64,000 nt of DNA, from contig JAPKZJ010000112.1 in NCBI GenBank assembly GCA_026393855.1, positions 1 through 64,000 of the forward strand, read 5' to 3'. A model generated the notes under the pieces. It made no database searches. It was not told the DNA's origin and saw nothing but the letters and a program-made list of their open reading frames with translations. Positions within the stretch are counted from its first letter, which is position 1, and every line of letters starts with the position of its first letter. The position numbers and the translations under genes were made by a program. Of this stretch, positions 1 to 64,000 are shown piece by piece. This DNA is from Candidatus Aminicenantes bacterium (GTDB lineage Bacteria > Acidobacteriota > Aminicenantia > Aminicenantales > UBA4085).

Positions 1-2
1 GC

Positions 3-182
3 ATCGTCTTCGAGGCCATCGATCGCAAGACGGGCTTGCGCCCGGCTTCGTTCTGCAAATGGCGCTTCATGGAAGCCTTTCTGGACGGCACCGAGCCGAT
101 GCGCTACTGCTCGCTCGAGGATCATCTGCTCGTCCTCAACTACGACTCGGACGCGAAGGGCAAGGAAGAGCGCGAGCGTTAA
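3..182 (+). CDS. C-terminal fragment of a probable class A penicillin-binding protein
   Basis: The reading frame enters from the left edge and runs 59 codons to a TAA at 180-182, so only the C-terminus is present. The tail contains an EAIDRKTG segment and, further on, EAFLDGTEP followed shortly by a cysteine. This resembles the tail that follows the transpeptidase domain in PBP1A-type murein synthases, which end in a D-x2-TG segment and an EAF-x2-GTEP segment. No catalytic SxxK, SxN or KTG transpeptidase motif lies inside the window, so the call rests on the tail alone. The gene is followed at once by a bidirectional hairpin terminator and a convergent gene. Confidence 0.5.
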   Translation: MVFEAIDRKTGLRPASFCKWRFMEAFLDGTEPMRYCSLEDHLLVLNYDSDAKGKEERER

Positions 183-184
183 AA

Positions 185-214
185 AAAAGGAAGCGGCAGG
201 TGCCGCTTCCTTTT
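185..214. terminator. Bidirectional rho-independent terminator
   Basis: A perfect 14-bp inverted repeat (185-198 and 201-214) has an A tract on its left side and a T tract on its right, so it can end transcription from either side. It sits between two convergent genes, one ending at 182 and one at 230. Confidence 0.85.
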
Positions 215-229
215 AGGTGAGGTTGAAAA

Positions 230-2143
230 CTACTTTCTGTGCCCGCCGCCGCCGCCCCCGGAGGAGCGGGAGCTGCCGGACGAGCCCGAGCTGCGGCCCG
301 CGGAGGAGCTGCCGGAGCTGCTGCGGCCGCTGGAGGACGATCCGCTCGAGCTGCGACCGCTCGAAGAAGAGGAGCCCCGCGAAACATTGCCGCTGGAGCT
401 ACGACCGCTTGAAGACGATCCGCTCGACGAGGATCCGCTGCGGGAGACCGAGGAGCTGCCGGAGGAGCCCGAGAGGCGCCGGTAAACGTTGCCCAGGACC
501 GAGCCCGAGGAGCTTCGTCCGGGGGACGTGCTCTCTCGGGTGATAGTCCGGGAAGAGGGGTAGCCGTAGCCGGAGCCGGGGGCGTAGGATCTCATTTCAG
601 ATCCCGATCCGGGTTCGCCTTCTTTTTTCCGGATTTTCCGCTCGCCGGTCGCCCCCGAGTTGTTGGCGGGGGGAGGAGTATTTTGCGAAGCCTCGCCCTT
701 CTTGATCGTGCCGCTTTCGCCGGGCTTGGAAGTCGTCCCTGAGGTCGTCTTTCCGCCCGCCTGGGTGTCTACGGTTCTGCCGCCGGAGCCGGCCGACTGG
801 CCGCCCGTCCGGGAGCCGGAATTGTCGGTTTCCTTGATGACCCGGCCGCCTTGGCCGGCGGCGTTGCCGCCGGCGGCGTTGGACCCGCCCTGGCGGATAA
901 TGACCCGGCCGTTATCCATCGGCTCGACCGAAACACGGCCGTGCTGGGAAGGCTGGGCGTCGGGCATCTTATTGGCCATCGTGATCCGGCCGGCGCCCTT
1001 GAGGGCCTCTTCGGTCAGGGCCACCTTCGGGATGTTCCGGGCCTGGAGCTGATCCTTGCGGACGACGGTCAGGGCCCGCGAGTTGTGCGGATAATCGCCC
1101 TGCCAGCCGCGGCCGTAGTACCTGTTGTTGTAGAGGATGCCGGGGTAGCCCCAGTAGCTCAGCGGAGCCCAACCCCAGTAGTCCATGCCCCACCACCAGT
1201 CGACCCAGCCGGGGCCCCAGACGTTCATCGGGATCCAATACCAGCCGTAGCCCATCCCCCAGCCCCAACGACCATAGTGGAACGGACCCCATCCCCATGG
1301 CTCGTAGGGAACCCAGCACCAGCCGGCCATGGGGATCCAGGTCCAATGACCGTTGGAGTAGGGACGCCAATCGGGGCCCATATTGCGGGGGATCCAGACG
1401 TTGCCGAACTCGGGCGTCTCGGTCCAGTCGCCGTACTCGCCGAGCTCCGACTCAAAGTCGGACATATCGTCCGGCAGATAGCCGCGGGCCATCTGGCGAT
1501 GGACGGCGGAGAGGCGGGTGGAGTTGAATTGGTCGAAGGCGTCCTCGGCCGCGGCCGCAAAGAACGAGGCCGGCTTGCCCTGGAACATGCCGTTCTGAAG
1601 GACGATTCGCTGGGAATCCTTGACCAGCATCGATCCGTCGGCGCCGGCCGCCTCGATCATGCCTTCGAACACGAGGAGCTCCGTATCGCCGCCCTCGCGG
1701 ACGTCGATCCGGTAGAGCCCCTTGTCCAAGACGTAGAACGTGGCGTCGTCGGTCAGGATTTCGATGGACTTTTCCTTGGCCAAGGCGCCGACATCGAGAT
1801 ACATATGGCCCGCCCACTGCCGGATGCGGGTGATGCCGTTGTCCCGGCGGGGCAGGGAGGCGAAATCAATCTTGGAGTTCTGGTCCAGACGGACATAAAC
1901 CCGCTTGCCCAGGTATATCTCGACCCGGCCGTCGGTCGTCCCGATCCGGTCCCCTTCAGCGATCGGCGCGTTCAGCTCGGCGTCTTCGTACCCGAGATCC
2001 TGGGCTCTCTGCAAGAGGGCCGTCCCTGTTATGTGGCTCAGGCGGGCGAACGAATTATTGACGTACCGCGCTTCTTGCTCCTGGGCTTTAATGACGGGAA
2101 CCAGGAAGGCCACGGCCAGAATGACGATCAATGCTCTTTTCAT
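230..2143 (-). CDS. Secreted FecR-like / DUF6600-type Trp-rich protein with Ser-Gly tail
   Basis: The protein has 637 residues and begins with a signal peptide of about 20 residues (MKRALIVILAVAFL...). Residues about 35-130 look like a FecR-type beta domain with an EGDRIGTTDGRVEIYL segment. Residues about 245-345 are very rich in Trp, Tyr, Gly and Pro (repeated GHWTW, WVPYEPWGWGP and similar), as in DUF6600 proteins. The last hundred residues are almost only Ser and Gly with spaced Arg. I chose the second of two in-frame ATGs (2143, not 2149), because the AAGGAG ribosome site overlaps too closely with the first and sits eight bases before the second. An extended -10 promoter lies just upstream. 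The function is unknown; an envelope or extracellular role is inferred. Confidence 0.75.
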   Translation of the reverse strand: MKRALIVILAVAFLVPVIKAQEQEARYVNNSFARLSHITGTALLQRAQDLGYEDAELNAPIAEGDRIGTTDGRVEIYLGKRVYVRLDQNSKIDFASLPRRDNGITRIRQWAGHMYLDVGALAKEKSIEILTDDATFYVLDKGLYRIDVREGGDTELLVFEGMIEAAGADGSMLVKDSQRIVLQNGMFQGKPASFFAAAAEDAFDQFNSTRLSAVHRQMARGYLPDDMSDFESELGEYGDWTETPEFGNVWIPRNMGPDWRPYSNGHWTWIPMAGWCWVPYEPWGWGPFHYGRWGWGMGYGWYWIPMNVWGPGWVDWWWGMDYWGWAPLSYWGYPGILYNNRYYGRGWQGDYPHNSRALTVVRKDQLQARNIPKVALTEEALKGAGRITMANKMPDAQPSQHGRVSVEPMDNGRVIIRQGGSNAAGGNAAGQGGRVIKETDNSGSRTGGQSAGSGGRTVDTQAGGKTTSGTTSKPGESGTIKKGEASQNTPPPANNSGATGERKIRKKEGEPGSGSEMRSYAPGSGYGYPSSRTITRESTSPGRSSSGSVLGNVYRRLSGSSGSSSVSRSGSSSSGSSSSGRSSSGNVSRGSSSSSGRSSSGSSSSGRSSSGSSSAGRSSGSSGSSRSSGGGGGGHRK

Positions 2144-2178
2144 GGCCATTTCTCCTTACACCGATACCATCTGCAATA

Positions 2179-2187
2179 ATTATACCA
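2179..2187 (-). promoter_or_regulatory. Extended -10 promoter for the DUF6600-like gene
   Basis: On the minus strand the sequence reads TGGTATAAT, an extended -10 element with a perfect TATAAT, about 36 bases before the chosen start at 2143. No good -35 is visible. A small hairpin (GTCCCC-TAAA-GGGGAC, 2228-2243) separates it from the upstream symporter gene. Confidence 0.65.
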
Positions 2188-2270
2188 ATCCCGCCGCCTT
2201 ATTTCCTTAAATAACTGACGATTGTCCGTCCCCTAAAGGGGACAAGTGTGCCTTGAGAGACTCTGAGCAT

Positions 2271-3740
2271 CTATTTCTTCGGGAAAAACCTGGCTAAATC
2301 CTCTTCCTTCGGCTTGGGCGTCAGGAAGCTGACAATGACCAGGGATCCGAGCGAGGCGATCAGTGCCGGGTAGATGAGCGGGATGCCCCAGGGATCGCCC
2401 TCCGGGACCTGAGCCGCGGGCAGGACCTTGGACATGACGAAGAAGAAGATGCAGACGACCGAGCCCGAGATGATCGAGGCCAGGCCGCCGGCTTTGGTGG
2501 CCCGCTTCCAGGCCAGGGCGGCCAGGAGCGCCGGCGTGATGGCGACGCCGTAAATGGTGTAAGCGAACAAGCTCATCTCCAGGACGCTCTTGAGCTGGGT
2601 GGCCAGCAGGAAGGCCAGAACGCCGATCACGACGATCAGGACTTTCTGCAGGGCTACCATCTTTTTCGGGTCGGCTTTCTTGTTGAGGAAGCGCTGGTAG
2701 ATATCGCGCATCAGGGTGGTCGAGGGGGAGAGCAGATAGTTCATGCCGGTCGAGATGACCACGGCGCAGGCCGCTCCCAGCAGGAGGACGCCGACCGGCA
2801 CCGGGACGAGCTGCTTGGCGGCCATGAGCACGATCTTGCCTCCGGCTTTGGGCACGCTCAAATCGATCTGACCCTTGAGCTTGCTGAAGGCGAAGACGGC
2901 GATGACGACGACGATGGTCTCGACGATGATCGTCCCGACCGTCCACCAGGCCACGGCCTTCTTGGCGTCCCGGCCGGACTTGGCGCTGTAGAATTTCTGA
3001 TACATGCTTTGGACGCCGAGCAGGAGGAACATGGTCGAGAGGAAATATCCAATCGCTTTCAGCCAGGGATGAGCCCCGAATTGAGTGTTGACCACGGCGA
3101 AATAGCCAGGGTCCAGGGCGGCCTTGGCCGCCGGCAGCCCGCCCACGGCCGTGACGACAAAGGGCACGGCGATCAGACAGGCCAGGACGATGATGATCCC
3201 GTTGGGCAGATCCGTGTAGGCGATGGCCACCATCCCGCCCACGGCCGTGAACAGGATGACGAAAGCGGCCGCAATAAGCGTCCCGGTCGATTCGGAGATG
3301 CGCCCGTCGGTGATCACGTTCAGGATGAAGCCGCCGGCCACGAACTGGTAGGAGACTATGGAGACGAAGGACAGGATCAGGGCCACGGCGCCGAAGAGCC
3401 GGGCCGCGGGACCGTACCGGACCTCGAGCACGTCCCCGACCGTGTATTGGCCGAAGGTGTGGATCTTGGCGGCCAGGAAGTAGATCAGGATGATACCGAC
3501 CCAGGCGCCGGCCGCCAGCCAGAGGGCCGAGAACCCGGCTTTGGCGGCGAACTCGGCTCCGCTGATGAAGGTGCCCGAGCCGATCCACGTGCAGATCAGG
3601 GTGAAGACCATGACCTGCCACTTGAGGTTGCGCCCGGCGACCTGGAAATCGTCTTGGCTTTTGATCTTGCGGGAGCGATAGAAGTTGAAGCCCATCAGGA
3701 CCAGCAGATAGGCCAGGATGATGTAGACATAAATGGACAT
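2271..3740 (-). CDS. Sodium:solute symporter (SSS family)
   Basis: This is a 489-residue polytopic membrane protein. It begins with a membrane segment (MSIYVYIILAYLLVLMGF), then has the SSS-type stretch F-x-VAGRNLKWQVMVFTL, followed by WIGSGTFISGAEFAAKAG. About twelve to thirteen hydrophobic segments can be counted, as is usual for SSS carriers that couple solute import to Na+. I placed the start at 3740, where GGGAGG precedes ATG by about five bases; an earlier in-frame ATG at 3773 lies inside a repeat and lacks such a site. The substrate cannot be read from the sequence. It follows the radical SAM gene by 108 bases that hold a nested inverted repeat. Confidence 0.85.
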   Translation of the reverse strand: MSIYVYIILAYLLVLMGFNFYRSRKIKSQDDFQVAGRNLKWQVMVFTLICTWIGSGTFISGAEFAAKAGFSALWLAAGAWVGIILIYFLAAKIHTFGQYTVGDVLEVRYGPAARLFGAVALILSFVSIVSYQFVAGGFILNVITDGRISESTGTLIAAAFVILFTAVGGMVAIAYTDLPNGIIIVLACLIAVPFVVTAVGGLPAAKAALDPGYFAVVNTQFGAHPWLKAIGYFLSTMFLLLGVQSMYQKFYSAKSGRDAKKAVAWWTVGTIIVETIVVVIAVFAFSKLKGQIDLSVPKAGGKIVLMAAKQLVPVPVGVLLLGAACAVVISTGMNYLLSPSTTLMRDIYQRFLNKKADPKKMVALQKVLIVVIGVLAFLLATQLKSVLEMSLFAYTIYGVAITPALLAALAWKRATKAGGLASIISGSVVCIFFFVMSKVLPAAQVPEGDPWGIPLIYPALIASLGSLVIVSFLTPKPKEEDLARFFPKK

Positions 3741-3755
3741 GCCGCCCTCCCTTAT

Positions 3756-3872
3756 CGGAATTCGCAGAGACATACTTAATTCCGCGACGGCCGCCCGTTC
3801 TTAAGATGAGCGGCGTTCCCGCGGGAAAACTTCCCGCTGCTATCGGAATTAATGATGTGTCTGCGAATTCCG
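3756..3872. repeat. Nested inverted repeat: two 29-bp palindromic arms, 59-bp spacer
   Basis: The arms at 3756-3784 and 3844-3872 are inverted copies that match at 26 of 29 positions. Each arm is itself bounded by CGGAATT and AATTCCG, so there is a palindrome within a palindrome. The right arm overlaps the last codons and the TAA of the radical SAM gene. The left arm lies just upstream of the symporter ribosome site. It could be a small non-autonomous mobile element or an attenuating hairpin between the two genes. Confidence 0.75.
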
Positions 3873-5336
3873 GGCGGCCCGTTTCAGCTTTAAATACACC
3901 CAGCCCATGACGACCAGCCGTTTAAGGTCGCCGAAGGAGCGGACCTGGCGGAGGGCTCGGGGCGCCTTGCGGAGCAGGGACGTCCGGCGGGCGCTGAAAG
4001 ACCAGCGGAGGACAAGCTCGCTGATTTGGGCCCAAGTCAATTTGTCGATATAGAGGGGAACGTCGCCTTGGGCCAGCGGCAGTGTGATCACGCCCTTGCG
4101 GTAGCGGCGCGTCCAGGAGAAGCCGGCCGGCAGGAAGCCCGTCGCCAAGGCGTGCTTTTCCAGCGGCGTCCCGGGATAGATGTGCAGGATGGCCACCGAG
4201 CCCTCGATTCGATCCTTGTACTGCTCGATGATCCCAATCGTCTCCTGCGCCTCCTGCCACGTCTCGGTCGGGTGGCTGAAGATGAAAAAGACGTTGGCCA
4301 CCACCCCGAGCTCGACGCACCAAGCCGTGAGATTGTGGAAGTCGGCCATCTCGATGGTTTTGCCGACGATGTCGCTGCGGACCCGGTCCGAGCCCGCCTC
4401 CAGCCCGTATGACAGATGGAACAGGCCGGCCGCCTTCATCTTCAGAAGCAGGGCCCGGCTCATGATGTCCAGGCGGACGTCGCACTTGAAGAAGACATCC
4501 AGCTTCCGCTCGATCATCAGATCGCAGATGGCGTCGGCCCGCTTGGGGCTGGCGTTGAAAGTGTCGTCGAAGAAGAAAACCACCTTGATCCCGTAGCGGG
4601 CCTTAAGCAGCTCGATCTCGCGGATGACGTTCTCGGGGCTGCGCATCCGGACGTGGCGGCCCCAGTTGACCGGGGTGGCGCAGAAGCTGCAGGCGAAAGG
4701 GCAGCCGCGGCTGGTCATGATGTTGATGGCCGGCAGCGGGCCATGCCCGGGGACGTCGAAGGCGAACTTGTACTTCTCGAACGGCACCAGGTGATAGGCG
4801 GGATAGGGGAGGGAGTCGAGGTCGGCGATGGGCAGCCGCGGCGGGTTCGAGGTCGGCTCGCCGTCCCGGCGAAGGATCAGGCCGGGGATGCCGTCCAAGG
4901 CCGCAAGCTCGGGCCGCGCATCCCAGGCCCGGCAGAGCTCGAGCATGGTCATCTCGCCCTCGCCCCGGACGACGACGTCGAGCTCCGGGATATGGCGGAT
5001 GCAGTCCTCGGCCGCCATGGAGGCGTGCGGGCCGCCCAGCACGGTCAGGCAGTCGGGGTGGGCCCGCTTGGCCAGGCGGATGAGCTTAAAGGCTTGAAAG
5101 CGGTTTTCGGTCGTGATCGTGACGCCGACAATGTCGGGCTTGTCGCGGCGGATCTTGCGGACGATGTCCTTCCAGCCCAAGCCTAGGACGTTGCAGGGGA
5201 CGATCTCGACCGGGATGCCCTCGCGCTCCAGCACGGCCCCGATGGTGAGCAGGCCCAGGGGGGGCATGGACGATCCATCGGCCCAGCGTTCGGCGAAATA
5301 CCCGCCCGGCGAGACATACAACTGGACTCTAGGCAA
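3849..5336 (-). CDS. B12-binding radical SAM protein
   Basis: This 495-residue protein has an N-terminal cobalamin-binding-like Rossmann domain (about 20-140; GVTITTENRF, LGGPHASM, VRGEGE). A radical SAM domain follows, with the 4Fe-4S motif C212-x3-C216-x2-C219 (SRGCPFACSFC) and then FFFDDTF. The layout is that of the BchE/HpnP/HpnJ-like class, whose members do methylations or ring rearrangements on lipids and secondary metabolites; the substrate here is unknown. The start codon is probably TTG at 5336, overlapping the smc stop by eight bases, which implies translational coupling. The C-terminal codons lie in the 3756-3872 repeat. Confidence 0.85.
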   Translation of the reverse strand: MPRVQLYVSPGGYFAERWADGSSMPPLGLLTIGAVLEREGIPVEIVPCNVLGLGWKDIVRKIRRDKPDIVGVTITTENRFQAFKLIRLAKRAHPDCLTVLGGPHASMAAEDCIRHIPELDVVVRGEGEMTMLELCRAWDARPELAALDGIPGLILRRDGEPTSNPPRLPIADLDSLPYPAYHLVPFEKYKFAFDVPGHGPLPAINIMTSRGCPFACSFCATPVNWGRHVRMRSPENVIREIELLKARYGIKVVFFFDDTFNASPKRADAICDLMIERKLDVFFKCDVRLDIMSRALLLKMKAAGLFHLSYGLEAGSDRVRSDIVGKTIEMADFHNLTAWCVELGVVANVFFIFSHPTETWQEAQETIGIIEQYKDRIEGSVAILHIYPGTPLEKHALATGFLPAGFSWTRRYRKGVITLPLAQGDVPLYIDKLTWAQISELVLRWSFSARRTSLLRKAPRALRQVRSFGDLKRLVVMGWVYLKLKRAARNSQTHH

Positions 5337-8300
5337 CGGGCTCGGCCTCCGCCTTCTTCTCCATCTTCATCGAGAAAACCCGGGTCACGTTCGGCTCTTC
5401 CATAGTCGTGCCGTAGATGTAGTCCGCCACCTCCATCGTCCGGTAGTTGTGGGTGATGATGATGAACTGGGTGTCGGACTTGATGGTCTTCATCAGATCG
5501 AGGAACCGGATCAGGTTGGCCTCGTCCAGCGCGGCGTCCACCTCGTCCAGGATGCAGAACGGGGTGGGCTTGTAGCGGAACAGGGCGAATAAAAAGGCCA
5601 GGCTGGTCAGCGATTTCTCGCCGCCCGAGAGCAGGCCCATGTTGCCGACCCTCTTGCCCGGCGGCTGGGCCAGGACGTCGACACCGCTTTCCAGGGGGTC
5701 GTTCTCGTCGAGCAGCCGGACCGAGGCCGTCCCGCCCTTGAACAGGGTCGTGAACAGCTCTTGGAAGTAGGTATTGACCTCGGCCAGCGCGGTTAAAAAC
5801 CGCGTCCGGCTCTCCTCGTCGATCTGCTTGATGGCTTCCTTGGTCTGGCTGATCGACTCGCGCAGGTCGGCCCGCTGTTGGACGAGAAATTCGTGCCGCT
5901 CCTTCTGCTGCTGGTACTCCTCTTCGGCCATCAGGTTCACGGCGCCGATCCGCTGGAGCTTGTCCTTGGCCTCATCCAGCTCGGCCTCGACGTCGCCGGT
6001 CTCGGCGGATTCGGCGGCGGCTTCGGCCTTCACTTCCTGGATGGTCTTCTTCAGCTCCTGCCAGCAGGCCTCCTCGAGGTTGACCAGGTCCCGGTCGACC
6101 TCAGCCTTGCGGACTTCCCAGCTCATGCGCTCGTCCTTCAGCCGCTCGTGCTCTTCCCGCAGACCGGACAGCCCGGACTCGGCCGCCAGAAGCTCGCGGC
6201 GCAGGTCGGCCAGCTTGCCCTCGCTCTCGGCCAGCGCCTCCTCCTGCTCGGCCCGCTGGCCGTCCAGGTTGACGGCGCGGTCGCCCAGCTCGACGATCAT
6301 CCGGCGGAGCGATTCCTGCTCGGCCTCGGAAGCCCGGATCTCCTCCTGCAGGCTGCCGAGCTTGGCGGCCGCGGCGGCTTTGCGCGTTTCCTGGGCCTTG
6401 ACCCGGGCCTCCAGGCCGCCGATCTTCTCACGCCGCAGATCGATCGCCCCGCGCAGCTCGAGCAGGGCCTGGGTCTCCAGGTTGGCCCGCTCCTGGTGCT
6501 GGAGAAGCTCGCGCTCCTCGGCTTCGGCCGTTTCACGGCGGAGCTTCTCCGCGTCTTCCAGGGTTCGCAGGACGACGGCGTGGCGCTCCTGCTTCTCCAG
6601 AAATCCGTGCCGGTCCATGGCTAGAATCTCGAGGTCGTGGCCGAAGAGGGCCAGGTCGTTTTCGAGCTTGTCCCTTTCGGCCAGGACCAGCGCGGTACGC
6701 TTCTCGAGGTCGATCAAGGTTCGGCGCAGGACGGCCATCTCCGAGGCCAGGGCGTCGAGCCGGGCGTCCAGCTCGGCTTTGCCGGCCATGGCCGCTTCGA
6801 GCTCGCGGACGAGAGGTTCGATGACGGCGTCCTGGGCGGCCAGGCGGCCTTCCACGTCCCGGATTTCCTGGATGAAAGTGAACAACCCCTCCTGGCGCTG
6901 CCCCAGCTTGAGCAGGCCGCCGCGCAGGAGGACGTCCCCCTGGGGAGTGATGAAATTGCGGTCCGGGTGGGCCAGCCACAGCCGGACGGCGGACTGAATG
7001 TCCTTGACGATGAAGGCGTCCTGGAGGAGCGGCAGTCGGCCGCCCAGGGCGGCGCCGGGCTTAAGCCGAGCCTTGAGCCGGCCGAGAATCTCGGGATCGA
7101 ACAGAGGGATCTCGCCGGCGGCGGCACCTTTGTCCGGGGGAAGAAGGAGGAAGTTGCCCCGCAGTTCTCCGGCGCCCAGCGCGTCGAGGACGTCCTGGGG
7201 GCGGATGACCAGCGATCGGGCTTCCTCTTTCCAGAAGACGTCGATGAGAGGCGCGTCCGCAGCGTCGGAGCTGACCATGTCGGCGAAAGCGCCCAGGGCC
7301 GAGGGGACATCGGGAACCGCGGCCGCCTGGCGCTCCTTGGCTTCCAGCTTCCGAAGGGACCCGAGGTGGTGGACCGTCGCATCGCGCTCGTCTTTGAGAA
7401 TGCCGATGCGATCGCGCAAGGCGTTGATGCCGGCGACGGATTCGGTCAGGCGGGCCCGGGCCTCGGCCTCGGAGCGCTCCCGCTCGGCCAGCCCGGCCGC
7501 GCCCGAGGCTCGTTCGGTTTCGACGGCTTCGCGCTCAGCGGCCTTGCGGGAATGACGCTCGGTCGCCTCGTCACGCCTTGACCGGAGCTTTTCTTCCTGC
7601 CTATAGATGAGCTCGATTTCCTTCTCGAGCTTGGCTTGCTCGTTGCGGGCCGAGGTCAGCTCGGCCAGCACCTGGATAGTGTCGGCCCGAAGCGATTCAA
7701 CCTTGGCCGCCCATGGGGCGACGCGGGCTTCGGCCTCGCGGTGGGAGGACTCGAGGCTCACGGCCTCGGCTTCCTTGCGGGTCAGATCCTCGGCCTGGGC
7801 GGCGGCGTCCTCGCCGGCCAGGTTGAGCTCCTGCTCCAGGACCATGAGCTCGGCCAGGAGCTCGTCCGATTCGGCCGCGGCGCGGCGCCGCAGAACCTCC
7901 AAGTCCTCGGCCCGCCGCTTCTCGCGGTCGCGCTCGGCCTCGGCCCGGGCGATTTGGGCCTTGAGGGAATACAAGCGGTCCTGGCCGGTTTTGAGGGTCT
8001 GCTCCAGGTCGCGGGCTTCGCCGCGCTTGTGATTGACGGTCCGCTCCTCCTCGGCCAGGCGGACATCCTGGGCCCGCTCCTTCTCCAAGCCGAGATCGTA
8101 CTGGGTTTGGACCTCGCGCTGGCCGGCCTGGAGCTGCTCGCCGCGGTGCTTAAAGTGCAGGACGGTGAGCTCCCGGATCCGTTCCCGCAGCTTGCGGTAG
8201 CGCTCGGCCGCTCCGGCCTGGCGGGCCAGCGAGTTTCTGGCCTTGGCCACCTCGGCCAGGATATCCTCCAGCCGGGTCAGATTCTGTTCGGTATCGTCGA

Positions 8301-8820
8301 GCTTGTGCTCGGCCAGCCGCTTCTTGTCCTTGTAGTAGGCGGTGCCGGCCGCCTCTTCGATCAGGGCCCGCTTCTCGACCGGCTTGGAGGTGACGAAGGT
8401 GCCGATGGCGCCCTGTTCGATGACGTAATACTTGTTCTCGGAGATGGCCTTCTTCCAGAGCTCCTCCTGGATGTCCCGCAGCCGGACCATCTTGCCGTTC
8501 AGGCGGTATTCGCTTTCGCCCGTCCGGAAGGCCCGGTGATTGATCTGGAGCTCTTCCTCGGTGTTCTGGAAGACGAGGCTGACGTCGGCCATGCCCATGG
8601 CGGGGCGCTTCTGAGTGCCGTTGAAGATGGCGTCCTCGGTCCGTTCGCCGCGAACGGTCTTCTGGCGGTGGCCGCCCAGGACCCACTGGATGGCCTCGAC
8701 GATGTTGCTCTTGCCGGTGCCGTTGGGGCCGATGATGATGGTGATCCCGGGATTGAAGAGGACCTTGGTCCGTTCCGGGAAGGTCTTGAAGCCCTGGAGT
8801 TCGAGTCGCTTGATGTACAT
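5329..8820 (-). CDS. smc: Chromosome segregation protein SMC
   Basis: At 1163 residues it has the full SMC length and order. The Walker A motif GPNGTGKSN is at residues 31-39 and is followed by a long Glu/Ala/Arg-rich coiled coil. A globular hinge lies around residues 510-680, then the return coiled coil, the signature LSGGEKSLTS near 1063 and the Walker B/D-loop CILDEVDAALDEAN near 1095. SMC forms the ATP-driven ring with ScpA and ScpB that compacts and separates chromosomes; no scpAB genes lie nearby. No Shine-Dalgarno sequence precedes the ATG, and a promoter ends about 20 bases upstream. The radical SAM gene overlaps its stop. Confidence 0.97.
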   Translation of the reverse strand: MYIKRLELQGFKTFPERTKVLFNPGITIIIGPNGTGKSNIVEAIQWVLGGHRQKTVRGERTEDAIFNGTQKRPAMGMADVSLVFQNTEEELQINHRAFRTGESEYRLNGKMVRLRDIQEELWKKAISENKYYVIEQGAIGTFVTSKPVEKRALIEEAAGTAYYKDKKRLAEHKLDDTEQNLTRLEDILAEVAKARNSLARQAGAAERYRKLRERIRELTVLHFKHRGEQLQAGQREVQTQYDLGLEKERAQDVRLAEEERTVNHKRGEARDLEQTLKTGQDRLYSLKAQIARAEAERDREKRRAEDLEVLRRRAAAESDELLAELMVLEQELNLAGEDAAAQAEDLTRKEAEAVSLESSHREAEARVAPWAAKVESLRADTIQVLAELTSARNEQAKLEKEIELIYRQEEKLRSRRDEATERHSRKAAEREAVETERASGAAGLAERERSEAEARARLTESVAGINALRDRIGILKDERDATVHHLGSLRKLEAKERQAAAVPDVPSALGAFADMVSSDAADAPLIDVFWKEEARSLVIRPQDVLDALGAGELRGNFLLLPPDKGAAAGEIPLFDPEILGRLKARLKPGAALGGRLPLLQDAFIVKDIQSAVRLWLAHPDRNFITPQGDVLLRGGLLKLGQRQEGLFTFIQEIRDVEGRLAAQDAVIEPLVRELEAAMAGKAELDARLDALASEMAVLRRTLIDLEKRTALVLAERDKLENDLALFGHDLEILAMDRHGFLEKQERHAVVLRTLEDAEKLRRETAEAEERELLQHQERANLETQALLELRGAIDLRREKIGGLEARVKAQETRKAAAAAKLGSLQEEIRASEAEQESLRRMIVELGDRAVNLDGQRAEQEEALAESEGKLADLRRELLAAESGLSGLREEHERLKDERMSWEVRKAEVDRDLVNLEEACWQELKKTIQEVKAEAAAESAETGDVEAELDEAKDKLQRIGAVNLMAEEEYQQQKERHEFLVQQRADLRESISQTKEAIKQIDEESRTRFLTALAEVNTYFQELFTTLFKGGTASVRLLDENDPLESGVDVLAQPPGKRVGNMGLLSGGEKSLTSLAFLFALFRYKPTPFCILDEVDAALDEANLIRFLDLMKTIKSDTQFIIITHNYRTMEVADYIYGTTMEEPNVTRVFSMKMEKKAEAEPVA

Positions 8821-8839
8821 GGGGTTTCGATAGGGAGGT

Positions 8840-8869
8840 ATTGTAGTCGAAGAGGGGGTCCGGCCTCAA
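8840..8869 (-). promoter_or_regulatory. Promoter of smc
   Basis: On the minus strand TTGAGG (8864-8869) and TACAAT (8840-8845) are separated by 18 bases. The predicted transcript starts about 13 bases before the smc ATG and its short leader has no ribosome site. Confidence 0.55.
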
Positions 8870-8902
8870 CAGCCAAAATCGGCCCGGCCCGGAATTATTT
8901 GC

Positions 8903-8931
8903 TTGAAATGGCCGGAGATTCGTGCCACACT
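8903..8931 (+). promoter_or_regulatory. Possible promoter of the PilZ gene (leaderless)
   Basis: TTGAAA (8903-8908) and a poor -10 CACACT (8926-8931) are 17 bases apart. The expected transcription start falls at about the ATG at 8940. No purine-rich ribosome site lies before that ATG. Confidence 0.35.
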
Positions 8932-8939
8932 AACCTCAA

Positions 8940-9338
8940 ATGCCTGAAGAAGAGAAGAGAAAATATCTTCGCTTTGAATGCCTCGTCCCGGTCGAGCTCG
9001 TAGAGGTCGACGAAAACGGCCAGCCCGGCAATCCCGCCCTGATCGACAATGTTTCCCGAGAAGGCATCCGGGTCGTCCTTGAGATGGGGATGGATTTCGG
9101 ACCCGGCAAAGACCTGACCTTCAAGGTCCACGGCCCCGAAAGCCATAAAAACTGCTCCCTGAAAGGCGAGGTTGTTTGGATTAAGCCCAAGGGCAAGAAG
9201 GTCGAAATCGGGCTGAGGATCAAGGACTTGGAGAACTGCACCAAGTCCGAACTCCTCGATATGGGCTATGACAACTGGCGCAAGGACAAAGCCAAAGACC
9301 AGCTAAAGGTTCAGGCCGGCGCCGCGCCGTCCAAATAG
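8940..9338 (+). CDS. PilZ domain protein, probable c-di-GMP receptor
   Basis: The protein has 132 residues and is a single PilZ domain. It shows both c-di-GMP-binding signatures: the R-x3-R motif near the N-terminus (RKYLR) and the D/N-x-S-x2-G motif (NVSREG). PilZ proteins bind cyclic di-GMP and pass the signal to motility, secretion or polysaccharide machinery. There is no fused output domain, so the partner is unknown. A charged tail of about 30 residues follows the domain. The gene is divergent from smc with a 119-base gap. Confidence 0.9.
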   Translation: MPEEEKRKYLRFECLVPVELVEVDENGQPGNPALIDNVSREGIRVVLEMGMDFGPGKDLTFKVHGPESHKNCSLKGEVVWIKPKGKKVEIGLRIKDLENCTKSELLDMGYDNWRKDKAKDQLKVQAGAAPSK

Positions 9339-9393
9339 TCCGATCCGGAATCGCCTCCGGCTCCCTTTCGCCGTCCCCTCCGTTCCCGGTCGT

Positions 9394-9422
9394 TTGACTT
9401 ACGGAGTGTTTTCGGCTAATTT
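9394..9422 (+). promoter_or_regulatory. Promoter of the tRNA-Thr gene
   Basis: TTGACT (9394-9399) and TAATTT (9417-9422) are spaced by 17 bases. The predicted start is about ten bases before the mature tRNA 5' end, as expected for a short leader removed by RNase P. Confidence 0.6.
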
Positions 9423-9439
9423 ATGGCCCTCTTCCCGCA

Positions 9440-9512
9440 GCCAGCGTAGCTCAGTCGGTAGAGCGGCTGATTCGTAATCAGCAGGTCGGAGGTTCGATCC
9501 CTCTCGCTGGCT
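9440..9512 (+). tRNA. tRNA-Thr (anticodon CGU)
   Basis: The cloverleaf is complete. The acceptor stem pairs GCCAGCG with CGCTGGC. The anticodon stem pairs GCTGA with TCAGC around the loop TTCGTAA, giving anticodon CGU for the ACG codon. The T arm is GGAGG-TTCGATC-CCTCT and the discriminator is T. The 3' CCA is not encoded, because CTC follows the discriminator. Confidence 0.95.
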
Positions 9513-9596
9513 CTCTTGCTTGCACTCTGATAACTCCTGAAGATCAGCGACTTGCGGGTAGGGGAGAGGTGCGGTCGATGGGCATGTTTCCTTACA

Positions 9597-9625
9597 TTGA
9601 CGGCCTTTTTGTTTGTTGATATTCT
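9597..9625 (+). promoter_or_regulatory. Promoter of the kinase gene
   Basis: TTGACG (9597-9602) and TATTCT (9620-9625) are exactly 17 bases apart. They lie about 33 bases before the TTG start of the kinase gene, and a GAGGGG ribosome site lies between. The kinase is therefore likely transcribed separately from the tRNA. Confidence 0.6.
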
Positions 9626-9657
9626 GAGGCTAACCTAGGTCGAGAGGGGTATGGGAC

Positions 9658-12600
9658 TTGAAATGCCTCAAGTGTCATTCTAATAATCCATCGGATACCC
9701 TTTTCTGCGGTAAGTGCGGCACGAAGTTCGATCCCGCGGCCCAGGTCTCCTCCACTCGGACGCTCGATACGACTCCCCATGAGCTTGTTCGCGGCGAAAT
9801 CTTCGCCGGCCGGTTCGAGCTGATCGAGGAGCTCGGGGCCGGAGGCATGGGGCGGGTTTACCGGGCCTATGACAAAGAAGTCGGCGAAGAGATCGCGCTG
9901 AAGATCCTCCACCCCGAGATCGCCCTGGACGAACGGACCGTCGAGCGCTTCCGGAACGAGATCAAGCTGGCCCGCCGGATTACCCACCGCAACGTCTGCC
10001 GGATGCACGAGCTCCACCAGGACGGTCAGCAGCTGTTCATCACCATGGAGTATGTGGCCGGGGAGGATCTAAAAAGCTTCATCCGAAGGGCGGCCCCCCT
10101 CAACTCCGGAAAAGCCGTGTTTATCGCTCAGCAAGTCGCCGAGGGATTGGCGGAAGCCCACAAGTTGGGTGTCATCCACCGCGATCTCAAGCCGCAAAAC
10201 ATCATGATCGATAAAGAGGGCAATGCTCGGATCATGGACTTCGGGATTGCTCGCCTGGTCGGCGCCAAGGGGATGACCGGGGGCAACGTGATGATCGGAA
10301 CGCCCGGCTACATGTCGCCCGAGCAGGTGGAGGGCAAGGAAGCCGACCCGGGCACGGACCTCTATGCCCTGGGCATCGTCCTCTTCGAGATGCTGACGGG
10401 CTGTCTTCCGTTTGAGGGCGAAACCCCGCTGAGCATCGCCGTCAAGCAGAAGAGCGAGGCGCCTCCCGACCCGCGGGCGCTGAACACCCAGATTCCGGAG
10501 GACCTCGACCGCATCATCCTGAAATGCCTGGAAAAGTCGAGGGAGAAGCGCTATCGAATCGCGGCAGAGCTCCTCGCCGACCTGGCCAAGGTCGAGAAGT
10601 CGCTGCCGACGACTCCTCATGCCCTGCCAACCCGGAAACCATCGACGTCCAAGGAAATCACCGTCCGCCTCCCCTCCAAGAAGATTTGGATTCCGGGAGC
10701 TATCGTTCTTCTGGCGCTCGTCGGCTTTCTCATCCGGCAAATAATCCCGGAGAAGGCAGGAGCCGGGCGTTCGATCGCCGTCATCGGGTTCAAAAACCAG
10801 ACCGGCGACGCGGAGCTCGACTACCTCCGGGAGGCGATCCCGCACCTTCTCATCACGAGCTTGGAGCAGTCGCATCGCATACGGGTGACATCCTGGGAGA
10901 GGATGAAGGACCTTCTGCGCAATTCCGGGAGGGACGCAGCCGCCATTTTCGACGAGGAGGCGGGCTTCGAAGTCTGCCGCAAGGAGGGCATCGAGGCCGT
11001 CGTCCTGGGAAGCTTCGTCAAGGCGGGAGAGACGTTCGCCACGGACGTCCAGGTTCTGGATGCCTCGAGCAAGCATATCCTCAAAAGCGCCTCGGCCAGG
11101 GGGGACGGCGTCGCCAGCATCCTCAAATCCCAGATCGATGAGATCAGCCGGACGATCCGCCGCGGCATCGCGCCCCCGGCACTCAAGATCGAGGCGCCGG
11201 GACGGAAGATCATCGACCTCACCACGAGTTCCATGGAGGCCTACGGCAATTATCTGAAGGCCCGAGAAGCCAACGAAAACTTTTTTTGGGCGGACGCCAG
11301 GAAATTCGCGGAGAAAGCCGTGACTGTCGACCCGACGTTCGCTGTCGCCTACTACGTCCTGGCCCGGGCCGCCGGAAATCTTTTGGATGATCCCGCCCGC
11401 GACAAGGCCCTGGAGAAAGCCAAGATCTATTCGGCCAGGGCCACAGAGAAGGATAGGCTTTTCATCGAGGCCGAATATGCCGGCAGCATCGAACGGGATC
11501 CCGCCAAAGAAATCCGGCTGCTGAAGGATCTCGTCGATAAGTATCCGGAGGATAAGGAAGCTCACTACGAGCTGGGGGTATTATTCTATAAATCCGACCG
11601 CAATCCGGAGGCCATCGGTGAGCTCGAAAAGGCCATCGCCATCGATTTAAGGTACGGCCCTGCTGTCAATGAGCTCGGCTATGCCTACGCCGATGCGGGA
11701 GATTTTGCCAAGGCGGCTCAATCGTTCGAGCGCTATGCCGAGCTGAAACCCGGGCTTCCCAATCCGGTCGATTCCATCGCCGAAATGAATCTTTTCATGG
11801 GCAAGCTGGACGAGGCCGCCGCAAAATATCAAGAGGCGCTGGCCATCAAGCCGGATTTCTTTAACGCCTATCCGGGGCTGGCTTACGTTTATGCCCTCAA
11901 AGAGGACTACGGAGCAGTCGGACGCTGGGTAGAGGAGTACCCCAAGAAGGCGCCGGCGCAGTGGGCCAACTTGGATGGGCCCTGGCTCAAAGGCGTATAC
12001 GATTATCTTCTCGGCCGGCTGGACAGCTCGCTCACCAGCTTTCTCTTCAACCGAAGCCAGGCTGAGAAATTCAAGTATCCTTCCGGCGTTGCGTACATCG
12101 ATTGGATCATGGGATTCCTCTACACGGACAGGGGAGAATTCGGCAAGTCCCTGGCGGCTTTCCGGAGTTCTATGGATTCCAACATAAAGGACGATCCGTC
12201 ACGCCGGGCCTATTATGCGGCGGATTACAGCTTTTGCCTCGGCTGGGTCGAACTCAAGCAAGGCCGACTGGAAGCGGTGAAAACGCATTTGACGGAGATG
12301 GAGAATGTCCTCCCCGGGTTGGATCCGACCGACCGGGCGGAGCTGACATTAGATTACTCGCTCTTGAGCGCCGAGGCCGCCTTGGCCGGAAACTCGGTGG
12401 GAAAGGCGATCAGCCTCGGGGAAAAGATTGTGTTCGGGATGCTGCCATCCGTGAACTCGGGTTCCATGGGTAGATATAACATCCCATTTCTGAAGGACGT
12501 CTTGGCCAGGGCCTACTGGAAAAATGGCGATCTCAATAAGGCCATCGCCGAATACGAGCGCCTGACGACCATCGATCCGAAGAACCGGCTGCGCATGCTC

Positions 12601-12771
12601 ATTCATCCTCTTTACCACTACCGGTTCGGCCGGGTTTTGGAGGAGAAGGGCGTCAAAAAAAGGGCGTGTCTGGAGTACGAGAAATTCCTCAAGTACTGGG
12701 CGGACGCGGACCCGCGTTTTGTCGAAAGCAAGGACGCCAGGAACCGGCTGGCCAGGCTGAAGGTAGGATGA
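9658..12771 (+). CDS. Membrane Ser/Thr protein kinase with zinc ribbon and TPR sensor region
   Basis: The 1037-residue protein starts with a zinc ribbon (C3, C6, C17, C20). A Hanks-type kinase domain (about 52-310) follows, with the glycine loop GAGGMG at 60-65, K82, H174-RDLKPQN, D194-FG and the SPE motif at 220-222. All catalytic residues are present. One membrane segment lies at about 343-364. Next is a region of about 130 residues like the TolB-N/FlgO-type fold found in bacterial kinases, and then a long series of TPR helices to the end. The start is TTG with GAGAGGGG eight bases upstream. The kinase would face the cytoplasm and the TPRs the periplasm. The target is unknown. Confidence 0.9.
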   Translation: MKCLKCHSNNPSDTLFCGKCGTKFDPAAQVSSTRTLDTTPHELVRGEIFAGRFELIEELGAGGMGRVYRAYDKEVGEEIALKILHPEIALDERTVERFRNEIKLARRITHRNVCRMHELHQDGQQLFITMEYVAGEDLKSFIRRAAPLNSGKAVFIAQQVAEGLAEAHKLGVIHRDLKPQNIMIDKEGNARIMDFGIARLVGAKGMTGGNVMIGTPGYMSPEQVEGKEADPGTDLYALGIVLFEMLTGCLPFEGETPLSIAVKQKSEAPPDPRALNTQIPEDLDRIILKCLEKSREKRYRIAAELLADLAKVEKSLPTTPHALPTRKPSTSKEITVRLPSKKIWIPGAIVLLALVGFLIRQIIPEKAGAGRSIAVIGFKNQTGDAELDYLREAIPHLLITSLEQSHRIRVTSWERMKDLLRNSGRDAAAIFDEEAGFEVCRKEGIEAVVLGSFVKAGETFATDVQVLDASSKHILKSASARGDGVASILKSQIDEISRTIRRGIAPPALKIEAPGRKIIDLTTSSMEAYGNYLKAREANENFFWADARKFAEKAVTVDPTFAVAYYVLARAAGNLLDDPARDKALEKAKIYSARATEKDRLFIEAEYAGSIERDPAKEIRLLKDLVDKYPEDKEAHYELGVLFYKSDRNPEAIGELEKAIAIDLRYGPAVNELGYAYADAGDFAKAAQSFERYAELKPGLPNPVDSIAEMNLFMGKLDEAAAKYQEALAIKPDFFNAYPGLAYVYALKEDYGAVGRWVEEYPKKAPAQWANLDGPWLKGVYDYLLGRLDSSLTSFLFNRSQAEKFKYPSGVAYIDWIMGFLYTDRGEFGKSLAAFRSSMDSNIKDDPSRRAYYAADYSFCLGWVELKQGRLEAVKTHLTEMENVLPGLDPTDRAELTLDYSLLSAEAALAGNSVGKAISLGEKIVFGMLPSVNSGSMGRYNIPFLKDVLARAYWKNGDLNKAIAEYERLTTIDPKNRLRMLIHPLYHYRFGRVLEEKGVKKRACLEYEKFLKYWADADPRFVESKDARNRLARLKVG

Positions 12772-12865
12772 AGTTTGCCCTCAAGCTCGTCCGATCAAAG
12801 GGGAGTGTCGGCGCCGCAGGTGAGCACAATCCATGCGCTATCTCCCACGCCGCCCATGGAGCTAT

Positions 12866-12947
12866 TTTTGCGATCAACTCGTTAGTCGGCTGAGGCTGTC
12901 CCTTCATAACCAGCAGGTCGGCGGTTCGATCCCGCTCGCGGACTCCA
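12866..12947 (+). pseudogene. Degenerate tRNA-Met-like gene (intact 3' half, anticodon CAU)
   Basis: From 12903 the sequence is a tRNA 3' half: loop TTCATAA, stem CCAGC, variable region, a perfect T arm (GGCGG-TTCGATC-CCGCT), acceptor CGCGGAC, discriminator T and an encoded CCA at 12945-12947. The 5' half does not fold. The anticodon stem partner is missing, the D arm is short, and the best 5' acceptor strand pairs at six of seven positions only with wobbles. It is therefore a tRNA pseudogene or an attachment-site remnant. Bases 12903-12945 match the tRNA-Thr 3' half (9471-9513) at 37 of 43 positions. Nothing else is seen between the kinase and the next gene. Confidence 0.55.
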
Positions 12948-13101
12948 GATTCTTCGCACCTAGCCGGCGATCTCTCGGGGCGCAGATGCTCAGTTTCTCT
13001 TCCGGCGGGAATAATCCGCCGCTCCCGGTTGTATTCCCGGGGCGAGCGCTTGTAATGCCCCGGGAAATGTATTACTTTTTGAATAAAGGAAGGAGATCGC
13101 C

Positions 13102-14799
13102 ATGAACCAAACCCGTCGAGCGATTTTATTGGGCCTGGCCGCGGCCGTCCTGGCCGGCGCCGTCGCATCCGCCCAGGAATTGCCGCCGCCCCGATTCGTC
13201 ACACCTAATCCCGAGCTGAAGATCCAGGCCGTCAGCCGGATCCAGTCGGTCACGGTCTTCGCCGACCGGGCCACCGTCGTCCGCACGGCCGCCATCCGGC
13301 CGATCCTGGGCCCCCAGAGCGTCGTCTTTGCGGGCTTGCCGACGACGATCATTGGCGGTTCCCTCCGGGCCAGCGGCCGCGGCGCGGCCGAGGTCAAGAT
13401 CCTCGGGCTCGAGACGGCCAATGAATACCTCGAATCGCCCCTCCTGCCCGAGGCCCGCAAGGTCCAGACCGAGCTGGATGCTTTGCTTTATGAGATCGGC
13501 AAGACCAAGAACGATTTGGCCGTTCTGGGCGTCCAGGAGAGCTTCCTGATGTCCCTGCCCGCCAGCCAATCGGCGCTGAACGCGGCGTCTGTGGCCCAGG
13601 GCAAGGCCGATCCGTTGGGTTGGGAGAAGACGCTGGAGTTCTTGGGCGGAAAACTGGCGACCGTCAAGGCCGGACAGCTTGACCGTCAGAAGACCCTCAA
13701 GGAGCAGGAAACCAAGGCCGAAGCGCTCCGCAAGCGAATCGAGGAGCTCAAGCCCGGCCGACCGGCCGAGGCCCGCAAAGTGACCGTTCTGATCGAAGCC
13801 AAAACGCAAGGCGATTTCACCCTCGATCTTTCCTATACCGTCGCCAACGCCCGTTGGACGCCCGTCTATGTCGTCCGGGCTCTGCCCGACAGCGGCGAAG
13901 CCGAGCTGTCCCTTTCAGCCGTTATTCAACAGAGAAGCGGCGAGAGCTGGGAAGGCGTCCGGATGGCGCTCTCGACCTCCTCGCCGGCTCTGGAGAGCCG
14001 GCCGCGCGATCTTTCCCCCTGGCTATTGGATATCTATGTCCCGCGCATGTCCAAAGGTTCCTCCCGGGACGAGGGTTCGAGGGAGATGATGAAGATGGCC
14101 GAGATGCCGGCGGCGGCTTCGATGCCGGCCCCGGCGCCGCCGCCCCGGGAAGCCGAGATCGAGACTGCGGATGTGGCCGAAACCGGATTGCACGTGAATT
14201 TCGAGATCAAGCGGGCCGTCGACGTCCCCTCGGACGGCGCGCCGCACAAGTTCCCGATCGATTCGCCGACCGTCAAGGTCAAGTACGACTATGCGGCCGT
14301 TCCTCAGAACCGCGAAACGGCGTACCTTCGCGGCACTCTGACCAACACCTTGGCCTACCCGCTGCTTTCGGGCAGCGCGGATCTCTTCATCGGCCAGGAC
14401 TTCGTCGGCGCCATGACCCTCCCGGCCACGGCCGCCGGCGAAGAAGCCAAGTTCTTCTTCGGCGAAGACGGCCAGATCAAGATCAAGTTCGAGCAGGTCA
14501 AGCGGGAGAAATCCGGCGGCGGGCTCTTAAGCAAAGCCGAGAAGCTTCATTTCATCTATCGGTTGACCGTCCAAAACCTGCGCAAGACCCCGGTTTCGGT
14601 CGACCTTGCGGACCGCCTCCCGATCAGCCAGAATTCCAAGATCGAGGTCAAAGACGTCGTCCTGACGCCGGCTCCGGCCAAGCGGGACGAGAAGGGGATG
14701 CTGTCTTGGACGGTCCTTCTGGCGCCCCAGGAAAAGAAGGAGATCCTGATCGAGTATACGATCGAATACCCGAGGGACGCCACGATCAGCGGCTTGTGA
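13102..14799 (+). CDS. MuiA-like (DUF4139) secreted protein
   Basis: The 565-residue protein starts with a signal peptide (MNQTRRAILLGLAAAVLAGAVASAQ). An N-terminal DUF4140-type domain starts near residue 45 with VTVFADRATVVRTA. A helical coiled segment (about 110-210) follows, and then a DUF4139-type C-terminal beta domain (DLSYTVANARWTPVY...). The family includes proteins called mucoidy inhibitor A; the biochemical role is not known. The ATG at 13102 has GGAAGGAG six bases upstream. The gamma-carbonic-anhydrase-like gene starts eight bases after the stop, so the two form an operon. Confidence 0.85.
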   Translation: MNQTRRAILLGLAAAVLAGAVASAQELPPPRFVTPNPELKIQAVSRIQSVTVFADRATVVRTAAIRPILGPQSVVFAGLPTTIIGGSLRASGRGAAEVKILGLETANEYLESPLLPEARKVQTELDALLYEIGKTKNDLAVLGVQESFLMSLPASQSALNAASVAQGKADPLGWEKTLEFLGGKLATVKAGQLDRQKTLKEQETKAEALRKRIEELKPGRPAEARKVTVLIEAKTQGDFTLDLSYTVANARWTPVYVVRALPDSGEAELSLSAVIQQRSGESWEGVRMALSTSSPALESRPRDLSPWLLDIYVPRMSKGSSRDEGSREMMKMAEMPAAASMPAPAPPPREAEIETADVAETGLHVNFEIKRAVDVPSDGAPHKFPIDSPTVKVKYDYAAVPQNRETAYLRGTLTNTLAYPLLSGSADLFIGQDFVGAMTLPATAAGEEAKFFFGEDGQIKIKFEQVKREKSGGGLLSKAEKLHFIYRLTVQNLRKTPVSVDLADRLPISQNSKIEVKDVVLTPAPAKRDEKGMLSWTVLLAPQEKKEILIEYTIEYPRDATISGL

Positions 14800-14807
14800 G
14801 CGGCCCT

Positions 14808-15353
14808 ATGCCCTACGATTTCAGCCTAAAAACGCCGGTTCGGCATGCCGATACTTTTGTCGCCGAGGGAGCCCAAATCATCGGTGCCGTGACCCTGAAG
14901 GCCGGTGCCAGCGTCTGGTACAACAGCGTCCTGCGGGCCGACGTCGCCGATATCGTCATCGGCGAGGATTCCAACATCCAGGACAATTGCACCGTCCACG
15001 TCGATTTCGGCCGCGGCACCGTCCTCGGCGACCGGGTCACGGTCGGCCATGGGGCGATTCTCCACGCCTGCACCATCGAGGACGACTGCATCATAGGCAT
15101 GGGCGCGATCGTCTTGGACGGGGCTGTCATCAAGAAAGGGACGATCGTGGCCGCCGGGGCGCTCGTCCCGCCCCGCAAGACCTACCCGGCGGGCTCGCTT
15201 GTCCTCGGCTCGCCGGCCGTCGTGGTCCGCGCCTTGAGCGAGGAGGAAGTCCGGCACAATGGCGACCATGCCCGGTCCTACGTCGAATTCTGGAAGGCTT
15301 ACCTGGCCAAAGGGATAGGGAAGGAGGTTGTCAACCCGTCGGGGGCGCGTTGA
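14808..15353 (+). CDS. Gamma-class carbonic anhydrase-like hexapeptide protein
   Basis: The 181-residue protein is a left-handed beta helix of hexapeptide repeats (GAQIIGAVTLKAGASVWYN...), as in the YrdA/PaaY/CamH group. The three metal-ligand histidines of gamma carbonic anhydrases are in place as H64 (TVHVD), H81 and H86 (GHGAILH), with the usual spacing of five between the last two. It may be a Zn or Fe carbonic anhydrase; many members of this subgroup have weak or unproven activity. The reading frame is open far upstream, but homology begins at the ATG at 14808, just after the DUF4139 stop. Confidence 0.88.
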   Translation: MPYDFSLKTPVRHADTFVAEGAQIIGAVTLKAGASVWYNSVLRADVADIVIGEDSNIQDNCTVHVDFGRGTVLGDRVTVGHGAILHACTIEDDCIIGMGAIVLDGAVIKKGTIVAAGALVPPRKTYPAGSLVLGSPAVVVRALSEEEVRHNGDHARSYVEFWKAYLAKGIGKEVVNPSGAR

Positions 15354-15406
15354 CTTGCTCTCTGACTCCGTGTTAATCTTCGGCCATCCCTGATGGGGAG
15401 GGCCGC

Positions 15407-16549
15407 ATGATCCAATTCCTCGGTGCCAAGCTTCGCAAAGCCAGGGAAAAAATGGGCTTAAGCCAGACGGCATTCGCCCGGGCCTTGGGCTACTCGGCCG
15501 AATATATCTCCTATCTCGAAGCGGGCAAACGGACGCCCAGCTTCGCGGCTCTGGGCAAGATCGCCGCTTTCCTCAATCGCGAAATCTCCTACTTTTTCTA
15601 CGAGCGGGAGCCCGGCCCCGACGCCATGGCCATGCTCTTCCGGGCCGACGCCGTGGACGAGCGGGCCCGGGAGGAGCTGCAGCGATTCCGGCGCTTTTGC
15701 GACGACTATCTCAAGCTCGAGGCGATCACCGGCCGCCGACTGGATTTGGCCCCTCTTTACGGCCTCGTCCCGCCCGAGCGCATGGCCGATGAGGAGCGCC
15801 GCCGCCTCGGCCTGGGTGAAGAACCGGTGCGCGACGTCTTCGGCCTGTTCGAAGCCAACGGCCTCCGCATCCTGCGCATGCCGATGCCCGAGGATTGCCG
15901 CGTCAGCGGCGTCTTCATCTATCTCGAGGCCAAACAGGCTGCCTTCGCCCTGGTCAATTCGGCCCAGGCCTTCGGCCGCCAGGTCTACAGCGCGGCCCAC
16001 GAGTACTGCCATTACCTCAAGGACCGCAACGAGGGCCCGGTCATCGACAATTCCGATGTCTTCGTCGACGACTATGTCGAGCTCTATCATCCGCGCGAAC
16101 AGTACGCTCAGGCCTTTGCGGCCCGTTTCCTGATGCCGCCCGGGCGAGTGCGCGAGCTGGTGGACAAGGAGTTTCGCGCCAAGCGCGTCCACTACGACGA
16201 GGCCCTCTACCTGAAGCGGTACTTCGGCGTCAGCATGCTGGCCATGTTGAGGACGCTAAGGGACTTGGACTTCCTGGACAAGGTCCAGTTCGTCGAGTAC
16301 GTGCGGCGCGACCCGTCGCCCCGCGAGAAGGAGCTGTTCGGGCTGGGCGACGACGAAGCCGGCTACGACCCCGACGAGCGGGCCGCCGCCCGGAGCGGAA
16401 TGGTCAGCGGGCTGCTGTTCAAGTTCAAGAAGCGCCCCATCACCTCGGACCGCTACAAGCTCCTGCAGGAGGAAGCGGCCCGCCGGATCGCCGGCGGCAA
16501 GGGGCTGAAAAAAGGCGTCCAGACCATCCTGCCGACGCCGGAGGATTGA
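15407..16549 (+). CDS. XRE-family regulator with ImmA/IrrE-type metallopeptidase domain
   Basis: The 380-residue protein has an N-terminal helix-turn-helix domain (residues 5-65; LSQTAFARALGYSAEYISYL). A peptidase-like domain with H198-E-x2-H202 (AAHEYCHYL) follows. Proteins of this layout, such as IrrE/DdrO-protease relatives and ImmA, cleave or sense repressors in stress responses and mobile elements. Here both halves are in one chain, so it may regulate itself. GGGGAGG lies five bases before the ATG. No obvious target repressor or mobile element is adjacent. The target is unknown. Confidence 0.9.
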   Translation: MIQFLGAKLRKAREKMGLSQTAFARALGYSAEYISYLEAGKRTPSFAALGKIAAFLNREISYFFYEREPGPDAMAMLFRADAVDERAREELQRFRRFCDDYLKLEAITGRRLDLAPLYGLVPPERMADEERRRLGLGEEPVRDVFGLFEANGLRILRMPMPEDCRVSGVFIYLEAKQAAFALVNSAQAFGRQVYSAAHEYCHYLKDRNEGPVIDNSDVFVDDYVELYHPREQYAQAFAARFLMPPGRVRELVDKEFRAKRVHYDEALYLKRYFGVSMLAMLRTLRDLDFLDKVQFVEYVRRDPSPREKELFGLGDDEAGYDPDERAAARSGMVSGLLFKFKKRPITSDRYKLLQEEAARRIAGGKGLKKGVQTILPTPED

Positions 16550-16566
16550 CGCGCGAGGAGAATCTT

Positions 16567-17004
16567 ATGAGCAAGGCCGCCAAAATCATAATCATCTTTC
16601 TTTTGATCGACGCCGTGGCCATCGGCGGGTTTTTCCTCGGCCGATCCCTCAAGAAGGGCGGCCGGGCCGGATTGGAGATTCCTTGGACGACCATCGATGA
16701 GGCGTATCGCCCGGCCAACGCGGTCGAGGAGTTCATCAAGACCGACGCCGCGAACCGAGGATCGTTGCCCGTCTTCATCCGCGCCTACGGCCGCGATGCC
16801 AAGGTTCTGCGCAAGTTCAAGGGCAAGAAGTTCGCCCAGCCCAGCGAACAGGTCCTGGCCCTGTTCTTCAAGGGGCTGGACGAATGGATGATCGTGGACA
16901 TCAAATATATGGCTGAGAACCAGCGCGAAGTCCTCCGGACGCTGCTGTATGTCCTCGACGGCGGGCAGTGGAAGGTGGGGGACACTGGGATTTTGGTCGA
17001 ATAG
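16567..17004 (+). CDS. Small membrane-anchored protein of unknown function
   Basis: The 145-residue protein has one N-terminal membrane segment (AAKIIIIFLLIDAVAIGGFFLG) and then a soluble part of about 115 residues with no motif that I recognise. GAGGAG lies six bases before the ATG. The gene starts 17 bases after the XRE/ImmA gene, and the Nudix gene follows 26 bases later, so it probably belongs to this operon. An open frame extends far upstream, but it is the shadow of the previous gene. Confidence 0.65.
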   Translation: MSKAAKIIIIFLLIDAVAIGGFFLGRSLKKGGRAGLEIPWTTIDEAYRPANAVEEFIKTDAANRGSLPVFIRAYGRDAKVLRKFKGKKFAQPSEQVLALFFKGLDEWMIVDIKYMAENQREVLRTLLYVLDGGQWKVGDTGILVE

Positions 17005-17030
17005 GCAGCCCCTTCCCGGACCTGCCCCTG

Positions 17031-17651
17031 ATGCCGACGCCTCCCGCTTCCTGGTCCCGTGAAATCCTGGCCCTGGCCAAGGAAGGGCTGACTTATGGCC
17101 GGGACCCGTTCGACAGGGCCCGCTACGAGAAGCTGCTGGTTCTGGCGGCGGACATGGCGGCCGCCGAGACGGGAAGTAATCCCGCCGCCGTCCAAACCCT
17201 GTTTACGGCCGAGGAAGGCTATCTGACGCCCAAAGTCGAGGTCCGCGGCGTCCTCTTCCGCCAGGACCGCATCCTGCTCGTCTCCGAGCGGACGGACGGA
17301 GGGCGTTGGACCCTGCCGGGCGGCTGGGCGGACCTGGGCGCCACTCCTTCGGAGAATGTCGTCCGTGAGATTCAGGAAGAAACGGGATTCGAGGCCCGGG
17401 CCGTCCGCCTCCTGGCCGTCTACGACCGCGACCGGCAGGGCCATTCCAGGCGCTATTTTTCCTGTTACAAGATCTATTTCCTCTGCGAGATCCTAGGGGG
17501 CTTGGCCAAGCGGAGCCTGGAGACGCAGGACGTCGAGTTTTTCGCCGAAGACGCCCTGCCGCCGCTCTCGACGGATCGGGTGACCGAGCGCCAAATCCGG
17601 CGCATGTTCGAGCTCCGTCGACACCCAGACCAGGGACCCGATTTCGATTAA
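17031..17651 (+). CDS. Nudix hydrolase with N-terminal helical domain (Nudix_N_2 type)
   Basis: The 206-residue protein has a helical N-terminus (residues about 8-65; ALAKEGLTYGRDPFDRARYEKL) typical of Nudix_N_2 proteins, then the Nudix fold. The Nudix box reads G-x5-A-x7-REIQEETGF, so the usual first Glu is replaced by Ala, while the metal-binding REx2EE core is intact. Such enzymes cleave nucleoside diphosphates linked to another group, for example ADP-ribose or nucleotide sugars; the substrate cannot be told. The start is ATG at 17031; no strong ribosome site is seen. Confidence 0.88.
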   Translation: MPTPPASWSREILALAKEGLTYGRDPFDRARYEKLLVLAADMAAAETGSNPAAVQTLFTAEEGYLTPKVEVRGVLFRQDRILLVSERTDGGRWTLPGGWADLGATPSENVVREIQEETGFEARAVRLLAVYDRDRQGHSRRYFSCYKIYFLCEILGGLAKRSLETQDVEFFAEDALPPLSTDRVTERQIRRMFELRRHPDQGPDFD

Positions 17652-17689
17652 AAGCCAAGGGGCTCTCTGGGCGGTCGGCCGAGAGGCAG

Positions 17690-17896
17690 TCAGGATTCCC
17701 GCGCGTCCATGATCCGCAGGATTTCGTCGATTTCGGCCGAGGTGAAGGTCGGGAAGCCCGATTTGTCCATCTCGCGGTCGAGCTGATCCCGTAGAAATCC
17801 CCTGATCACGTCGGCCAGGCTTTCCCTCCGCGCGGCGGCGGAAGACTTCAGCTTCTCGTAGAGCCCGTCGTCAAGGAGAATATGCAGTCTTTTCAT
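17690..17896 (-). CDS. Ribbon-helix-helix (CopG/Arc-type) small protein
   Basis: The 68-residue protein begins with a beta strand, KRLHILLDDGLYEKL. Two helices follow, in the pattern of ribbon-helix-helix DNA-binding proteins and antitoxins (SLADVIRGFLRDQLD). A tail like that of VapB/RelB-type antitoxins ends the protein. No toxin gene is seen on either side, so it is an orphan antitoxin-like or regulatory protein. The start at 17896 was chosen because the domain begins there; the frame is open nine codons further. Confidence 0.6.
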   Translation of the reverse strand: MKRLHILLDDGLYEKLKSSAAARRESLADVIRGFLRDQLDREMDKSGFPTFTSAEIDEILRIMDARES

Positions 17897-18028
17897 CAAT
17901 CGTCCCCGAACGCAAATGTACATTCTCGACTCCCGAATGTCAACCCATCCCGCCTCCCAGGCGGCCTCGGCCCTGCATAGAAGGAGACGCTGGAGGCGGC
18001 CGATTGTCTCACTCCTCGGGAGTCGATC

Positions 18029-18037
18029 TGGTATAAT
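18029..18037 (+). promoter_or_regulatory. Extended -10 promoter
   Basis: TGGTATAAT is a TGn extended -10 with a perfect hexamer. It lies 20 bases before the ATG at 18058, and a GGAGG ribosome site lies between. No clear -35 is present. Confidence 0.65.
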
Positions 18038-18057
18038 TCCCGCGCACGGAGGTCCCT

Positions 18058-18360
18058 ATGATACCGATCTTGGTCACCGGAATCGTGATCGCGTTCGCGG
18101 TGATCCTGACCTTGATCCAAAAGGGCCGCCTGAACGCGGCCTGGTCGGGGCGGGTCGAGTCGATCGGTCGCAGGACCGCCTATCAGGGTGGGAACAAGCG
18201 CCTCAAACTTCAATTGGTCGTGGTCCGCTACCAGACGAACGCGGGGAAGAGGGGCAAGTTCGAGCTCGAGGAAAGCGCTTTCGCCCGCTATTTCCCCGAT
18301 CTTCAGGCTGGCGACGGGCTGATCAAATCGGCCCGGGAGGGCCTGCCGCGCAAATCATGA
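18058..18360 (+). CDS. Small membrane protein of unknown function
   Basis: The 100-residue protein has one N-terminal membrane segment (MIPILVTGIVIAFAVILTLI) and a basic soluble part that looks beta-rich (KLQLVVVRYQTNAGKRGKFELEE). GGAGG lies five bases before the ATG, and a strong extended -10 lies upstream, so the gene is likely real. It converges on the helicase gene with a 13-base gap. I do not recognise the family. Confidence 0.7.
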   Translation: MIPILVTGIVIAFAVILTLIQKGRLNAAWSGRVESIGRRTAYQGGNKRLKLQLVVVRYQTNAGKRGKFELEESAFARYFPDLQAGDGLIKSAREGLPRKS

Positions 18361-18373
18361 GCCCGATGGAAAC

Positions 18374-20017
18374 CTAGAGGACCTTGATCTCGAGCATCCG
18401 CTCGATCCGGAAGTGGCGGATGTCTTCCCGTTCATAACACCAGGCCCGCAGGCCCTCGAATTTCCGGCCCCCGTATTCCATCGGCTCCAGGCTCTCGGGG
18501 CGGATCCGGCGGCGGCTCTTGCTGTCGTCGGGCTTGAGGTAGACGACTTCCAGGACCCGGCCTTCGGAGATGGCCTCTTCGATCAGCCGCCGTTTATCGG
18601 CGTAGGCCAGTCGGGCTTCCGACTTGGCATACTGGAACCCGGTCAGGAACCGGACCACCCGCCAATCCATCCGGATGTGCTCCTTGCGGATCGGCTTGCG
18701 CAAGACCAGCCCCTCAAAGGTGGTGCAGCGGCTCAAGGCCACATAGACTTGGCCGTGGGCGAACGTCCCCCGGCCGACATCGACGATGACGCGATCGAAG
18801 GTCTTGCCCTGGCTTTTGTGAATGGTCACGGCCCAGGCCAGCTTGAGGGGGTATTGGGTGAAGGCCCCCACCGGCTCGCTGACGATTCGACCGCCGTCCT
18901 TGTCGTAGGCGAAACGGAAGATCTCCCAGATATTGGGGCCGATGTCCACGATCTCGCCGTCGGCGAGCTCGACTTCCACGGCGTCGTCGGCTCCCGTCTC
19001 GCGGACCACGTCGATGACCTTGCCGATCGTCCCGTTGACCCAGCGGCCCGCGGGATCGTTGGTCAGGAGCATGACCTGGGCCCCGGCCTTGATCTCGAGG
19101 CGTTGGTCCGTCGGAAGCGAGGTGCGGTCGAAGTCCCCTTCAATGAACCCGTCATAGCCGAACGTCTCGCCGGTCAGGGTTTCCAGCTTCTCCCGGTTGC
19201 GGCGGAAGGCCTGGTCGTTGGTGCTGGTCAGGGTGATATAGAGCCCGCCGTCGGCCGGAGCGAATTCGGGATCGAGCCTGGCGTTCAGGCGCTCCAGATC
19301 GGCTTCGCTGATGGAGCGGTTGCGGATCGCATTGAGCAGGCCGATGAACTCGGCTTCGCTTTGGCGGTAGATCTTCTCCAGCTCGACGAACTCCAGGGGA
19401 TAGCCGCCGTCGGCCAAGACTCGGGCCGAGAAGAAGTAGGGCGACTCGTAGGGCGAGTCGGAAGCCGCCTCGAACAGGGCCCTCTCCTGGGCCGTCACGA
19501 CCGGGGGGAGCTGGTAGAGGTCGCCGATGAAGACCATCTGGATGCCGCCGAAGCGGCGCTTGGGCAGCGGCCCGTTCAGGCGCAGGAACTTCTCGACGCA
19601 GTCCAAGAGATCGGCCCGGACCATCGAGACTTCGTCGATGATGACCATATCCAGGTTCCGGTAGAGGGCGCCCTCGGGCCCGTTCGCCTTGGCTTTGGGC
19701 AGGGCTTTGACGGCCTCCAGCGTGACGTTGGGCTTGAAGCGGCAGAAGGAATGCACGGTTTGGCCGCGGACATTCAGGGCGGCCACACCGGTGGGCGCCA
19801 ACACGGCCACCCGTTTGCTCGTCGTGGATCGGAAATGGTCCAGCAGGGTCGATTTGCCGGTCCCGGCCCGGCCGGTGATGAAGACGGGCTTATCGGTCGA
19901 TTCGAGAAGCTCGAGGGCCCGACCGAACTCGGGGTTGATCTCAAGACCGGATGCTGTCCGCGGGTATGCGGCCGGAAGGGGGCGAGGGGGAGCGGCGGGT
20001 CGGGATTTCCTGGCCAT
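18374..20017 (-). CDS. Pif1-family DNA helicase with C-terminal WYL domain
   Basis: The protein has about 547 residues. Walker A is GRAGTGKST (about residue 50), then come the Walker B IIDEVSMV and the motif GDLYQLPPV. The helicase motif AVTIHKSQGKTFDRVIVD and VALSRCT lie near the C-terminal third. This is the RecD/Pif1 5'-3' helicase order. The last 70 residues (EVVYLKPDDSKSRRRIRPES..., then AWCYEREDIRHFRIERM) form a WYL-type domain. A Thermotoga elfii Pif1 with the same fusion is known, and its WYL domain binds ssDNA. No ribosome site precedes ATG 20017; TATAAT lies at 20033-20038, so translation may be nearly leaderless. An upstream ATG at 20032 overlaps that hexamer. Confidence 0.9.
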   Translation of the reverse strand: MARKSRPAAPPRPLPAAYPRTASGLEINPEFGRALELLESTDKPVFITGRAGTGKSTLLDHFRSTTSKRVAVLAPTGVAALNVRGQTVHSFCRFKPNVTLEAVKALPKAKANGPEGALYRNLDMVIIDEVSMVRADLLDCVEKFLRLNGPLPKRRFGGIQMVFIGDLYQLPPVVTAQERALFEAASDSPYESPYFFSARVLADGGYPLEFVELEKIYRQSEAEFIGLLNAIRNRSISEADLERLNARLDPEFAPADGGLYITLTSTNDQAFRRNREKLETLTGETFGYDGFIEGDFDRTSLPTDQRLEIKAGAQVMLLTNDPAGRWVNGTIGKVIDVVRETGADDAVEVELADGEIVDIGPNIWEIFRFAYDKDGGRIVSEPVGAFTQYPLKLAWAVTIHKSQGKTFDRVIVDVGRGTFAHGQVYVALSRCTTFEGLVLRKPIRKEHIRMDWRVVRFLTGFQYAKSEARLAYADKRRLIEEAISEGRVLEVVYLKPDDSKSRRRIRPESLEPMEYGGRKFEGLRAWCYEREDIRHFRIERMLEIKVL

Positions 20018-20068
20018 CGGGGCGGGGATCATTATATCCCAGCCCCCACTTTCGGGAAACGCCGAGGA

Positions 20069-21085
<1,017 letters not shown>

Positions 21086-21120
21086 GGCCAGCTCCTATAC
21101 TATCTAAATCCTATAGTAAT

Positions 21121-21148
21121 AATATAGATTAAAATTCCCAAAAAGCAA
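21121..21148 (-). promoter_or_regulatory. Promoter of msrBA with AT-rich dyad
   Basis: On the minus strand TTGCTT (21143-21148) and TATATT (21121-21126) are 16 bases apart. The dyad CTATA-n7-TATAG (about 21110-21126) overlaps the -10 and could be an operator, perhaps for the nearby ArsR-type regulator. That link is inference. Confidence 0.5.
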
Positions 21149-21193
21149 GCCCTCGGCCAAAGGCGGGGCGGGGGCGGGCGAGGCGGCCGGAGA

Positions 21194-21541
21194 TCAGCCG
21201 GGAAGGGGGGCGGCGAATCGCTTCAGCCAGTCATCCAATTGGGCGGCGGGAACGAATCCGACGGCCCGGTCCTTTTCGGTTCCCTTTTCGAAGACGATCA
21301 GGGTGGGGATGGCCATAATGGCATGGCGGCTTGCGGTCGAGCCGTTCTCGTCCGTGTCGAGCTTAGCGAATTTGACCCGGCCGGCCCAGCGCTCGGAAGC
21401 GGCTTCCAGGACCGGGGCCATCATCCTGCAGGGGCCGCACCAGGGAGCCCAGAAATCAACCACCACCGGGATATCGGAACGGAGGACTTCGGCATCAAAC
21501 GATGCTTCGCGGACGGGAACGACTTTGGACATAGTCTTCAT
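21194..21541 (-). CDS. Thioredoxin
   Basis: The 115-residue protein is a single thioredoxin domain with the active site WCGPCRM and the cis-proline loop IPTLIVF. It reduces protein disulfides in the cytoplasm. Its first ATG (21541) overlaps the stop of the upstream ArsR gene as ATGA, which indicates translational coupling. A second ATG three codons later (21532) has a better distance to AAGGAG, so either may be used. Confidence 0.93.
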   Translation of the reverse strand: MKTMSKVVPVREASFDAEVLRSDIPVVVDFWAPWCGPCRMMAPVLEAASERWAGRVKFAKLDTDENGSTASRHAIMAIPTLIVFEKGTEKDRAVGFVPAAQLDDWLKRFAAPLPG

Positions 21542-21819
21542 TCTCCTTCCAAGGCTATTTTTAATATGCGGGCGACCCGCTCATCGGCGATCCGGTAACA
21601 GATCCGGGTCCTCTCGCGGCGACCCTCGATGATCCCGGCTTCCTTCAGAATCCGCAGGTGCTGCGAGACGTTGGGCTGGGACAGCCCCAGGCATTTTTCC
21701 ACGTCCGAGACGCAGCGCTCATTCTCCATCAGACGGCGGACAAGGAGCAGCCGGGCCGGGTGGGCGAGGGCCTTGAACCGCTTGGCCAGGGGGCTTAGTT
21801 CGGCGATGGCAGACTTCAT
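21538..21819 (-). CDS. ArsR-family winged-helix regulator
   Basis: The 93-residue protein has the ArsR fold with recognition helix SQPNVSQHLRILKEAGI. Cysteines lie in ERCVSDVEKC, near the place where ArsR/SmtB proteins bind metals or sense oxidation. It overlaps the thioredoxin gene and lies upstream of msrBA, so a role as a thiol-redox or metal repressor is likely; this is inference. GGGAGG lies six bases before the ATG at 21819; the upstream in-frame ATGs overlap or precede this site. Confidence 0.88.
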   Translation of the reverse strand: MKSAIAELSPLAKRFKALAHPARLLLVRRLMENERCVSDVEKCLGLSQPNVSQHLRILKEAGIIEGRRERTRICYRIADERVARILKIALEGE

Positions 21820-21847
21820 GAGCATCCTCCCTCGATATATCCTAGCC

Positions 21848-21875
21848 ATTATATAATATATATTGAATATGTCAA
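21848..21875 (-). promoter_or_regulatory. Consensus promoter with overlapping AT-rich palindromes
   Basis: On the minus strand perfect TTGACA (21870-21875) and perfect TATAAT (21848-21853) are 16 bases apart. The spacer and -10 hold two short palindromes, AATATATATT and ATTATATAAT. This is the expected site for ArsR autorepression: a strong promoter blocked by a dimeric regulator. Confidence 0.8.
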
Positions 21876-21938
21876 GGGGGGAGGCGAAGCCCCGAAAAGG
21901 AGTACAATACGGGCGGCCTCGAGGCCGGAGGAGAGTGG

Positions 21939-22310
21939 ATGCCCATCCCAGCCCTGGTGATCGACGACGATCGGGTGACCCGAGCCCTGATTGAAAGAAT
22001 CTTGGGCGGCATCGGCTTCGAGATCTTCACGGCGGCGGACGGAGAGGCCGGCCTCGAAGCGGCGGCCCGTTTCGTCCCGGCCCTGATCGTCACGGATCTG
22101 CTTCTCCCCAAGGCGGACGGGCTTGCGGTTTGCTCCCGAATCCGGAAGGATCCCCGGCTGTCCGGGGCCAAAATCCTGGTCGTCACCGGTCTCAAGAATC
22201 CGGGCGTTCAGCGCGAGGCGCGCAGCGCCGGCGCCGACGCGATCCTCGAAAAGCCGTTCCAAGCCGATGTCTTGATCAGAGCCGTCCGGGCCCTTATCCC
22301 GGGCGTTTAG
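21939..22310 (+). CDS. Single-domain (CheY-like) response regulator
   Basis: The 123-residue protein is only a receiver domain. It has the acidic pair in VIDDDR, the phospho-acceptor Asp in LIVTDLLLPKADG, the Thr in VVTG and the Lys in EKPF. There is no output domain, so it works through a partner protein. No histidine kinase lies near, and the Ser/Thr kinase at 9.7-12.8 kb is not obviously linked. Confidence 0.9.
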   Translation: MPIPALVIDDDRVTRALIERILGGIGFEIFTAADGEAGLEAAARFVPALIVTDLLLPKADGLAVCSRIRKDPRLSGAKILVVTGLKNPGVQREARSAGADAILEKPFQADVLIRAVRALIPGV

Positions 22311-22332
22311 CGCTTTTATAGCGCCCCGCCCG

Positions 22333-22377
22333 AAAAAACGCCCCCGCCCCGACTCCGCGGGGAGTCGGGACGAGGGC
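22333..22377 (-). terminator. Rho-independent terminator of the S9 peptidase gene
   Basis: On the minus strand a 17-bp stem (two G-U pairs) with the four-base loop CCGC (22340-22377) is followed by GTTTTTT. It lies just after the stop of the peptidase gene at 22405, and the convergent response regulator gene ends at 22310. Confidence 0.88.
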
Positions 22378-22404
22378 GCGGTTCGGCTTGTTTGCAGGCG
22401 CCGG

Positions 22405-25338
22405 CTATTTCTTCTCGGGCTCCTTCTTGTCGTCCTTCTTCTCGGCCGGCTTGGGCTCTTCGACCTTCCACAGCTTGGCCCGCTCCTTGAGCGCGTCCTT
22501 GAGCTTGAGGTAGGGGATGCCCTCGGTCATCCAGGCCGGGGCGGGTTTGCCCATCAGCCAGTGGTCGAACCATTCCTTCATCCGGACGGTATAGTCCTTC
22601 ATGTTGGCCGGCTTGGCCAGGCCGTGATTTTCGCCGACGTACTGAAGCATGATGACCGGCTTCTTCATCCGGCGCAGGGTGCTGTAGTACTCGATGCCCT
22701 GGTTCCAAACGACGGCGCCGTCCTTGTCGTTGTGCAGAATCATGAGCGGGGTGTTCACCTTGGTCGCGTGGTAGACGGGGGAGTTCCTCTGGTAAGCTTC
22801 CAGGTTGTCCCAGTAGCCGCCCAGGAACCGGCCCTGCGAGCTCTCGAAGATGGCCATGTTGCCGGATCCGGAGTTGAAATAGATTGAGCTGTACATGCTG
22901 ATCATGTTGGTCAGCGGGGCGCCGGCCACGGCGGCCGCGAAGTCGGCCTGGGTGACCAGGAACGCGGTCTGGTAGCCGCCCCAGGAATGCCCCTGCAGGC
23001 CGACCTTGGAGCGGTCGACGACGCCGGTCGCGACTGCCGCCTCGAGGGCCGGCAGGACGCACCAGACGGCGCTCATTCCGGGGTCGTTGAGCTTGTAGGT
23101 GATGTCGGGCATCAGGACCGCGTAGCCGTTGCTCGTGTAAACGGACTTGTTGAAGCCGTTGTACGAGGGCATGGCGTAGCGGTTGAGCTGCTGCGACATC
23201 TTCTCGTAGTAGTAGATGACGGTGGGATACTTCTTGCCTTTTTCATAGTTGGCCGGAAGGTACAGGGCGGCTTGAAGCTTGACGTCCTTGCCGCTCTTGG
23301 GGTCCATCTTGTAATCGAGGAGCATTTGTCCGCTCGACCAGAGGAAGTCCTTCTGGCCGGCCGCGATATCGGTGATCTTGCGGCCGTTGCCGAGGAGCGC
23401 GTCGGCGATATAGACGTCCGAATAGTCCTTATAAGTGTCGCGGGAGTAATAATAGACCTCGGCCTTGCGGGCCTTGGCCGGTCCGCCGAAGCCGGCGTCG
23501 TCCCAGAGCAGAACCTTAACCCCCGGCTGGCCTTTCTCCAGGCGGCCGAGGCCCGCCTTCTTGGTCCATTCGCCGTAAAGGGGGACGTAGAGCGGCTTGG
23601 CCAGATCAATGCCCTTGTCGTCCCGATCGAGCGAATCGAGGCCCCGATACCGGATCTGGTCCTTGCGGCCGTTGATGGTCAGATTGACGGCCGTTCCGCC
23701 GTGGACCGGGACTTTCCAGATGTCCCAGCCGTCGCTGAGCAGGGCGAAGAGGCCGTCCTCGGACCAGCCGATCGGATAGTCGGGCGGGTTCTTGACATTG
23801 TGGTCGTCGTCTTCGTTGACGAAATCGGCAGGGACGCCCTTGGTGATGGGATAGGACTTGCCGGTTGCGAACTCGAAGGTCAAGAAGGCGCCTTCATCGT
23901 AGTAGAGAAGGTGGGTGCCATCGGTCGAGATGGAGAAGGAGTAACGGCTCTTCTTGAGGATCGGCTTGCGGGCTCCGGTCGTCATGTCGATGAGATAAAC
24001 GTCGCGGTAGCTGCGGCCGTCGAGGTTGCCGTCGAGCTCATACTCCCGGTTGTCGTAGCCGACCGCCCAGCGCTCCTTGGGGGCGACGAGCAGGGTGCGG
24101 AGATCATCGTCGGCCAGGCGGATGAACTTCTTCTCCTTGAGCCGGTATTCGGCCAGGTAGCTGAAGGTCTGGTCGCGTCCCGCTTCGACCTGCTGCTGCG
24201 ACTGGAGCCGCTTGTCCAGGCCGTGCCAGAGGACGAGATCGGGCAGATCCTCATCGGGTGCGGCCGGAGGCGCCCCGGCCGCTGCGCCGTCGCCCGCGGG
24301 AGCGGCGCCCTCGCCTTTCTTCTTGAGCTCGCGGATGCCGAAGAGGAGCGCGTCCAGCGATTCGGTCCACTGCGGCGTCCGGTCGGGGCTGATCGACATC
24401 CCGGCCGGGAAGGACTTGTCGTCCTTGGGATCGTAGACCGTCTTCTGGATTGGGCCTGGGGTGAATCCGGTGAACCCGACTGCAGCGTAGAGCTTGTCCT
24501 CGAAGGCTTTATCCTCTTTGCCTTTGAGGCAGGCCAAGCCGTCGCCCTTTTCGGTCCAGGCCAGGCCCTTGTAGGCGGCCTTGTCGGAATCCAGGGGCAC
24601 GATGGTGCCGGCGGCCATGTTGCGGAGAAGAACGCCGTTGCCCGTCTGGCCGTAGGCGTCGATCAGCAGGGCCAGCCAGCGGCCCTTCTTATCGAAAGCG
24701 AACTCGGCCACGTTTCCGAGGACGAGCTCTTTGCCGGTTGCAAGCTCGCGCAGGACGAGATCGGACCCCGTCCATTTGTCTTTCTCCCGCTCCTGCCCCT
24801 CGGGCGCGGCTTTGTGGAGGACGAGCCAGCCGGGGTTCTCGGGCGCGAACTGGAAGGATCGAATCTTCTCGTACTCGATCTTCTCGCCCGTCGCCAGGTT
24901 GAGGACGGCGGCCTTGGTGTAGATGCGGCCGCGGCTCTGGCGGAGCTTCTTGGCTTCCTTGGCCTCGAGGCTGATCATATAGGCGGCGAACTTGCCGTCA
25001 TCCGAGATCGCCAGGGGGGCGAAACGAGCTTCGCCGATGGGGAAGCGGTATTCCTTGCTGCCTTGGGTTTGGCGAAAGACGATGTCGCCGTCGCCCTCGA
25101 GCGGGATATGGCGGTATCCGAACCAGGAGCCGTCGGCCGACAGGGCCGAGCCGCCCTGGGTTTTCCAGGCCAGGATGTCGCGCAGCTCGATCGGACGCGG
25201 GGCGGCCTTGACGGCCGGGGCTTGCGGCGCGGCCGGAGTGGGCGGCGGGGGCGGAGGCGGGGCCTGTTGACGGACTGCGGCGGCCAGGAAAACGGCCGCG
25301 ATCAGGATCGCGAGAAATCCGACGATGGTTCTTTTCAT
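22405..25338 (-). CDS. Secreted S9-family (prolyl oligopeptidase-like) peptidase
   Basis: The 977-residue protein has a signal peptide (MKRTIVGFLAILIAAVFLAAA) followed by a proline run. A long beta-propeller region follows. The alpha/beta-hydrolase domain at the C-terminus has nucleophile S785 in GHSWGGY, Asp in HNDKDGAV and His in GENHGL. It resembles S9 dipeptidyl peptidase/acylaminoacyl-peptidase relatives that degrade peptides in the periplasm. The tail is rich in Lys and Glu. AGGAG lies about ten bases before the ATG. A paralog lies at 42365-45244. Confidence 0.92.
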   Translation of the reverse strand: MKRTIVGFLAILIAAVFLAAAVRQQAPPPPPPPTPAAPQAPAVKAAPRPIELRDILAWKTQGGSALSADGSWFGYRHIPLEGDGDIVFRQTQGSKEYRFPIGEARFAPLAISDDGKFAAYMISLEAKEAKKLRQSRGRIYTKAAVLNLATGEKIEYEKIRSFQFAPENPGWLVLHKAAPEGQEREKDKWTGSDLVLRELATGKELVLGNVAEFAFDKKGRWLALLIDAYGQTGNGVLLRNMAAGTIVPLDSDKAAYKGLAWTEKGDGLACLKGKEDKAFEDKLYAAVGFTGFTPGPIQKTVYDPKDDKSFPAGMSISPDRTPQWTESLDALLFGIRELKKKGEGAAPAGDGAAAGAPPAAPDEDLPDLVLWHGLDKRLQSQQQVEAGRDQTFSYLAEYRLKEKKFIRLADDDLRTLLVAPKERWAVGYDNREYELDGNLDGRSYRDVYLIDMTTGARKPILKKSRYSFSISTDGTHLLYYDEGAFLTFEFATGKSYPITKGVPADFVNEDDDHNVKNPPDYPIGWSEDGLFALLSDGWDIWKVPVHGGTAVNLTINGRKDQIRYRGLDSLDRDDKGIDLAKPLYVPLYGEWTKKAGLGRLEKGQPGVKVLLWDDAGFGGPAKARKAEVYYYSRDTYKDYSDVYIADALLGNGRKITDIAAGQKDFLWSSGQMLLDYKMDPKSGKDVKLQAALYLPANYEKGKKYPTVIYYYEKMSQQLNRYAMPSYNGFNKSVYTSNGYAVLMPDITYKLNDPGMSAVWCVLPALEAAVATGVVDRSKVGLQGHSWGGYQTAFLVTQADFAAAVAGAPLTNMISMYSSIYFNSGSGNMAIFESSQGRFLGGYWDNLEAYQRNSPVYHATKVNTPLMILHNDKDGAVVWNQGIEYYSTLRRMKKPVIMLQYVGENHGLAKPANMKDYTVRMKEWFDHWLMGKPAPAWMTEGIPYLKLKDALKERAKLWKVEEPKPAEKKDDKKEPEKK

Positions 25339-25512
25339 GAAAATAGTTCTCCTGGTGATGAAATCACAACTTCGAGCATCTTACGATAAACGCCTACGGC
25401 CTGGCAATGCGGACCCGGCGGCGCGTTGGAACAACTTCCATGCGCCCGGCCGGTTATGGTAGAGTATCCGATCGTCCGAATGGTGGAATCGGCAATCAAG
25501 GAGCAACTCGAG

Positions 25513-28008
25513 ATGGATCGGATCAGCCTGCAGACCCGGCTGGCGGCCCGCGGCCAGGCCCCGCAAGGGAAGCGTCCCTTCCTCGTTCTGGCGGAGCTCG
25601 TCCCGGAGTCCGGTCATAGCCTGCGCGGCATCCGGGCCTTCCTCGAGTCCGCCGCCGGCGCTGCGGACCGGCTTCCCGCGGGATGCGAGCTGGCCGGCGT
25701 GACCATCCCGCAGAGTCCCAACGGCGTGGCCTCTTTAAGCCCGGCCGATGTCTTCGCCGTTCTCGACAAACAAGACCTGTGGGGCTCCCTCGACGTCGTC
25801 CCGCATGTCTCGGCCAAGGATCACAACGCCGAGGCGCTGAAGTCCTATTTATGCGGCCTGCGCGCGCTGGGGCTGGATTCCGTGCTGGCCCTGACCGGCG
25901 ATAAGCCGGCCTCGGCTCAAGGCGTCTTTGAGGTCGATGCGATCGGCTTGCTTGGCCTCATTCGCGACATCAACCACGCCTCCTGGGCGGCCGCCCCGCT
26001 TGGCCGCTTCGAGGGCGTCCCTCAATTCATGGCCATGGCCGCGGTCTCGCCGTTCAAATACACCGAGGCCTCCCAGCTTCAGCAGTACTTCAAGATGAAA
26101 AAGAAGCTCCGGGCCGGAGCCGGGGCGCTGATTACCCAAATGGGCTGGGATTCCCGCAAGAGCGAAGAGCTTTTCCGCTATCTGGGCGAAGAGGGGATCG
26201 ACGTCCCCGTATTCGGCAATGTTTATTTCTTGACCGCCCGCAATTCCTCGCCCCGGCTCATGGCCGAGGGCAAGCTCCCCGGCTGTTATGTCAGCCGGGC
26301 CCTGTTTAACGCCGTCTCGAAGGAGTCGGCGGCGGATACGATCGAGCGGGCCGCCCTGCAGACCGCCATGTATAAGGACTTGGGAGCGGCGGGAGTGGAT
26401 CTGGGCGGGTTTCCGGATTTCGAGACCCTGCCGGCGATTCTCCAGCGGGCGGAGGAGATCGGCTCCGATTGGCGGAACCGGCGGGATCGCCTCGATTTCG
26501 GGCCGGGCCGCGTCGTCGACGGATCCCCGACCTATTACCTTTATGATGAGGAGGGCTGCCGCCGCTCCGTCTCGCGGCCCCAAGCGACGGCTGGCAAGCG
26601 GATGTTCGACTTGACCCACCGGACTCTGATGACGCCGGGGCGAGGGGCCTATCCCGCCGTCAAGGCCGTTCTAAAAGCTTCGGCCTCGGTGCGCCGGGGA
26701 CAAGGCTTCCCTTACGCGTCGGTCTATGCGGCGGAAGCCGCCGCCAAGACCCTGCTCTTTGACTGCCAGGAGTGCGGGGATTGCTACCTGCCCGAGAACT
26801 TCGGGTTGTGCACGCTGGGGCGCTGCGCGAAGGGATTGTCCAACCCGCCCTGCGGCGACGCCGATCCGCGTGGCCGCTGCGGCACGAACCCGGACCGCAT
26901 CTGCGTCGGCGAGTCGATCTTTTTCGCTGCGGCGAGCGAAGGCCGCACCGGCCTGAAACGCCTCGAGGCGTTATCCAACGCCGATCGCATCCCGGCTCTA
27001 GCCCACACCGCCTCGATCCCGAACTACTATTTCGGCCGGGATCACGCCCGCCCGCGGGGCCTGATTCAGATCGGCGAACTGCTCCATGGCAGTATCCCCA
27101 AGACGGCCGCCGCCATGGCCGAGGTGCTTGCGACGGGGGAAGGCGGGCTCGATCGGCCGGGCGGGGCGCGCAATTATCTCCTCTCGCTTATCAAGGCCCA
27201 GATCCAACACAAGGCCGATTACATCGACGTCAACGTCGACGCCTTCGGCGGCTCCGACCTCGAGTTCCGGAAGCGGATGATGGTCGATTATGTACGTTTC
27301 ATCCGGACCTCCGCCGAGGGCCTGCCGGTCTGCGTCGACAGCGGCTCGCCGGAAGTCTTGGAAGCCGGCCTGGCCGCCTGGTACGACGGCGCCGCCTCCG
27401 GCCTGGCCGTGCCGCTGGTCAACGCCGTCAAGACCTACACCATGGACCGGCTCCTGCCTCTGCGGTCCCGCTTCGCCTTCAAGTTCATCGGCATGCTCGT
27501 GGACGAAAAACACGCCGGCCACGAAGGCGTCTACAGCTTCGCGGAGCTGCACGAGATGGCTCGCCAGCTGGTCCAAGCCGCGGTGGCCAACGGATTCCGA
27601 CCGGCCGACATCTTCATCGATTCGACGGTCTTCCCGCTGGCCATCGACATGCCCATGGCCCCGGATACGCCCGGCTACACCTATCGGACTTTCGAGACAA
27701 TCCGGCGGGTCAAGCGCGATCCCGCGCTTCGCGGCGTCCATCTCTCGCTCGGCGTCACCAACGCCGTGCGCGACCTGCCCGGCCGCAGGACCGGCGTCTG
27801 TCGGGCCTATTTGGCGATCGCCCGCCGCTGTGGGTTGGACGCGGCCATCGTCAACGTCATGCACGATTACGAGGACCATCCCGCCGCGCCCGAGCTCACG
27901 ACTTTCGTGGATGCTTTTGCCCGGCAGGACGGAAGCCCCCAAGCCGGCCAGCGGGCCATCGACGCGATGATGGAATTCTGCCGGACCAACCGCAAAAAGC
28001 GCTCCTGA
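25513..28008 (+). CDS. Fusion: MetF-type reductase + MTHFR_C + pterin-binding methyltransferase
   Basis: I read an 831-residue protein with three parts. Residues about 15-310 are a methylene-THF reductase (MetF) barrel with AELVPES and LTGDKP in place of the usual FEFxPP and RGD. Residues about 365-465 are an MTHFR_C/MetV-like domain with C418-x2-C421-x2-C424, then NPPCGDADPRGRC and further cysteines. Residues about 490-815 look like a DHPS-fold pterin-binding methyltransferase (YIDVNVDAFG, VCVDSGSPE, LGVTNAVRDLPGRR), as in AcsE and the folate module of MetH. The reaction would be methyl transfer between a corrinoid and THF, and oxidation or reduction of methyl-THF. Start 25513 has AAGGAG nine bases upstream; a TTG at 25426 is also open. 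No Rnf, Hdr or CODH genes are nearby. Confidence 0.85.
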   Translation: MDRISLQTRLAARGQAPQGKRPFLVLAELVPESGHSLRGIRAFLESAAGAADRLPAGCELAGVTIPQSPNGVASLSPADVFAVLDKQDLWGSLDVVPHVSAKDHNAEALKSYLCGLRALGLDSVLALTGDKPASAQGVFEVDAIGLLGLIRDINHASWAAAPLGRFEGVPQFMAMAAVSPFKYTEASQLQQYFKMKKKLRAGAGALITQMGWDSRKSEELFRYLGEEGIDVPVFGNVYFLTARNSSPRLMAEGKLPGCYVSRALFNAVSKESAADTIERAALQTAMYKDLGAAGVDLGGFPDFETLPAILQRAEEIGSDWRNRRDRLDFGPGRVVDGSPTYYLYDEEGCRRSVSRPQATAGKRMFDLTHRTLMTPGRGAYPAVKAVLKASASVRRGQGFPYASVYAAEAAAKTLLFDCQECGDCYLPENFGLCTLGRCAKGLSNPPCGDADPRGRCGTNPDRICVGESIFFAAASEGRTGLKRLEALSNADRIPALAHTASIPNYYFGRDHARPRGLIQIGELLHGSIPKTAAAMAEVLATGEGGLDRPGGARNYLLSLIKAQIQHKADYIDVNVDAFGGSDLEFRKRMMVDYVRFIRTSAEGLPVCVDSGSPEVLEAGLAAWYDGAASGLAVPLVNAVKTYTMDRLLPLRSRFAFKFIGMLVDEKHAGHEGVYSFAELHEMARQLVQAAVANGFRPADIFIDSTVFPLAIDMPMAPDTPGYTYRTFETIRRVKRDPALRGVHLSLGVTNAVRDLPGRRTGVCRAYLAIARRCGLDAAIVNVMHDYEDHPAAPELTTFVDAFARQDGSPQAGQRAIDAMMEFCRTNRKKRS

Positions 28009-28028
28009 CCCGGGGCCTTTCCCTCGCC

Positions 28029-28181
28029 GTCATCGCGAGCCCTTCCCGTCAGCCGCGTTTGTGAAACGAACACGCTCTTTTTGTCGTCATCGCGAGAGCG
28101 GTCACTTTGCCGCCCTCGACACGATGTCGCCTCGACTGTCGTCGCGAGGGCTTCCTGAAAGGAAGCACGTGGCGATCTCGA
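28029..28181. repeat. Cluster of REP-like palindromic repeats
   Basis: The head GTCATCGCGAG occurs at 28029-28039 and 28086-28096, and the variant GTCGTCGCGAG at 28138-28148. The last copy is complete: the head is followed by GCTTCCT-GAAA-GGAAGC and then GTGGCGATCTCG, which pairs back to the head. This is the shape of extragenic palindromes found in many environmental genomes. They lie between the fusion gene and the TPR lipoprotein gene. Confidence 0.65.
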
Positions 28182-28262
28182 CGCCTCATAGTAGAATCTG
28201 GAGTAAGGGGCGGGGCTAAACATCCCGTCTCCCGGCGTCGTATACGATGTGAGGGGTGTTTT

Positions 28263-29855
28263 ATGGCCAAAGCGTCTTTTTGCCTCCGGACGGCCGGCTC
28301 GGCCGCGCTGATCTGTTTGGTCGGATTCCTCTCGGCCTGTGCGGGCGGCGGAAAACCCGAAACCGCGCCCGGCGGAGTTTCGATCGAGGCCAAAAGAGCC
28401 GAGGCGGCGGGACTCGTCGCTCGGGGGCACTATGAAGCCTTCAAGAAAGCCGCTACGATCTACGCTGATCTATACGCCCTGAAAGCGGCTCACAAGTCCG
28501 TGGCCGCGGATTATGTTAAAACCCTGGTCCTGCTTCGGATCCGCGAGCGCCAGCTCTCCATTCAAACCAGCCATACGGTGGATACCGCCCTCGCCGTCAT
28601 CGGGGCGAACCCCGAGCTGGCCGGGCTGAAATTCTATATCGAGCATGCCGACCTCGTTGCGTCGAGGACCCGAGGCATCCAAGTCGATTTCGCCGACACC
28701 CACTCCTACGCCCGCTGGACACAGGCGGACTTTGAGAAGTCCATGAAGGCGGCCCAAGCGACTCAGGCCGATCTGCGGGCCAAAACCACAAGCGCGGATT
28801 ATTATGCTTTTGCCTATCTGGCCTTCTACGCCTCCTATGCCGCCGGGCGGGACGGGCAGGAGGATTACGGGCCGATCTTCGCTCTATTCCCCGAGTCGCG
28901 GCTGATGCTCTACATGAACGCCATGCGGACCACCAAGGAAAAACCGGATCTTCTGGAGCGCCTGACGGCGGCCGATTCCGAATTTTACGAGGCCTGGTTC
29001 CATCTGGGCGAGCTGGCGCTCGGCGAGAGGAATCTCCTCTCGGCCGAAGCGGACTTCCTCAAGGCGGAAGCAGGACTCGTCGATTCGCCCCAAGTCTTCA
29101 TCTACCTGGCCAGCATCTATACCACGACCGAGGAATTTGAGAAAAGCCTCTCTTATTACGATCGGACGCTGGCGCTCTCGCCGGGCTATCGCGATGCGCT
29201 GCTCGGGAAAGCCATCAGCCTCAGCTACCTGGGCCGCTACCGCGAGGCCATCGAGGTTCTGGGCAAGATGGTCGAGCTGGGCAATTGGCTGATGGGGGAG
29301 GCCCACTATTGGCTGGCCTGGAACCGGCATGCCTTGGACGAGGACGCGGCGGCCCAGGCCCACATCGAAGAATCGAAGGGCCGTCTCCCGACAAACTCCG
29401 AGGTCTTCGGGCTGGCCGGCACGATCGCTCTTGATCTGATTCAGTTTGATCGGGCCGAGAAGGAATTCAAAGAGGCGCTGAAATACAACGGGGGCAACGT
29501 CGAAGCGCTTTTCGGACTGGGCCGGATCAGCGATAGCCGATCCAACTGGCAGGATGCGTCCTTGTATTACGACCTGGCGGCTGAAGTCGTCGGCCGCAAT
29601 GAAGCGGCGATCGAGACCAAGATCGCGGAGATCAAGGCGGCGCCGATGGCCGAGGATCGGCGGGCGAGGATGCTGAAGAAAAAAGAGAACCAGCTCCTGG
29701 TCACCCGAGTGACGCGAGCCACGGCGTTTTACAACGCAGCCGCCTCCTGGCTCAATTTGGGCCGCCCCGACAAAGCCCGCCCGGCTGCCGAGCGGGCCGC
29801 CGCTCATCCCCAATTCAAAGAGAAAGCGACCGCCCTCCTGGCACGGATGAAGTAA
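28263..29855 (+). CDS. TPR-repeat lipoprotein
   Basis: The 530-residue protein has a lipoprotein signal with lipobox LSAC (residues about 25-28), so it would be anchored to a membrane. Helical TPR-like repeats fill the rest, most clearly from residue 270 (EAWFHLGELALGERNLLSAE, SPGYRDALLGKAISLSYLG). GAGGGG lies six bases before the ATG at 28263. It may be a scaffold for envelope complexes; the partner is unknown. The reading frame is open upstream, but the lipobox sets the start. Confidence 0.85.
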   Translation: MAKASFCLRTAGSAALICLVGFLSACAGGGKPETAPGGVSIEAKRAEAAGLVARGHYEAFKKAATIYADLYALKAAHKSVAADYVKTLVLLRIRERQLSIQTSHTVDTALAVIGANPELAGLKFYIEHADLVASRTRGIQVDFADTHSYARWTQADFEKSMKAAQATQADLRAKTTSADYYAFAYLAFYASYAAGRDGQEDYGPIFALFPESRLMLYMNAMRTTKEKPDLLERLTAADSEFYEAWFHLGELALGERNLLSAEADFLKAEAGLVDSPQVFIYLASIYTTTEEFEKSLSYYDRTLALSPGYRDALLGKAISLSYLGRYREAIEVLGKMVELGNWLMGEAHYWLAWNRHALDEDAAAQAHIEESKGRLPTNSEVFGLAGTIALDLIQFDRAEKEFKEALKYNGGNVEALFGLGRISDSRSNWQDASLYYDLAAEVVGRNEAAIETKIAEIKAAPMAEDRRARMLKKKENQLLVTRVTRATAFYNAAASWLNLGRPDKARPAAERAAAHPQFKEKATALLARMK

Positions 29856-29971
29856 AGCAAAGGTCTCCCATCTCCCGGCCTGCGGCATAGTGACCGGCCC
29901 GGCCATAGACCTATCCTAAACGTTGCGAAGTCCCATGGCGTAATACCCTATGAAAGGGTCAAAGAGACCCG

Positions 29972-30520
29972 ATGGACGAAAACGAACGAATCGCGGCTTG
30001 CCTGCGCGGAGACGGGGAGGAGTTCCGTCCAATCGTGAACCAGTACCAGGGGCCATTGACGGCGTTAGCCGTGAACATGCTGGGCAACCGGCAGGATGCC
30101 GAGGATGTCTGCCAGGAGACGTTCATCCAGGCTTTCCTCCATCTCGATCGTTACGACCCCCGCTTGAGCTTCCGGAACTGGCTTTACACGATCCTCTACC
30201 GCCGTGCCCTTGATCTGCTTAAGCGCAAGCGCCGCTTCCGCGCGTTTTTCGCCCGGGCGGCCGCCGATCCGCTGCGTCCGCCCTACACCGAGCCGGTGGA
30301 GACTTCCGCCGACCCGAAGCTGTTCGCGAGTCTTCTTGAAACGCTGAGCCCGCGGGAGCGGATGGTCGCCGCCCTGTGGGCCAACGAGGGGCTGATCGCG
30401 GCCGAAATCGCCGGCATCTTGGGCTGCACGGCGTCCACGGCCCGGGTTTATCTGTTCAACGCCCGTAAGAAGATTAAAGCTCTGATGGAGAAAGGTCATG
30501 GGACATTCGGGAATCGTTGA
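29972..30520 (+). CDS. ECF-type RNA polymerase sigma factor
   Basis: The 182-residue protein has sigma region 2 (LGNRQDAEDVCQETFIQAF, then RLSFRNWLYTILYRRALDLL) and region 4 (LSPRERMVAALWANEGLIAAEIAGILGC, then STARVYLFNARKKI). It has the size and order of extracytoplasmic-function sigma factors. The next gene overlaps its end by 23 bases and looks like its anti-sigma factor. The pair probably controls the TonB_C gene that follows, and perhaps other envelope genes. Confidence 0.95.
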   Translation: MDENERIAACLRGDGEEFRPIVNQYQGPLTALAVNMLGNRQDAEDVCQETFIQAFLHLDRYDPRLSFRNWLYTILYRRALDLLKRKRRFRAFFARAAADPLRPPYTEPVETSADPKLFASLLETLSPRERMVAALWANEGLIAAEIAGILGCTASTARVYLFNARKKIKALMEKGHGTFGNR

Positions 30521-30986
30521 TTGGCTCTATAGGCTGATTCCGTTTCGGGCCGTAAAAGCCCGGCTGGCGGAGCACGCCGAGCGGTGCCCCGTCTGCGCGA
30601 AACGGCTCGCGGGCCGGGACGAAGTCCGGCGGATATTCGTCCGGGCGGCTGATTTGGGGAGGCTGGACGACATCTGGCCCGCCGTGCGGCGAAGATCGTC
30701 CCAAGCCGGGCGGGATTTGGATTTCGAGCCCGTTCCAGTGCGCAATCCGGGGCCGCGGCTGTGGCGATACGCCGTCGCTTGCCTCGGCTTCATGGTTGCG
30801 GCCGGCCTGACGGTTTCCGTCGTTCGCTATTTCGGCACCGGATCGGAAGGAACGGCAATCATCACGAGGGCGGAAGAAAGTTTCGAGATTCATTATGCCC
30901 GGATCCAACAGAAACCAGCGGCTACGTTTGTCGTCCACTCGCCCGGGGACGGGATGGTTCTCGTCTGGGTGGAAAAGAATTTATAG
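30498..30986 (+). CDS. Probable anti-sigma factor, zinc-finger membrane protein
   Basis: The 162-residue protein has H26-x3-C30-x2-C33 (EHAERCPVC), the zinc motif of ZAS anti-sigma domains. A membrane segment lies at 91-109, and a short periplasmic part of about 50 residues follows. It overlaps the ECF sigma gene by 23 bases, the usual sign of a sigma/anti-sigma pair. It would hold the sigma factor at the membrane until a signal arrives. GGAG lies a few bases before the ATG. Confidence 0.85.
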   Translation: MGHSGIVDWLYRLIPFRAVKARLAEHAERCPVCAKRLAGRDEVRRIFVRAADLGRLDDIWPAVRRRSSQAGRDLDFEPVPVRNPGPRLWRYAVACLGFMVAAGLTVSVVRYFGTGSEGTAIITRAEESFEIHYARIQQKPAATFVVHSPGDGMVLVWVEKNL

Positions 30987-31001
30987 GAAAAGGAGGGCGT
31001 C

Positions 31002-32615
31002 ATGAAAAGGGTGGTCTTCGGAACATTAGGACTCTTGGCGGCGGCGATGATTCTAGGAGGCCCGGTTTGGGGCCAGGGAGGAGGACCGTCCGCGGCAGGG
31101 CAACCTCCCCACAAAACCATCGGCACGATGAAGCTGCTCGTCTTTCAGGGCCAGCGGGAGGGGGCGCCCGAGCCTTTCAAGGCCGTCACCGCCTCCTATC
31201 TGAATTTTACGGTTTCCGCGAACATCCAAGCGGAGGCGGATCAAGCCGCCCAAGCGGCCCGGATCAAGCAGGTCTTCAACCTGAAAGATGTCAGCCTGTT
31301 GACCGAGGCCGAGCTGACCTGGGAGCCCGGCCAAGCCGATAAGGCCTTCCATTTCTTCCAGCTCGACAAGACCTTCTATCTGGTCATGGTGACGCCGCTG
31401 GCGATCGGGCAAAAGCGATTCCGTATTGAGGTCTTTGAGCAAAACGGCGGGGCCAAGATCAATCTGCTCGATACGGAGTTCACCCTGCCCGAGAAGAACA
31501 CCGCCGTCTTCGGCTTTTCCGATAAGGACGGCAAGCCCTATTTCCTGTCCATGCAGACGACATCCTGGCCGGCGCCCGAAGTGGTCGTTGAGGGTGCCGT
31601 TGTGGGGGATGCCGTCCGAGCCGTAGGGGATATCCGACCGCCCCGTCTCGTCCGTGAGGTCGCTCCGATCTATCCGCCCGTGGCCCGCCAAGCCAAGGTG
31701 GAAGGCACCGTCATCCTGGAAGCCCAGACCGACATCTACGGCCGGGTCCAGAACATCAAGGTCCTTCGTTCTATCCCTCTGCTCGACCAGGCGGCCATCG
31801 ACGCGGTCAGGCAGTGGGTTTACGAGCCAATGATGATCGACGGCCGGAATCGGCCTATGATCTTCACCGTCACCGTCCGATTCGCGCGCGACACGGCCAG
31901 GGCTTTCGCCATGCCGAATCCCTCTAAGGGGGACAAGGATTTTGCCGTTTTCCCGGCCGCGATCCCGATCACATACCCCAAGGAAGCCATCGCGAAGAAG
32001 CTCCAAGGAACCGTCGAGGTGGAAGCGGTCATCGACGCCAAGGGTTCGGTCTCGGCGGTCAACGTCATCAAGAGCGTTCATCCGATGCTCGACAAGGCGG
32101 CCATTGATGGTTTGAATGACCATGTCTTCAAACCGGCTCCGGGGAAGAGCGTCATCAAGTCGGGGCCCGTGGCGCTGAGCGTCGTTTTCCACCTTCCGAG
32201 CGAAGAAAGTGCGGAGGTAGGCGGGGTTGCCGGCGGCGTGATGGGAGGAGTCGTCGGCGGCGTCATGGGGGGAGTCATCGGAGGGACGATGCCCAAAGAA
32301 GCGCCGCAAAAGCCGGTTGACGACGGCGATGCCGTGCGATGCGTGGACAATATCCAGCCGCCCAAGCTCGTCCGCCAGGTGGCTCCGATCTACCCGGAGG
32401 CGGCCCGGCAGGCGATGGTCGAGGGCGTCGTCATCATGGAAGTCCTGACCGACATATATGGCCGCATCGCCTCGGTCAAGATTCTCCGCTCCATCCCCTT
32501 GCTCGACCAAGCGGCCATCGATTCCGTCCGGCAGTGGGTTTATGAGCCCTTGGTGATCGACGGCCGGAAGCGGCCGGCTATTTTCACGACTACCGTCCGC
32601 TTTAACTTGAAGTGA
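31002..32615 (+). CDS. Secreted protein with three tandem TonB C-terminal domains
   Basis: The 537-residue protein starts with a signal peptide (MKRVVFGTLGLLAAAMILGGPVWG). An unknown N-terminal domain follows (about 30-195), and then three TonB_C-like domains at about 211-298, 318-395 and 450-537. The first and third are close copies (both have PIYP, VEG, TDIYGR, LRSIPLLDQAAID, VRQWVYEP). A linker near residues 405-430 repeats GGV. There is no membrane anchor beyond the signal peptide and no ExbBD nearby, so a classical TonB energy role is doubtful. The gene follows the anti-sigma gene by 15 bases and has AGGAGG. Confidence 0.85.
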   Translation: MKRVVFGTLGLLAAAMILGGPVWGQGGGPSAAGQPPHKTIGTMKLLVFQGQREGAPEPFKAVTASYLNFTVSANIQAEADQAAQAARIKQVFNLKDVSLLTEAELTWEPGQADKAFHFFQLDKTFYLVMVTPLAIGQKRFRIEVFEQNGGAKINLLDTEFTLPEKNTAVFGFSDKDGKPYFLSMQTTSWPAPEVVVEGAVVGDAVRAVGDIRPPRLVREVAPIYPPVARQAKVEGTVILEAQTDIYGRVQNIKVLRSIPLLDQAAIDAVRQWVYEPMMIDGRNRPMIFTVTVRFARDTARAFAMPNPSKGDKDFAVFPAAIPITYPKEAIAKKLQGTVEVEAVIDAKGSVSAVNVIKSVHPMLDKAAIDGLNDHVFKPAPGKSVIKSGPVALSVVFHLPSEESAEVGGVAGGVMGGVVGGVMGGVIGGTMPKEAPQKPVDDGDAVRCVDNIQPPKLVRQVAPIYPEAARQAMVEGVVIMEVLTDIYGRIASVKILRSIPLLDQAAIDSVRQWVYEPLVIDGRKRPAIFTTTVRFNLK

Positions 32616-32648
32616 GACGGCGCGGAAAGCATCGCCAACAAAAAAACT

Positions 32649-32674
32649 CCGGGAAGCCTTCGACAGCTTCCCGG
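32649..32674. terminator. Bidirectional terminator
   Basis: A 9-bp stem (CCGGGAAGC / GCTTCCCGG) with an eight-base loop is preceded by an A run and followed by TGTTTCGTTT. It sits between convergent genes ending at 32615 and 32715. Confidence 0.75.
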
Positions 32675-32714
32675 TGTTTCGTTTCCTCGAATGCTCTAAA
32701 GGGTCGATCGATCC

Positions 32715-33524
32715 CTATTTCAAGGGCGGCTTGAGCGCCGTGTAGTTGAGCTCCGACCCGAACACGCTGTGCGGGATGAGGAAGGCGATTAGGAAGAGGA
32801 GCGACGCGGCCAGCACCCAGCCCCGCGCCTCCTTGCCCTTGCGGCCGGCCCGCAGGGCGATGATCCAGCCCATCATGGCCACCAGCGTCTTGTTGTCGGT
32901 CATGTCGTGCCCGAGCGGGAACCCCGCCCAGAACGGCCCGAAGGCGTAATACTGCATCAGCGGCCCCAGGATGAACCCGGCGATGAAGAGAAAGACCGCC
33001 GCCCATTTGGCGAAGGCGATGGGCTTGCTTTTTTTGTCCAGCGCCGCCAGCCCGGCCCGGGCCGCCAACAGCATGGCCAGGAACATGGCCAGGACGTGGG
33101 GGATGAGGACCCAGATAGGGACCGACCCGCGGAACCGGATGACGACCGGTTCTTCCCCGGTCAACGGGTATTCCTTGTCGCCTTGGATCAGGACGACACG
33201 ATAGAGGAGCTTCCCGGCCCGGGGCTGCTTGGGCAGGAATCCGACCAGCTTGTCGTCTTGACGGACCATTGGGAACTTGGAGTAAGGGTCCTCGGTTTTG
33301 TATCGCTTGAACTCGACATAGCCGCCGACATCCGCTCCCAGAATGGAGACGGCGATTTCGCAATCCTTTAGGTTTTCCGAGCTTCGCGGCAGGCGGAACT
33401 TGACCTCGCGGCCGTCCACGGACACGGTCCCCCGCTTGGGGTAGGTCGGGCCCGTGATGCGCTGATAGGCCATTAATCCGGCCGCGATAATGAAAGCCAG
33501 AAACCAGAGCAAAAATTTCTTCAT
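32715..33524 (-). CDS. Polytopic membrane protein of unknown function
   Basis: The 269-residue protein has an N-terminal membrane segment and a beta-rich extracytoplasmic part (about 30-125; KRGTVSVDGREVKFRLPRS). About four further membrane segments complete it, including VLIPHVLAMFLAMLLAARAG and WAAVFLFIAGFILGPL. I do not recognise the family. The gene lies 12 bases after the LiaF-like gene and so is probably in the same operon. It may have an envelope role. Confidence 0.7.
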   Translation of the reverse strand: MKKFLLWFLAFIIAAGLMAYQRITGPTYPKRGTVSVDGREVKFRLPRSSENLKDCEIAVSILGADVGGYVEFKRYKTEDPYSKFPMVRQDDKLVGFLPKQPRAGKLLYRVVLIQGDKEYPLTGEEPVVIRFRGSVPIWVLIPHVLAMFLAMLLAARAGLAALDKKSKPIAFAKWAAVFLFIAGFILGPLMQYYAFGPFWAGFPLGHDMTDNKTLVAMMGWIIALRAGRKGKEARGWVLAASLLFLIAFLIPHSVFGSELNYTALKPPLK

Positions 33525-33536
33525 ATCCGCCGCCTT

Positions 33537-34235
33537 TCAGCTCTTGATCTCGACGCCGCCCAGGATGGCCGTGGCTTTGATGTAAAGAGTGGACTTGGCG
33601 TCGGCGTCGGCGATGTTCTTGCGGCTGTCCGAGACGCCGCCCAGGATCGGGGTCGCGTCGATGACCACTTTCCAGTCGCGCGGCACCCGCAGATCGATGC
33701 CGCCCATGATGGCGGTCAGCTCGACCGTGGCCTTGCCGCCTTCAAGCGTCGCCTCGGTCAGGTCGATCTCAGCCCCGCCCATGACGGCCGTGGCATGGCC
33801 GCCCTTGAAGCCGGCCGAGGTGAAGCGTCGATCCTGCCCGGAAAGGATGGCCGTAACGTCCATATCCGAACCGGCGTCGACGGGGAAGGCCGGATGCGTG
33901 CGGTGGCGGAAGATGCCGCCGAAGAGGATCCAGATGCCGACCAGGATGATGAGGGCCGGCCAGGCATAGTGCCAGATGTCCTCGCGCAGGATGCCCAGCT
34001 CCCGGAGCTGGAAGAACGTCCCCAGGAGGACCAGGAAGAGCCCGCCGCCGATCCGGCGGAAGCCGCTGCCGATCATCGTCGACAGGCCGACCAGGATGAT
34101 GATGACCGGCCAATAGGTGGACATGATGTCGCCGAAATTGAGCCGGCCCATCTGGTCCAGGAGGAACAGGACGCCCATCAGTATCAAAAGCAGGCCCCAG
34201 AACACGCGGCCGCCGTCGGTTCGTTTTGCGGGCAT
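33537..34235 (-). CDS. LiaI/LiaF-like membrane protein
   Basis: The 232-residue protein has four membrane segments in two pairs (GLLLILMGVLFLLDQMG, YWPVIIILVGLSTMIGSG and two more), as in DUF5668/LiaI-LiaF proteins. A beta-repeat C-terminal domain follows, with AVMGGAEIDL, AIMGGIDLRVP and ILGGV repeats typical of LiaF. LiaF-like proteins act in cell-envelope stress signalling in Gram-positives; in diderms the role is unknown. The start at 34235 has AAGGAG six bases upstream, and an ATG two codons earlier directly abuts that site. Confidence 0.82.
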   Translation of the reverse strand: MPAKRTDGGRVFWGLLLILMGVLFLLDQMGRLNFGDIMSTYWPVIIILVGLSTMIGSGFRRIGGGLFLVLLGTFFQLRELGILREDIWHYAWPALIILVGIWILFGGIFRHRTHPAFPVDAGSDMDVTAILSGQDRRFTSAGFKGGHATAVMGGAEIDLTEATLEGGKATVELTAIMGGIDLRVPRDWKVVIDATPILGGVSDSRKNIADADAKSTLYIKATAILGGVEIKS

Positions 34236-34312
34236 GGCCATCTCCTTTTTGGGAATGAATCCTTTATACCACGGCCGGGGTAGGCGCGCCAACGCCGGGC
34301 CTCCCGGGGGGG

Positions 34313-35185
34313 CTATGACTCCGGGAAGGGGTCGACGAGGTCGAGCGCGAGACGCCAGCGGCCGTCCGCGGCCCGCCGCCAGATCCGCAGGAAGGCCGCC
34401 CTGGCCCCGTCCGGGACCCGTTCCATCAGGCCGTAGACAAAGCCGAGATCACCCGACGAGGCCGCGGTAAGCCGAGCGGGCTTTTGTATCCACCGGGCAT
34501 CGTATTTCCGGGCCAAATCCAACGCTTTCTCCAGCCCCACGGCCGGATATTCGCCGGCCCGGTAAACGCGGGCGTCGGAGCCGAGGAAAGGCCCGATGCC
34601 GGCCGGGTATCCCTTTGCCGCCGCCGCCTCGGCCAGCTGGGCTTCCAGGCTCGCGAGCTCCGCCTCTGCTCGGACGGCGGCGTTGGCCGGGATAGGCAGC
34701 GTGTTCACCGGCTGCTCGGGGGGCGCATAGACCGGCGCTTTGGCCGCATGGGCGGCATGGGAGACTCCGGCATCCAGAGCGAACTTGAAGCTCCCGTCGG
34801 CCTGCCTCTTCCACAGAGTGATGAAATGCCCCGATGCCCCCGGCGTTTTCTCCCCACGGGCCTTGAAGCTCTCCCAGGGGCCTGTGGTATAGCCGAGATC
34901 TCCAGCCGCCGAAATCCAGGCAAAGCTGGGATACCAGACCAGAAGCCTCGGCGACGGCTTCACCGCGGAGTAGACGCCGCGGGCGTCGATGGGGCCGGGC
35001 CGGAAGACGACGCTGCCTTCAGCCATGAAGGCCAGGAAGCCGTCATGGATGCCGTGCTCCGCCGTAAAACCAGCGAAGGCCAGCTCGGTGTCGATCAGGG
35101 AGCGCAGGGGGGCGGGCGTTTGGGCCGGCGAGGCCGGGCCGAGAATCACCGTCAGGAGCATCAAAACGAGAATGGTTTTATTCAT
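34313..35185 (-). CDS. Secreted protein with two NTF2-like (DUF4440) domains
   Basis: The 290-residue protein has a signal peptide (MNKTILVLMLLTVILGPASPAQ). Two related halves follow (about 28-140 and 165-285), each with an NTF2-like pattern: a helix with LxSLxxxExAFA, then GDLGYTTGPWESF or GDLGFVYGLMERV, and LWKRQADGSFKFALD or IWRRAADGRWRLALD near the end. These are duplicated DUF4440 domains. The function is unknown. It follows the SDR gene by 25 bases. Confidence 0.8.
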   Translation of the reverse strand: MNKTILVLMLLTVILGPASPAQTPAPLRSLIDTELAFAGFTAEHGIHDGFLAFMAEGSVVFRPGPIDARGVYSAVKPSPRLLVWYPSFAWISAAGDLGYTTGPWESFKARGEKTPGASGHFITLWKRQADGSFKFALDAGVSHAAHAAKAPVYAPPEQPVNTLPIPANAAVRAEAELASLEAQLAEAAAAKGYPAGIGPFLGSDARVYRAGEYPAVGLEKALDLARKYDARWIQKPARLTAASSGDLGFVYGLMERVPDGARAAFLRIWRRAADGRWRLALDLVDPFPES

Positions 35186-35210
35186 AAGCCCGGTTCCTTT
35201 TCGGTTCGGC

Positions 35211-36002
35211 TCAAAGCCGCCGGATGTCCATGCCGCCGCTGACTTCGACGGCCAGACCGGTCGAATAGCCGAAGGCTCCTCCGACCAGGGCGGCGACGGC
35301 GCGGCCGATATCGTCCGGCTCCCCCCAGCGTCCCTGCGGGACGAGGCCTTCCGCGATCAAGCGGTCGTATTTTTCCTTCACCGGAGCCGTCATGTCCGTC
35401 CGTATGATGCCCGGCCGGACTTCGTAGACGCCGACCCCGCTTTCCGCCAGCCGGTCGGCGAAAAGCCGGGCGGCCATGCTTAAGCCCGCCTTGGAGATGC
35501 AGTACCCCGATCGGGCCGTAGAGGAGACGACGGCCGAGATCGAAGTGATGAAGACCACGGCCGGATGGGCTTCGGGCTCGCGGGCGGCCAGGTCGGTCAA
35601 GTGCGGCGCGATGCGCTGGGTCAGGAAAAACGGGCCTCTCAAGTTGATGCCCAGAACCCGATCGTAGGCCGCCGGCGATTCCTCCAGAATGTCGGATCGG
35701 ACTTCCGGCCCGACTCCCGCATTGTTGACCAGGCAGTCGATCCGGCCGAATCGATCCAAAACGGATCGGAGGAGAGCTTCATGGCCCTTGAGATCGGCGA
35801 TATCCGCCTGGATGGGCAGGAATGCCGCTCCGGCGGCTTCAGCGGCGGCGCTCGCTTCGAATAAGCCTGTCATGCGATTATCCGGCTCGTAAACGATATC
35901 GCAGCCCGCGATGTCATACCCCTCCCGGGCCAAGGCCAGGGCGATGCCGCGACCGATGCCGCGCCCGGCGCCCGTGATCAATGCCACTCGTCGCTTGGAC
36001 AT
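35211..36002 (-). CDS. Short-chain dehydrogenase/reductase (FabG-like)
   Basis: The 263-residue protein has the NAD(P) motif TGAGRGIGRGIA, the NNAG motif, the catalytic Ser in ITSIS and the Y-x3-K pair (YCISK). It ends in a classical SDR C-terminus (SGGMDIRRL). It is a classical SDR that oxidises an alcohol or reduces a ketone; the substrate cannot be told. The gene follows the FAD-binding protein by ten bases, so they may act on the same compound. Confidence 0.93.
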   Translation of the reverse strand: MSKRRVALITGAGRGIGRGIALALAREGYDIAGCDIVYEPDNRMTGLFEASAAAEAAGAAFLPIQADIADLKGHEALLRSVLDRFGRIDCLVNNAGVGPEVRSDILEESPAAYDRVLGINLRGPFFLTQRIAPHLTDLAAREPEAHPAVVFITSISAVVSSTARSGYCISKAGLSMAARLFADRLAESGVGVYEVRPGIIRTDMTAPVKEKYDRLIAEGLVPQGRWGEPDDIGRAVAALVGGAFGYSTGLAVEVSGGMDIRRL

Positions 36003-36012
36003 GGCGATTCTC

Positions 36013-38028
36013 CTAGCGGATGATGCGGCCTTCCCGGAAGTCCGCCCAAACGGTCTCGAACCAGGGATCGGATTCGGGCAGAGGGCGGGGAGCGACCCAG
36101 CGGCGGATGACCCGCCCGTCCGGGGCGAGTTCTATCTCGAGGATCTCGGCCGGCGCCCCGTTCGCGTCTTGGGCCGGGGCGAAGCGCCACTCCTCCCCGA
36201 GCGACGGAGCGGGCTTTTCGCCGGCCGGATCAAGGACGAGGAAAGAGCCGCGGCTGCGGCCTCCCCGGGCCAAATATTCCCGAGCGGCCTCGAGATAAAG
36301 CCAATGGGTCAGACAGAGGTCGAGGGTGCGGAAGGCCCGCGGCAGATCCGAAAGCGTTCCGGCGCCGATCGTCCGGCGCAGCTTTTGATATTGGCGGCGG
36401 GCGGCGTCCGCCTCGCGGCCGATCGTTTGCGGGTCGCGGATATGCGCGCCAGCGGACGACATACGGCGGCCCAGCTCGGCGCGGGCGGACCGTTCGGCCC
36501 GGGCCCCGCCGTCTCCGGCCGATTGCATGGCCCGCATTGTCTCTAGCTTGGCCTTGATGCCGCTTCCCGCGACGGCCAGAAACGCGGCGGGGGAGAGGGG
36601 CGAGCCGGTTCGGCAGGCGGCGATGAATTGGGCCGCCCGGAAGCTCCCGACCTGGCCGGCGTTCAAGGCCGATCCGCCGGGCCGGTAAACGCCGTGCGAG
36701 CCGTTGGCCTCGCCCACCGGGAAGAGGCCGCGGACGTTCGACTGCCACCAATGATCCCCCATCAGCCCGCCGTTGTTGTGCTGGGCGCAGACGGCGATCT
36801 CCAGCCGTTCCCGTTCGAGGTCGATGCCGCGGCTCCGATAGATCTCGACGGCGGGGGGATTCATTCGGGCCAGCCTCTCAAACGGCGTCGCCAGGAGGGC
36901 CTGCGACCGCTCGAGGTAAGCTCGGGCTTCGGGACTTAAAAGGTCGAAGCGGAAATCGTCCTGCCGCCCCGCGCCCGACGGATTGCGGGTGTAGTCCAGG
37001 AAGACCCGGCGGCCGAGCGAGTGAATTTCCCGATGAACCAGCAGGTCGATGAGCGACGAACCGTATCCGGCGACTTTACGAGGATCGAACGGCCATTGGT
37101 AGCCCTTAAGGAAGACGGCCGTGGCCAAGCGGCCCAGGTCGGGGAAATGGCCGGTCAGGAATTCCCGCTCGTCTTGGCCTCGGCGGTCGGTCGAGATATA
37201 GCGAGGGATGACCTGTTGATAAGTTCCCGAAAGATTCCAGCGGAACTTGATCGAGGCCAAGCCGTACTGCCACTCGGTCAGGTTGTGGCCAATGGCGCCC
37301 GCTTCGAAGGCCAGGCCGTGCGAACCGGTTTGGCTTTCCGGATAAACCGAATCCCGGTAGATTCCGGCCGGCCCCCCGGTTCCCAGTATGATATTGACGG
37401 TGGAGAAAGCGACGAGGCCGTTTCCGCCGCGCTTCAGGCGGCGCTCGTCCAAGGCCAAAGCGCCGACGATTTCGGGGGGATGCCCTTCCTCCGGCGGCAG
37501 AGTCAGCAGGCCGATGATCGGATGGCCGTCAAAGACGCGAATGCGCCGCCGCCGGAGCTCCCGGCGGAGCGCTTCGGCCATGAGCCTCGAGGTCAGCGGC
37601 CCGGCCGACGTCGCTCGCCGGCGCGGGTCGTGATCGGTCTTGTAGCCCGGGAAGGCGCCGTTCGCATCCTGGGGGAAGGGAACGCCGAGCCGCACGAGAT
37701 TGAGGAAGGCCCGGGCTGATCCGGCCGCCTCGGCCAGGGCGATATCGCCGTGCATGCAGCCGCCGGCGAAAAGATCCCGGGCCATGTCCGGGATGGAATC
37801 GGCGTTGGGGCCGGCCAGCGACAGCTTGTAGTAGGTCTGTTTGTCCGAGCCGGCGTTGAACGAGGTCCCCGCGCCCATGGCTTCCGTGGCCAGGGCCAGA
37901 TCGCGCGCGCCCAGCTCGTGCAGGCTGACGGCGGCGTTGAGGGCGGCCGTACCGCTGCCGACGACGAGGGTGTTTAGGGAAAGGAGCGGGATGCGCCGGC
38001 CATCGATGATGATTTCGGTTGTTCGCAC
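36013..38028 (-). CDS. FAD-binding oxidoreductase, fumarate reductase flavoprotein-like
   Basis: The protein has about 671 residues. It starts with an FAD-binding Rossmann motif VVGSGTAALNAAVSLHELGA and continues with FNAGSDKQTYYKL, GGCMHGD and a late FPVGEANGSHGVYRPGGSALNAG segment. It belongs to the fumarate reductase/L-aspartate oxidase flavoprotein superfamily, but I cannot assign its substrate. The start is a GTG at 38028 with GGAGG four bases upstream; the open frame extends 17 codons further. Neighbours are a PPi-PFK upstream and an SDR downstream. Confidence 0.82.
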   Translation of the reverse strand: MRTTEIIIDGRRIPLLSLNTLVVGSGTAALNAAVSLHELGARDLALATEAMGAGTSFNAGSDKQTYYKLSLAGPNADSIPDMARDLFAGGCMHGDIALAEAAGSARAFLNLVRLGVPFPQDANGAFPGYKTDHDPRRRATSAGPLTSRLMAEALRRELRRRRIRVFDGHPIIGLLTLPPEEGHPPEIVGALALDERRLKRGGNGLVAFSTVNIILGTGGPAGIYRDSVYPESQTGSHGLAFEAGAIGHNLTEWQYGLASIKFRWNLSGTYQQVIPRYISTDRRGQDEREFLTGHFPDLGRLATAVFLKGYQWPFDPRKVAGYGSSLIDLLVHREIHSLGRRVFLDYTRNPSGAGRQDDFRFDLLSPEARAYLERSQALLATPFERLARMNPPAVEIYRSRGIDLERERLEIAVCAQHNNGGLMGDHWWQSNVRGLFPVGEANGSHGVYRPGGSALNAGQVGSFRAAQFIAACRTGSPLSPAAFLAVAGSGIKAKLETMRAMQSAGDGGARAERSARAELGRRMSSAGAHIRDPQTIGREADAARRQYQKLRRTIGAGTLSDLPRAFRTLDLCLTHWLYLEAAREYLARGGRSRGSFLVLDPAGEKPAPSLGEEWRFAPAQDANGAPAEILEIELAPDGRVIRRWVAPRPLPESDPWFETVWADFREGRIIR

Positions 38029-38091
38029 CAAGCCTCCGCGGTCCCGAACCATTCTACGGCGAACCGGGCCCCGCGGCAACCGCGGCGGGGT

Positions 38092-39294
38092 TCAGTCGTT
38101 GGTGACGATGAAGAAGGGCTTCTGCAGGAAGCTCTTGTAGAGCGGCCGCAGGCGCTCCCGATCGTAATACTTTTCGATGTCGACGACCTTCTTCTGGCTG
38201 GTCACGATCTCGACCGGGACATGGTCGTATTCGCCGTTGCGGAGGCAGACCATGCGGCCCGACTTGCCTTCGAGCAGGAGGTCCAGGGCGATGTTGCCGA
38301 AGGCCATCGGGACGAGCGAATCGACGGCGTCGGGGTCGCCGCAGCGGACCAGGTAGCTCAGGCGTTGGGCGATGACATTGATGCGGCGGCCGGCGTTGAA
38401 TTTGGGCGAGAGCTCCCGCAGGCCGTTGGCCACGATCTCGCCGATCCCGCCCAGCTTCTTATGGCCGAACATGTCCCGCTCCTCGCTGGCGAAGACCATG
38501 TCGCTGCCTTGGCAGCGGGCGCCCTCCGAGACCAGGACGACCGAGTAAAGGCTGGGATTGGTTTTGCGGTCGGCCGTCATGAGCTCGCAGAGCCGCTCGA
38601 TGTCGAAGACGTGCTCGGGGATGACGCAGCGATTGGCCGCCCCGGCCATGGTCGGCAGCAGGGCCGTGAACCCGGCGTAACGGCCGAAAACCTCGATGAC
38701 CAGAAAGCGCTCGTGCGATCCGGCCGAAGTCCTCAAGGCGTGGGTCAAGGCGATCGTCCGGGACAAACAAGTGCTGAACCCGATGCAGTAATCGGTGCCG
38801 GGGACGTCGTTGTCCATGGTCTTGGGAATGGCGATGACCTTGACGCCTTTCTTGTGCAGGTGCATGCCGTAGCTCAGGGTGTCGTCGCCACCGATCGGGA
38901 TCAGGGTGTGGATGCCCAGGCTATCGAGGTTTTTCAGGACTTCGTCCGTCAGGTCGTTGGTCGGCGCGTGATATCGATCCCGCAAATGCTCGGGGACGTT
39001 GACGTTGGGGACGTGGCTGGGCCGGGTCCTAGAGGTGTGGAGGAACGTGCCGCCGGTGCGGCCGATCCGGTTGACGGTCTCATCGGTCAGGACCTGGAAA
39101 TGCTCGGAATTGTCGCAGCCGTCGTCCCGATTCATATCGATCAGGCCGGCCCAGCCGCGGCGGATGCCGATGACTTCGTAGCCCTCGTGGATGGCCCGCA
39201 TGGTGACGGCCCGGATGGCCGGGTTGAGGCCGGGGACGTCTCCGCCTCCGGTCAGAATGCCGATCCGCCCGCGCTTGGCGTTTCCGTTGGCCAT
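38092..39294 (-). CDS. 6-phosphofructokinase, probably PPi-dependent
   Basis: The 400-residue protein is a PfkA-family enzyme with GILTGGGDVPGLN at the N-terminus. It has GGDDT (135-139) and PKTMDND (157-163). ATP-PFKs have Gly at the second Asp and at the Lys, while pyrophosphate-dependent enzymes have D and K, as here. So it probably uses PPi and runs the fructose-6-P/fructose-1,6-bisP step reversibly. AAGGAG lies six bases before the ATG. A -10 element about 100 bases upstream gives it its own promoter. Confidence 0.93.
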   Translation of the reverse strand: MANGNAKRGRIGILTGGGDVPGLNPAIRAVTMRAIHEGYEVIGIRRGWAGLIDMNRDDGCDNSEHFQVLTDETVNRIGRTGGTFLHTSRTRPSHVPNVNVPEHLRDRYHAPTNDLTDEVLKNLDSLGIHTLIPIGGDDTLSYGMHLHKKGVKVIAIPKTMDNDVPGTDYCIGFSTCLSRTIALTHALRTSAGSHERFLVIEVFGRYAGFTALLPTMAGAANRCVIPEHVFDIERLCELMTADRKTNPSLYSVVLVSEGARCQGSDMVFASEERDMFGHKKLGGIGEIVANGLRELSPKFNAGRRINVIAQRLSYLVRCGDPDAVDSLVPMAFGNIALDLLLEGKSGRMVCLRNGEYDHVPVEIVTSQKKVVDIEKYYDRERLRPLYKSFLQKPFFIVTND

Positions 39295-39395
39295 GTTGAA
39301 CTCCTTGGCCTCCGGCGGACATGCCCGTTCGCTCTCGCGGTTCGAGATGAATGCGGCCGGATTTCACGGCCGGAGATGCCGTAAATGTCGCGGGT

Positions 39396-39401
39396 ATTAT
39401 A
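39396..39401 (-). promoter_or_regulatory. -10 element for the phosphofructokinase gene
   Basis: A perfect TATAAT on the minus strand lies about 102 bases before the PFK start, within a 170-base gap. The -35 is poor. A small hairpin (CGGCCG-n7-CGGCCG, about 39354-39372) falls in the leader. Confidence 0.45.
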
Positions 39402-39464
39402 GGGGCAAAGCCTTCGATTTGTAAACCATTTCGGTCGCCCGCGGCGCATGCCGCCTGGGTTTGT

Positions 39465-40793
39465 CTATCGATCCAGGCGATAGATGGCTGCGTCGCGCAC
39501 GACGCAGCCCGTCGGGCGGCCGGCCCGCAGAAGGGTCGAGCAGGACGAGCAGGCGGTGCAAACCCGTTTGGAATCCAGCGGCCGCCCTGCGAGCAAGTCT
39601 CCCGGCGCGTCGGGGTAGGCGAAGGCCAGGCGTCCCAGCCCGATCGCCGAGGCGGCCCCGCCGGCGACGACGGCGGCAGCAACGAAAGGGAAAAAAGCGC
39701 GCAGCCAGGAGTAACCCGTCCCGACTATGGCAAGGCCGGGGACGGATCTCTGAATGACAGCGGCCAGCTCGATCAGCCGGGCGATCCCTTCCAAGGGGTG
39801 TTCGTCCGGGACAGCCCCGCCTTCGGCCGGGCGATCGAACGGCCGTCCATAGTGCGCCCGCCAGGCCGGGACGCCGGCGGTGACGTTAATGAGGGAGACG
39901 CCGGCGGCCTGCAGGCGGGTTGCGATTTCCATCGGTTCCGCCGGATCGAAGCCGGCCGCCGAACCGGCGGCGACGCCGAAGCCGCCCGGGACGGCATCGA
40001 AAACGCCTAACCTGGAAGCCAGGAGAAGCCCGGGGTGGAGACTATGCGCGGCGGCGGCGGTCTCGAGGAGAAGCCTGGCACGATTGTCGAGAGGGCCGCC
40101 GTAGCGGCTGGCGGTCCTGTCGCGGGCCGCCAGGAGCTCGCCGACGAGATAGCCGTGGCAGGCCTTGATGTCCACGCCGTCGAATCCGGCTCGCTCCGCC
40201 AATCCGGCGGCGGCGATAAAGGAGTCCCGTAACCGGTCCAAAGCCGCATCGGAGATCACCGGCGCCTCCGGGGGGATGGCGCGCAGCTCGTCGAGCCCGG
40301 CGTCGTGCCGGGCGATGATCGGTGCCGGGATGCCCTCCGGCTTGGAAAACCGGCCCGAATGGGTCAATTGCAGGATCAGGACGGGCTCCGGGCGGCCGGC
40401 TCGGCGGGCCGCCCGGCGAGCCGCCTCCGTCATCCGCTGGAACCCCTGGAGCGTCGCCGGCGTCAATTGGAGCTGGCGAGGATTCGATCGTCCGTCCGGC
40501 GTCACGGCCGCCGCTTCGAACCAGAGCAGGCCGAAGCCGCCCACGGCGAGCCGCTCGTAGCGGCGGGAAGTCAGCGGTCCCGGCCCTCCGTCGGGCTCCG
40601 CGTCCGCTCCTTCCATCGGGTGCGAGATCAGGCGGTGGGGGAGACGCTTCTCTCCGAGGGCCAAGGGTTCGAAGAGGGAAGCGAGAGAATCCGACCAGGG
40701 GATGGCCGCCCCTAGTTCGATGGCCTTCTTCCTAAGCGAGGCCGCATCCTGGAATTGGAATCGGCGATGACGGGACCCGGAATCGGGGCTCAC
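39465..40793 (-). CDS. Old Yellow Enzyme-type NADH:flavin oxidoreductase
   Basis: The protein has about 442 residues. It is an OYE-type TIM barrel with the LTHSGR segment, KACHGYL for the active-site His pair region, and DNRARLLLE. The C-terminus holds cysteines CTACSSC and a later GC, at a place where the 4Fe-4S cluster lies in longer dienoyl-CoA-reductase relatives. The start is a GTG at 40793 that overlaps the stop of the upstream TIM-barrel gene as GTGA. An open frame continues 23 codons upstream. The substrate is unknown. Confidence 0.85.
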   Translation of the reverse strand: MSPDSGSRHRRFQFQDAASLRKKAIELGAAIPWSDSLASLFEPLALGEKRLPHRLISHPMEGADAEPDGGPGPLTSRRYERLAVGGFGLLWFEAAAVTPDGRSNPRQLQLTPATLQGFQRMTEAARRAARRAGRPEPVLILQLTHSGRFSKPEGIPAPIIARHDAGLDELRAIPPEAPVISDAALDRLRDSFIAAAGLAERAGFDGVDIKACHGYLVGELLAARDRTASRYGGPLDNRARLLLETAAAAHSLHPGLLLASRLGVFDAVPGGFGVAAGSAAGFDPAEPMEIATRLQAAGVSLINVTAGVPAWRAHYGRPFDRPAEGGAVPDEHPLEGIARLIELAAVIQRSVPGLAIVGTGYSWLRAFFPFVAAAVVAGGAASAIGLGRLAFAYPDAPGDLLAGRPLDSKRVCTACSSCSTLLRAGRPTGCVVRDAAIYRLDR

Positions 40794-41806
40794 GCGCCCT
40801 CCGCCAGCCTGCGGGCGGCCGCGAGGCCGCGGGTCATTCGCGCTTCGCAGGCGCGGGGCCAATCGGCGCGGTCGAGGACGGCCAATCCTTCCGTCTCCAT
40901 TCTCTCCCGCGTCAGGCGCGACAGACGGCGCAGGGACGCCTCCTCGTCGACGGAAAGGTCAGGGAGCTTGGCCCGAAAAGCCGGGTCGGCCAAGGGGATC
41001 AGAAAATCCCCGCCGTGATCCTCGACGGATAAGGGAATGTCCCGTTCGAGTTCGTTCAGGCCGGCGATGATGGAGGCAAAATCGACGATCCCGTCTCCAA
41101 CCGCCGCCGTGAATGTCCGGAAGCCCTCGGCGGTCTCCAGAATCCCGCCGTCCTTGAGATGGGTCATCACGATCCAGGGCCGAGCGCGGAGGGCGGCGGC
41201 GACGGGATCCTCAAGCAGGGTCAGGACGTTCATGGTGTCCAGACAAATGCCCAGCCAGCCGCCCGGCTCGGCGCCGCACATCTCGAAGTGCCGCAGAATC
41301 TCGAAGGTCGTAAATTCGAAATGGGTCTCCAAGGCCAACGTCACTCCGAAGCCGCGCAGCATCGGGGCTTGATCGCGCAAGGCGGCGGTCATGGCCTGGA
41401 GGTAATCCGCGACCGGCGGGTCGTCGGCGGCCCAACGCATCAGGCCCCCGGAGCAGGACCGGATCGCCGTCAAGCCCAGCGCGGCGGCTTGACCGGCGGC
41501 CTTCCGATTGACGGCGGCGATATCGATCGGCCGGCGGGACTTGGGATCGAAGGGGATATGCTGGCCGCCGCCCCATTCGAGATAGAGGCCTAGGCCGCGG
41601 GCGGTCTGGCCGAGGTCTTTCAGGAAGCCGGGATCATCCGCTTCCGGCGGCGGCTCGGAAAACTGGATCCCGTCGGCGCCCCGGGCGGCCGCCCACTCGA
41701 GCAGGCGAAGGGGAGGTAGGCCGAGCGGCTTGAGGCCGTAGCCGTCCAGGCCGACCTTCAGAATCCTGCCGGGCCGCCCGTCTCCGGAATCTTGCCTCGA
41801 ATCCAT
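40790..41806 (-). CDS. Xylose isomerase-like TIM-barrel sugar epimerase/isomerase
   Basis: The 338-residue protein belongs to the AP endonuclease 2/xylose isomerase-like superfamily. Likely metal ligands are the Glu in LALETHFEF, Asp in ICLDTMN, His in MTHLKDG and Glu in SVEDHGG. These enzymes epimerise or isomerise ketoses, inosose or hydroxypyruvate-type compounds. It is linked to the OYE gene by a GTGA overlap, and it follows the zinc-ribbon membrane gene by ten bases. Confidence 0.87.
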   Translation of the reverse strand: MDSRQDSGDGRPGRILKVGLDGYGLKPLGLPPLRLLEWAAARGADGIQFSEPPPEADDPGFLKDLGQTARGLGLYLEWGGGQHIPFDPKSRRPIDIAAVNRKAAGQAAALGLTAIRSCSGGLMRWAADDPPVADYLQAMTAALRDQAPMLRGFGVTLALETHFEFTTFEILRHFEMCGAEPGGWLGICLDTMNVLTLLEDPVAAALRARPWIVMTHLKDGGILETAEGFRTFTAAVGDGIVDFASIIAGLNELERDIPLSVEDHGGDFLIPLADPAFRAKLPDLSVDEEASLRRLSRLTRERMETEGLAVLDRADWPRACEARMTRGLAAARRLAEGA

Positions 41807-41816
41807 CAGGAGTCGA

Positions 41817-42179
41817 TCACTCCTCTTCCTTGTAATCCCGGCCGCAGGCCTCGCACTTGACGGCGATCTCGGAGTTGAGAAATTGGCAGGACGGGCAGAC
41901 CCATTTTCCCCCGGCTTTGGCTTTCGAGCGGCCCAGGCCGAAGCGAACGATCAGGTACAGGAGACAGACATACCCGATGCTTATCGCAAAACGCACAACG
42001 TTCAAGTTCCCGGCTTCTCCCGGAGGCGCCGGGAAAAGAGCCAGCTTGATCATCAGAAATTTCAGGCCGAAATAGCCCCCCAGGGCGAGCGGACCCCAGA
42101 GCAGGGGTTGGCCGCCCCGCTGGCGCGAAACGGTGACGATCGCTCCGATCGCGATGATGAGAAAAACGAATTCGATCAT
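41817..42179 (-). CDS. Small membrane protein with C-terminal zinc ribbon
   Basis: The 120-residue protein has about three membrane segments (IEFVFLIIAIGAIVTVS, a second in LALGGYFGLKFLMIKL, and a third in YVCLLYLIVRFGLG). A zinc ribbon follows with CPSC and CEAC. A run of GGAGGAGG lies a few bases before the ATG at 42179. It heads a minus-strand run of genes. I do not recognise the family. Confidence 0.72.
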   Translation of the reverse strand: MIEFVFLIIAIGAIVTVSRQRGGQPLLWGPLALGGYFGLKFLMIKLALFPAPPGEAGNLNVVRFAISIGYVCLLYLIVRFGLGRSKAKAGGKWVCPSCQFLNSEIAVKCEACGRDYKEEE

Positions 42180-42259
42180 TTCCGCCTCCTCCCCGCTTTT
42201 CCTTATAGTGCGCCGCCGGACGGTTGTCAAACGAGCCGGTCTCTTTTTTAGTCGGCCAT

Positions 42260-42289
42260 TTGACATCCTCTTCTCACCCCTGATATATT
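42260..42289 (+). promoter_or_regulatory. Promoter of the second S9 peptidase gene
   Basis: Perfect TTGACA (42260-42265) and TATATT (42284-42289) are 18 bases apart. The predicted leader of about 70 bases ends in GGAGG before the ATG at 42365. Confidence 0.7.
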
Positions 42290-42364
42290 CGCGGCATTCA
42301 TGAACGCGCGCCTGTTCGCCCCTGTTCCGGCGCGATCTTCCACATCCTCGATGGAGGTTCCCTT

Positions 42365-45244
42365 ATGAGACGTACATTCCGAAGCTGGGCCCTTGTCGCG
42401 GTCGTCCTGGTCGCAGTCGCCGTCCTGGCGGCCGGCCCCGCCGCGGCAGCCAAGAAACCGCTGTCCTACAGTGCTTACAACGCCTGGCGATCGATTCAAT
42501 CGACCCAAATGGCCCGCGACGGCGCCTGGCTCGTCTATGCCCTGGTCCCCCAGGACGGCGACGGCGAGCTGGTCGTCCGCAACCTGAAGACCGACAAGGA
42601 ATTCCGGTCCCCGCGCGGACAGTCCCCGGTCCTGACCGTGGACGGCAAGTTCGTCGTCTTCACCATCATGCCGCTCAAGGCGGAGATGGACAAAGCCAAG
42701 AAGGATAAAAAGAAGCCGGAGGAACAGCCCAAGAACGGGCTCGGCGTCATGAACCTGGCCACCGGCGAAGTGACGGCCGTAGAACGGGTCAAGGGATTCA
42801 AAGTCCCGGAGGAATCGGGCGCTTATATTGCCTACCTTCTGGAAACTCCCGTGAAGAAGGACGAGAAGCCGGCCGATCCGGCCAAGAAGGAAGAGGCCAA
42901 AGCCCCGGAGGCCAAGGCTCCCGAAACGAAGCCCGGCGAAGCCAAGTCGGCGGCCGACGTCAAGAAGCCCAAGGAAAAGAAGAAAGACCCCGGCACCGAG
43001 TTGGTCATCCGGGAGCTCGCGACCGGGAGGACCGTGTCCGTGCCCGAAGTCGTGGAATATATTTGGAACAAGCCCGGCTCGTGGCTGGGTTATGCCGTTT
43101 CGGCCAAGAAGCCCGAGGACGACGGCGCCTACGCTTGGCAAGCCGCCGACGGGACTACGGTGCTTCTGGCCAAGGGGCTCGGCCATTATAAGAGCCTGAC
43201 CTTCGACGACAAAGGCGGGCAATTGGCCTTCTTGAGCGACCGCGACGAATATAAGAAGGACGCCTCGGCCTTCAAGCTATATCATTGGGTCGAGAACGCG
43301 GCGGCGGCAACGGAGGCCGTGCCCGCGGCCAAGGGCCTGCCCGTGGGCCAGGCGGTGAGCGAGAACGGGCGCCTGCAGTTCTCCAAGGACGGCGCCCGGC
43401 TCTTCTTCGGCTACGCCGACGCCTCCAAGGCCGAGCCCGAGGACGCGCCCGAGCCGGTTAAGGTCGACATCTGGAGCTGGAAGGACGCCGACCTGCAGCC
43501 GATGCAGAAGATCAACGCCGACCAGGACAAGAAGCGCAATTACGCGGCCGTCTTCCAGGTCAAGGAGAAGAAGCTCGTCGTGCTCGGCGGGCCCGATCTT
43601 GCCTCCGTCGCGGCGGGCGACGATCCCAAGTTCGTCGTCGGCCAGAACGACAAGCCGTACCGCCAGATGGTGTCCTGGGACCAGGGTTATGCCGACGTCT
43701 ATCTGATCAGCTTGGCCGACGGGTCCCGCAAGAAAGTCCTGGAGAAGTTCCCCGGGAACGCCTCGCTATCGCCCGGCGGCCGGTTCCTCTCCTATTACGA
43801 TCAGGCCGCGCGGGCCTGGTTCGCCTATCGGCTGCTCGACGGCAAGACCTTCGATCTGACTTCCAAATTGCCCGTCAAATTCCATCAGGAGGAATGGGAC
43901 TCGCCGAGCGAGCCGGGGAATTACGGTTCGGCCGGCTGGACCGACGGCGACAAAGCCCTGCTCCTCTACGATCAGTACGACATTTGGGAGATCAATCCCG
44001 ACGGCAGCGGAGCCCGCAACGCGACCAAGGGCGTCGGCCGTCGCGACGGCCTGATCTTCCGCTACCTGCGGCTCGACCGCGAGGAGCGGACCGTCCCGGC
44101 CAAGACTCCGATCCTGCTCCAGACCGTCGACGACAAAACCAAGGCCACCGGCTACTACCGGGTCAATCTGGCCGTCGATGCCGCACCGTCCAAGGTGTTC
44201 ACGGCGGACAAGCTCATCGGAGGCCTGATCAAGGCCAAGAACGCCGAGATCTATGCCTTCACCCAGCAGACTTTCGCCGAGTTCCCCAACCTCTGGACCA
44301 GCGGGCCCGAATTCGCCGATCGCCGCAAGGTCAGCGACGCCAACCCGCAGCAGACCGAATACAATTGGGGGACCTCGGAGCTGATCAAATACCGGAACGC
44401 GGACGGGGTGGTGCTGGACGCCATCCTGACCAAGCCGGAGGACTTCGATCCGTCCAAAAAGTACCCGCTGATGGTCTATATCTACGAGAAGCTGGCCGAC
44501 GGCCTGCACCGCCATCAGGCTCCGGCCCCCGGCACCAGCATCAACTTCACCCGCTACGCCAGCAACGGCTATATCATCCTTCAGCCGGACATCGTCTACG
44601 AGATCGGCTACCCTGGCTCGAGCGCCCTGAAATGCGTCGTGCCGGCCGTCCAGAAGGTCGTCGACATGGGCTTCATCGATCCGGCCCGGATCGGCATCCA
44701 GGGCCACAGCTGGGGCGGCTACCAGATCACTTACCTGATCACCCAGACCGACATCTTCGCCGCCGTTCAGGCCGGCGCCTCGGTCTCCAACATGACCAGC
44801 GCTTATGGCGGCATCCGCTGGGGCTCGGGCATGGTCCGCGAATTCCAATATGAGAAGACCCAGAGCCGCATCGGCGCCCCGCTCTTCAGCCGGGTCCTGC
44901 AGTATCTCGAGAACTCGCCCGTCTTCTGGGCCGAGCGGGTCAAGACGCCCTACCTTTCGATCCACAACGACGACGACGACGCGGTTCCCTGGTACCAGGG
45001 CATCGAATTCTTCACCGCCCTGCGCCGGTTGGGCAAGGAAGCCTACATGTTCAACTTCAACGGCGAGAAACACGGCCTGCGGGAGAGGGAGAACATGAAG
45101 TATTGGACGCTCCACCAGGACGAGTTCTTCGATCACTATCTGCTGGGCAAGCCTCGGCCGGCCTGGATGGACACCCCGGTGCCGTTCCTGGAGCGGGGCA
45201 AGCGCGACGTCAACGCCCTCTACAAGGGGGCCGAGAAGAAGTAA
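42365..45244 (+). CDS. Secreted S9-family (prolyl oligopeptidase-like) peptidase
   Basis: The 959-residue protein starts with a signal peptide (MRRTFRSWALVAVVLVAVAVLAAGPAAA). A beta-propeller region with a Lys/Glu/Ala/Pro-rich insert (about 160-210) follows. The C-terminal hydrolase domain has nucleophile S782 in GHSWGGYQ, Asp in HNDDDDAV and His in GEKHGL. It is a paralog of the 22405-25338 protein and shares the order and the GHSWGGYQ context. It probably degrades peptides in the periplasm. Confidence 0.93.
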   Translation: MRRTFRSWALVAVVLVAVAVLAAGPAAAAKKPLSYSAYNAWRSIQSTQMARDGAWLVYALVPQDGDGELVVRNLKTDKEFRSPRGQSPVLTVDGKFVVFTIMPLKAEMDKAKKDKKKPEEQPKNGLGVMNLATGEVTAVERVKGFKVPEESGAYIAYLLETPVKKDEKPADPAKKEEAKAPEAKAPETKPGEAKSAADVKKPKEKKKDPGTELVIRELATGRTVSVPEVVEYIWNKPGSWLGYAVSAKKPEDDGAYAWQAADGTTVLLAKGLGHYKSLTFDDKGGQLAFLSDRDEYKKDASAFKLYHWVENAAAATEAVPAAKGLPVGQAVSENGRLQFSKDGARLFFGYADASKAEPEDAPEPVKVDIWSWKDADLQPMQKINADQDKKRNYAAVFQVKEKKLVVLGGPDLASVAAGDDPKFVVGQNDKPYRQMVSWDQGYADVYLISLADGSRKKVLEKFPGNASLSPGGRFLSYYDQAARAWFAYRLLDGKTFDLTSKLPVKFHQEEWDSPSEPGNYGSAGWTDGDKALLLYDQYDIWEINPDGSGARNATKGVGRRDGLIFRYLRLDREERTVPAKTPILLQTVDDKTKATGYYRVNLAVDAAPSKVFTADKLIGGLIKAKNAEIYAFTQQTFAEFPNLWTSGPEFADRRKVSDANPQQTEYNWGTSELIKYRNADGVVLDAILTKPEDFDPSKKYPLMVYIYEKLADGLHRHQAPAPGTSINFTRYASNGYIILQPDIVYEIGYPGSSALKCVVPAVQKVVDMGFIDPARIGIQGHSWGGYQITYLITQTDIFAAVQAGASVSNMTSAYGGIRWGSGMVREFQYEKTQSRIGAPLFSRVLQYLENSPVFWAERVKTPYLSIHNDDDDAVPWYQGIEFFTALRRLGKEAYMFNFNGEKHGLRERENMKYWTLHQDEFFDHYLLGKPRPAWMDTPVPFLERGKRDVNALYKGAEKK

Positions 45245-45290
45245 GCCGGACCCGCGGACCGCCGGCGGCCTTTTCGTCGCCGGTCCTCTG

Positions 45291-45299
45291 TGGTATATA
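45291..45299 (+). promoter_or_regulatory. Extended -10 of the corrinoid protein gene
   Basis: TGGTATATA gives a TGn extended -10 about 35 bases before the ATG at 45334, and AAGGAG lies between. No good -35 is visible. The corrinoid gene thus appears to be transcribed apart from the peptidase gene. Confidence 0.5.
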
Positions 45300-45333
45300 A
45301 GACTTCGAACTCCAAGAGACAAGGAGCGCACCG

Positions 45334-45954
45334 ATGCTGGATAAGATTCAAGAGGCCCTGATGGCCGGCCGCAAGGCCGAGGTGGAAGCCCTGGTGGACC
45401 AGGCCGTGGCGGCCGGGATGACGGCCCGGCAGATTCTAAACGAGGGCCTGATCATCGGCATGGAAAAGCTGGGCGTGTTGTTCAAAGCCAACGAAGTCTT
45501 TATCCCCGAGGTCCTGGTAGCCGCCCGGGCCATGAACGCCGGTCTGACCAAGCTCGAGCCCCTGCTGATCAAGGAAAAGGTCGAGCCCAAGGGCCTGGTG
45601 GTCATCGGCACCGTCAAGGGCGACCTGCACGATATCGGCAAGAACCTGGTCGCCATGATGCTCAAGGGCGCCGGCTACAAGATCGTCGACCTCGGGGCCG
45701 ACGTGTCCGCCGACAAGTTCGTGGCCGCGGCCCGGGATAACAAGGCCGACGTGGTGGCCCTGTCGGCGCTCCTGACCACGACCATGATCCAGATGAAGGG
45801 TGTCGTCCAAGCGCTTCGCGACGCCGGTGTGACGGCTCCCGTCGTGGTGGGCGGGGCGCCGTTGACCCCGGATTACGCCGCCCAGATCGGAGCCGGCGGG
45901 TACGCGCCAGACGCCGCCAGCGCCGTGGACATCGTCTCGCGCCTGTTGAGCTGA
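45334..45954 (+). CDS. Corrinoid (B12-binding) methyl-carrier protein
   Basis: The 206-residue protein has an N-terminal helical cap domain (1-85) and a Rossmann B12-binding domain with D97-x-H99-x2-G102 (GDLHDIG), where His99 is the lower cobalt ligand. Then come LSALLTTTM and VVGGAPLT, typical of MtbC/MttC/MtvC and MetH cobalamin domains. It carries a methyl group between a donor-specific methyltransferase and a folate methyltransferase. No such enzyme is adjacent, but candidates occur in the window at 25513-28008 and 57442-58593. AAGGAG lies seven bases before the ATG. Confidence 0.93.
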   Translation: MLDKIQEALMAGRKAEVEALVDQAVAAGMTARQILNEGLIIGMEKLGVLFKANEVFIPEVLVAARAMNAGLTKLEPLLIKEKVEPKGLVVIGTVKGDLHDIGKNLVAMMLKGAGYKIVDLGADVSADKFVAAARDNKADVVALSALLTTTMIQMKGVVQALRDAGVTAPVVVGGAPLTPDYAAQIGAGGYAPDAASAVDIVSRLLS

Positions 45955-45976
45955 AAACATTTTTTGGGTAGCTCCC

Positions 45977-46252
45977 ATCTCCGGGAAATTGCCGCGGTTC
46001 GGGGTGTTGGCCAACGGCGAAATAGCGAGGGCGGCGCCTTTTTCCACAACTCTCTGAGGGAACCTGGCTTTGGCCAGGCGCCGAGGGCTGTTTGAGCACG
46101 CAACCATCTGACGGAATCGAAACGGAGTGGGTAGTCTCCAAGATCGGGAGATCTCGAATGCGCAGTTCCGAGGCGCCGAAGAGAGCTGTGGGAAAAGGCG
46201 AGTAGAGCCCGAAGCCGCCGGGCCAATACTCCGAGCCGCGTTTCCCGGAGAT
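45977..46252. repeat. Long imperfect inverted-repeat element in a convergent gap
   Basis: Two arms, 45977-46055 and 46180-46252, are inverted copies with small gaps. Both begin with ATCTCCGGGAAA at the outer end, share a CGCGG-n-TCGG-n-GT-n-TTGGCC block and end in CTCTCT; the inner 21 bases match at 19 positions. The core between them is about 124 bases. The right arm reaches the stop codon of the DMT permease gene. No open frame in it looks like a real protein. It may be a MITE-like element or a structured RNA/terminator. Confidence 0.7.
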
Positions 46253-47169
46253 CAGAGGGCGGCCGAGACCAGCACGGCGCCGATAAAGGCCAGGGCGACC
46301 GCGAGAATTTTTCGCGGTGTCGGCTTCTCTTTCAAGAACAGCGCCGCCAGCACGAAGATGAAGATCGTGCTGAGCTGATTGAGGGCCGAGGCGATCGAAG
46401 CCTGGGTCAGGCGCATCCCGGCCAACCAAAGGGTGTTCGAGAAATACGTGGCGCACAGCGCCCCGGGAACCAAAAGAACCAGCGTCCGCAGCGATCCGAG
46501 CGGCCGAAGGTATGCCTTGCGGCGCGGGTGAAAAGCCAAGTATAGGCCTACGGCCGCGCTGCCGCCGGCCAGGCGGATCATCGTCCCCCATAGGAGCGGC
46601 GTCCGGCCGAGAAGGGGCTTGACCATGACGATGCCGGCGGCCATCAGGAAAACGCTGACGATGCCCAAGCCGATCCCCAGGAAGAGGTCCCGGCGGGAAG
46701 TCCTGGCCTCGCCGCGGCCGCCGCTGATGAGCAGCACGGCCAGGACGATCAGGACGACACCCACCGTCTGGAGGGCGTCCATCCGTTCGCCGAGAAACAC
46801 GAACGACAGGCCGATGACGAATGGACTGTAGGCGCAGTCGACGATGGCCAGCAGCTCCGCCCCGAGCTTGTTCAGGGCCATCAGGATCAGCGTGTCCGCG
46901 ACGGCGATGCCGATGACCCCGCTGAGCAGAAACACGGCGTAATCGCGGACCGGCAGGGCGGGCAGAATGGGGTGGCCGAGAGCGGCGATCGTGGGGACGA
47001 GCAGGGCGACGCCCAGCAGGTTCTTGAACAGGTTGACGGCCAGGGGGTGGACGTCGCGGCCGACGATCCGGAAGATGACGATGGCGGCGGCCCAGAAGAG
47101 GGCCGCCCCGATCGACAGAAGCTCGCCCGAAATCGGGAGATGCCGCAGGGAATCGATCAGTCCACTCAT
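46252..47169 (-). CDS. EamA/DMT-family permease
   Basis: The 305-residue protein has about ten membrane segments in two EamA halves (for example ALFWAAAIVIFRIVG, VPTIAALGHP, DTLILMALNKLGAELLAIVDC). Members export or import small metabolites such as amino acids or nucleotide sugars; the substrate is unknown. I chose the ATG at 47169, giving the usual family length. No ribosome site precedes it. The divergent SSS gene starts only 31 bases away. Confidence 0.88.
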   Translation of the reverse strand: MSGLIDSLRHLPISGELLSIGAALFWAAAIVIFRIVGRDVHPLAVNLFKNLLGVALLVPTIAALGHPILPALPVRDYAVFLLSGVIGIAVADTLILMALNKLGAELLAIVDCAYSPFVIGLSFVFLGERMDALQTVGVVLIVLAVLLISGGRGEARTSRRDLFLGIGLGIVSVFLMAAGIVMVKPLLGRTPLLWGTMIRLAGGSAAVGLYLAFHPRRKAYLRPLGSLRTLVLLVPGALCATYFSNTLWLAGMRLTQASIASALNQLSTIFIFVLAALFLKEKPTPRKILAVALAFIGAVLVSAAL

Positions 47170-47188
47170 TGAAAAAGCAATTTTATCA

Positions 47189-47194
47189 TATAAT
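47189..47194 (+). promoter_or_regulatory. -10 element next to the SSS symporter start (leaderless)
   Basis: A perfect TATAAT lies six bases before the ATG at 47201, so the transcript would begin at about the start codon. The -35 is weak (TTGAAA at 47169-47174, only 14 bases away). On the opposite strand TATGAT or TAAAAT can serve the permease gene. Confidence 0.5.
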
Positions 47195-47200
47195 GCCTGC

Positions 47201-49306
47201 ATGACCGTCTTCGGTTTGCACTGGATCGACGTCACCATCATCCTGGCCTATATCGTCGGCATGCTGGCCATGGGTCGCTGGGCCCAGAAGCGCAACAAGA
47301 CCTCCGGGGATTTCTATCTGGCCGGGCGCAGGCTCGGGAAGTTCACCCAATTCTTCCTGAACTTCGGGACTTCGACCAACGCCGACCAGGCCGTGGCCGT
47401 GACCCGCGAGATCTACCGGCAGGGCATCGGCGGCATGTGGATCCAGTATCTGGTTTTATTCCTGACCCCCTTCTACTGGTTCACCACCGCCTTCATGCGC
47501 CGATCGCGGCTGGTGACGCTGGGGGATTTCTTCACCGAGCGCTTCAAGAGCAAGTTTTTGGGAGCGGCGTTCGCCGTCTTCACTCTGATCATGGCCTTTG
47601 TCGGCGGCGGCGTCAGCTATATGGTCGCGGGCAAAATGATCCAGGCCCTGACGCCCAAGCCGGCGGCCTCCTATACTGCGGTTGAAAAGGCCAACGTGAC
47701 CGAATTCTTCGAGTACCAGGGCCTGCGCAAAAAGCTCGATACCGGCCTGTCGGCGCCCGACGCTGCCCGCTACCGGGAGCTGGACGACCGCCAGAAGAAA
47801 GGCGAGCTGAAATCTTTCGTCTCCTACACCAACCCGCTCCTCGTCTATTTTATCTTCGCCCTGGTCGTCAGCGCCTACACCGTGATGGGCGGGTTTATCG
47901 CCGCGGCCATGACCGATATTGTCCAGGGCGTCCTCAAGACCATATTCTCTCTGATGCTGGTCCCGATCGGGCTGGCCCGGGTCGGGGGGTTTGCCGGCTT
48001 ACATGCCAAGGTCCCGGACTTCATGTTCAACCTGTTCGGGTCGGTGACCACCTCGGAATACGCCTGGTACACCATTCTGGCCATGATCATGGCCAACCTC
48101 GTTTCGATCATCGCCTCGGCCGGGATGATGCAGACGGCAGGCTCGGCCAAGACCGAGAACTCGGCCCGCTTCGGCATGATCATGGGCATGTTCTTCAAGC
48201 GCTTCGTGATGATTTTCTGGGCCTTGACGGGACTGCTGGCGGTAGCCTTGTTCGGCGGTCAATTACACGACCCCGATCTGATCTGGGGGATGATGACCCG
48301 GGAGCTGCTCTTCCCCAGCGCCATCGGCCTGATGATGGTCGGCGTCCTGGCGGCCAATATGTCGTCTTTGAGCGCCAACGCCGTCTCCTACGCGGCTCTG
48401 TTCATCCGCAATATCTACCAGCCGATCCGGCCGGACAAGAGCGAGCGCCACTATCTGACCCTGGGCAAAGTCGTCCTGGCCTTGACCCTGATGGGGGGCA
48501 TCGGGACGGCGCTCTTCGTCGGCAACCTGCTGTCCCTGTTCCAGTATTTCATCTCCCTGCCGGCCGTCTTCGGGGCCTCCATCTGGCTGGGCTTCATCTG
48601 GCGCCGGTTGACGAAACCGGCGGTCATCGTCCAGATCTTCGTCTGCTTCACCATCTACGCCGTGGTTCCCAACGTCTTCCAATCTTGGACCTGGGCCCGG
48701 ACCAACCCGGCCTTCCTGGCCGAGACGAGGCCGAAGACGGTCACGATCCGGACCGCGGCCCTGCAGGAGGACGTCCGCGAGGGGCGGGCCGGCATCCTGG
48801 GGCAGAAGATCGAGCGGCCTCATGTCATCGAGCCGGCGGCCGTTTTCTACGACAAGGTTGCCCGCCGCAATCCGGAAGACCCCTCTTCGCCCAAGATCGG
48901 GCTGGGGCGGTTCAACGCCGAGATCTGGGTCATGAGCTGGCTGGGAATTGATTTTTCGGGCTGGACCAAGGCCCAGCTTTCCGCTGCCCGGTTCGGCTTC
49001 GACGCATTGTTCCCCTTCCTCCTGCTCTTCCTGATCAGCCTGGCCACCCGGCCGGTGCCCAAAACGCACCTGGACCGATTCTTCGGCAAGCTCCATACGC
49101 CCATTCAGCCGACTCTGGAAGCTGACAGCCTGGCCGTGGAGGCAGCGGCGAACGAGCCGGAAAGGATCGGGCGCCTAAAGATCTGGCCGAAGTCGAGCTG
49201 GGAGATTCTCAAGCCGACCCGGATGGACATCATCGGCTTCGGCGGAAGCTGGATCCTGGTCGGCGTCATCATCCTGCTGCTCTGGCTTATGGTCAGCATC
49301 CGTTGA
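47201..49306 (+). CDS. Sodium:solute symporter with two large hydrophilic insertions
   Basis: The 701-residue protein is an SSS-family carrier (DFYLAGRRLGKFTQFFLNFGTSTNADQ). It is longer than the usual 480-600 residues. One soluble insertion lies at about 155-205 (ALTPKPAASYTAVEKANVTEF...). Another lies at about 505-600, between late membrane segments. The last membrane segment (GSWILVGVIILLLWLMVSI) ends the protein. The start has no ribosome site. RlmN follows four bases later. The substrate is unknown. Confidence 0.87.
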   Translation: MTVFGLHWIDVTIILAYIVGMLAMGRWAQKRNKTSGDFYLAGRRLGKFTQFFLNFGTSTNADQAVAVTREIYRQGIGGMWIQYLVLFLTPFYWFTTAFMRRSRLVTLGDFFTERFKSKFLGAAFAVFTLIMAFVGGGVSYMVAGKMIQALTPKPAASYTAVEKANVTEFFEYQGLRKKLDTGLSAPDAARYRELDDRQKKGELKSFVSYTNPLLVYFIFALVVSAYTVMGGFIAAAMTDIVQGVLKTIFSLMLVPIGLARVGGFAGLHAKVPDFMFNLFGSVTTSEYAWYTILAMIMANLVSIIASAGMMQTAGSAKTENSARFGMIMGMFFKRFVMIFWALTGLLAVALFGGQLHDPDLIWGMMTRELLFPSAIGLMMVGVLAANMSSLSANAVSYAALFIRNIYQPIRPDKSERHYLTLGKVVLALTLMGGIGTALFVGNLLSLFQYFISLPAVFGASIWLGFIWRRLTKPAVIVQIFVCFTIYAVVPNVFQSWTWARTNPAFLAETRPKTVTIRTAALQEDVREGRAGILGQKIERPHVIEPAAVFYDKVARRNPEDPSSPKIGLGRFNAEIWVMSWLGIDFSGWTKAQLSAARFGFDALFPFLLLFLISLATRPVPKTHLDRFFGKLHTPIQPTLEADSLAVEAAANEPERIGRLKIWPKSSWEILKPTRMDIIGFGGSWILVGVIILLLWLMVSIR

Positions 49307-49310
49307 GGCC

Positions 49311-50369
49311 ATGACCGATATCCGCGACCTGACGCTCGAGGAGCTGCGGGAGGAATTTAAATCCCTAGGGGAACCGGCTTACCGGGCCGGGCAGGCTTTC
49401 GCCTGGATCTACCGCAAGGGCGCCACCCGCTTCGACCAGTTCACAGATTTCCCGCGGGCTCTGCGCGGCCGGTTGGAAGAGCATTTCGCTTTCGGGTCCC
49501 TTGAACCGGCGGATATCCTGGCATCCCCGGACGGCACGCGGAAAACGCTCTTCCGGCTCGAGGACGGCGAGTTCGTCGAGACTGTGCTGATCCCTTCGGG
49601 CGGGCGGCGGACCGTCTGCGCCTCGACCCAGGTGGGCTGCAAGTTCGGCTGCGTCTTCTGCGCCAGCGGATTGGGTGGATTCAAGCGCGACCTGCGGCCG
49701 GGGGAGATCGTCGGCCAGGTTCTGTCGCTGCGGGACGATTTCGAGGCCGGGCTCACCAACCTGGTTTTCATGGGGATGGGGGAGCCTTTGGACAACCTGG
49801 AGAATCTGGTCAAGGCCGTCCGCATCCTTAACGCGCCCGAAGGGATGGCCATGGCCGCCCGCCGCATGACGGTCTCGACGAGCGGAATCGTCCCCGGCAT
49901 CGCGTGCCTGGGCGCCCTGGGCCTGCAGATCAACCTGTCGATTTCCCTGCACGCGGCCGACGACGAGAAGCGCGGCCGGCTGATGCCCGTCAACCGGAAA
50001 TACCCGCTGGCCGCGCTATTGAGGGCTTGCCGGGATTACTTGGCTGCGGGCGGGCGGATGATCACTTTCGAATATGTCCTGATCCGCGGCCTCAACGACA
50101 CCGCCGCCGATGCCGAAAAGCTGGCCCGGATCGCCGGCCGGCTCAAGGCCAAGGTCAATCTGATCCCGTTCAGCCCGGTGCGGGGCCTGCCGTACGCTGC
50201 CCCGGACGCCAGTGCATGCCGGGGCTTTCTGGCTCGCTTGAGGGGGGCAGGAATCGCCGCAACCCTCCGTCAGTCCAAAGGCCGGGATATCCAGGCCGCT
50301 TGCGGCCAATTAGCAGGGGTCAGGTCTCAACATTCAACAATTCTTGAACGACGAATTGTCGAAAAGTGA
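49311..50369 (+). CDS. rlmN: 23S rRNA (A2503-C2)/tRNA A37 methyltransferase RlmN
   Basis: The 352-residue radical SAM enzyme has C110-x3-C114-x2-C117 (CKFGCVFC) and the second catalytic cysteine near residue 331 (DIQAACGQL). It also has FMGMGEPLDN and FEYVLIRGLND, all as in RlmN. It methylates C2 of A2503 in 23S rRNA, and in some bacteria of tRNA A37. The end of the protein departs from the family: after CGQL it runs on for 18 residues (AGVRSQHSTILERRIVEK), encoded by a repeat copy of GGGGTCAGGTCT at 50316-50327. Confidence 0.95.
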   Translation: MTDIRDLTLEELREEFKSLGEPAYRAGQAFAWIYRKGATRFDQFTDFPRALRGRLEEHFAFGSLEPADILASPDGTRKTLFRLEDGEFVETVLIPSGGRRTVCASTQVGCKFGCVFCASGLGGFKRDLRPGEIVGQVLSLRDDFEAGLTNLVFMGMGEPLDNLENLVKAVRILNAPEGMAMAARRMTVSTSGIVPGIACLGALGLQINLSISLHAADDEKRGRLMPVNRKYPLAALLRACRDYLAAGGRMITFEYVLIRGLNDTAADAEKLARIAGRLKAKVNLIPFSPVRGLPYAAPDASACRGFLARLRGAGIAATLRQSKGRDIQAACGQLAGVRSQHSTILERRIVEK

Positions 50370-50464
50370 CGTTTTTCGCCTGAAATACTGGCAGGGGTCA
50401 GGTCTTAAGATATAAGGTTTCTCGAGAAAGAAAATAGATAACTTATATCTTAAGACCTGACCCC
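50313..50464. repeat. GGGGTCAGGTCT repeat element with perfect 23-bp inverted arms
   Basis: Bases 50394-50416 and 50442-50464 are perfect 23-bp inverted copies, both ending in GGGGTCAGGTCT, with a 25-base loop between. A direct copy of GCAGGGGTCAGGTCT lies at 50313-50327. It covers the gap between two convergent genes. Its copies supply the C-terminal residues AGVRSQ of RlmN and the terminal GVRS plus stop codon of the RumA-like protein. It resembles the ends of REP/MITE-type elements seen in many bacteria; no transposase is here. Confidence 0.88.
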
Positions 50465-51733
50465 TTCTAAAACAGCCAGGGTTTCGATGTGCGGGGTCTG
50501 GGGGAAGAAATCATAGCCGCGCAAGGAGACGACCCGATAGGCGGGCAGGAGCCGGCGCAGGTCGCGGGCCAGGGTGGAAGGGTTGCAGGATAGATAGATC
50601 AGTGCGGGAACCGGTCGGGCGATCAAGCCGTTCAAGACCGTCTCGTCCAAGCCCTTTCTCGGGGGATCGACGATGACCGCGTCGACTTTGCGATCCAGAA
50701 TCCAGTCCAGCCATTCTTCGGCTGTCCCGTCGCAGATCGTGAAGCGGGGCGAGCCCGTTCGGGCGGCGTTGATCTTGAGGAACGAGACCGCCTCCGGCTC
50801 CGACTCGACGGCATAAACGGTCTCGACTTCCGGCAGCAGGGCCAGACCGAAGGCGCCGACGCCGCAGTACAGGTCGGCCAGCGTTCGCGCTTTGCGGCCC
50901 TTCAGGACGCCGCGCATTTCGGCTAAAACGGCGGGCTGGATGGAGGCGTTCACCTGGAAAAACGAAAGTGGCCCTATCCGCACCGGCGCCCCGCCGAAGG
51001 CGTCGTCGAGGAAGCGGCGGCCCCAGAGGACGCGCTCCTCGAGGTTCCCGCCCCGGGTCGTCAGGCTGACGATGCCGACGATCCGGGGATTTTCGAGAAC
51101 AGCGGACAGAAGGGGATCAACCTCCTTGGGCTTGGGGGCCGAGCGCCCGTGCAGGACCACGAGGATCTCGCCCGTCGTACTCGAGGCCTTGACCTCGACA
51201 TCCTCCAGGCAGGACCGCAGCGGCCTCGCCGCCGCCACCGCGCGGGCCACGGTCTCGCGCACCGCGGGCAGGAGCAGCCGACAACCCAGGGCGGGAACGA
51301 AACTGTCGCGGCGCCCCGGGCGATTATAGGCGGGCACCGGGCCCGCCGCCGTCCAGAGAATCCGGAAACGGGCTTTGTTCCTATACTCCCAAACAAGAGG
51401 CGAAGGCTCGATGCCGATGTCTTTTTTGCCGTCCGTTTCCAGTCCGGCTAGAAGCTCTTTCAATTGCCCGGCCTTGAGGTCGAGCTGAAGGGGATAATCC
51501 GCGATCTGGTAGGGGGAACAAGCCGAATAATGATCGCAACGCGGCTCCACGCGGCGGGCGGAGCGCACTCTGATCCCGACCGTTCGGGCCTCGATAAGAT
51601 CCGGCTTGTCCTTGAGGCGCTCGACGTCGACCGTCTCTCCGGGGAGGCCTTCGTCCGTGAAACAGGTCTTTCCGTCCAGATACCCCAGACTCCGTCCCGG
51701 GTAAACGACTTTGCGGATCTCCAGAGCATCCAT
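50450..51733 (-). CDS. RumA/TrmA-family (uracil-5-)-methyltransferase
   Basis: The protein has about 427 residues. An N-terminal TRAM domain is at 1-60. A degenerate iron-sulfur site follows: C66-x5-C72 (CDHYSACSPYQ), where CGGC is expected but CSPY is found. The SAM-binding DLYCGVGAFGLALL motif comes next, then DPPRKGLDE and the catalytic Cys near 383 (YLSCNPSTLARDL). The family methylates uracil C5 in 23S rRNA (U747/U1939) or tRNA. The last residues GVRS come from a repeat. The start at 51733 is 20 bases after the Gfo/Idh gene; the upstream open frame is a shadow of that gene. Confidence 0.88.
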   Translation of the reverse strand: MDALEIRKVVYPGRSLGYLDGKTCFTDEGLPGETVDVERLKDKPDLIEARTVGIRVRSARRVEPRCDHYSACSPYQIADYPLQLDLKAGQLKELLAGLETDGKKDIGIEPSPLVWEYRNKARFRILWTAAGPVPAYNRPGRRDSFVPALGCRLLLPAVRETVARAVAAARPLRSCLEDVEVKASSTTGEILVVLHGRSAPKPKEVDPLLSAVLENPRIVGIVSLTTRGGNLEERVLWGRRFLDDAFGGAPVRIGPLSFFQVNASIQPAVLAEMRGVLKGRKARTLADLYCGVGAFGLALLPEVETVYAVESEPEAVSFLKINAARTGSPRFTICDGTAEEWLDWILDRKVDAVIVDPPRKGLDETVLNGLIARPVPALIYLSCNPSTLARDLRRLLPAYRVVSLRGYDFFPQTPHIETLAVLEGVRS

Positions 51734-51753
51734 GTCCGTGGCTTGGCCGGCGC

Positions 51754-52980
51754 TTACCGAGGGCCGGGGAACTCGCGATAATCGGTCAGATCGACCGGGC
51801 GGCCGGGCCTGGCCCAGGGCAGGCCCAGCTCCGAAGGGAGCCTGGACGCTTCGAACCCCGCCGCGAGAGCCTCGTCCAGGCCTTCGATCCAGACCCAGGA
51901 CGAGGCGGTGTTGGCCGATTCTCGGCGCAGGCCGGCCGGAAAATCGACAACCGTCCCCGCACTGTCCTGCATGCCGTCGATAGCCAGCGTTTGTCCGGCG
52001 GCTGCCTCGACACAGCAGACCGGAACCGTACCCGTCCTGACCGCGTCGATCGCGTCCCAGAGCTTTTTCATCGGGGCCAGATCGGGATAGCCGTAATCGC
52101 GGATCACCCCTCCCGCCGTTTCCCCGAGCAGGCTCCCGCCCCGGCGCTCGGCCGTGACGATGCCTTTGTCGAACTCGAGCCGGAGGCGCGGGCCGCGGTC
52201 GTGCCGGGTGGCGTGCGAAACCCAGAAGAGGACCGGTGTGCTGTCCTCGAGCTCCAAACGGGCCGCGGCCGTATCGCAGTTCTCGATCGGGTTGGCCCGG
52301 TAAAGCTCGGCTTCGATCCGGACGGGCATGGCGCACGATCGAACGTCCCGGCCCAGGAGATAGAGCATGTTGTGCAGGTCGTGGGCCATGGCGTTGTTGG
52401 CCGGACCGTCCAGGACCCAGCCGCCGTCGGAAGTCCGGGCGCGGCCGGCCCAGTCGTTTCGCCCGTAGTAGGCTTTGTCGCGCGGCCAGGTGTAGAGGCA
52501 GCGCATCTTTACCGGCCGCCCATAGATGCCGGCCATGATATCGGTCTTGAGCGATTGGACGGCGCGGGAGAACGACCATTGATACCCCACGGCGGCCCAG
52601 CGTTCCGTCCGGCGCTCAGCCGCGGCCATGGCCCGGGCTTCCTGGATCGTCGCCGCGACCGGCTTTTCGCACAGGACGTAGCTTCCCTTCTCCAGAGCCA
52701 GGATCGTCTGCGCGGCGTGGAACTGGATGGGGGAAGAGATGACCGCCAGGTCGGCAGTCCCGCGGGCAGCGTAGAACCCGGCCAGGTCGGGGAACACGGG
52801 GATGCCCCTGGCCGTCAGCTCTGCCAGCCGGGGACAACGCTCGGGGGCGGGGTCGACGAGCCCGGCGATTGAAAAGAGGCCTTCGCCATCCCTCTTAAAA
52901 AGCTCCTCGACGTAGACGTTGCCCATGCCGCCGATTCCGACGAGAACGAGTGAGATCGGGGATTTGGCCATTTGTTTCAC
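51754..52980 (-). CDS. Gfo/Idh/MocA-family oxidoreductase
   Basis: The 408-residue protein has an N-terminal NAD(P) Rossmann domain (VLVGIGGMGNVYVEEL) and the EKP motif (VLCEKPVAA), with the C-terminal alpha/beta domain of the family. A DGGWVLDGPANNAMAHDLHN segment is at the sugar-binding site. It oxidises or reduces a sugar or sugar derivative. Its ATG overlaps the GH38 stop as ATGA, so the two are translationally coupled and probably act on the same glycan. Confidence 0.9.
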   Translation of the reverse strand: MKQMAKSPISLVLVGIGGMGNVYVEELFKRDGEGLFSIAGLVDPAPERCPRLAELTARGIPVFPDLAGFYAARGTADLAVISSPIQFHAAQTILALEKGSYVLCEKPVAATIQEARAMAAAERRTERWAAVGYQWSFSRAVQSLKTDIMAGIYGRPVKMRCLYTWPRDKAYYGRNDWAGRARTSDGGWVLDGPANNAMAHDLHNMLYLLGRDVRSCAMPVRIEAELYRANPIENCDTAAARLELEDSTPVLFWVSHATRHDRGPRLRLEFDKGIVTAERRGGSLLGETAGGVIRDYGYPDLAPMKKLWDAIDAVRTGTVPVCCVEAAAGQTLAIDGMQDSAGTVVDFPAGLRRESANTASSWVWIEGLDEALAAGFEASRLPSELGLPWARPGRPVDLTDYREFPGPR

Positions 52981-55478
52981 TTTCCCGCGAGCGGATCTTC
53001 CAGGAGGTCGGCTTCGACGAAGCTTCGGTCCTTGGGGTCGAAAAGCAGGGTCTTGATCTCGAAGGAGCCCATCGCCACTCGGGTCTCGGCTCCCGCGGCG
53101 GGGAGCGCGAGCCGTACGGTGCGCTTCCGGCCCGTGGGTTCGAACAGGCGGAGGACGAGTCTTCTGCCTTTTTCGGCCTGTTTGAGGGTGGTCATCTGGA
53201 CGGCGTCGCCATCTAAACGGACGAAGCTTTCGGATCGGCGGCCCTTCCCCGGCGGGAACCAGCTTAGAACATACGGCACCTCGTTTCTGGCCAAGGCCGT
53301 GCGGTCGATGTCCCGCATGAGCCGCGCGGCAGGCCCCGCATCGAGCCAGAAGCGGAAAACGCGCTCGCCCTGGTCAATCCGGGGGATGAACCGGTCCTGA
53401 AAGAGAAGGGGCTTGTCCGGCAGCGGGTCGGCGGCATGGGCGGGCGAACGAACGAGAGAGAGACGGATCTCGCCGTCCTTGAAGTCCGAGCCGTAGGTCG
53501 CCTCGTTAATGCAAGTGAGGGCGATCCTTCGGGAGGGGGAGACGACTGCCGTCCATTTCTGGGCCACGGCTTCGTCTCCGCCGGCGGGCAGGCGGTCCCG
53601 GCCGTAGGCGACCTGGCCCCAATAGACCCCATCCCGCAAAGTCGTCGGAAGGCGCAGCTTGAGCAGGCGGTCTTTTTCGTTCCACAAAACGCGGGCTTCA
53701 ACCTCGACCTCGGTCCCGGCTTTCGGCAATTTGAGGCGGAGGACGACGAACGAGGTCCGGTAGGCTAGGATGGACTCGATGACCGTCCGGACCTCGCCGT
53801 CCTCGATGACCCGAACCGGCTCCAGGCGCTCGGCCTCCACACCGGCCGCCCTGGCGCAGTCGGCCGGATCTGCCGCCTGGAAACGGCCCGCGACCTCGCG
53901 AAAGCGAACGATGCTCATGCCCCAGGGGTCGGCGTTGTCGGCCATGACCAGGGGCTCGAGCGCGCCCGGCCGCAGGATATCCAGGCCTTTGATCCGGAAC
54001 CGCCGCAGCAACCCGGTCGCGGCGTCGACGGCCACGTCGAGGTCGCGCGTCCGGAATCGAAAGGACCCGTTTTCGGCGGCTAAGGCGGGACCAGGGCGGG
54101 CCGGCGACTTCTCCAGTCGACAATCGAAACGGGTCAGCCCGGACGCGGCCAAATCGGCCGCGAAGACGATCCTCTTGCGCCATTCCAGGCGCAGGTTGGA
54201 CAGTTCCTTCTCCGGCTGGCAGGGGACCGCCCTGCCTCCGGACCGCAGGCTGGGCCGCAGCCAGCCGTCGCCGTAGTTGGGCTCGTGGTCCTGGAATTCG
54301 CATTCAATCATCGTCCGGAGACGATAGGGATGAGGATTGTAGACGAAGATGGGGATTTCCCCCTCGGCCGCCTTGGGCTCGGCGGCGGCCAGGGCGAAAA
54401 ACGACCGGGCCTTGATGCGCGAGGCGATCTCCAGCCCGTGATCGAGGAGCCGCAGGGCGCCCTCCTCGGCCGGCGGGATGGAAGAGCCGGGCAGGATATC
54501 GTGGAACTCGGAAAAAGCCAGATCCCGCCCCGCTTCGGCCAGCTCGGTCAGGGGATAGCGGATCAAGCCTTGGAAGGCGGCGGCCGCAGCCATTTTTTCG
54601 GACGAGAACAGCTCGTTCTCCAAGCGTCGATGGGCTTGTTTGATGCGGGCCATGGTCGTGTAGCACCCGACCGCCCAGGGATTGATATCGGAGTTCCAGC
54701 GGGGGAGGGAGGCCCGCCGCTTTTCCAGCTCGGCGAAATAGGCGTCGGCGGTGGAATGGAAGATCTCGAATTCGCCGGCTTTCTCCCGACGCAGGACCTC
54801 GATTTCGTCCAAGTCCCGGGCCGAAGCGCCGCCGCCGTGGTTGCCGATCCCCCACAGCAGCAGGCTGGAGGGCCGCGCCGCCAACCCCCCAAGCCAGGCT
54901 TCGATCTTGGCTCGGGCTCCGCCGCCGCGGGAGTTGTAATGGGCTTCGGCCCGCGTTGCCAACACCTCCGAACCGTCGTACCCGATCCAAACAAAGTCCT
55001 CGGCCGGCAGGGCGGCGAACTTTCGATCGGGCCGGCAGAACAGGTAGGCTTTGGTCCCGCTCTTGGCCATGATCTGCACCAGGCCGCGGGTATGGCCGAA
55101 CGGGTCCAGGTTGGCGGCGACCGGAATCTCGATGCCGAACCGGTCCCGGAAATAGCGCTTGCCGAGCAGGGCTTGACGGACGAACGATTCGCCGCTCGGG
55201 AGGTTGCAATCGGGCTGCAGAAACCAGCCGCCCAGGATGGACCAGCGTCCCGCCCGGACGAGCTTGCGGATGCGGGTGAAGAGCTCGGGCTCGAGCTCCT
55301 CGACCCATTGGTAGAGGATGGCCTCGTTGTGGCAGAAGACGAATCCCGGCCGGGTCTCGCAGAAGTCCGCCGCGACGCGGAAAGTAGCCAGGGCCTCGCC
55401 CGCACCCTCCGGCCACTCCCAGAGCCAGACGGGGTCGATGTGGGCGTTGCAGAGAAGGTGGACCCTTCGGCGGGGCAT
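52977..55478 (-). CDS. Glycoside hydrolase family 38 (alpha-mannosidase-like)
   Basis: The 833-residue protein has the GH38 layout. The N-terminal catalytic domain has metal-binding H13-x-D15 (NAHIDPVWLW) and nucleophile D125 in NLDPFGH. A helical and then a large beta-sandwich domain follow. GH38 enzymes cleave alpha-mannosides or related linkages with a Zn ion, as in alpha-mannosidases and mannosylglycerate hydrolases. No signal peptide is seen, so it acts in the cytoplasm on imported glycans. The start at 55478 was chosen because homology begins there; it is ten bases after the LysE gene stop. Confidence 0.9.
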   Translation of the reverse strand: MPRRRVHLLCNAHIDPVWLWEWPEGAGEALATFRVAADFCETRPGFVFCHNEAILYQWVEELEPELFTRIRKLVRAGRWSILGGWFLQPDCNLPSGESFVRQALLGKRYFRDRFGIEIPVAANLDPFGHTRGLVQIMAKSGTKAYLFCRPDRKFAALPAEDFVWIGYDGSEVLATRAEAHYNSRGGGARAKIEAWLGGLAARPSSLLLWGIGNHGGGASARDLDEIEVLRREKAGEFEIFHSTADAYFAELEKRRASLPRWNSDINPWAVGCYTTMARIKQAHRRLENELFSSEKMAAAAAFQGLIRYPLTELAEAGRDLAFSEFHDILPGSSIPPAEEGALRLLDHGLEIASRIKARSFFALAAAEPKAAEGEIPIFVYNPHPYRLRTMIECEFQDHEPNYGDGWLRPSLRSGGRAVPCQPEKELSNLRLEWRKRIVFAADLAASGLTRFDCRLEKSPARPGPALAAENGSFRFRTRDLDVAVDAATGLLRRFRIKGLDILRPGALEPLVMADNADPWGMSIVRFREVAGRFQAADPADCARAAGVEAERLEPVRVIEDGEVRTVIESILAYRTSFVVLRLKLPKAGTEVEVEARVLWNEKDRLLKLRLPTTLRDGVYWGQVAYGRDRLPAGGDEAVAQKWTAVVSPSRRIALTCINEATYGSDFKDGEIRLSLVRSPAHAADPLPDKPLLFQDRFIPRIDQGERVFRFWLDAGPAARLMRDIDRTALARNEVPYVLSWFPPGKGRRSESFVRLDGDAVQMTTLKQAEKGRRLVLRLFEPTGRKRTVRLALPAAGAETRVAMGSFEIKTLLFDPKDRSFVEADLLEDPLAGK

Positions 55479-55488
55479 GGGGCCGGGC

Positions 55489-56127
55489 TTAGAGATGGAT
55501 TTTGAAGTCGATAAAGATCGAGGCAAAGGTGTAGGCCCCGAAGGCGAACAGGATGGCGGCCATACCGACGAAGATCCCTTGGAAGGTCTTGGGCGAGAAC
55601 ATATGGTGGTACTTGGAGACGTAGCGGGTCAGGATGAAGTACCACAGAGCCCCGCCCAGGCCGCAGGCCAGGGCGAACAGAAACGGCTTCATGCCGCGGT
55701 CGGTCAACCAGTAGTGGCTGGTGAAAAAGCCTCCGATCCCGATCCACCAGGCGACCAGGGTCGGGTTGGAAATGTACATCAGAAAAACCGCCAGGGCCGG
55801 CCGGGCGGATTTCTTGAGCTCCGGCTTCTCCGCCTTGGGCTCCCGCTTCTCCTTGGACTGCAGGAAGAGCCGGAAGGCGATGGCGAACAGGAAGACCGCA
55901 GCGCCGGCCTTGAGGACGACGACCCAGCGGTTGATCAAGGAGGTGACCTGGGACAGGCCCAGAATGGCGATCAGGCAATAGATCGAGTCCAGGACGCAGG
56001 CCGTGATCCCGCCTATGAAGCCGTGAAAGAAATCCCGCTTCATGGTCTGGGAAATGATGAAGACGTTGATCGGGCCGAGCGGGATGGCGGCGATAAACCC
56101 AATGACGAGCCCGATCAGGATATACAT
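55489..56127 (-). CDS. LysE-family transporter
   Basis: The 212-residue protein has about six membrane segments (YILIGLVIGFIAAIPLGPINVFIISQTM). PLGPIN and MYISNPTLVAWW match the LysE/RhtB exporter family. Members export amino acids or related compounds. A basic cytoplasmic loop with SKEKREPKAEKPELKKS is present. It heads an operon with GH38 and Gfo/Idh, which is unusual for an amino acid exporter. The start 56127 has no ribosome site, but a TTGACA/TATTTT promoter ends about 11 bases upstream. Confidence 0.85.
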   Translation of the reverse strand: MYILIGLVIGFIAAIPLGPINVFIISQTMKRDFFHGFIGGITACVLDSIYCLIAILGLSQVTSLINRWVVVLKAGAAVFLFAIAFRLFLQSKEKREPKAEKPELKKSARPALAVFLMYISNPTLVAWWIGIGGFFTSHYWLTDRGMKPFLFALACGLGGALWYFILTRYVSKYHHMFSPKTFQGIFVGMAAILFAFGAYTFASIFIDFKIHL

Positions 56128-56137
56128 AGGCTCGCCC

Positions 56138-56167
56138 AAAATACCAGAATCCTTCCGGCCCTGTCAA
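56138..56167 (-). promoter_or_regulatory. Promoter of the LysE-GH38-Gfo/Idh operon (near-leaderless)
   Basis: On the minus strand TTGACA (56162-56167) and TATTTT (56138-56143) are 18 bases apart. The predicted start is about four bases before the ATG at 56127, and no ribosome site is seen there. Confidence 0.6.
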
Positions 56168-56181
56168 CGGTGGGGAAAGGT

Positions 56182-57270
56182 TTAGAAAGCTTCATTGGCG
56201 GTGACGTAGAAGCCGGAAGAGCCCCGGCCTAACCCGAAATCGATTCGGATGGTGTTGCCCTCGCTTGAGACCCGGCAGCGCAGGCCGCCTCCCACCGAGG
56301 GTTTAAAGCCCGCCGCGGAGAGCGCACCGAGGCGCCCGGCGACCTGGCCCAACCCGGCGAACGCAACCGCGCTGAATCGCCCGGACAGAGGGAGCCTCGC
56401 CTCGGCTTGGAATCCGGCGAAAACGCGGTCGCGGTATCTCCCCGTAAGATAGCCGCGCATCAAACTATCGCCGCCCATTTTGGGCATGGCCATGAAGGGC
56501 ACGTCTCCGGAAACGGCCTCGAGCTTCATCTGGAAGCCGAGAACGGCTGATGCAGCGAACGGCAGATACGATCTGAGATCGGCTTTGAATCGGGAAAAAC
56601 GATAGTCGCCGCCGAAAAAGACGGCCGAAATCTGCCAGAATCGCCCACGCCGGGGGACGAAGACGTTGTCCCGGTCGTCCGTCTTGGCGATGATCCCGAG
56701 CCCCGCCAAGGTTCCCCCTTGCGAGCCCAGGATGTCTCCCGAGGCGAGAGGCCCCTCGGGCGCAAAGGCCAAAAAACGGTAATTCTCGATGACGCCCATA
56801 AGCCCTGCGTAGATCTGGCGTCCCGGGAAAAGCCGCCTTTGGACCTGGAATTCAGCCAGGAGCTGGCGGGGGGTGATCAGCTCTCCGGCCGCCTCGAGCG
56901 TTTCATTGCCGAGGCCGAAGAATTCATTGGGGAAGCGGCTCCATTCCAGGCTTCCCGTTAGGACCCAATCCTCCCGGCCGAGATAGATCTCGGGCTTCAT
57001 TTGAAGGGTGAACTGGTCGTTTTGGGTAATGACGGCGCTGAATTGGATTGAGGTCGGACGGGGCTGTTTGCCCTCCGATGCGGGCCTGTAGGCCAGGATT
57101 CCCCCGATCCCGCCCGCCAGACGCGTTTCGGGCGTGTAATAAGCGAGCGGCATGACAAGAATCGTGCGCTTTGCGGCTGTCGGCTTGGTATCCTCCGCCG
57201 CGCGAAGAGACAGGGGCAGAACGGCGGCCAGAACGGCCCAAGCTAAAATAGGGGCGGAAACGGCTTTCAT
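56182..57270 (-). CDS. Omp85/BamA-like outer membrane beta-barrel
   Basis: The 362-residue protein has a signal peptide (MKAVSAPILAWAVLAAVLPLSLRAA). A chain of amphipathic strands follows, and the last residue is a C-terminal Phe (NEAF). RYRDRVFAGFQAEARLPL and the end GFYVTANEAF resemble the barrel of surface antigen/Omp85 proteins. There are no POTRA domains, so it is a short barrel-only relative. The function is unknown. It could be a channel or a phospholipase/patatin-free surface antigen. Confidence 0.78.
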   Translation of the reverse strand: MKAVSAPILAWAVLAAVLPLSLRAAEDTKPTAAKRTILVMPLAYYTPETRLAGGIGGILAYRPASEGKQPRPTSIQFSAVITQNDQFTLQMKPEIYLGREDWVLTGSLEWSRFPNEFFGLGNETLEAAGELITPRQLLAEFQVQRRLFPGRQIYAGLMGVIENYRFLAFAPEGPLASGDILGSQGGTLAGLGIIAKTDDRDNVFVPRRGRFWQISAVFFGGDYRFSRFKADLRSYLPFAASAVLGFQMKLEAVSGDVPFMAMPKMGGDSLMRGYLTGRYRDRVFAGFQAEARLPLSGRFSAVAFAGLGQVAGRLGALSAAGFKPSVGGGLRCRVSSEGNTIRIDFGLGRGSSGFYVTANEAF

Positions 57271-57405
57271 GATCGGTTCTTATCGATTCGGTTCGCTTGC
57301 ACTCTCAGGGTGCAGAAGCTGAAGGCTCGAAGGAAGGCAGGCTGGAAAAACGCCTAAAATTTGATGATACACGAAAAAGACGGCTGGCGAAAGCCGGCGA
57401 ACCGA

Positions 57406-57434
57406 TTGAAAACGCCCTCGGCCCGCGGCATAAT
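57406..57434 (+). promoter_or_regulatory. Promoter of the URO-D-family gene (leaderless)
   Basis: TTGAAA (57406-57411) and CATAAT (57429-57434) are 17 bases apart. The expected transcription start coincides with the ATG at 57442. No ribosome site is present. Confidence 0.55.
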
Positions 57435-57441
57435 GGCCTCC

Positions 57442-58593
57442 ATGACGGCCATCCTCCCCGAGACGCCCAGGGAACGCATGCGGATCGCCATGGCCGGAGG
57501 CCGACCTGCCCGAGTCCCCGTGATGTGCCAGATGAGTATAGGCCACATGCTCATCCAGGGCGGCGTTCGGCCGGAAGAGCTGTGGTTCGACGAGGACGCC
57601 TTTATCGAGACGCTGCGGAGCCTGCGGGCCCGGTATGAGTTCGACGGCATCCTGATCAGCCTGCACGGCCAGGCCCGGGATTGGGCCCGGGGGATCGTCG
57701 AAATCGTTCGAGAGGACGCGGGCGCCAGGGTCCGTTGGGCCGACGGGTCGGTAACGCTGTTTCCCCCGGACGATCTGCCCCTGCATCGGCCCGCGCAGGA
57801 CATCCGGCGGCCGGCCCTCGAAAGATTCAGCCCGGACTCTTTGCCCGACGCGCCGGACTACATTCCGGTTTCGCAGGGCCTGCGCTTCGCCCTTGACCCG
57901 GGCAACCTGACCGGCATCCATCGCCGGTTGCGGGAAGGGGAGGGGCAGGGGCTTTCTCTCCACGGGGAAGTGACTTCGCCGCTCGATTATTTCCTGGATC
58001 TGTTCGGGTTCGCCGAGGGGTTCTTGGCCTTGGCCGAGGATCCGGCCCGCGCCAAAGCCGTGTTGGAAAAACTGGCCGCGGGAGTGGCCCGGCTCGGCGC
58101 CGGACAGGCCAGAGCGGGTGTCGACGCCGTCAAGATCTCCTCGCCCTTCGCCGGGGCGGGCTTTCTTTCTCCCCGTCATTACCGGGAGTTCGTCGTCCCG
58201 TACGAGCGGATCGTGGCCCGGGCCATCCAGGCCGAGGGCGCGTTCGCCTACACCCACACCTGCGGTGCCATCGGGGACAGGCTCGAGCTAATGGCCGAAT
58301 CCGAAGTCGCCGGCCTCGAATGCCTCGATCCGCCGCCGCTCGGCAACGTCGAGCTCGAGGATGCCCTTGATCGAATCGGCAGCCGGATGTTCATCAAGGG
58401 CAACGTCGATCCCGTCCACACGCTTCTGTTTGGAGATCCCGCCCGGATCGCCGCCGATGTCCGCTACCGCGTGGACTTGGCCGCCCCCCGCGGCGGATTC
58501 ATCTTGAGCACGGCCTGCTCCATCGCGCCCCGGACTCCCCCGGAAAACGTCCTGCTCCTGGTCTCCCAGGTCCATTTACATAAATCCTATTGA
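57442..58593 (+). CDS. URO-D-family corrinoid methyltransferase
   Basis: The 383-residue protein has the uroporphyrinogen decarboxylase fold but carries the zinc-binding triad of methylcobamide methyltransferases: H272-x-C274 (THTCG) and C359 (TACSIAPRTPPEN). This matches MtaA/MtbA-type enzymes rather than true HemE. Such proteins move a methyl group between a donor and a cobalamin protein; the substrate is unknown. A start at 57442 agrees with a leaderless promoter; ATG 57433 is an alternative. The corrinoid protein at 45334 is a candidate partner. Confidence 0.85.
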   Translation: MTAILPETPRERMRIAMAGGRPARVPVMCQMSIGHMLIQGGVRPEELWFDEDAFIETLRSLRARYEFDGILISLHGQARDWARGIVEIVREDAGARVRWADGSVTLFPPDDLPLHRPAQDIRRPALERFSPDSLPDAPDYIPVSQGLRFALDPGNLTGIHRRLREGEGQGLSLHGEVTSPLDYFLDLFGFAEGFLALAEDPARAKAVLEKLAAGVARLGAGQARAGVDAVKISSPFAGAGFLSPRHYREFVVPYERIVARAIQAEGAFAYTHTCGAIGDRLELMAESEVAGLECLDPPPLGNVELEDALDRIGSRMFIKGNVDPVHTLLFGDPARIAADVRYRVDLAAPRGGFILSTACSIAPRTPPENVLLLVSQVHLHKSY

Positions 58594-59065
58594 CTTTATA
58601 AGATTGATCGTTTATATTCCCTATATCTCTGTTGTGCTGGCTGGGCAGAGTAACCCTCCTTGTTACCCCCCCTTAGCTTAATTCCCTAAAACAGCCAGCT
58701 CTTCTTCTCCCCCCTCTCCTCATCCGCCCCCTCCGGCCATAGTCACGTCGCGTCAAGCCCAGGGCTGTTCGGCGGCTCGTTTTGCCTGGGCCAAGCAAAC
58801 CATTGGGCGGCTGGAATAATCGAGCCATCTCCGGATATCGGGAAAGCCCGGTCGGAAATGGCCCGGTCCCAAGGTGGGGATCGGAAGACGAGGCATAAGC
58901 CGCGTCGATGTGCGTCTTGAGGATGCCGTCGGCTCGATGGGATCGGAAAAAAATGGCGAGTGGGGAGAAGTGGAGGGAATCCAGCGGCGAAAAGTCCCCC
59001 CGACCGGGCCTGGCAGGCCCGATCGGGGGGGCAAACAACAGGCGGGCCTGGTCAGGCCCTGGCTA
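58594..59065. other. 472-base gap, no convincing gene
   Basis: This is a convergent gap. Its left 90 bases are AT-rich or C-rich with no obvious terminator for the URO-D-family gene. The middle (about 58740-58980) has open frames on the minus strand, but none has a ribosome site or recognisable domain; they may be decayed coding sequence. The right end holds the terminator of the FadL-like gene. Confidence 0.5.
58990..59031 (-). terminator. Rho-independent terminator of the FadL-like gene
   Basis: A strong stem (CCCCCCGA-C-CGGGCC, loop TGGCA, GGCCCG-A-TCGGGGGG) spans 58996-59030. On the minus strand it is followed by ACTTTT. It lies 35 bases after the stop codon at 59066. Confidence 0.8.
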
Positions 59066-60409
59066 TCAACGGAAGCTGTAGTTGACGCCGACGCCGAACC
59101 CGAAGGTGGTCTGCTTGTAGGTCTCGGTATAGGCTCCGAAAGGCGCGTAGGTGATCTGCTTGGAATCGTCCTTGTAGCTGACCAGGATGAGGCCGCCTTC
59201 GACGGACAAATTGTCCATGAGGCTCCAGCGGGCGCCGCATCCGAAGGTGTTGGCCGAAAGCAGGAAATCCATATCGGTCTGATAGTTGGCCAGGACTCCG
59301 TAGCTGCTGTTCAGATAGCCGGCACTGATGGTCAGGGTCTTGAACAGGTCGTACTCCAGGCCGAGGGCAAATTCCATCGTGTTCTTGCTAATGAAGGCTT
59401 CGCGACCGTCCCAGTTGGCCGACTTGTCGAAATCGGTGTTGAACGAGGCGTAGGCGCGAAGCTGGGGCAGGATGGCGTAGGAGGCGCCCAGGGCCAGCGT
59501 CCCGGGAATGTCGGCGTTCGTCTTTTCGCCGTTGGGGAACAGGCCTGTGTCGTCCTGCTTGGTCGCCATGGTCAGCTCCAGCTTGGTGTTCATCTCGTAG
59601 CGGGCGGTAAGGTTCAAGCCCTCGATCGGGGTGACCATGAGGCTGAAGATGGGCGTGATGCCGGATCCGCTGGCGCTGGCGTCGACGGCCTTATTGGCCA
59701 CCAGGGCCGCATAGCCGGTCTGGCCCAACATAGTGAAGAGGTTGGCGGCGGGGATCATCGTGCCGCTCAGGCCCAAGGCGGGGAAGAGGGGATTGACGGA
59801 CACGTTCTCGATCGAGCCTTCGTAGGTATTCTTGGCCGAGACATAGCGGAGGCCGAAGGCCACCGAGAACATCTCGTTGATGGCATAGGTCACGTTGGCC
59901 TGGAAGCCAAGGTACATCGAGCTGCCTTTAAAGGCGATGTCGGCGGCATATTTGGTCGTCGGCAGGCCCATGCTGGATAGCAGGACGGGCAGGGTCGAGA
60001 AGGGCTGTTCGAAGGAGGGCAGGCCGGTCTTATAATCGGCCGCGCCGCCGCCGCCGATGGGCGTAAACCCGAAGGAGAAGGCCAGGGGGCCCTTCTTGTA
60101 GACGGCGTAGAAGTTGGGGTATAAGGGGGCCCGGACTTCGCCGACATAAGTCCCATTGTTGAGGTAGGGGAACTCGTTGACGACGGTTTTGTCCTGGCTG
60201 ATGGTCTGGTTGCTTAGGTACAGATGGAAACCGTCCTGAAGCCTGATCAGACCGGCGGGGTTGTAATAGACCGCGTCCGTCTCGATCGAGGCGTAACGGG
60301 CCAGCAACCGGTAGAAGCCGATGCTTTGGTTCGTGTTCGTCACGATGGATGGGAAGGCCATCGGGACGGACACCAGAACCACTAGCGCCAACAGGATGCT
60401 CTTCTTCAT
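59066..60409 (-). CDS. FadL/OMPP1/TodX-type outer membrane transport protein
   Basis: The 447-residue protein has a signal peptide (MKKSILLALVVLVSVPMAFPS). Strands with the NPAGL motif (VYYNPAGLIRL) of the OMPP1/FadL/TodX family follow near the N-terminus, and the C-terminus is NYSFR. FadL-like barrels take up hydrophobic compounds such as fatty acids or aromatics across the outer membrane. AGGAGG lies four bases before the ATG. The gene has its own promoter and terminator, so it is a single unit. Confidence 0.9.
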   Translation of the reverse strand: MKKSILLALVVLVSVPMAFPSIVTNTNQSIGFYRLLARYASIETDAVYYNPAGLIRLQDGFHLYLSNQTISQDKTVVNEFPYLNNGTYVGEVRAPLYPNFYAVYKKGPLAFSFGFTPIGGGGAADYKTGLPSFEQPFSTLPVLLSSMGLPTTKYAADIAFKGSSMYLGFQANVTYAINEMFSVAFGLRYVSAKNTYEGSIENVSVNPLFPALGLSGTMIPAANLFTMLGQTGYAALVANKAVDASASGSGITPIFSLMVTPIEGLNLTARYEMNTKLELTMATKQDDTGLFPNGEKTNADIPGTLALGASYAILPQLRAYASFNTDFDKSANWDGREAFISKNTMEFALGLEYDLFKTLTISAGYLNSSYGVLANYQTDMDFLLSANTFGCGARWSLMDNLSVEGGLILVSYKDDSKQITYAPFGAYTETYKQTTFGFGVGVNYSFR

Positions 60410-60463
60410 AAGACCTCCTAAAAAATGTGGTAGTTCAACGGTTTATCCGCTGCAGATGGCGGA

Positions 60464-60491
60464 ATTCTACATATTTCTGGGATTAATGCAA
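60464..60491 (-). promoter_or_regulatory. Promoter of the FadL-like gene
   Basis: On the minus strand TTGCAT (60486-60491) and TAGAAT (60464-60469) are 16 bases apart. The predicted leader is about 48 bases and ends in AGGAGG before the ATG. Nearby, GCGCCGGCC-ATT-GGCCGGTGC (60603-60623) forms a hairpin of unknown role in the same 303-base gap. Confidence 0.65.
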
Positions 60492-60674
60492 GTCCCCGCC
60501 GGCCGGAGGGTTGGGCCGCCCGGGACATTAGTCTTTGATCCTTGCTTAAAACGATACGATGGCAGGCAAACGCCTCAAGCTCTTTGGGGGGGAGGCAGAG
60601 AAGCGCCGGCCATTGGCCGGTGCGGAACGTTGGAGGGGGACCCGGCTAAAGGGGCCCTCTCCAAGGGAGCCCAT

Positions 60675-60701
60675 TTGACATTCGCCTTCCAAGTCGATAA
60701 T
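60675..60701 (+). promoter_or_regulatory. Promoter of the sugar porter gene (near-leaderless)
   Basis: Perfect TTGACA (60675-60680) is followed by GATAAT (60696-60701) at 15 bases, or by TAATTT at 17. The start codon at 60713 lies about five bases after the predicted transcription start, and no ribosome site is seen. Confidence 0.55.
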
Positions 60702-60712
60702 TTGAACCCTCC

Positions 60713-62137
60713 ATGACCACACCCGCCGCCCCCATCCCTTCCTCGCCGGACGAAGGCGTCCGACTCCGCCTTGGGCTGATCTGGATGATCTCGATCGCGG
60801 CCGCCATGGGAGGCCTTCTCTTCGGCTACGACTGGGTCGTGATCGGGGGGGCCAAGCCGTTCTTCGAGCGCTTTTTCCAGCTGACCAGCGCTTCGGCCAA
60901 GGGGTGGGCCAACAGCTGCGCTCTTATCGGCTGCCTCGTCGGGGCCATGGCCGCCGGTGCTCTGAGCGACCGATTCGGCCGCAAGCGGCTGCTCATGGGC
61001 TCGGCCCTGATCTTCATCGTCACTTCGATCGGCAACGGGCTGGCCCCGTCCTTCACCGCCTTCGTCCTCTGGCGGATGCTGGGCGGGACGGCCATCGGCC
61101 TGGCCTCCAACCTGTCGCCGATGTATATTGCCGAGATCTCGCCGGCCCGACTGCGGGGCCGCCTGGTGGCGGTCAACCAATTGACCATCGTCGTCGGCAT
61201 CCTGTTGGCCCAGTTCATCAACTGGTGGCTGGTCAGGGGGCTTCCGGCCGGCGCCACCGACGCTTTCATCAGGGGCTCCTGGTATGGGACTATCGGCTGG
61301 CGCTGGATGTTCGGTCTGACGGCTGTGCCGGCCCTGCTATTCTTCTTGGGGACTCTGGCCGTGCCTGAAAGCCCCCGTTGGCTGGCCAAAAACGGCAAAC
61401 GGGAGCGGGCCCGCCGAATCCTGGCCCGGCTGGGAGGGGACGCTTACGCAGGTGCCGCTCTGGCCGATATCGAATCAACCCTGACCGGCGAGACTGAGAA
61501 GGTCGATTTCCGCGCTCTGTTTGACCCCCGCCTGCGGCGGGTGCTGGTTCTGGGGGTTGTCCTTGCCGTCTTCCAACAATGGTGCGGCATCAACGTGATC
61601 TTCAATTATGCCGAGGAGATCTTTCGGGCGGCCGGCTACGATATCTCCAGCGTTCTGTCGAATATCGCCTGGACGGGATCGGTCAATCTGGTCTTTACTT
61701 TCGTCGCTCTGGGAGCGGTCGACAGGCGCGGCCGTCGGCCGCTGATGCTCCTGGGTTCGGCCGGACTGGCGGTCATCTATACCGGCATGGGGATCGGCTA
61801 TGCCTCCGGCTTAAAGGGCCTGCCTATGCTGCTTCTGGTCTTGGCGGCTATCGGGTGCTACGGTATGTCGTTGGCGCCCGTGACCTGGGTCGTCATCAGC
61901 GAGATCTTCCCCAACCGGATCCGCGGCGCGGCCGTGTCAGTGGCTACGACCTCCCTCTGGGCCGCGTGCTTCGTCCTGACTTTTACCTTCCCGCTTCTCA
62001 ATAAAGGACTGGGCCCGGCCGGGACCTTCGGGCTCTACGCCCTGATCTGCGCGGGGGGATTCGTCTTCATCCGGGCCCGTTTGCCCGAGACCAAGGGCAA
62101 AAGCCTGGAAGCCATCGAAAAAGAGCTGGTCCGGTAA
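60713..62137 (+). CDS. MFS sugar porter
   Basis: The 474-residue protein has twelve membrane segments and the sugar-porter signatures: GGLLFGYDWVVIGG, DRFGRKRLL in loop 2-3, PESPRWLAKNGKRERA in the mid loop, DRRGRRPLM in loop 8-9, and PETKGKSLE at the C-terminus. It is like XylE/AraE-type proton-sugar symporters. The sugar cannot be read from the sequence. It would feed the hexose route that includes the PPi-type PFK. Confidence 0.93.
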   Translation: MTTPAAPIPSSPDEGVRLRLGLIWMISIAAAMGGLLFGYDWVVIGGAKPFFERFFQLTSASAKGWANSCALIGCLVGAMAAGALSDRFGRKRLLMGSALIFIVTSIGNGLAPSFTAFVLWRMLGGTAIGLASNLSPMYIAEISPARLRGRLVAVNQLTIVVGILLAQFINWWLVRGLPAGATDAFIRGSWYGTIGWRWMFGLTAVPALLFFLGTLAVPESPRWLAKNGKRERARRILARLGGDAYAGAALADIESTLTGETEKVDFRALFDPRLRRVLVLGVVLAVFQQWCGINVIFNYAEEIFRAAGYDISSVLSNIAWTGSVNLVFTFVALGAVDRRGRRPLMLLGSAGLAVIYTGMGIGYASGLKGLPMLLLVLAAIGCYGMSLAPVTWVVISEIFPNRIRGAAVSVATTSLWAACFVLTFTFPLLNKGLGPAGTFGLYALICAGGFVFIRARLPETKGKSLEAIEKELVR

Positions 62138-62207
62138 AAAGCCGGTACTTCGGACCGCTTGGATTTTCCCGTAATTGGGAGATGCATCGAACTTAAGCCG
62201 GAGGCCG

Positions 62208-63656
62208 TCAGCGGTAAAGCTTGGGGGAGAGCTCGATGGTTGCGAAAAAGACCGGTCCCGCTTTCCCGCCGTGCCAGGCGGCGCCTAGGCAGAGCCAGGG
62301 GACGTATGATGGAACGTACCCGATCCTGAGCAACGAGGCGTGTCCGCCGCCCGCGACCGTCCATCCGCCCGCGATCCGGAAGCCGCCCCATTTCTCCCAG
62401 ACCAGCTCAAGCTGGCTTCCGGCCGTGATCGTCGTTTCCGTGCCTGTCCGCTCGGCTTCCAGGAACACGCCTGCGCTCCCGGATTGGCTGGGGTATTCGG
62501 TCGAATAGTAGCCGTGCTTCAAATGGAATGAGGCGGCGTCGACGAGCCCTCGGCCAGGCTCTCCGGTCAGGGAGATCGTGGCATGGACCATGCGGCCGCG
62601 CGTTTCGGGCCGCGGCCGGGCCAAGTCGGCGGGATCCGCCGGCACGGCCTCGGGTCCGAGGGAAGGCGTGCCGGTGGCGGGGGGCAGACCAGATGCGAAT
62701 TCCCTGATCAAGGCGGCCACCCGTTCCGGCTTTTCCTGCTGCGGCGAATGGCCGGCTCCCTCGATGATCTCGCCTCGGGCGCCGGGGATCAAGTCCAGGG
62801 CCCTGGCCATGACTTCGGGCTTCAGGACGCCGTCGTCCGCGCCCCAGATAAGAAGCGTGGGGGAGACGATCTCCTTGAGCTTCGGCTCCCAGGCGGCTAC
62901 GACGGGACGCGCGAGCATCTGAATGGCCCATAACCTGTTGACCCGGAGCCGCGCCGGTGTGGTGAACATCGGCTCCCCGTCGGCGGCCGAAGTCGGAACG
63001 GGCCGACCCCATTTTGCCGCCGAGCCGCGGGCGATCATGTCCATGATCGCGGCATTGCCTGTGAGATTGAACATGGGCCCGGCCAGTCCGTTGCGTTTGG
63101 CCAGCTCGAAGGCCAGGCCCGGCTTGATCGGGAGCTTGAAACCGACCGTGATGGCGTCGATCAAAACCAAGCCGGCCGGTTTGCACTCCTCGGTCAGCTC
63201 GAGATGCCAGGCCAGCCCGCCGCCGGTCGAGTGGCCGACGAGGACAGCCCCTTCGAGGGCGCCGGCGGCCCTCAGAACCGTCAGCAGTCTGGCGGTCATG
63301 CGTTCGTAGTCGTAGGAAACCGGCTTGTCGGTGAAGGAATCGCCGTATCCGGGCAGATCGACCAGGATGACCCGGAAATCCGAAGCCAGGTCGCGGGCCA
63401 GCTCGGCATACGCGGCCGACGTGGCGCAGATCCCGTGCAGGAGGACGATTGTCCGGCCACTCTCCGGGCCGGCGACGCGGAATGCGGCAAAAAACGAGCT
63501 GGAGGCGGGGGTTTCCTCGAGCCGGACGCGGTAAGCCGGCAAATGGCGGAAGAACTCTGCGGCCGGGCCGTCTTGGGCCGGCAGGGCTGAGGGCAGAGCG
63601 GCGAGCAGGACGAAAAGGGCTCCAAGCCCCCAAGCCTGCCGTCGGGAAGGGATCAA
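62208..63656 (-). CDS. Secreted alpha/beta hydrolase fused to a C-terminal beta-rich domain
   Basis: The 482-residue protein has a signal peptide (residues about 1-27). An alpha/beta hydrolase domain (about 35-320) follows, with oxyanion-hole LLHGICAT, nucleophile Ser in GHSTGGG, Asp in WGADDGVL and His in GAGHSPQ. A domain of about 130 residues with alternating strands (ETTITAGSQLELVWEKWGGFRIAGGWTV) ends it and looks like a small beta-barrel or sandwich. The start overlaps the PTS EIIA gene as ATGA. The ester or amide substrate is unknown. Confidence 0.82.
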   Translation of the reverse strand: MIPSRRQAWGLGALFVLLAALPSALPAQDGPAAEFFRHLPAYRVRLEETPASSSFFAAFRVAGPESGRTIVLLHGICATSAAYAELARDLASDFRVILVDLPGYGDSFTDKPVSYDYERMTARLLTVLRAAGALEGAVLVGHSTGGGLAWHLELTEECKPAGLVLIDAITVGFKLPIKPGLAFELAKRNGLAGPMFNLTGNAAIMDMIARGSAAKWGRPVPTSAADGEPMFTTPARLRVNRLWAIQMLARPVVAAWEPKLKEIVSPTLLIWGADDGVLKPEVMARALDLIPGARGEIIEGAGHSPQQEKPERVAALIREFASGLPPATGTPSLGPEAVPADPADLARPRPETRGRMVHATISLTGEPGRGLVDAASFHLKHGYYSTEYPSQSGSAGVFLEAERTGTETTITAGSQLELVWEKWGGFRIAGGWTVAGGGHASLLRIGYVPSYVPWLCLGAAWHGGKAGPVFFATIELSPKLYR

Positions 63657-64000
63657 CCTTCGACCGCCTCGCCGATGAGCCGGACGATCGCGTCCCGGTC
63701 GGGGGCGGACCGCAGGGCGTCTCGGAACTCCTCATGCATCAGCCGGCGGGAGAGACGGGCCAGCAGCTTTAAATGCTCCTCTGCTCCCCGGCCGGACGGG
63801 ATCGCCAGCATCACCGCCAGATCGACGGGCTGTTCGTCGTCCGCCTCCCAGAGAAACGGCGCGGCGAATCGGAGGACCGCCATGCACGGCGAATGGACGT
63901 AGGGGGTTTTGCCGTGGGGGATAGCCACCCCGAAACCGATGCTCGTGGAGGACGTGTCCTCCCGCCGCCGGAGGGCCTCTTCGAGTTCCGCTCGGCGGTC
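63653..64000 (-). CDS. PTS fructose/mannitol-type EIIA domain protein (partial)
   Basis: The gene runs off the right edge, so the N-terminus is missing. The visible 115 residues contain STSIGFGVAIPHGKT, the EIIA_2 signature with the phosphorylated His in IPHGKT, and the domain then continues to the end (LARLSRRLMHEEFRDALR). EIIA_2 domains pass phosphate from HPr to sugars or to regulators such as PtsN. Its role cannot be told apart from PtsN here. The hydrolase gene overlaps its end by four bases. Confidence 0.88.
   Translation of the reverse strand, partial: DRRAELEEALRRREDTSSTSIGFGVAIPHGKTPYVHSPCMAVLRFAAPFLWEADDEQPVDLAVMLAIPSGRGAEEHLKLLARLSRRLMHEEFRDALRSAPDRDAIVRLIGEAVEG

Follow-up and report, generated by a model that had tools for sequence, protein, structure and literature searches.

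We found that a single gene of a Candidatus Aminicenantes bacterium encodes a chain in which a methylene-tetrahydrofolate (THF) reductase barrel (MTHFR, MetF), a cysteine-rich MetV domain and a methyl-THF:corrinoid methyltransferase barrel (MeTr) follow one another. The gene lies in the window, by which we mean the whole stretch of 64,000 nucleotides that was analysed. We consider it likely that the product is bifunctional, acting both as a methylene-THF reductase of the Fe-S (MetVF) type and as a methyl-THF:corrinoid methyltransferase, that it feeds a split methionine synthase in this organism, and that it is perhaps also used in reverse. We infer its activity, cofactors, electron donor, direction, corrinoid partner and channelling from domains, residues, gene neighbourhoods and partner families.

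Three domains in one open reading frame

The frame runs from ATG 25513 to the stop codon at 28006-28008 with no internal stops. The gene and its domains are as follows:

25513-28008, + strand: MTHFR-MetV-MeTr fusion gene, 831 aa, ATG start, frame open from TTG 25426
25522-26457, + strand: MTHFR (MetF) barrel, residues 4-315 (Pfam, structural match, conserved residues)
26728-26943, + strand: MetV (PF12225) domain, residues 406-477, with eight cysteines at bases 26764-26904
27052-27999, + strand: MeTr barrel, residues 514-829 (NCBIfam and PDB matches, fold, residues)

A first-pass annotation of this DNA had read three domains in this order in one chain, and the Pfam search agreed with it. We detected PF02219 at residues 92-250 (E = 1.2e-13, 51.5 bits, cut-off 24), PF12225 at residues 406-477 (E = 1.2e-13, 51 bits, cut-off 23) and PF00809 at residues 557-781 (E = 7.6e-9, above the gathering cut-off). 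No other Pfam family was found in the chain. The homocysteine and B12 domains are thus absent from it, which rules out MetH. Separate MetF and MetV subunits, as in enzymes of the MetVF type, were not observed, since both parts lie in the same ORF.

The third domain had been described as a methyltransferase of the dihydropteroate synthase fold. Its nearest relatives, according to NCBIfam and PDB matches, were indeed MeTr/AcsE and the folate domains of MetH; dihydropteroate synthase itself (FolP) was therefore ruled out. The fusion scored 30.7 bits with the model of the CODH/ACS methyltransferase (NF040758), below its cut-off of 370. The MeTr domain is a relative of AcsE and not an AcsE ortholog as modelled by NF040758.

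Conserved residues and predicted fold

The Glu, Asp and Gln that serve catalysis in E. coli MetF (E28, D120 and Q183) correspond to E28, D130 and Q209 of the fusion. These were conserved in 59, 60 and 60 of the 60 homologues, respectively. D130 and Q209 were assigned by HMM alignment, while E28 was assigned by structural register and its conservation.

C418, C421 and C424, which the first-pass annotation had pointed out, are followed by five further cysteines (433, 438, 447, 456 and 464), and all eight were kept in 60/60 homologues. MetV of Clostridium ljungdahlii holds two [4Fe-4S] clusters (PMC8760232). Since the eight cysteines fit this number of clusters, two [4Fe-4S] clusters are expected in the fusion as well.

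Residues D609, N637, D703, N750 and R758 correspond to D75, N96, D160, N199 and R207 of Moorella MeTr in a PDB sequence alignment, in which the register of N637 was adjusted by hand. D609 and R758 were invariant (60/60 homologues each), D703 was found in 58/60, and N637 and N750 in 55/60 each. The homologues that differ at N637 or N750 count against the explanation that we prefer.

The AlphaFold2 model of the whole chain had a mean pLDDT of 89.9 and a pTM of 0.89. Its residues 4-315 aligned with MTHFR structures (Z 24, rmsd 3.2 A) and residues 514-829 with MeTr structures (Z 28-29, rmsd about 2 A; Z 28.8 for 2e7f). No sequence match to the MetV part was found among solved chains, and therefore this part is known as a model alone.

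Distribution and origin of the fusion

Twelve genomes of the family to which the organism belongs were compared, and ten of them, among these the source genome of the window (G000), had the three-domain ORF. The other nine copies were 48-81% identical to the window protein. In G004 the contig ends before the third domain, and G010 (76% complete) was without the fusion gene. GTDB genomes were scanned with two peptide patterns, so copies may occur in other phyla as well. The scan yielded 133 relatives, and we retained the 80 best. At 74 of the best 80 loci the fusion was a single ORF, spanning query residues from about 1-34 to 802-831, and most of the exceptions sit at contig ends. An assembly join or a frameshift between the parts was rejected, as homologous single ORFs occur in many independent assemblies.

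These 80 loci come from MAGs of three phyla, represented by Aminicenantes, Planctomycetota and Kiritimatiellales. The fusion is thus not restricted to the lineage of the window, a possibility that the first-pass annotation had raised, and we rejected the idea of an oddity of one lineage. Viral contigs were also scanned for relatives of the fusion and none were found, so viral carriage was rejected.

Among 396 genomes of the same phylum, a match to the third domain was observed only in the four genomes of the own family in this sample, and 17 further genomes held the first two domains only (29-37% identity). Two-domain MetF-PF12225 proteins of other Acidobacteriota (L021-L037) share these domains, their order and this range of identity with the fusion, but the match ends before the MeTr domain and they stand outside the well-supported fusion clade. 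In the tree, made by a quick method and with long branches between the fusions and the outgroup, a branch with full support separated the fusions from the two-domain proteins. The Aminicenantes fusions formed one clade beside three Sedimentisphaerales, and the Kiritimatiellales clade was nested inside Planctomycetota. This topology fits a single origin followed by transfer between phyla, in one direction or another.

At one locus (L155, 5941-9575, + strand) another MeTr, encoded on its own, comes after the fusion gene, and the MeTr domain within the fusion scored just 21.6 bits. This looks like a take-over of its role by the separate copy.

Gene neighbourhoods in other lineages

In Kiritimatiellales we observed an operon of the order FolD - fusion - FocA - Fhs - corrinoid protein - RACo-type activator - DUF1638 - URO-D. 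This order is a composite of L135, L147, L154, L160, L162 and L163, and some loci lack some of these genes. FolD was found at L147, L154 and L163, a transporter of the formate/nitrite family at L160, L162, L163 and L171, and the gene of a URO-D-type methyltransferase at L135. A divergent AraC-type regulator was also seen at the Kiritimatiellales loci, with a PocR sensor at L160. The operon suggests oxidation of methyl groups with formate as the end product. MetH-like frames accompany the fusion in six Kiritimatiellales genomes, and therefore the fusion is not kept there for methionine synthesis.

In planctomycetes we found the orders corrinoid protein - Fhs - fusion (L134) and fusion - FolD - Fhs (L124). 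At L169, Fhs and the fusion are followed by genes of an NAD-linked formate dehydrogenase, namely two NADH-dehydrogenase-like subunits and the alpha subunit, the latter above its equivalog cut-off. The fusion gene lies beside Fhs in several lineages that are distinct in the tree, which links it to folate-dependent one-carbon metabolism. At 23 planctomycete loci (e.g. L116, L117, L138 and L164) a conserved gene of approximately 350 aa was seen on, or not far from, the upstream side of the fusion; on visual inspection its product resembles a thiamine synthase.

Candidate partner genes in the genome and its family

The first-pass annotation had also listed a corrinoid protein and a URO-D-type methyltransferase in the window, and both were found:

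45334-45954, + strand: MtgC-type small corrinoid protein (PF02607 and PF02310)
57361-58593, + strand: URO-D-type (MtaA/CmuA-like) methyltransferase, start uncertain, domain at 57922-58575

The family search detected small corrinoid proteins in G000. The one in the window was 51-53% identical to the fusion-adjacent corrinoid proteins of Kiritimatiellales and of planctomycete L134, and only about 37-45% identical to the counterpart encoded in the MttB cluster of its own family. Being closer to the former, it is the best candidate for the partner of the fusion. Its gene lies 17 kb from the fusion amid unrelated genes, and the fusion shares no operon with its proposed partners. The URO-D-type protein is a possible corrinoid partner, linked by family only. 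There were seventeen URO-D-family matches in G000 and from 0 to 16 in its relatives; this large and variable set may consist of corrinoid-linked methyltransferases. G000 (L085) and relatives also carry a cluster of APC permease - RACo-type activator - corrinoid protein - MttB homologue, which in part of the relatives is followed by a protein weakly similar to the MetH activation domain.

PF00809 matched a FolP candidate in G000 (contig C84), the fusion, and a MeTr next to a MetF-like gene:

G000 contig C57 (L002, 647-2313), - strand: stand-alone MeTr gene overlapping the MetF-like gene by 4 bases

This pair is reminiscent of mtgD-metF2 in Ruegeria, and G001 has a similar one. Since it is a second, unfused version of both activities, the fusion is not the sole route in G000 and G001. 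In seven other genomes of the family (G003, G005-G009 and G011) the fusion was the only MTHFR and the only pterin-binding protein other than FolP that was found.

Statements on absence from whole genomes rest on family searches. In these, MetE (PF01717) was found in none of the 12 family genomes and MetH was not found in G000. A stand-alone homocysteine methyltransferase domain was present in 12/12 genomes, in G000 with the MetH-like zinc-binding motif GANC...GGCCG. G000 thus has separate homocysteine, corrinoid and pterin modules and no MetH was found, which is the gene set of a putative split methionine synthase. Because ACS, MetH and MetE were not found and the stand-alone homocysteine methyltransferase is present, the fusion probably feeds this split methionine synthase. 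The organism may be auxotrophic for methionine.

Absence of CODH/ACS from the window, as the first-pass annotation had it, extends for the ACS subunit (PF03598) to the whole of G000 (95% complete). This subunit was found in 0/8 genomes of the Aminicenantes family and 0/7 Kiritimatiellales, while ACS was present in 6 of 40 genomes tested, planctomycete MAGs among them. In the planctomycetes G413, G414 and G424, which have ACS, PF00809 matched FolP and the fusion only. The stretches read of their ACS operons contained a homocysteine methyltransferase gene, and no AcsE gene was found in them. An additional, separate MeTr was observed in G425 and G429. L217, L218 and L219 are planctomycete CODH/ACS operons with AcsE absent from the stretch read; in these operons a homocysteine methyltransferase gene adjoins a 358-aa gene without a Pfam match, and in L217 ACS is fused to a CdhD-family domain (1170 aa).

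PF03599 matched in 8/12 family genomes. The only match in G000, CdhD-like at first sight, was identified by the equivalog cut-off as HgcA:

G000 contig C92 (L063), + strand: HgcA at 1210-2388 and HgcB at 2405-2680, both above NCBIfam equivalog cut-offs

Since both proteins pass these cut-offs, this Aminicenantes organism is predicted to be a mercury methylator.

Proposed mechanism and alternative explanations

We propose that a low-potential carrier would deliver electrons through the MetV clusters to the flavin bound by the MTHFR barrel, where CH2=THF would be reduced to CH3-THF. From CH3-THF the methyl group would go, by way of the MeTr barrel, to the Co(I) centre of a small, separately encoded corrinoid protein, and linkage of the domains would raise the local concentration of CH3-THF. 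Coupling from methyl-corrinoid to the reductase in a single chain is chemically sensible, and the opposite flux, towards methyl-corrinoid, may occur. All steps would be reversible, with the net direction set by the partners in each lineage. In Aminicenantes, the fusion would charge the corrinoid protein and the separate homocysteine methyltransferase would then make methionine; in reverse use, methyl groups from MttB- or URO-D-type demethylases would return to THF. Tentatively, and with rather less confidence than in the bifunctional enzyme itself, we suggest that lineages differ. In anaerobic Kiritimatiellales and some Planctomycetota the fusion could be the core of a pathway that oxidizes methyl groups, taken from substrates by demethylation, to exported formate, with ATP formed at Fhs and without CODH/ACS, while in Aminicenantes it could have come to supply methyl groups to a methionine synthase whose parts are dispersed.

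It is also conceivable, but rather unlikely, that the fusion is mainly oxidative in Aminicenantes too, and takes over methyl groups from corrinoid proteins charged by MttB or URO-D proteins, oxidizing them to methylene-THF from which formate or biosynthetic products would be made. Such a use agrees with the Kiritimatiellales operon, which holds Fhs, FolD, a formate transporter, a corrinoid protein, an activator and a URO-D protein, and with the presence of MetH in Kiritimatiellales genomes, which argues against methionine as the reason for the fusion there; the seventeen URO-D matches and the MttB cluster of G000 point the same way. However, the fusion-bearing genomes G003 (89% complete) and G006 have 0 and 3 URO-D matches, respectively, while the homocysteine methyltransferase was found in every family genome. 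The chance that one of the domains is catalytically dead and serves only docking or coupling of expression seems very small: L155, with its second MeTr and low-scoring fused domain, would fit, but the 60 homologues keep the catalytic residues of the two barrels almost without exception.

We give hardly any weight to a role of the fusion in an acetogenic Wood-Ljungdahl pathway, as its methyl branch. G413, G414 and G424, in which the fusion was the sole MeTr detected alongside ACS, are what one would expect from it; in the Aminicenantes family, however, PF03598 was missing from all eight genomes, and the PF03599 match of G000 is HgcA. Donation of the methyl group to the corrinoid protein HgcA is the least probable of these explanations. 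HgcA and HgcB of G000 and the frequency of PF03599 in the family would allow it, but the methyl donor of purified HgcAB was reported to be S-adenosylmethionine (PMC11588087), for which reason we set HgcA aside as the methyl acceptor. Moreover, G007 and G009 (both more than 90% complete) carry the fusion without a PF03599 match.

Comparison with known systems

Acetogens such as Clostridium ljungdahlii have a MetVF-type (type II) MTHFR in which MetF and MetV form two distinct subunits (PMC8760232, PMC8515935). The fusion shares with this type the MetF barrel, the eight-cysteine MetV domain and the absence of an NAD-binding module, but has both parts in one chain with MeTr. The reviewed MTHFR types I-IV include no MeTr fusion (PMC8760232). 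Separate MetF, MetV and MeTr parts, as well as MetF-MetV fusions, are already known. We searched the full text of open-licence PMC papers for the three-part chain and found no description, in line with the first-pass annotation, which knew of none; one may exist elsewhere.

AcsE/MeTr of Moorella and Carboxydothermus, the MeTr component of an O-demethylase (4o1e) and the folate domain of MetH have the MeTr fold (Z 28-29) and catalytic residues like those of the fusion. Unlike it, they stand alone or in MetH, without a joined MTHFR. According to excerpts of a study of Ruegeria pomeroyi (PMC12478193), MtgC and MtgD serve both methionine synthesis and demethylation, with metF2 downstream of mtgD. 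This system (MtgD-MetF2, MtgB, MtgC and MtgE) resembles the one described here in that a MeTr is encoded beside an MTHFR, one corrinoid protein is shared, and there are a separate homocysteine module and one of the MttB family. It differs in having separate genes and in belonging to an aerobe, and the excerpts do not mention a MetV Fe-S domain. In a figure legend of another paper (PMC5736913), the neighbourhood of metVF in Moorella and marine Chloroflexi includes a pterin-binding domain; such an arrangement is a plausible precursor state of the fusion.

The fusion unites two adjacent one-carbon steps, which makes electron entry and possible channelling of methyl-THF accessible on a single expressible protein. 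Annotation of MAGs that looks for separate metF, metV, acsE or metH can overlook it. By such separate-gene annotation, several ACS-bearing planctomycetes seem to be without MeTr and Aminicenantes without methionine synthase.

MTHFR is also joined to a methyltransferase in the bifunctional homocysteine S-methyltransferase/MTHFR (PRK08645), but there the homocysteine domain is N-terminal, and MetV and MeTr are absent. In G002 (contig C17, 3.2 kb; L017 and L080) we observed a 683-aa frame with homocysteine methyltransferase and MTHFR domains, which is possibly foreign (contamination of this genome, 7%).
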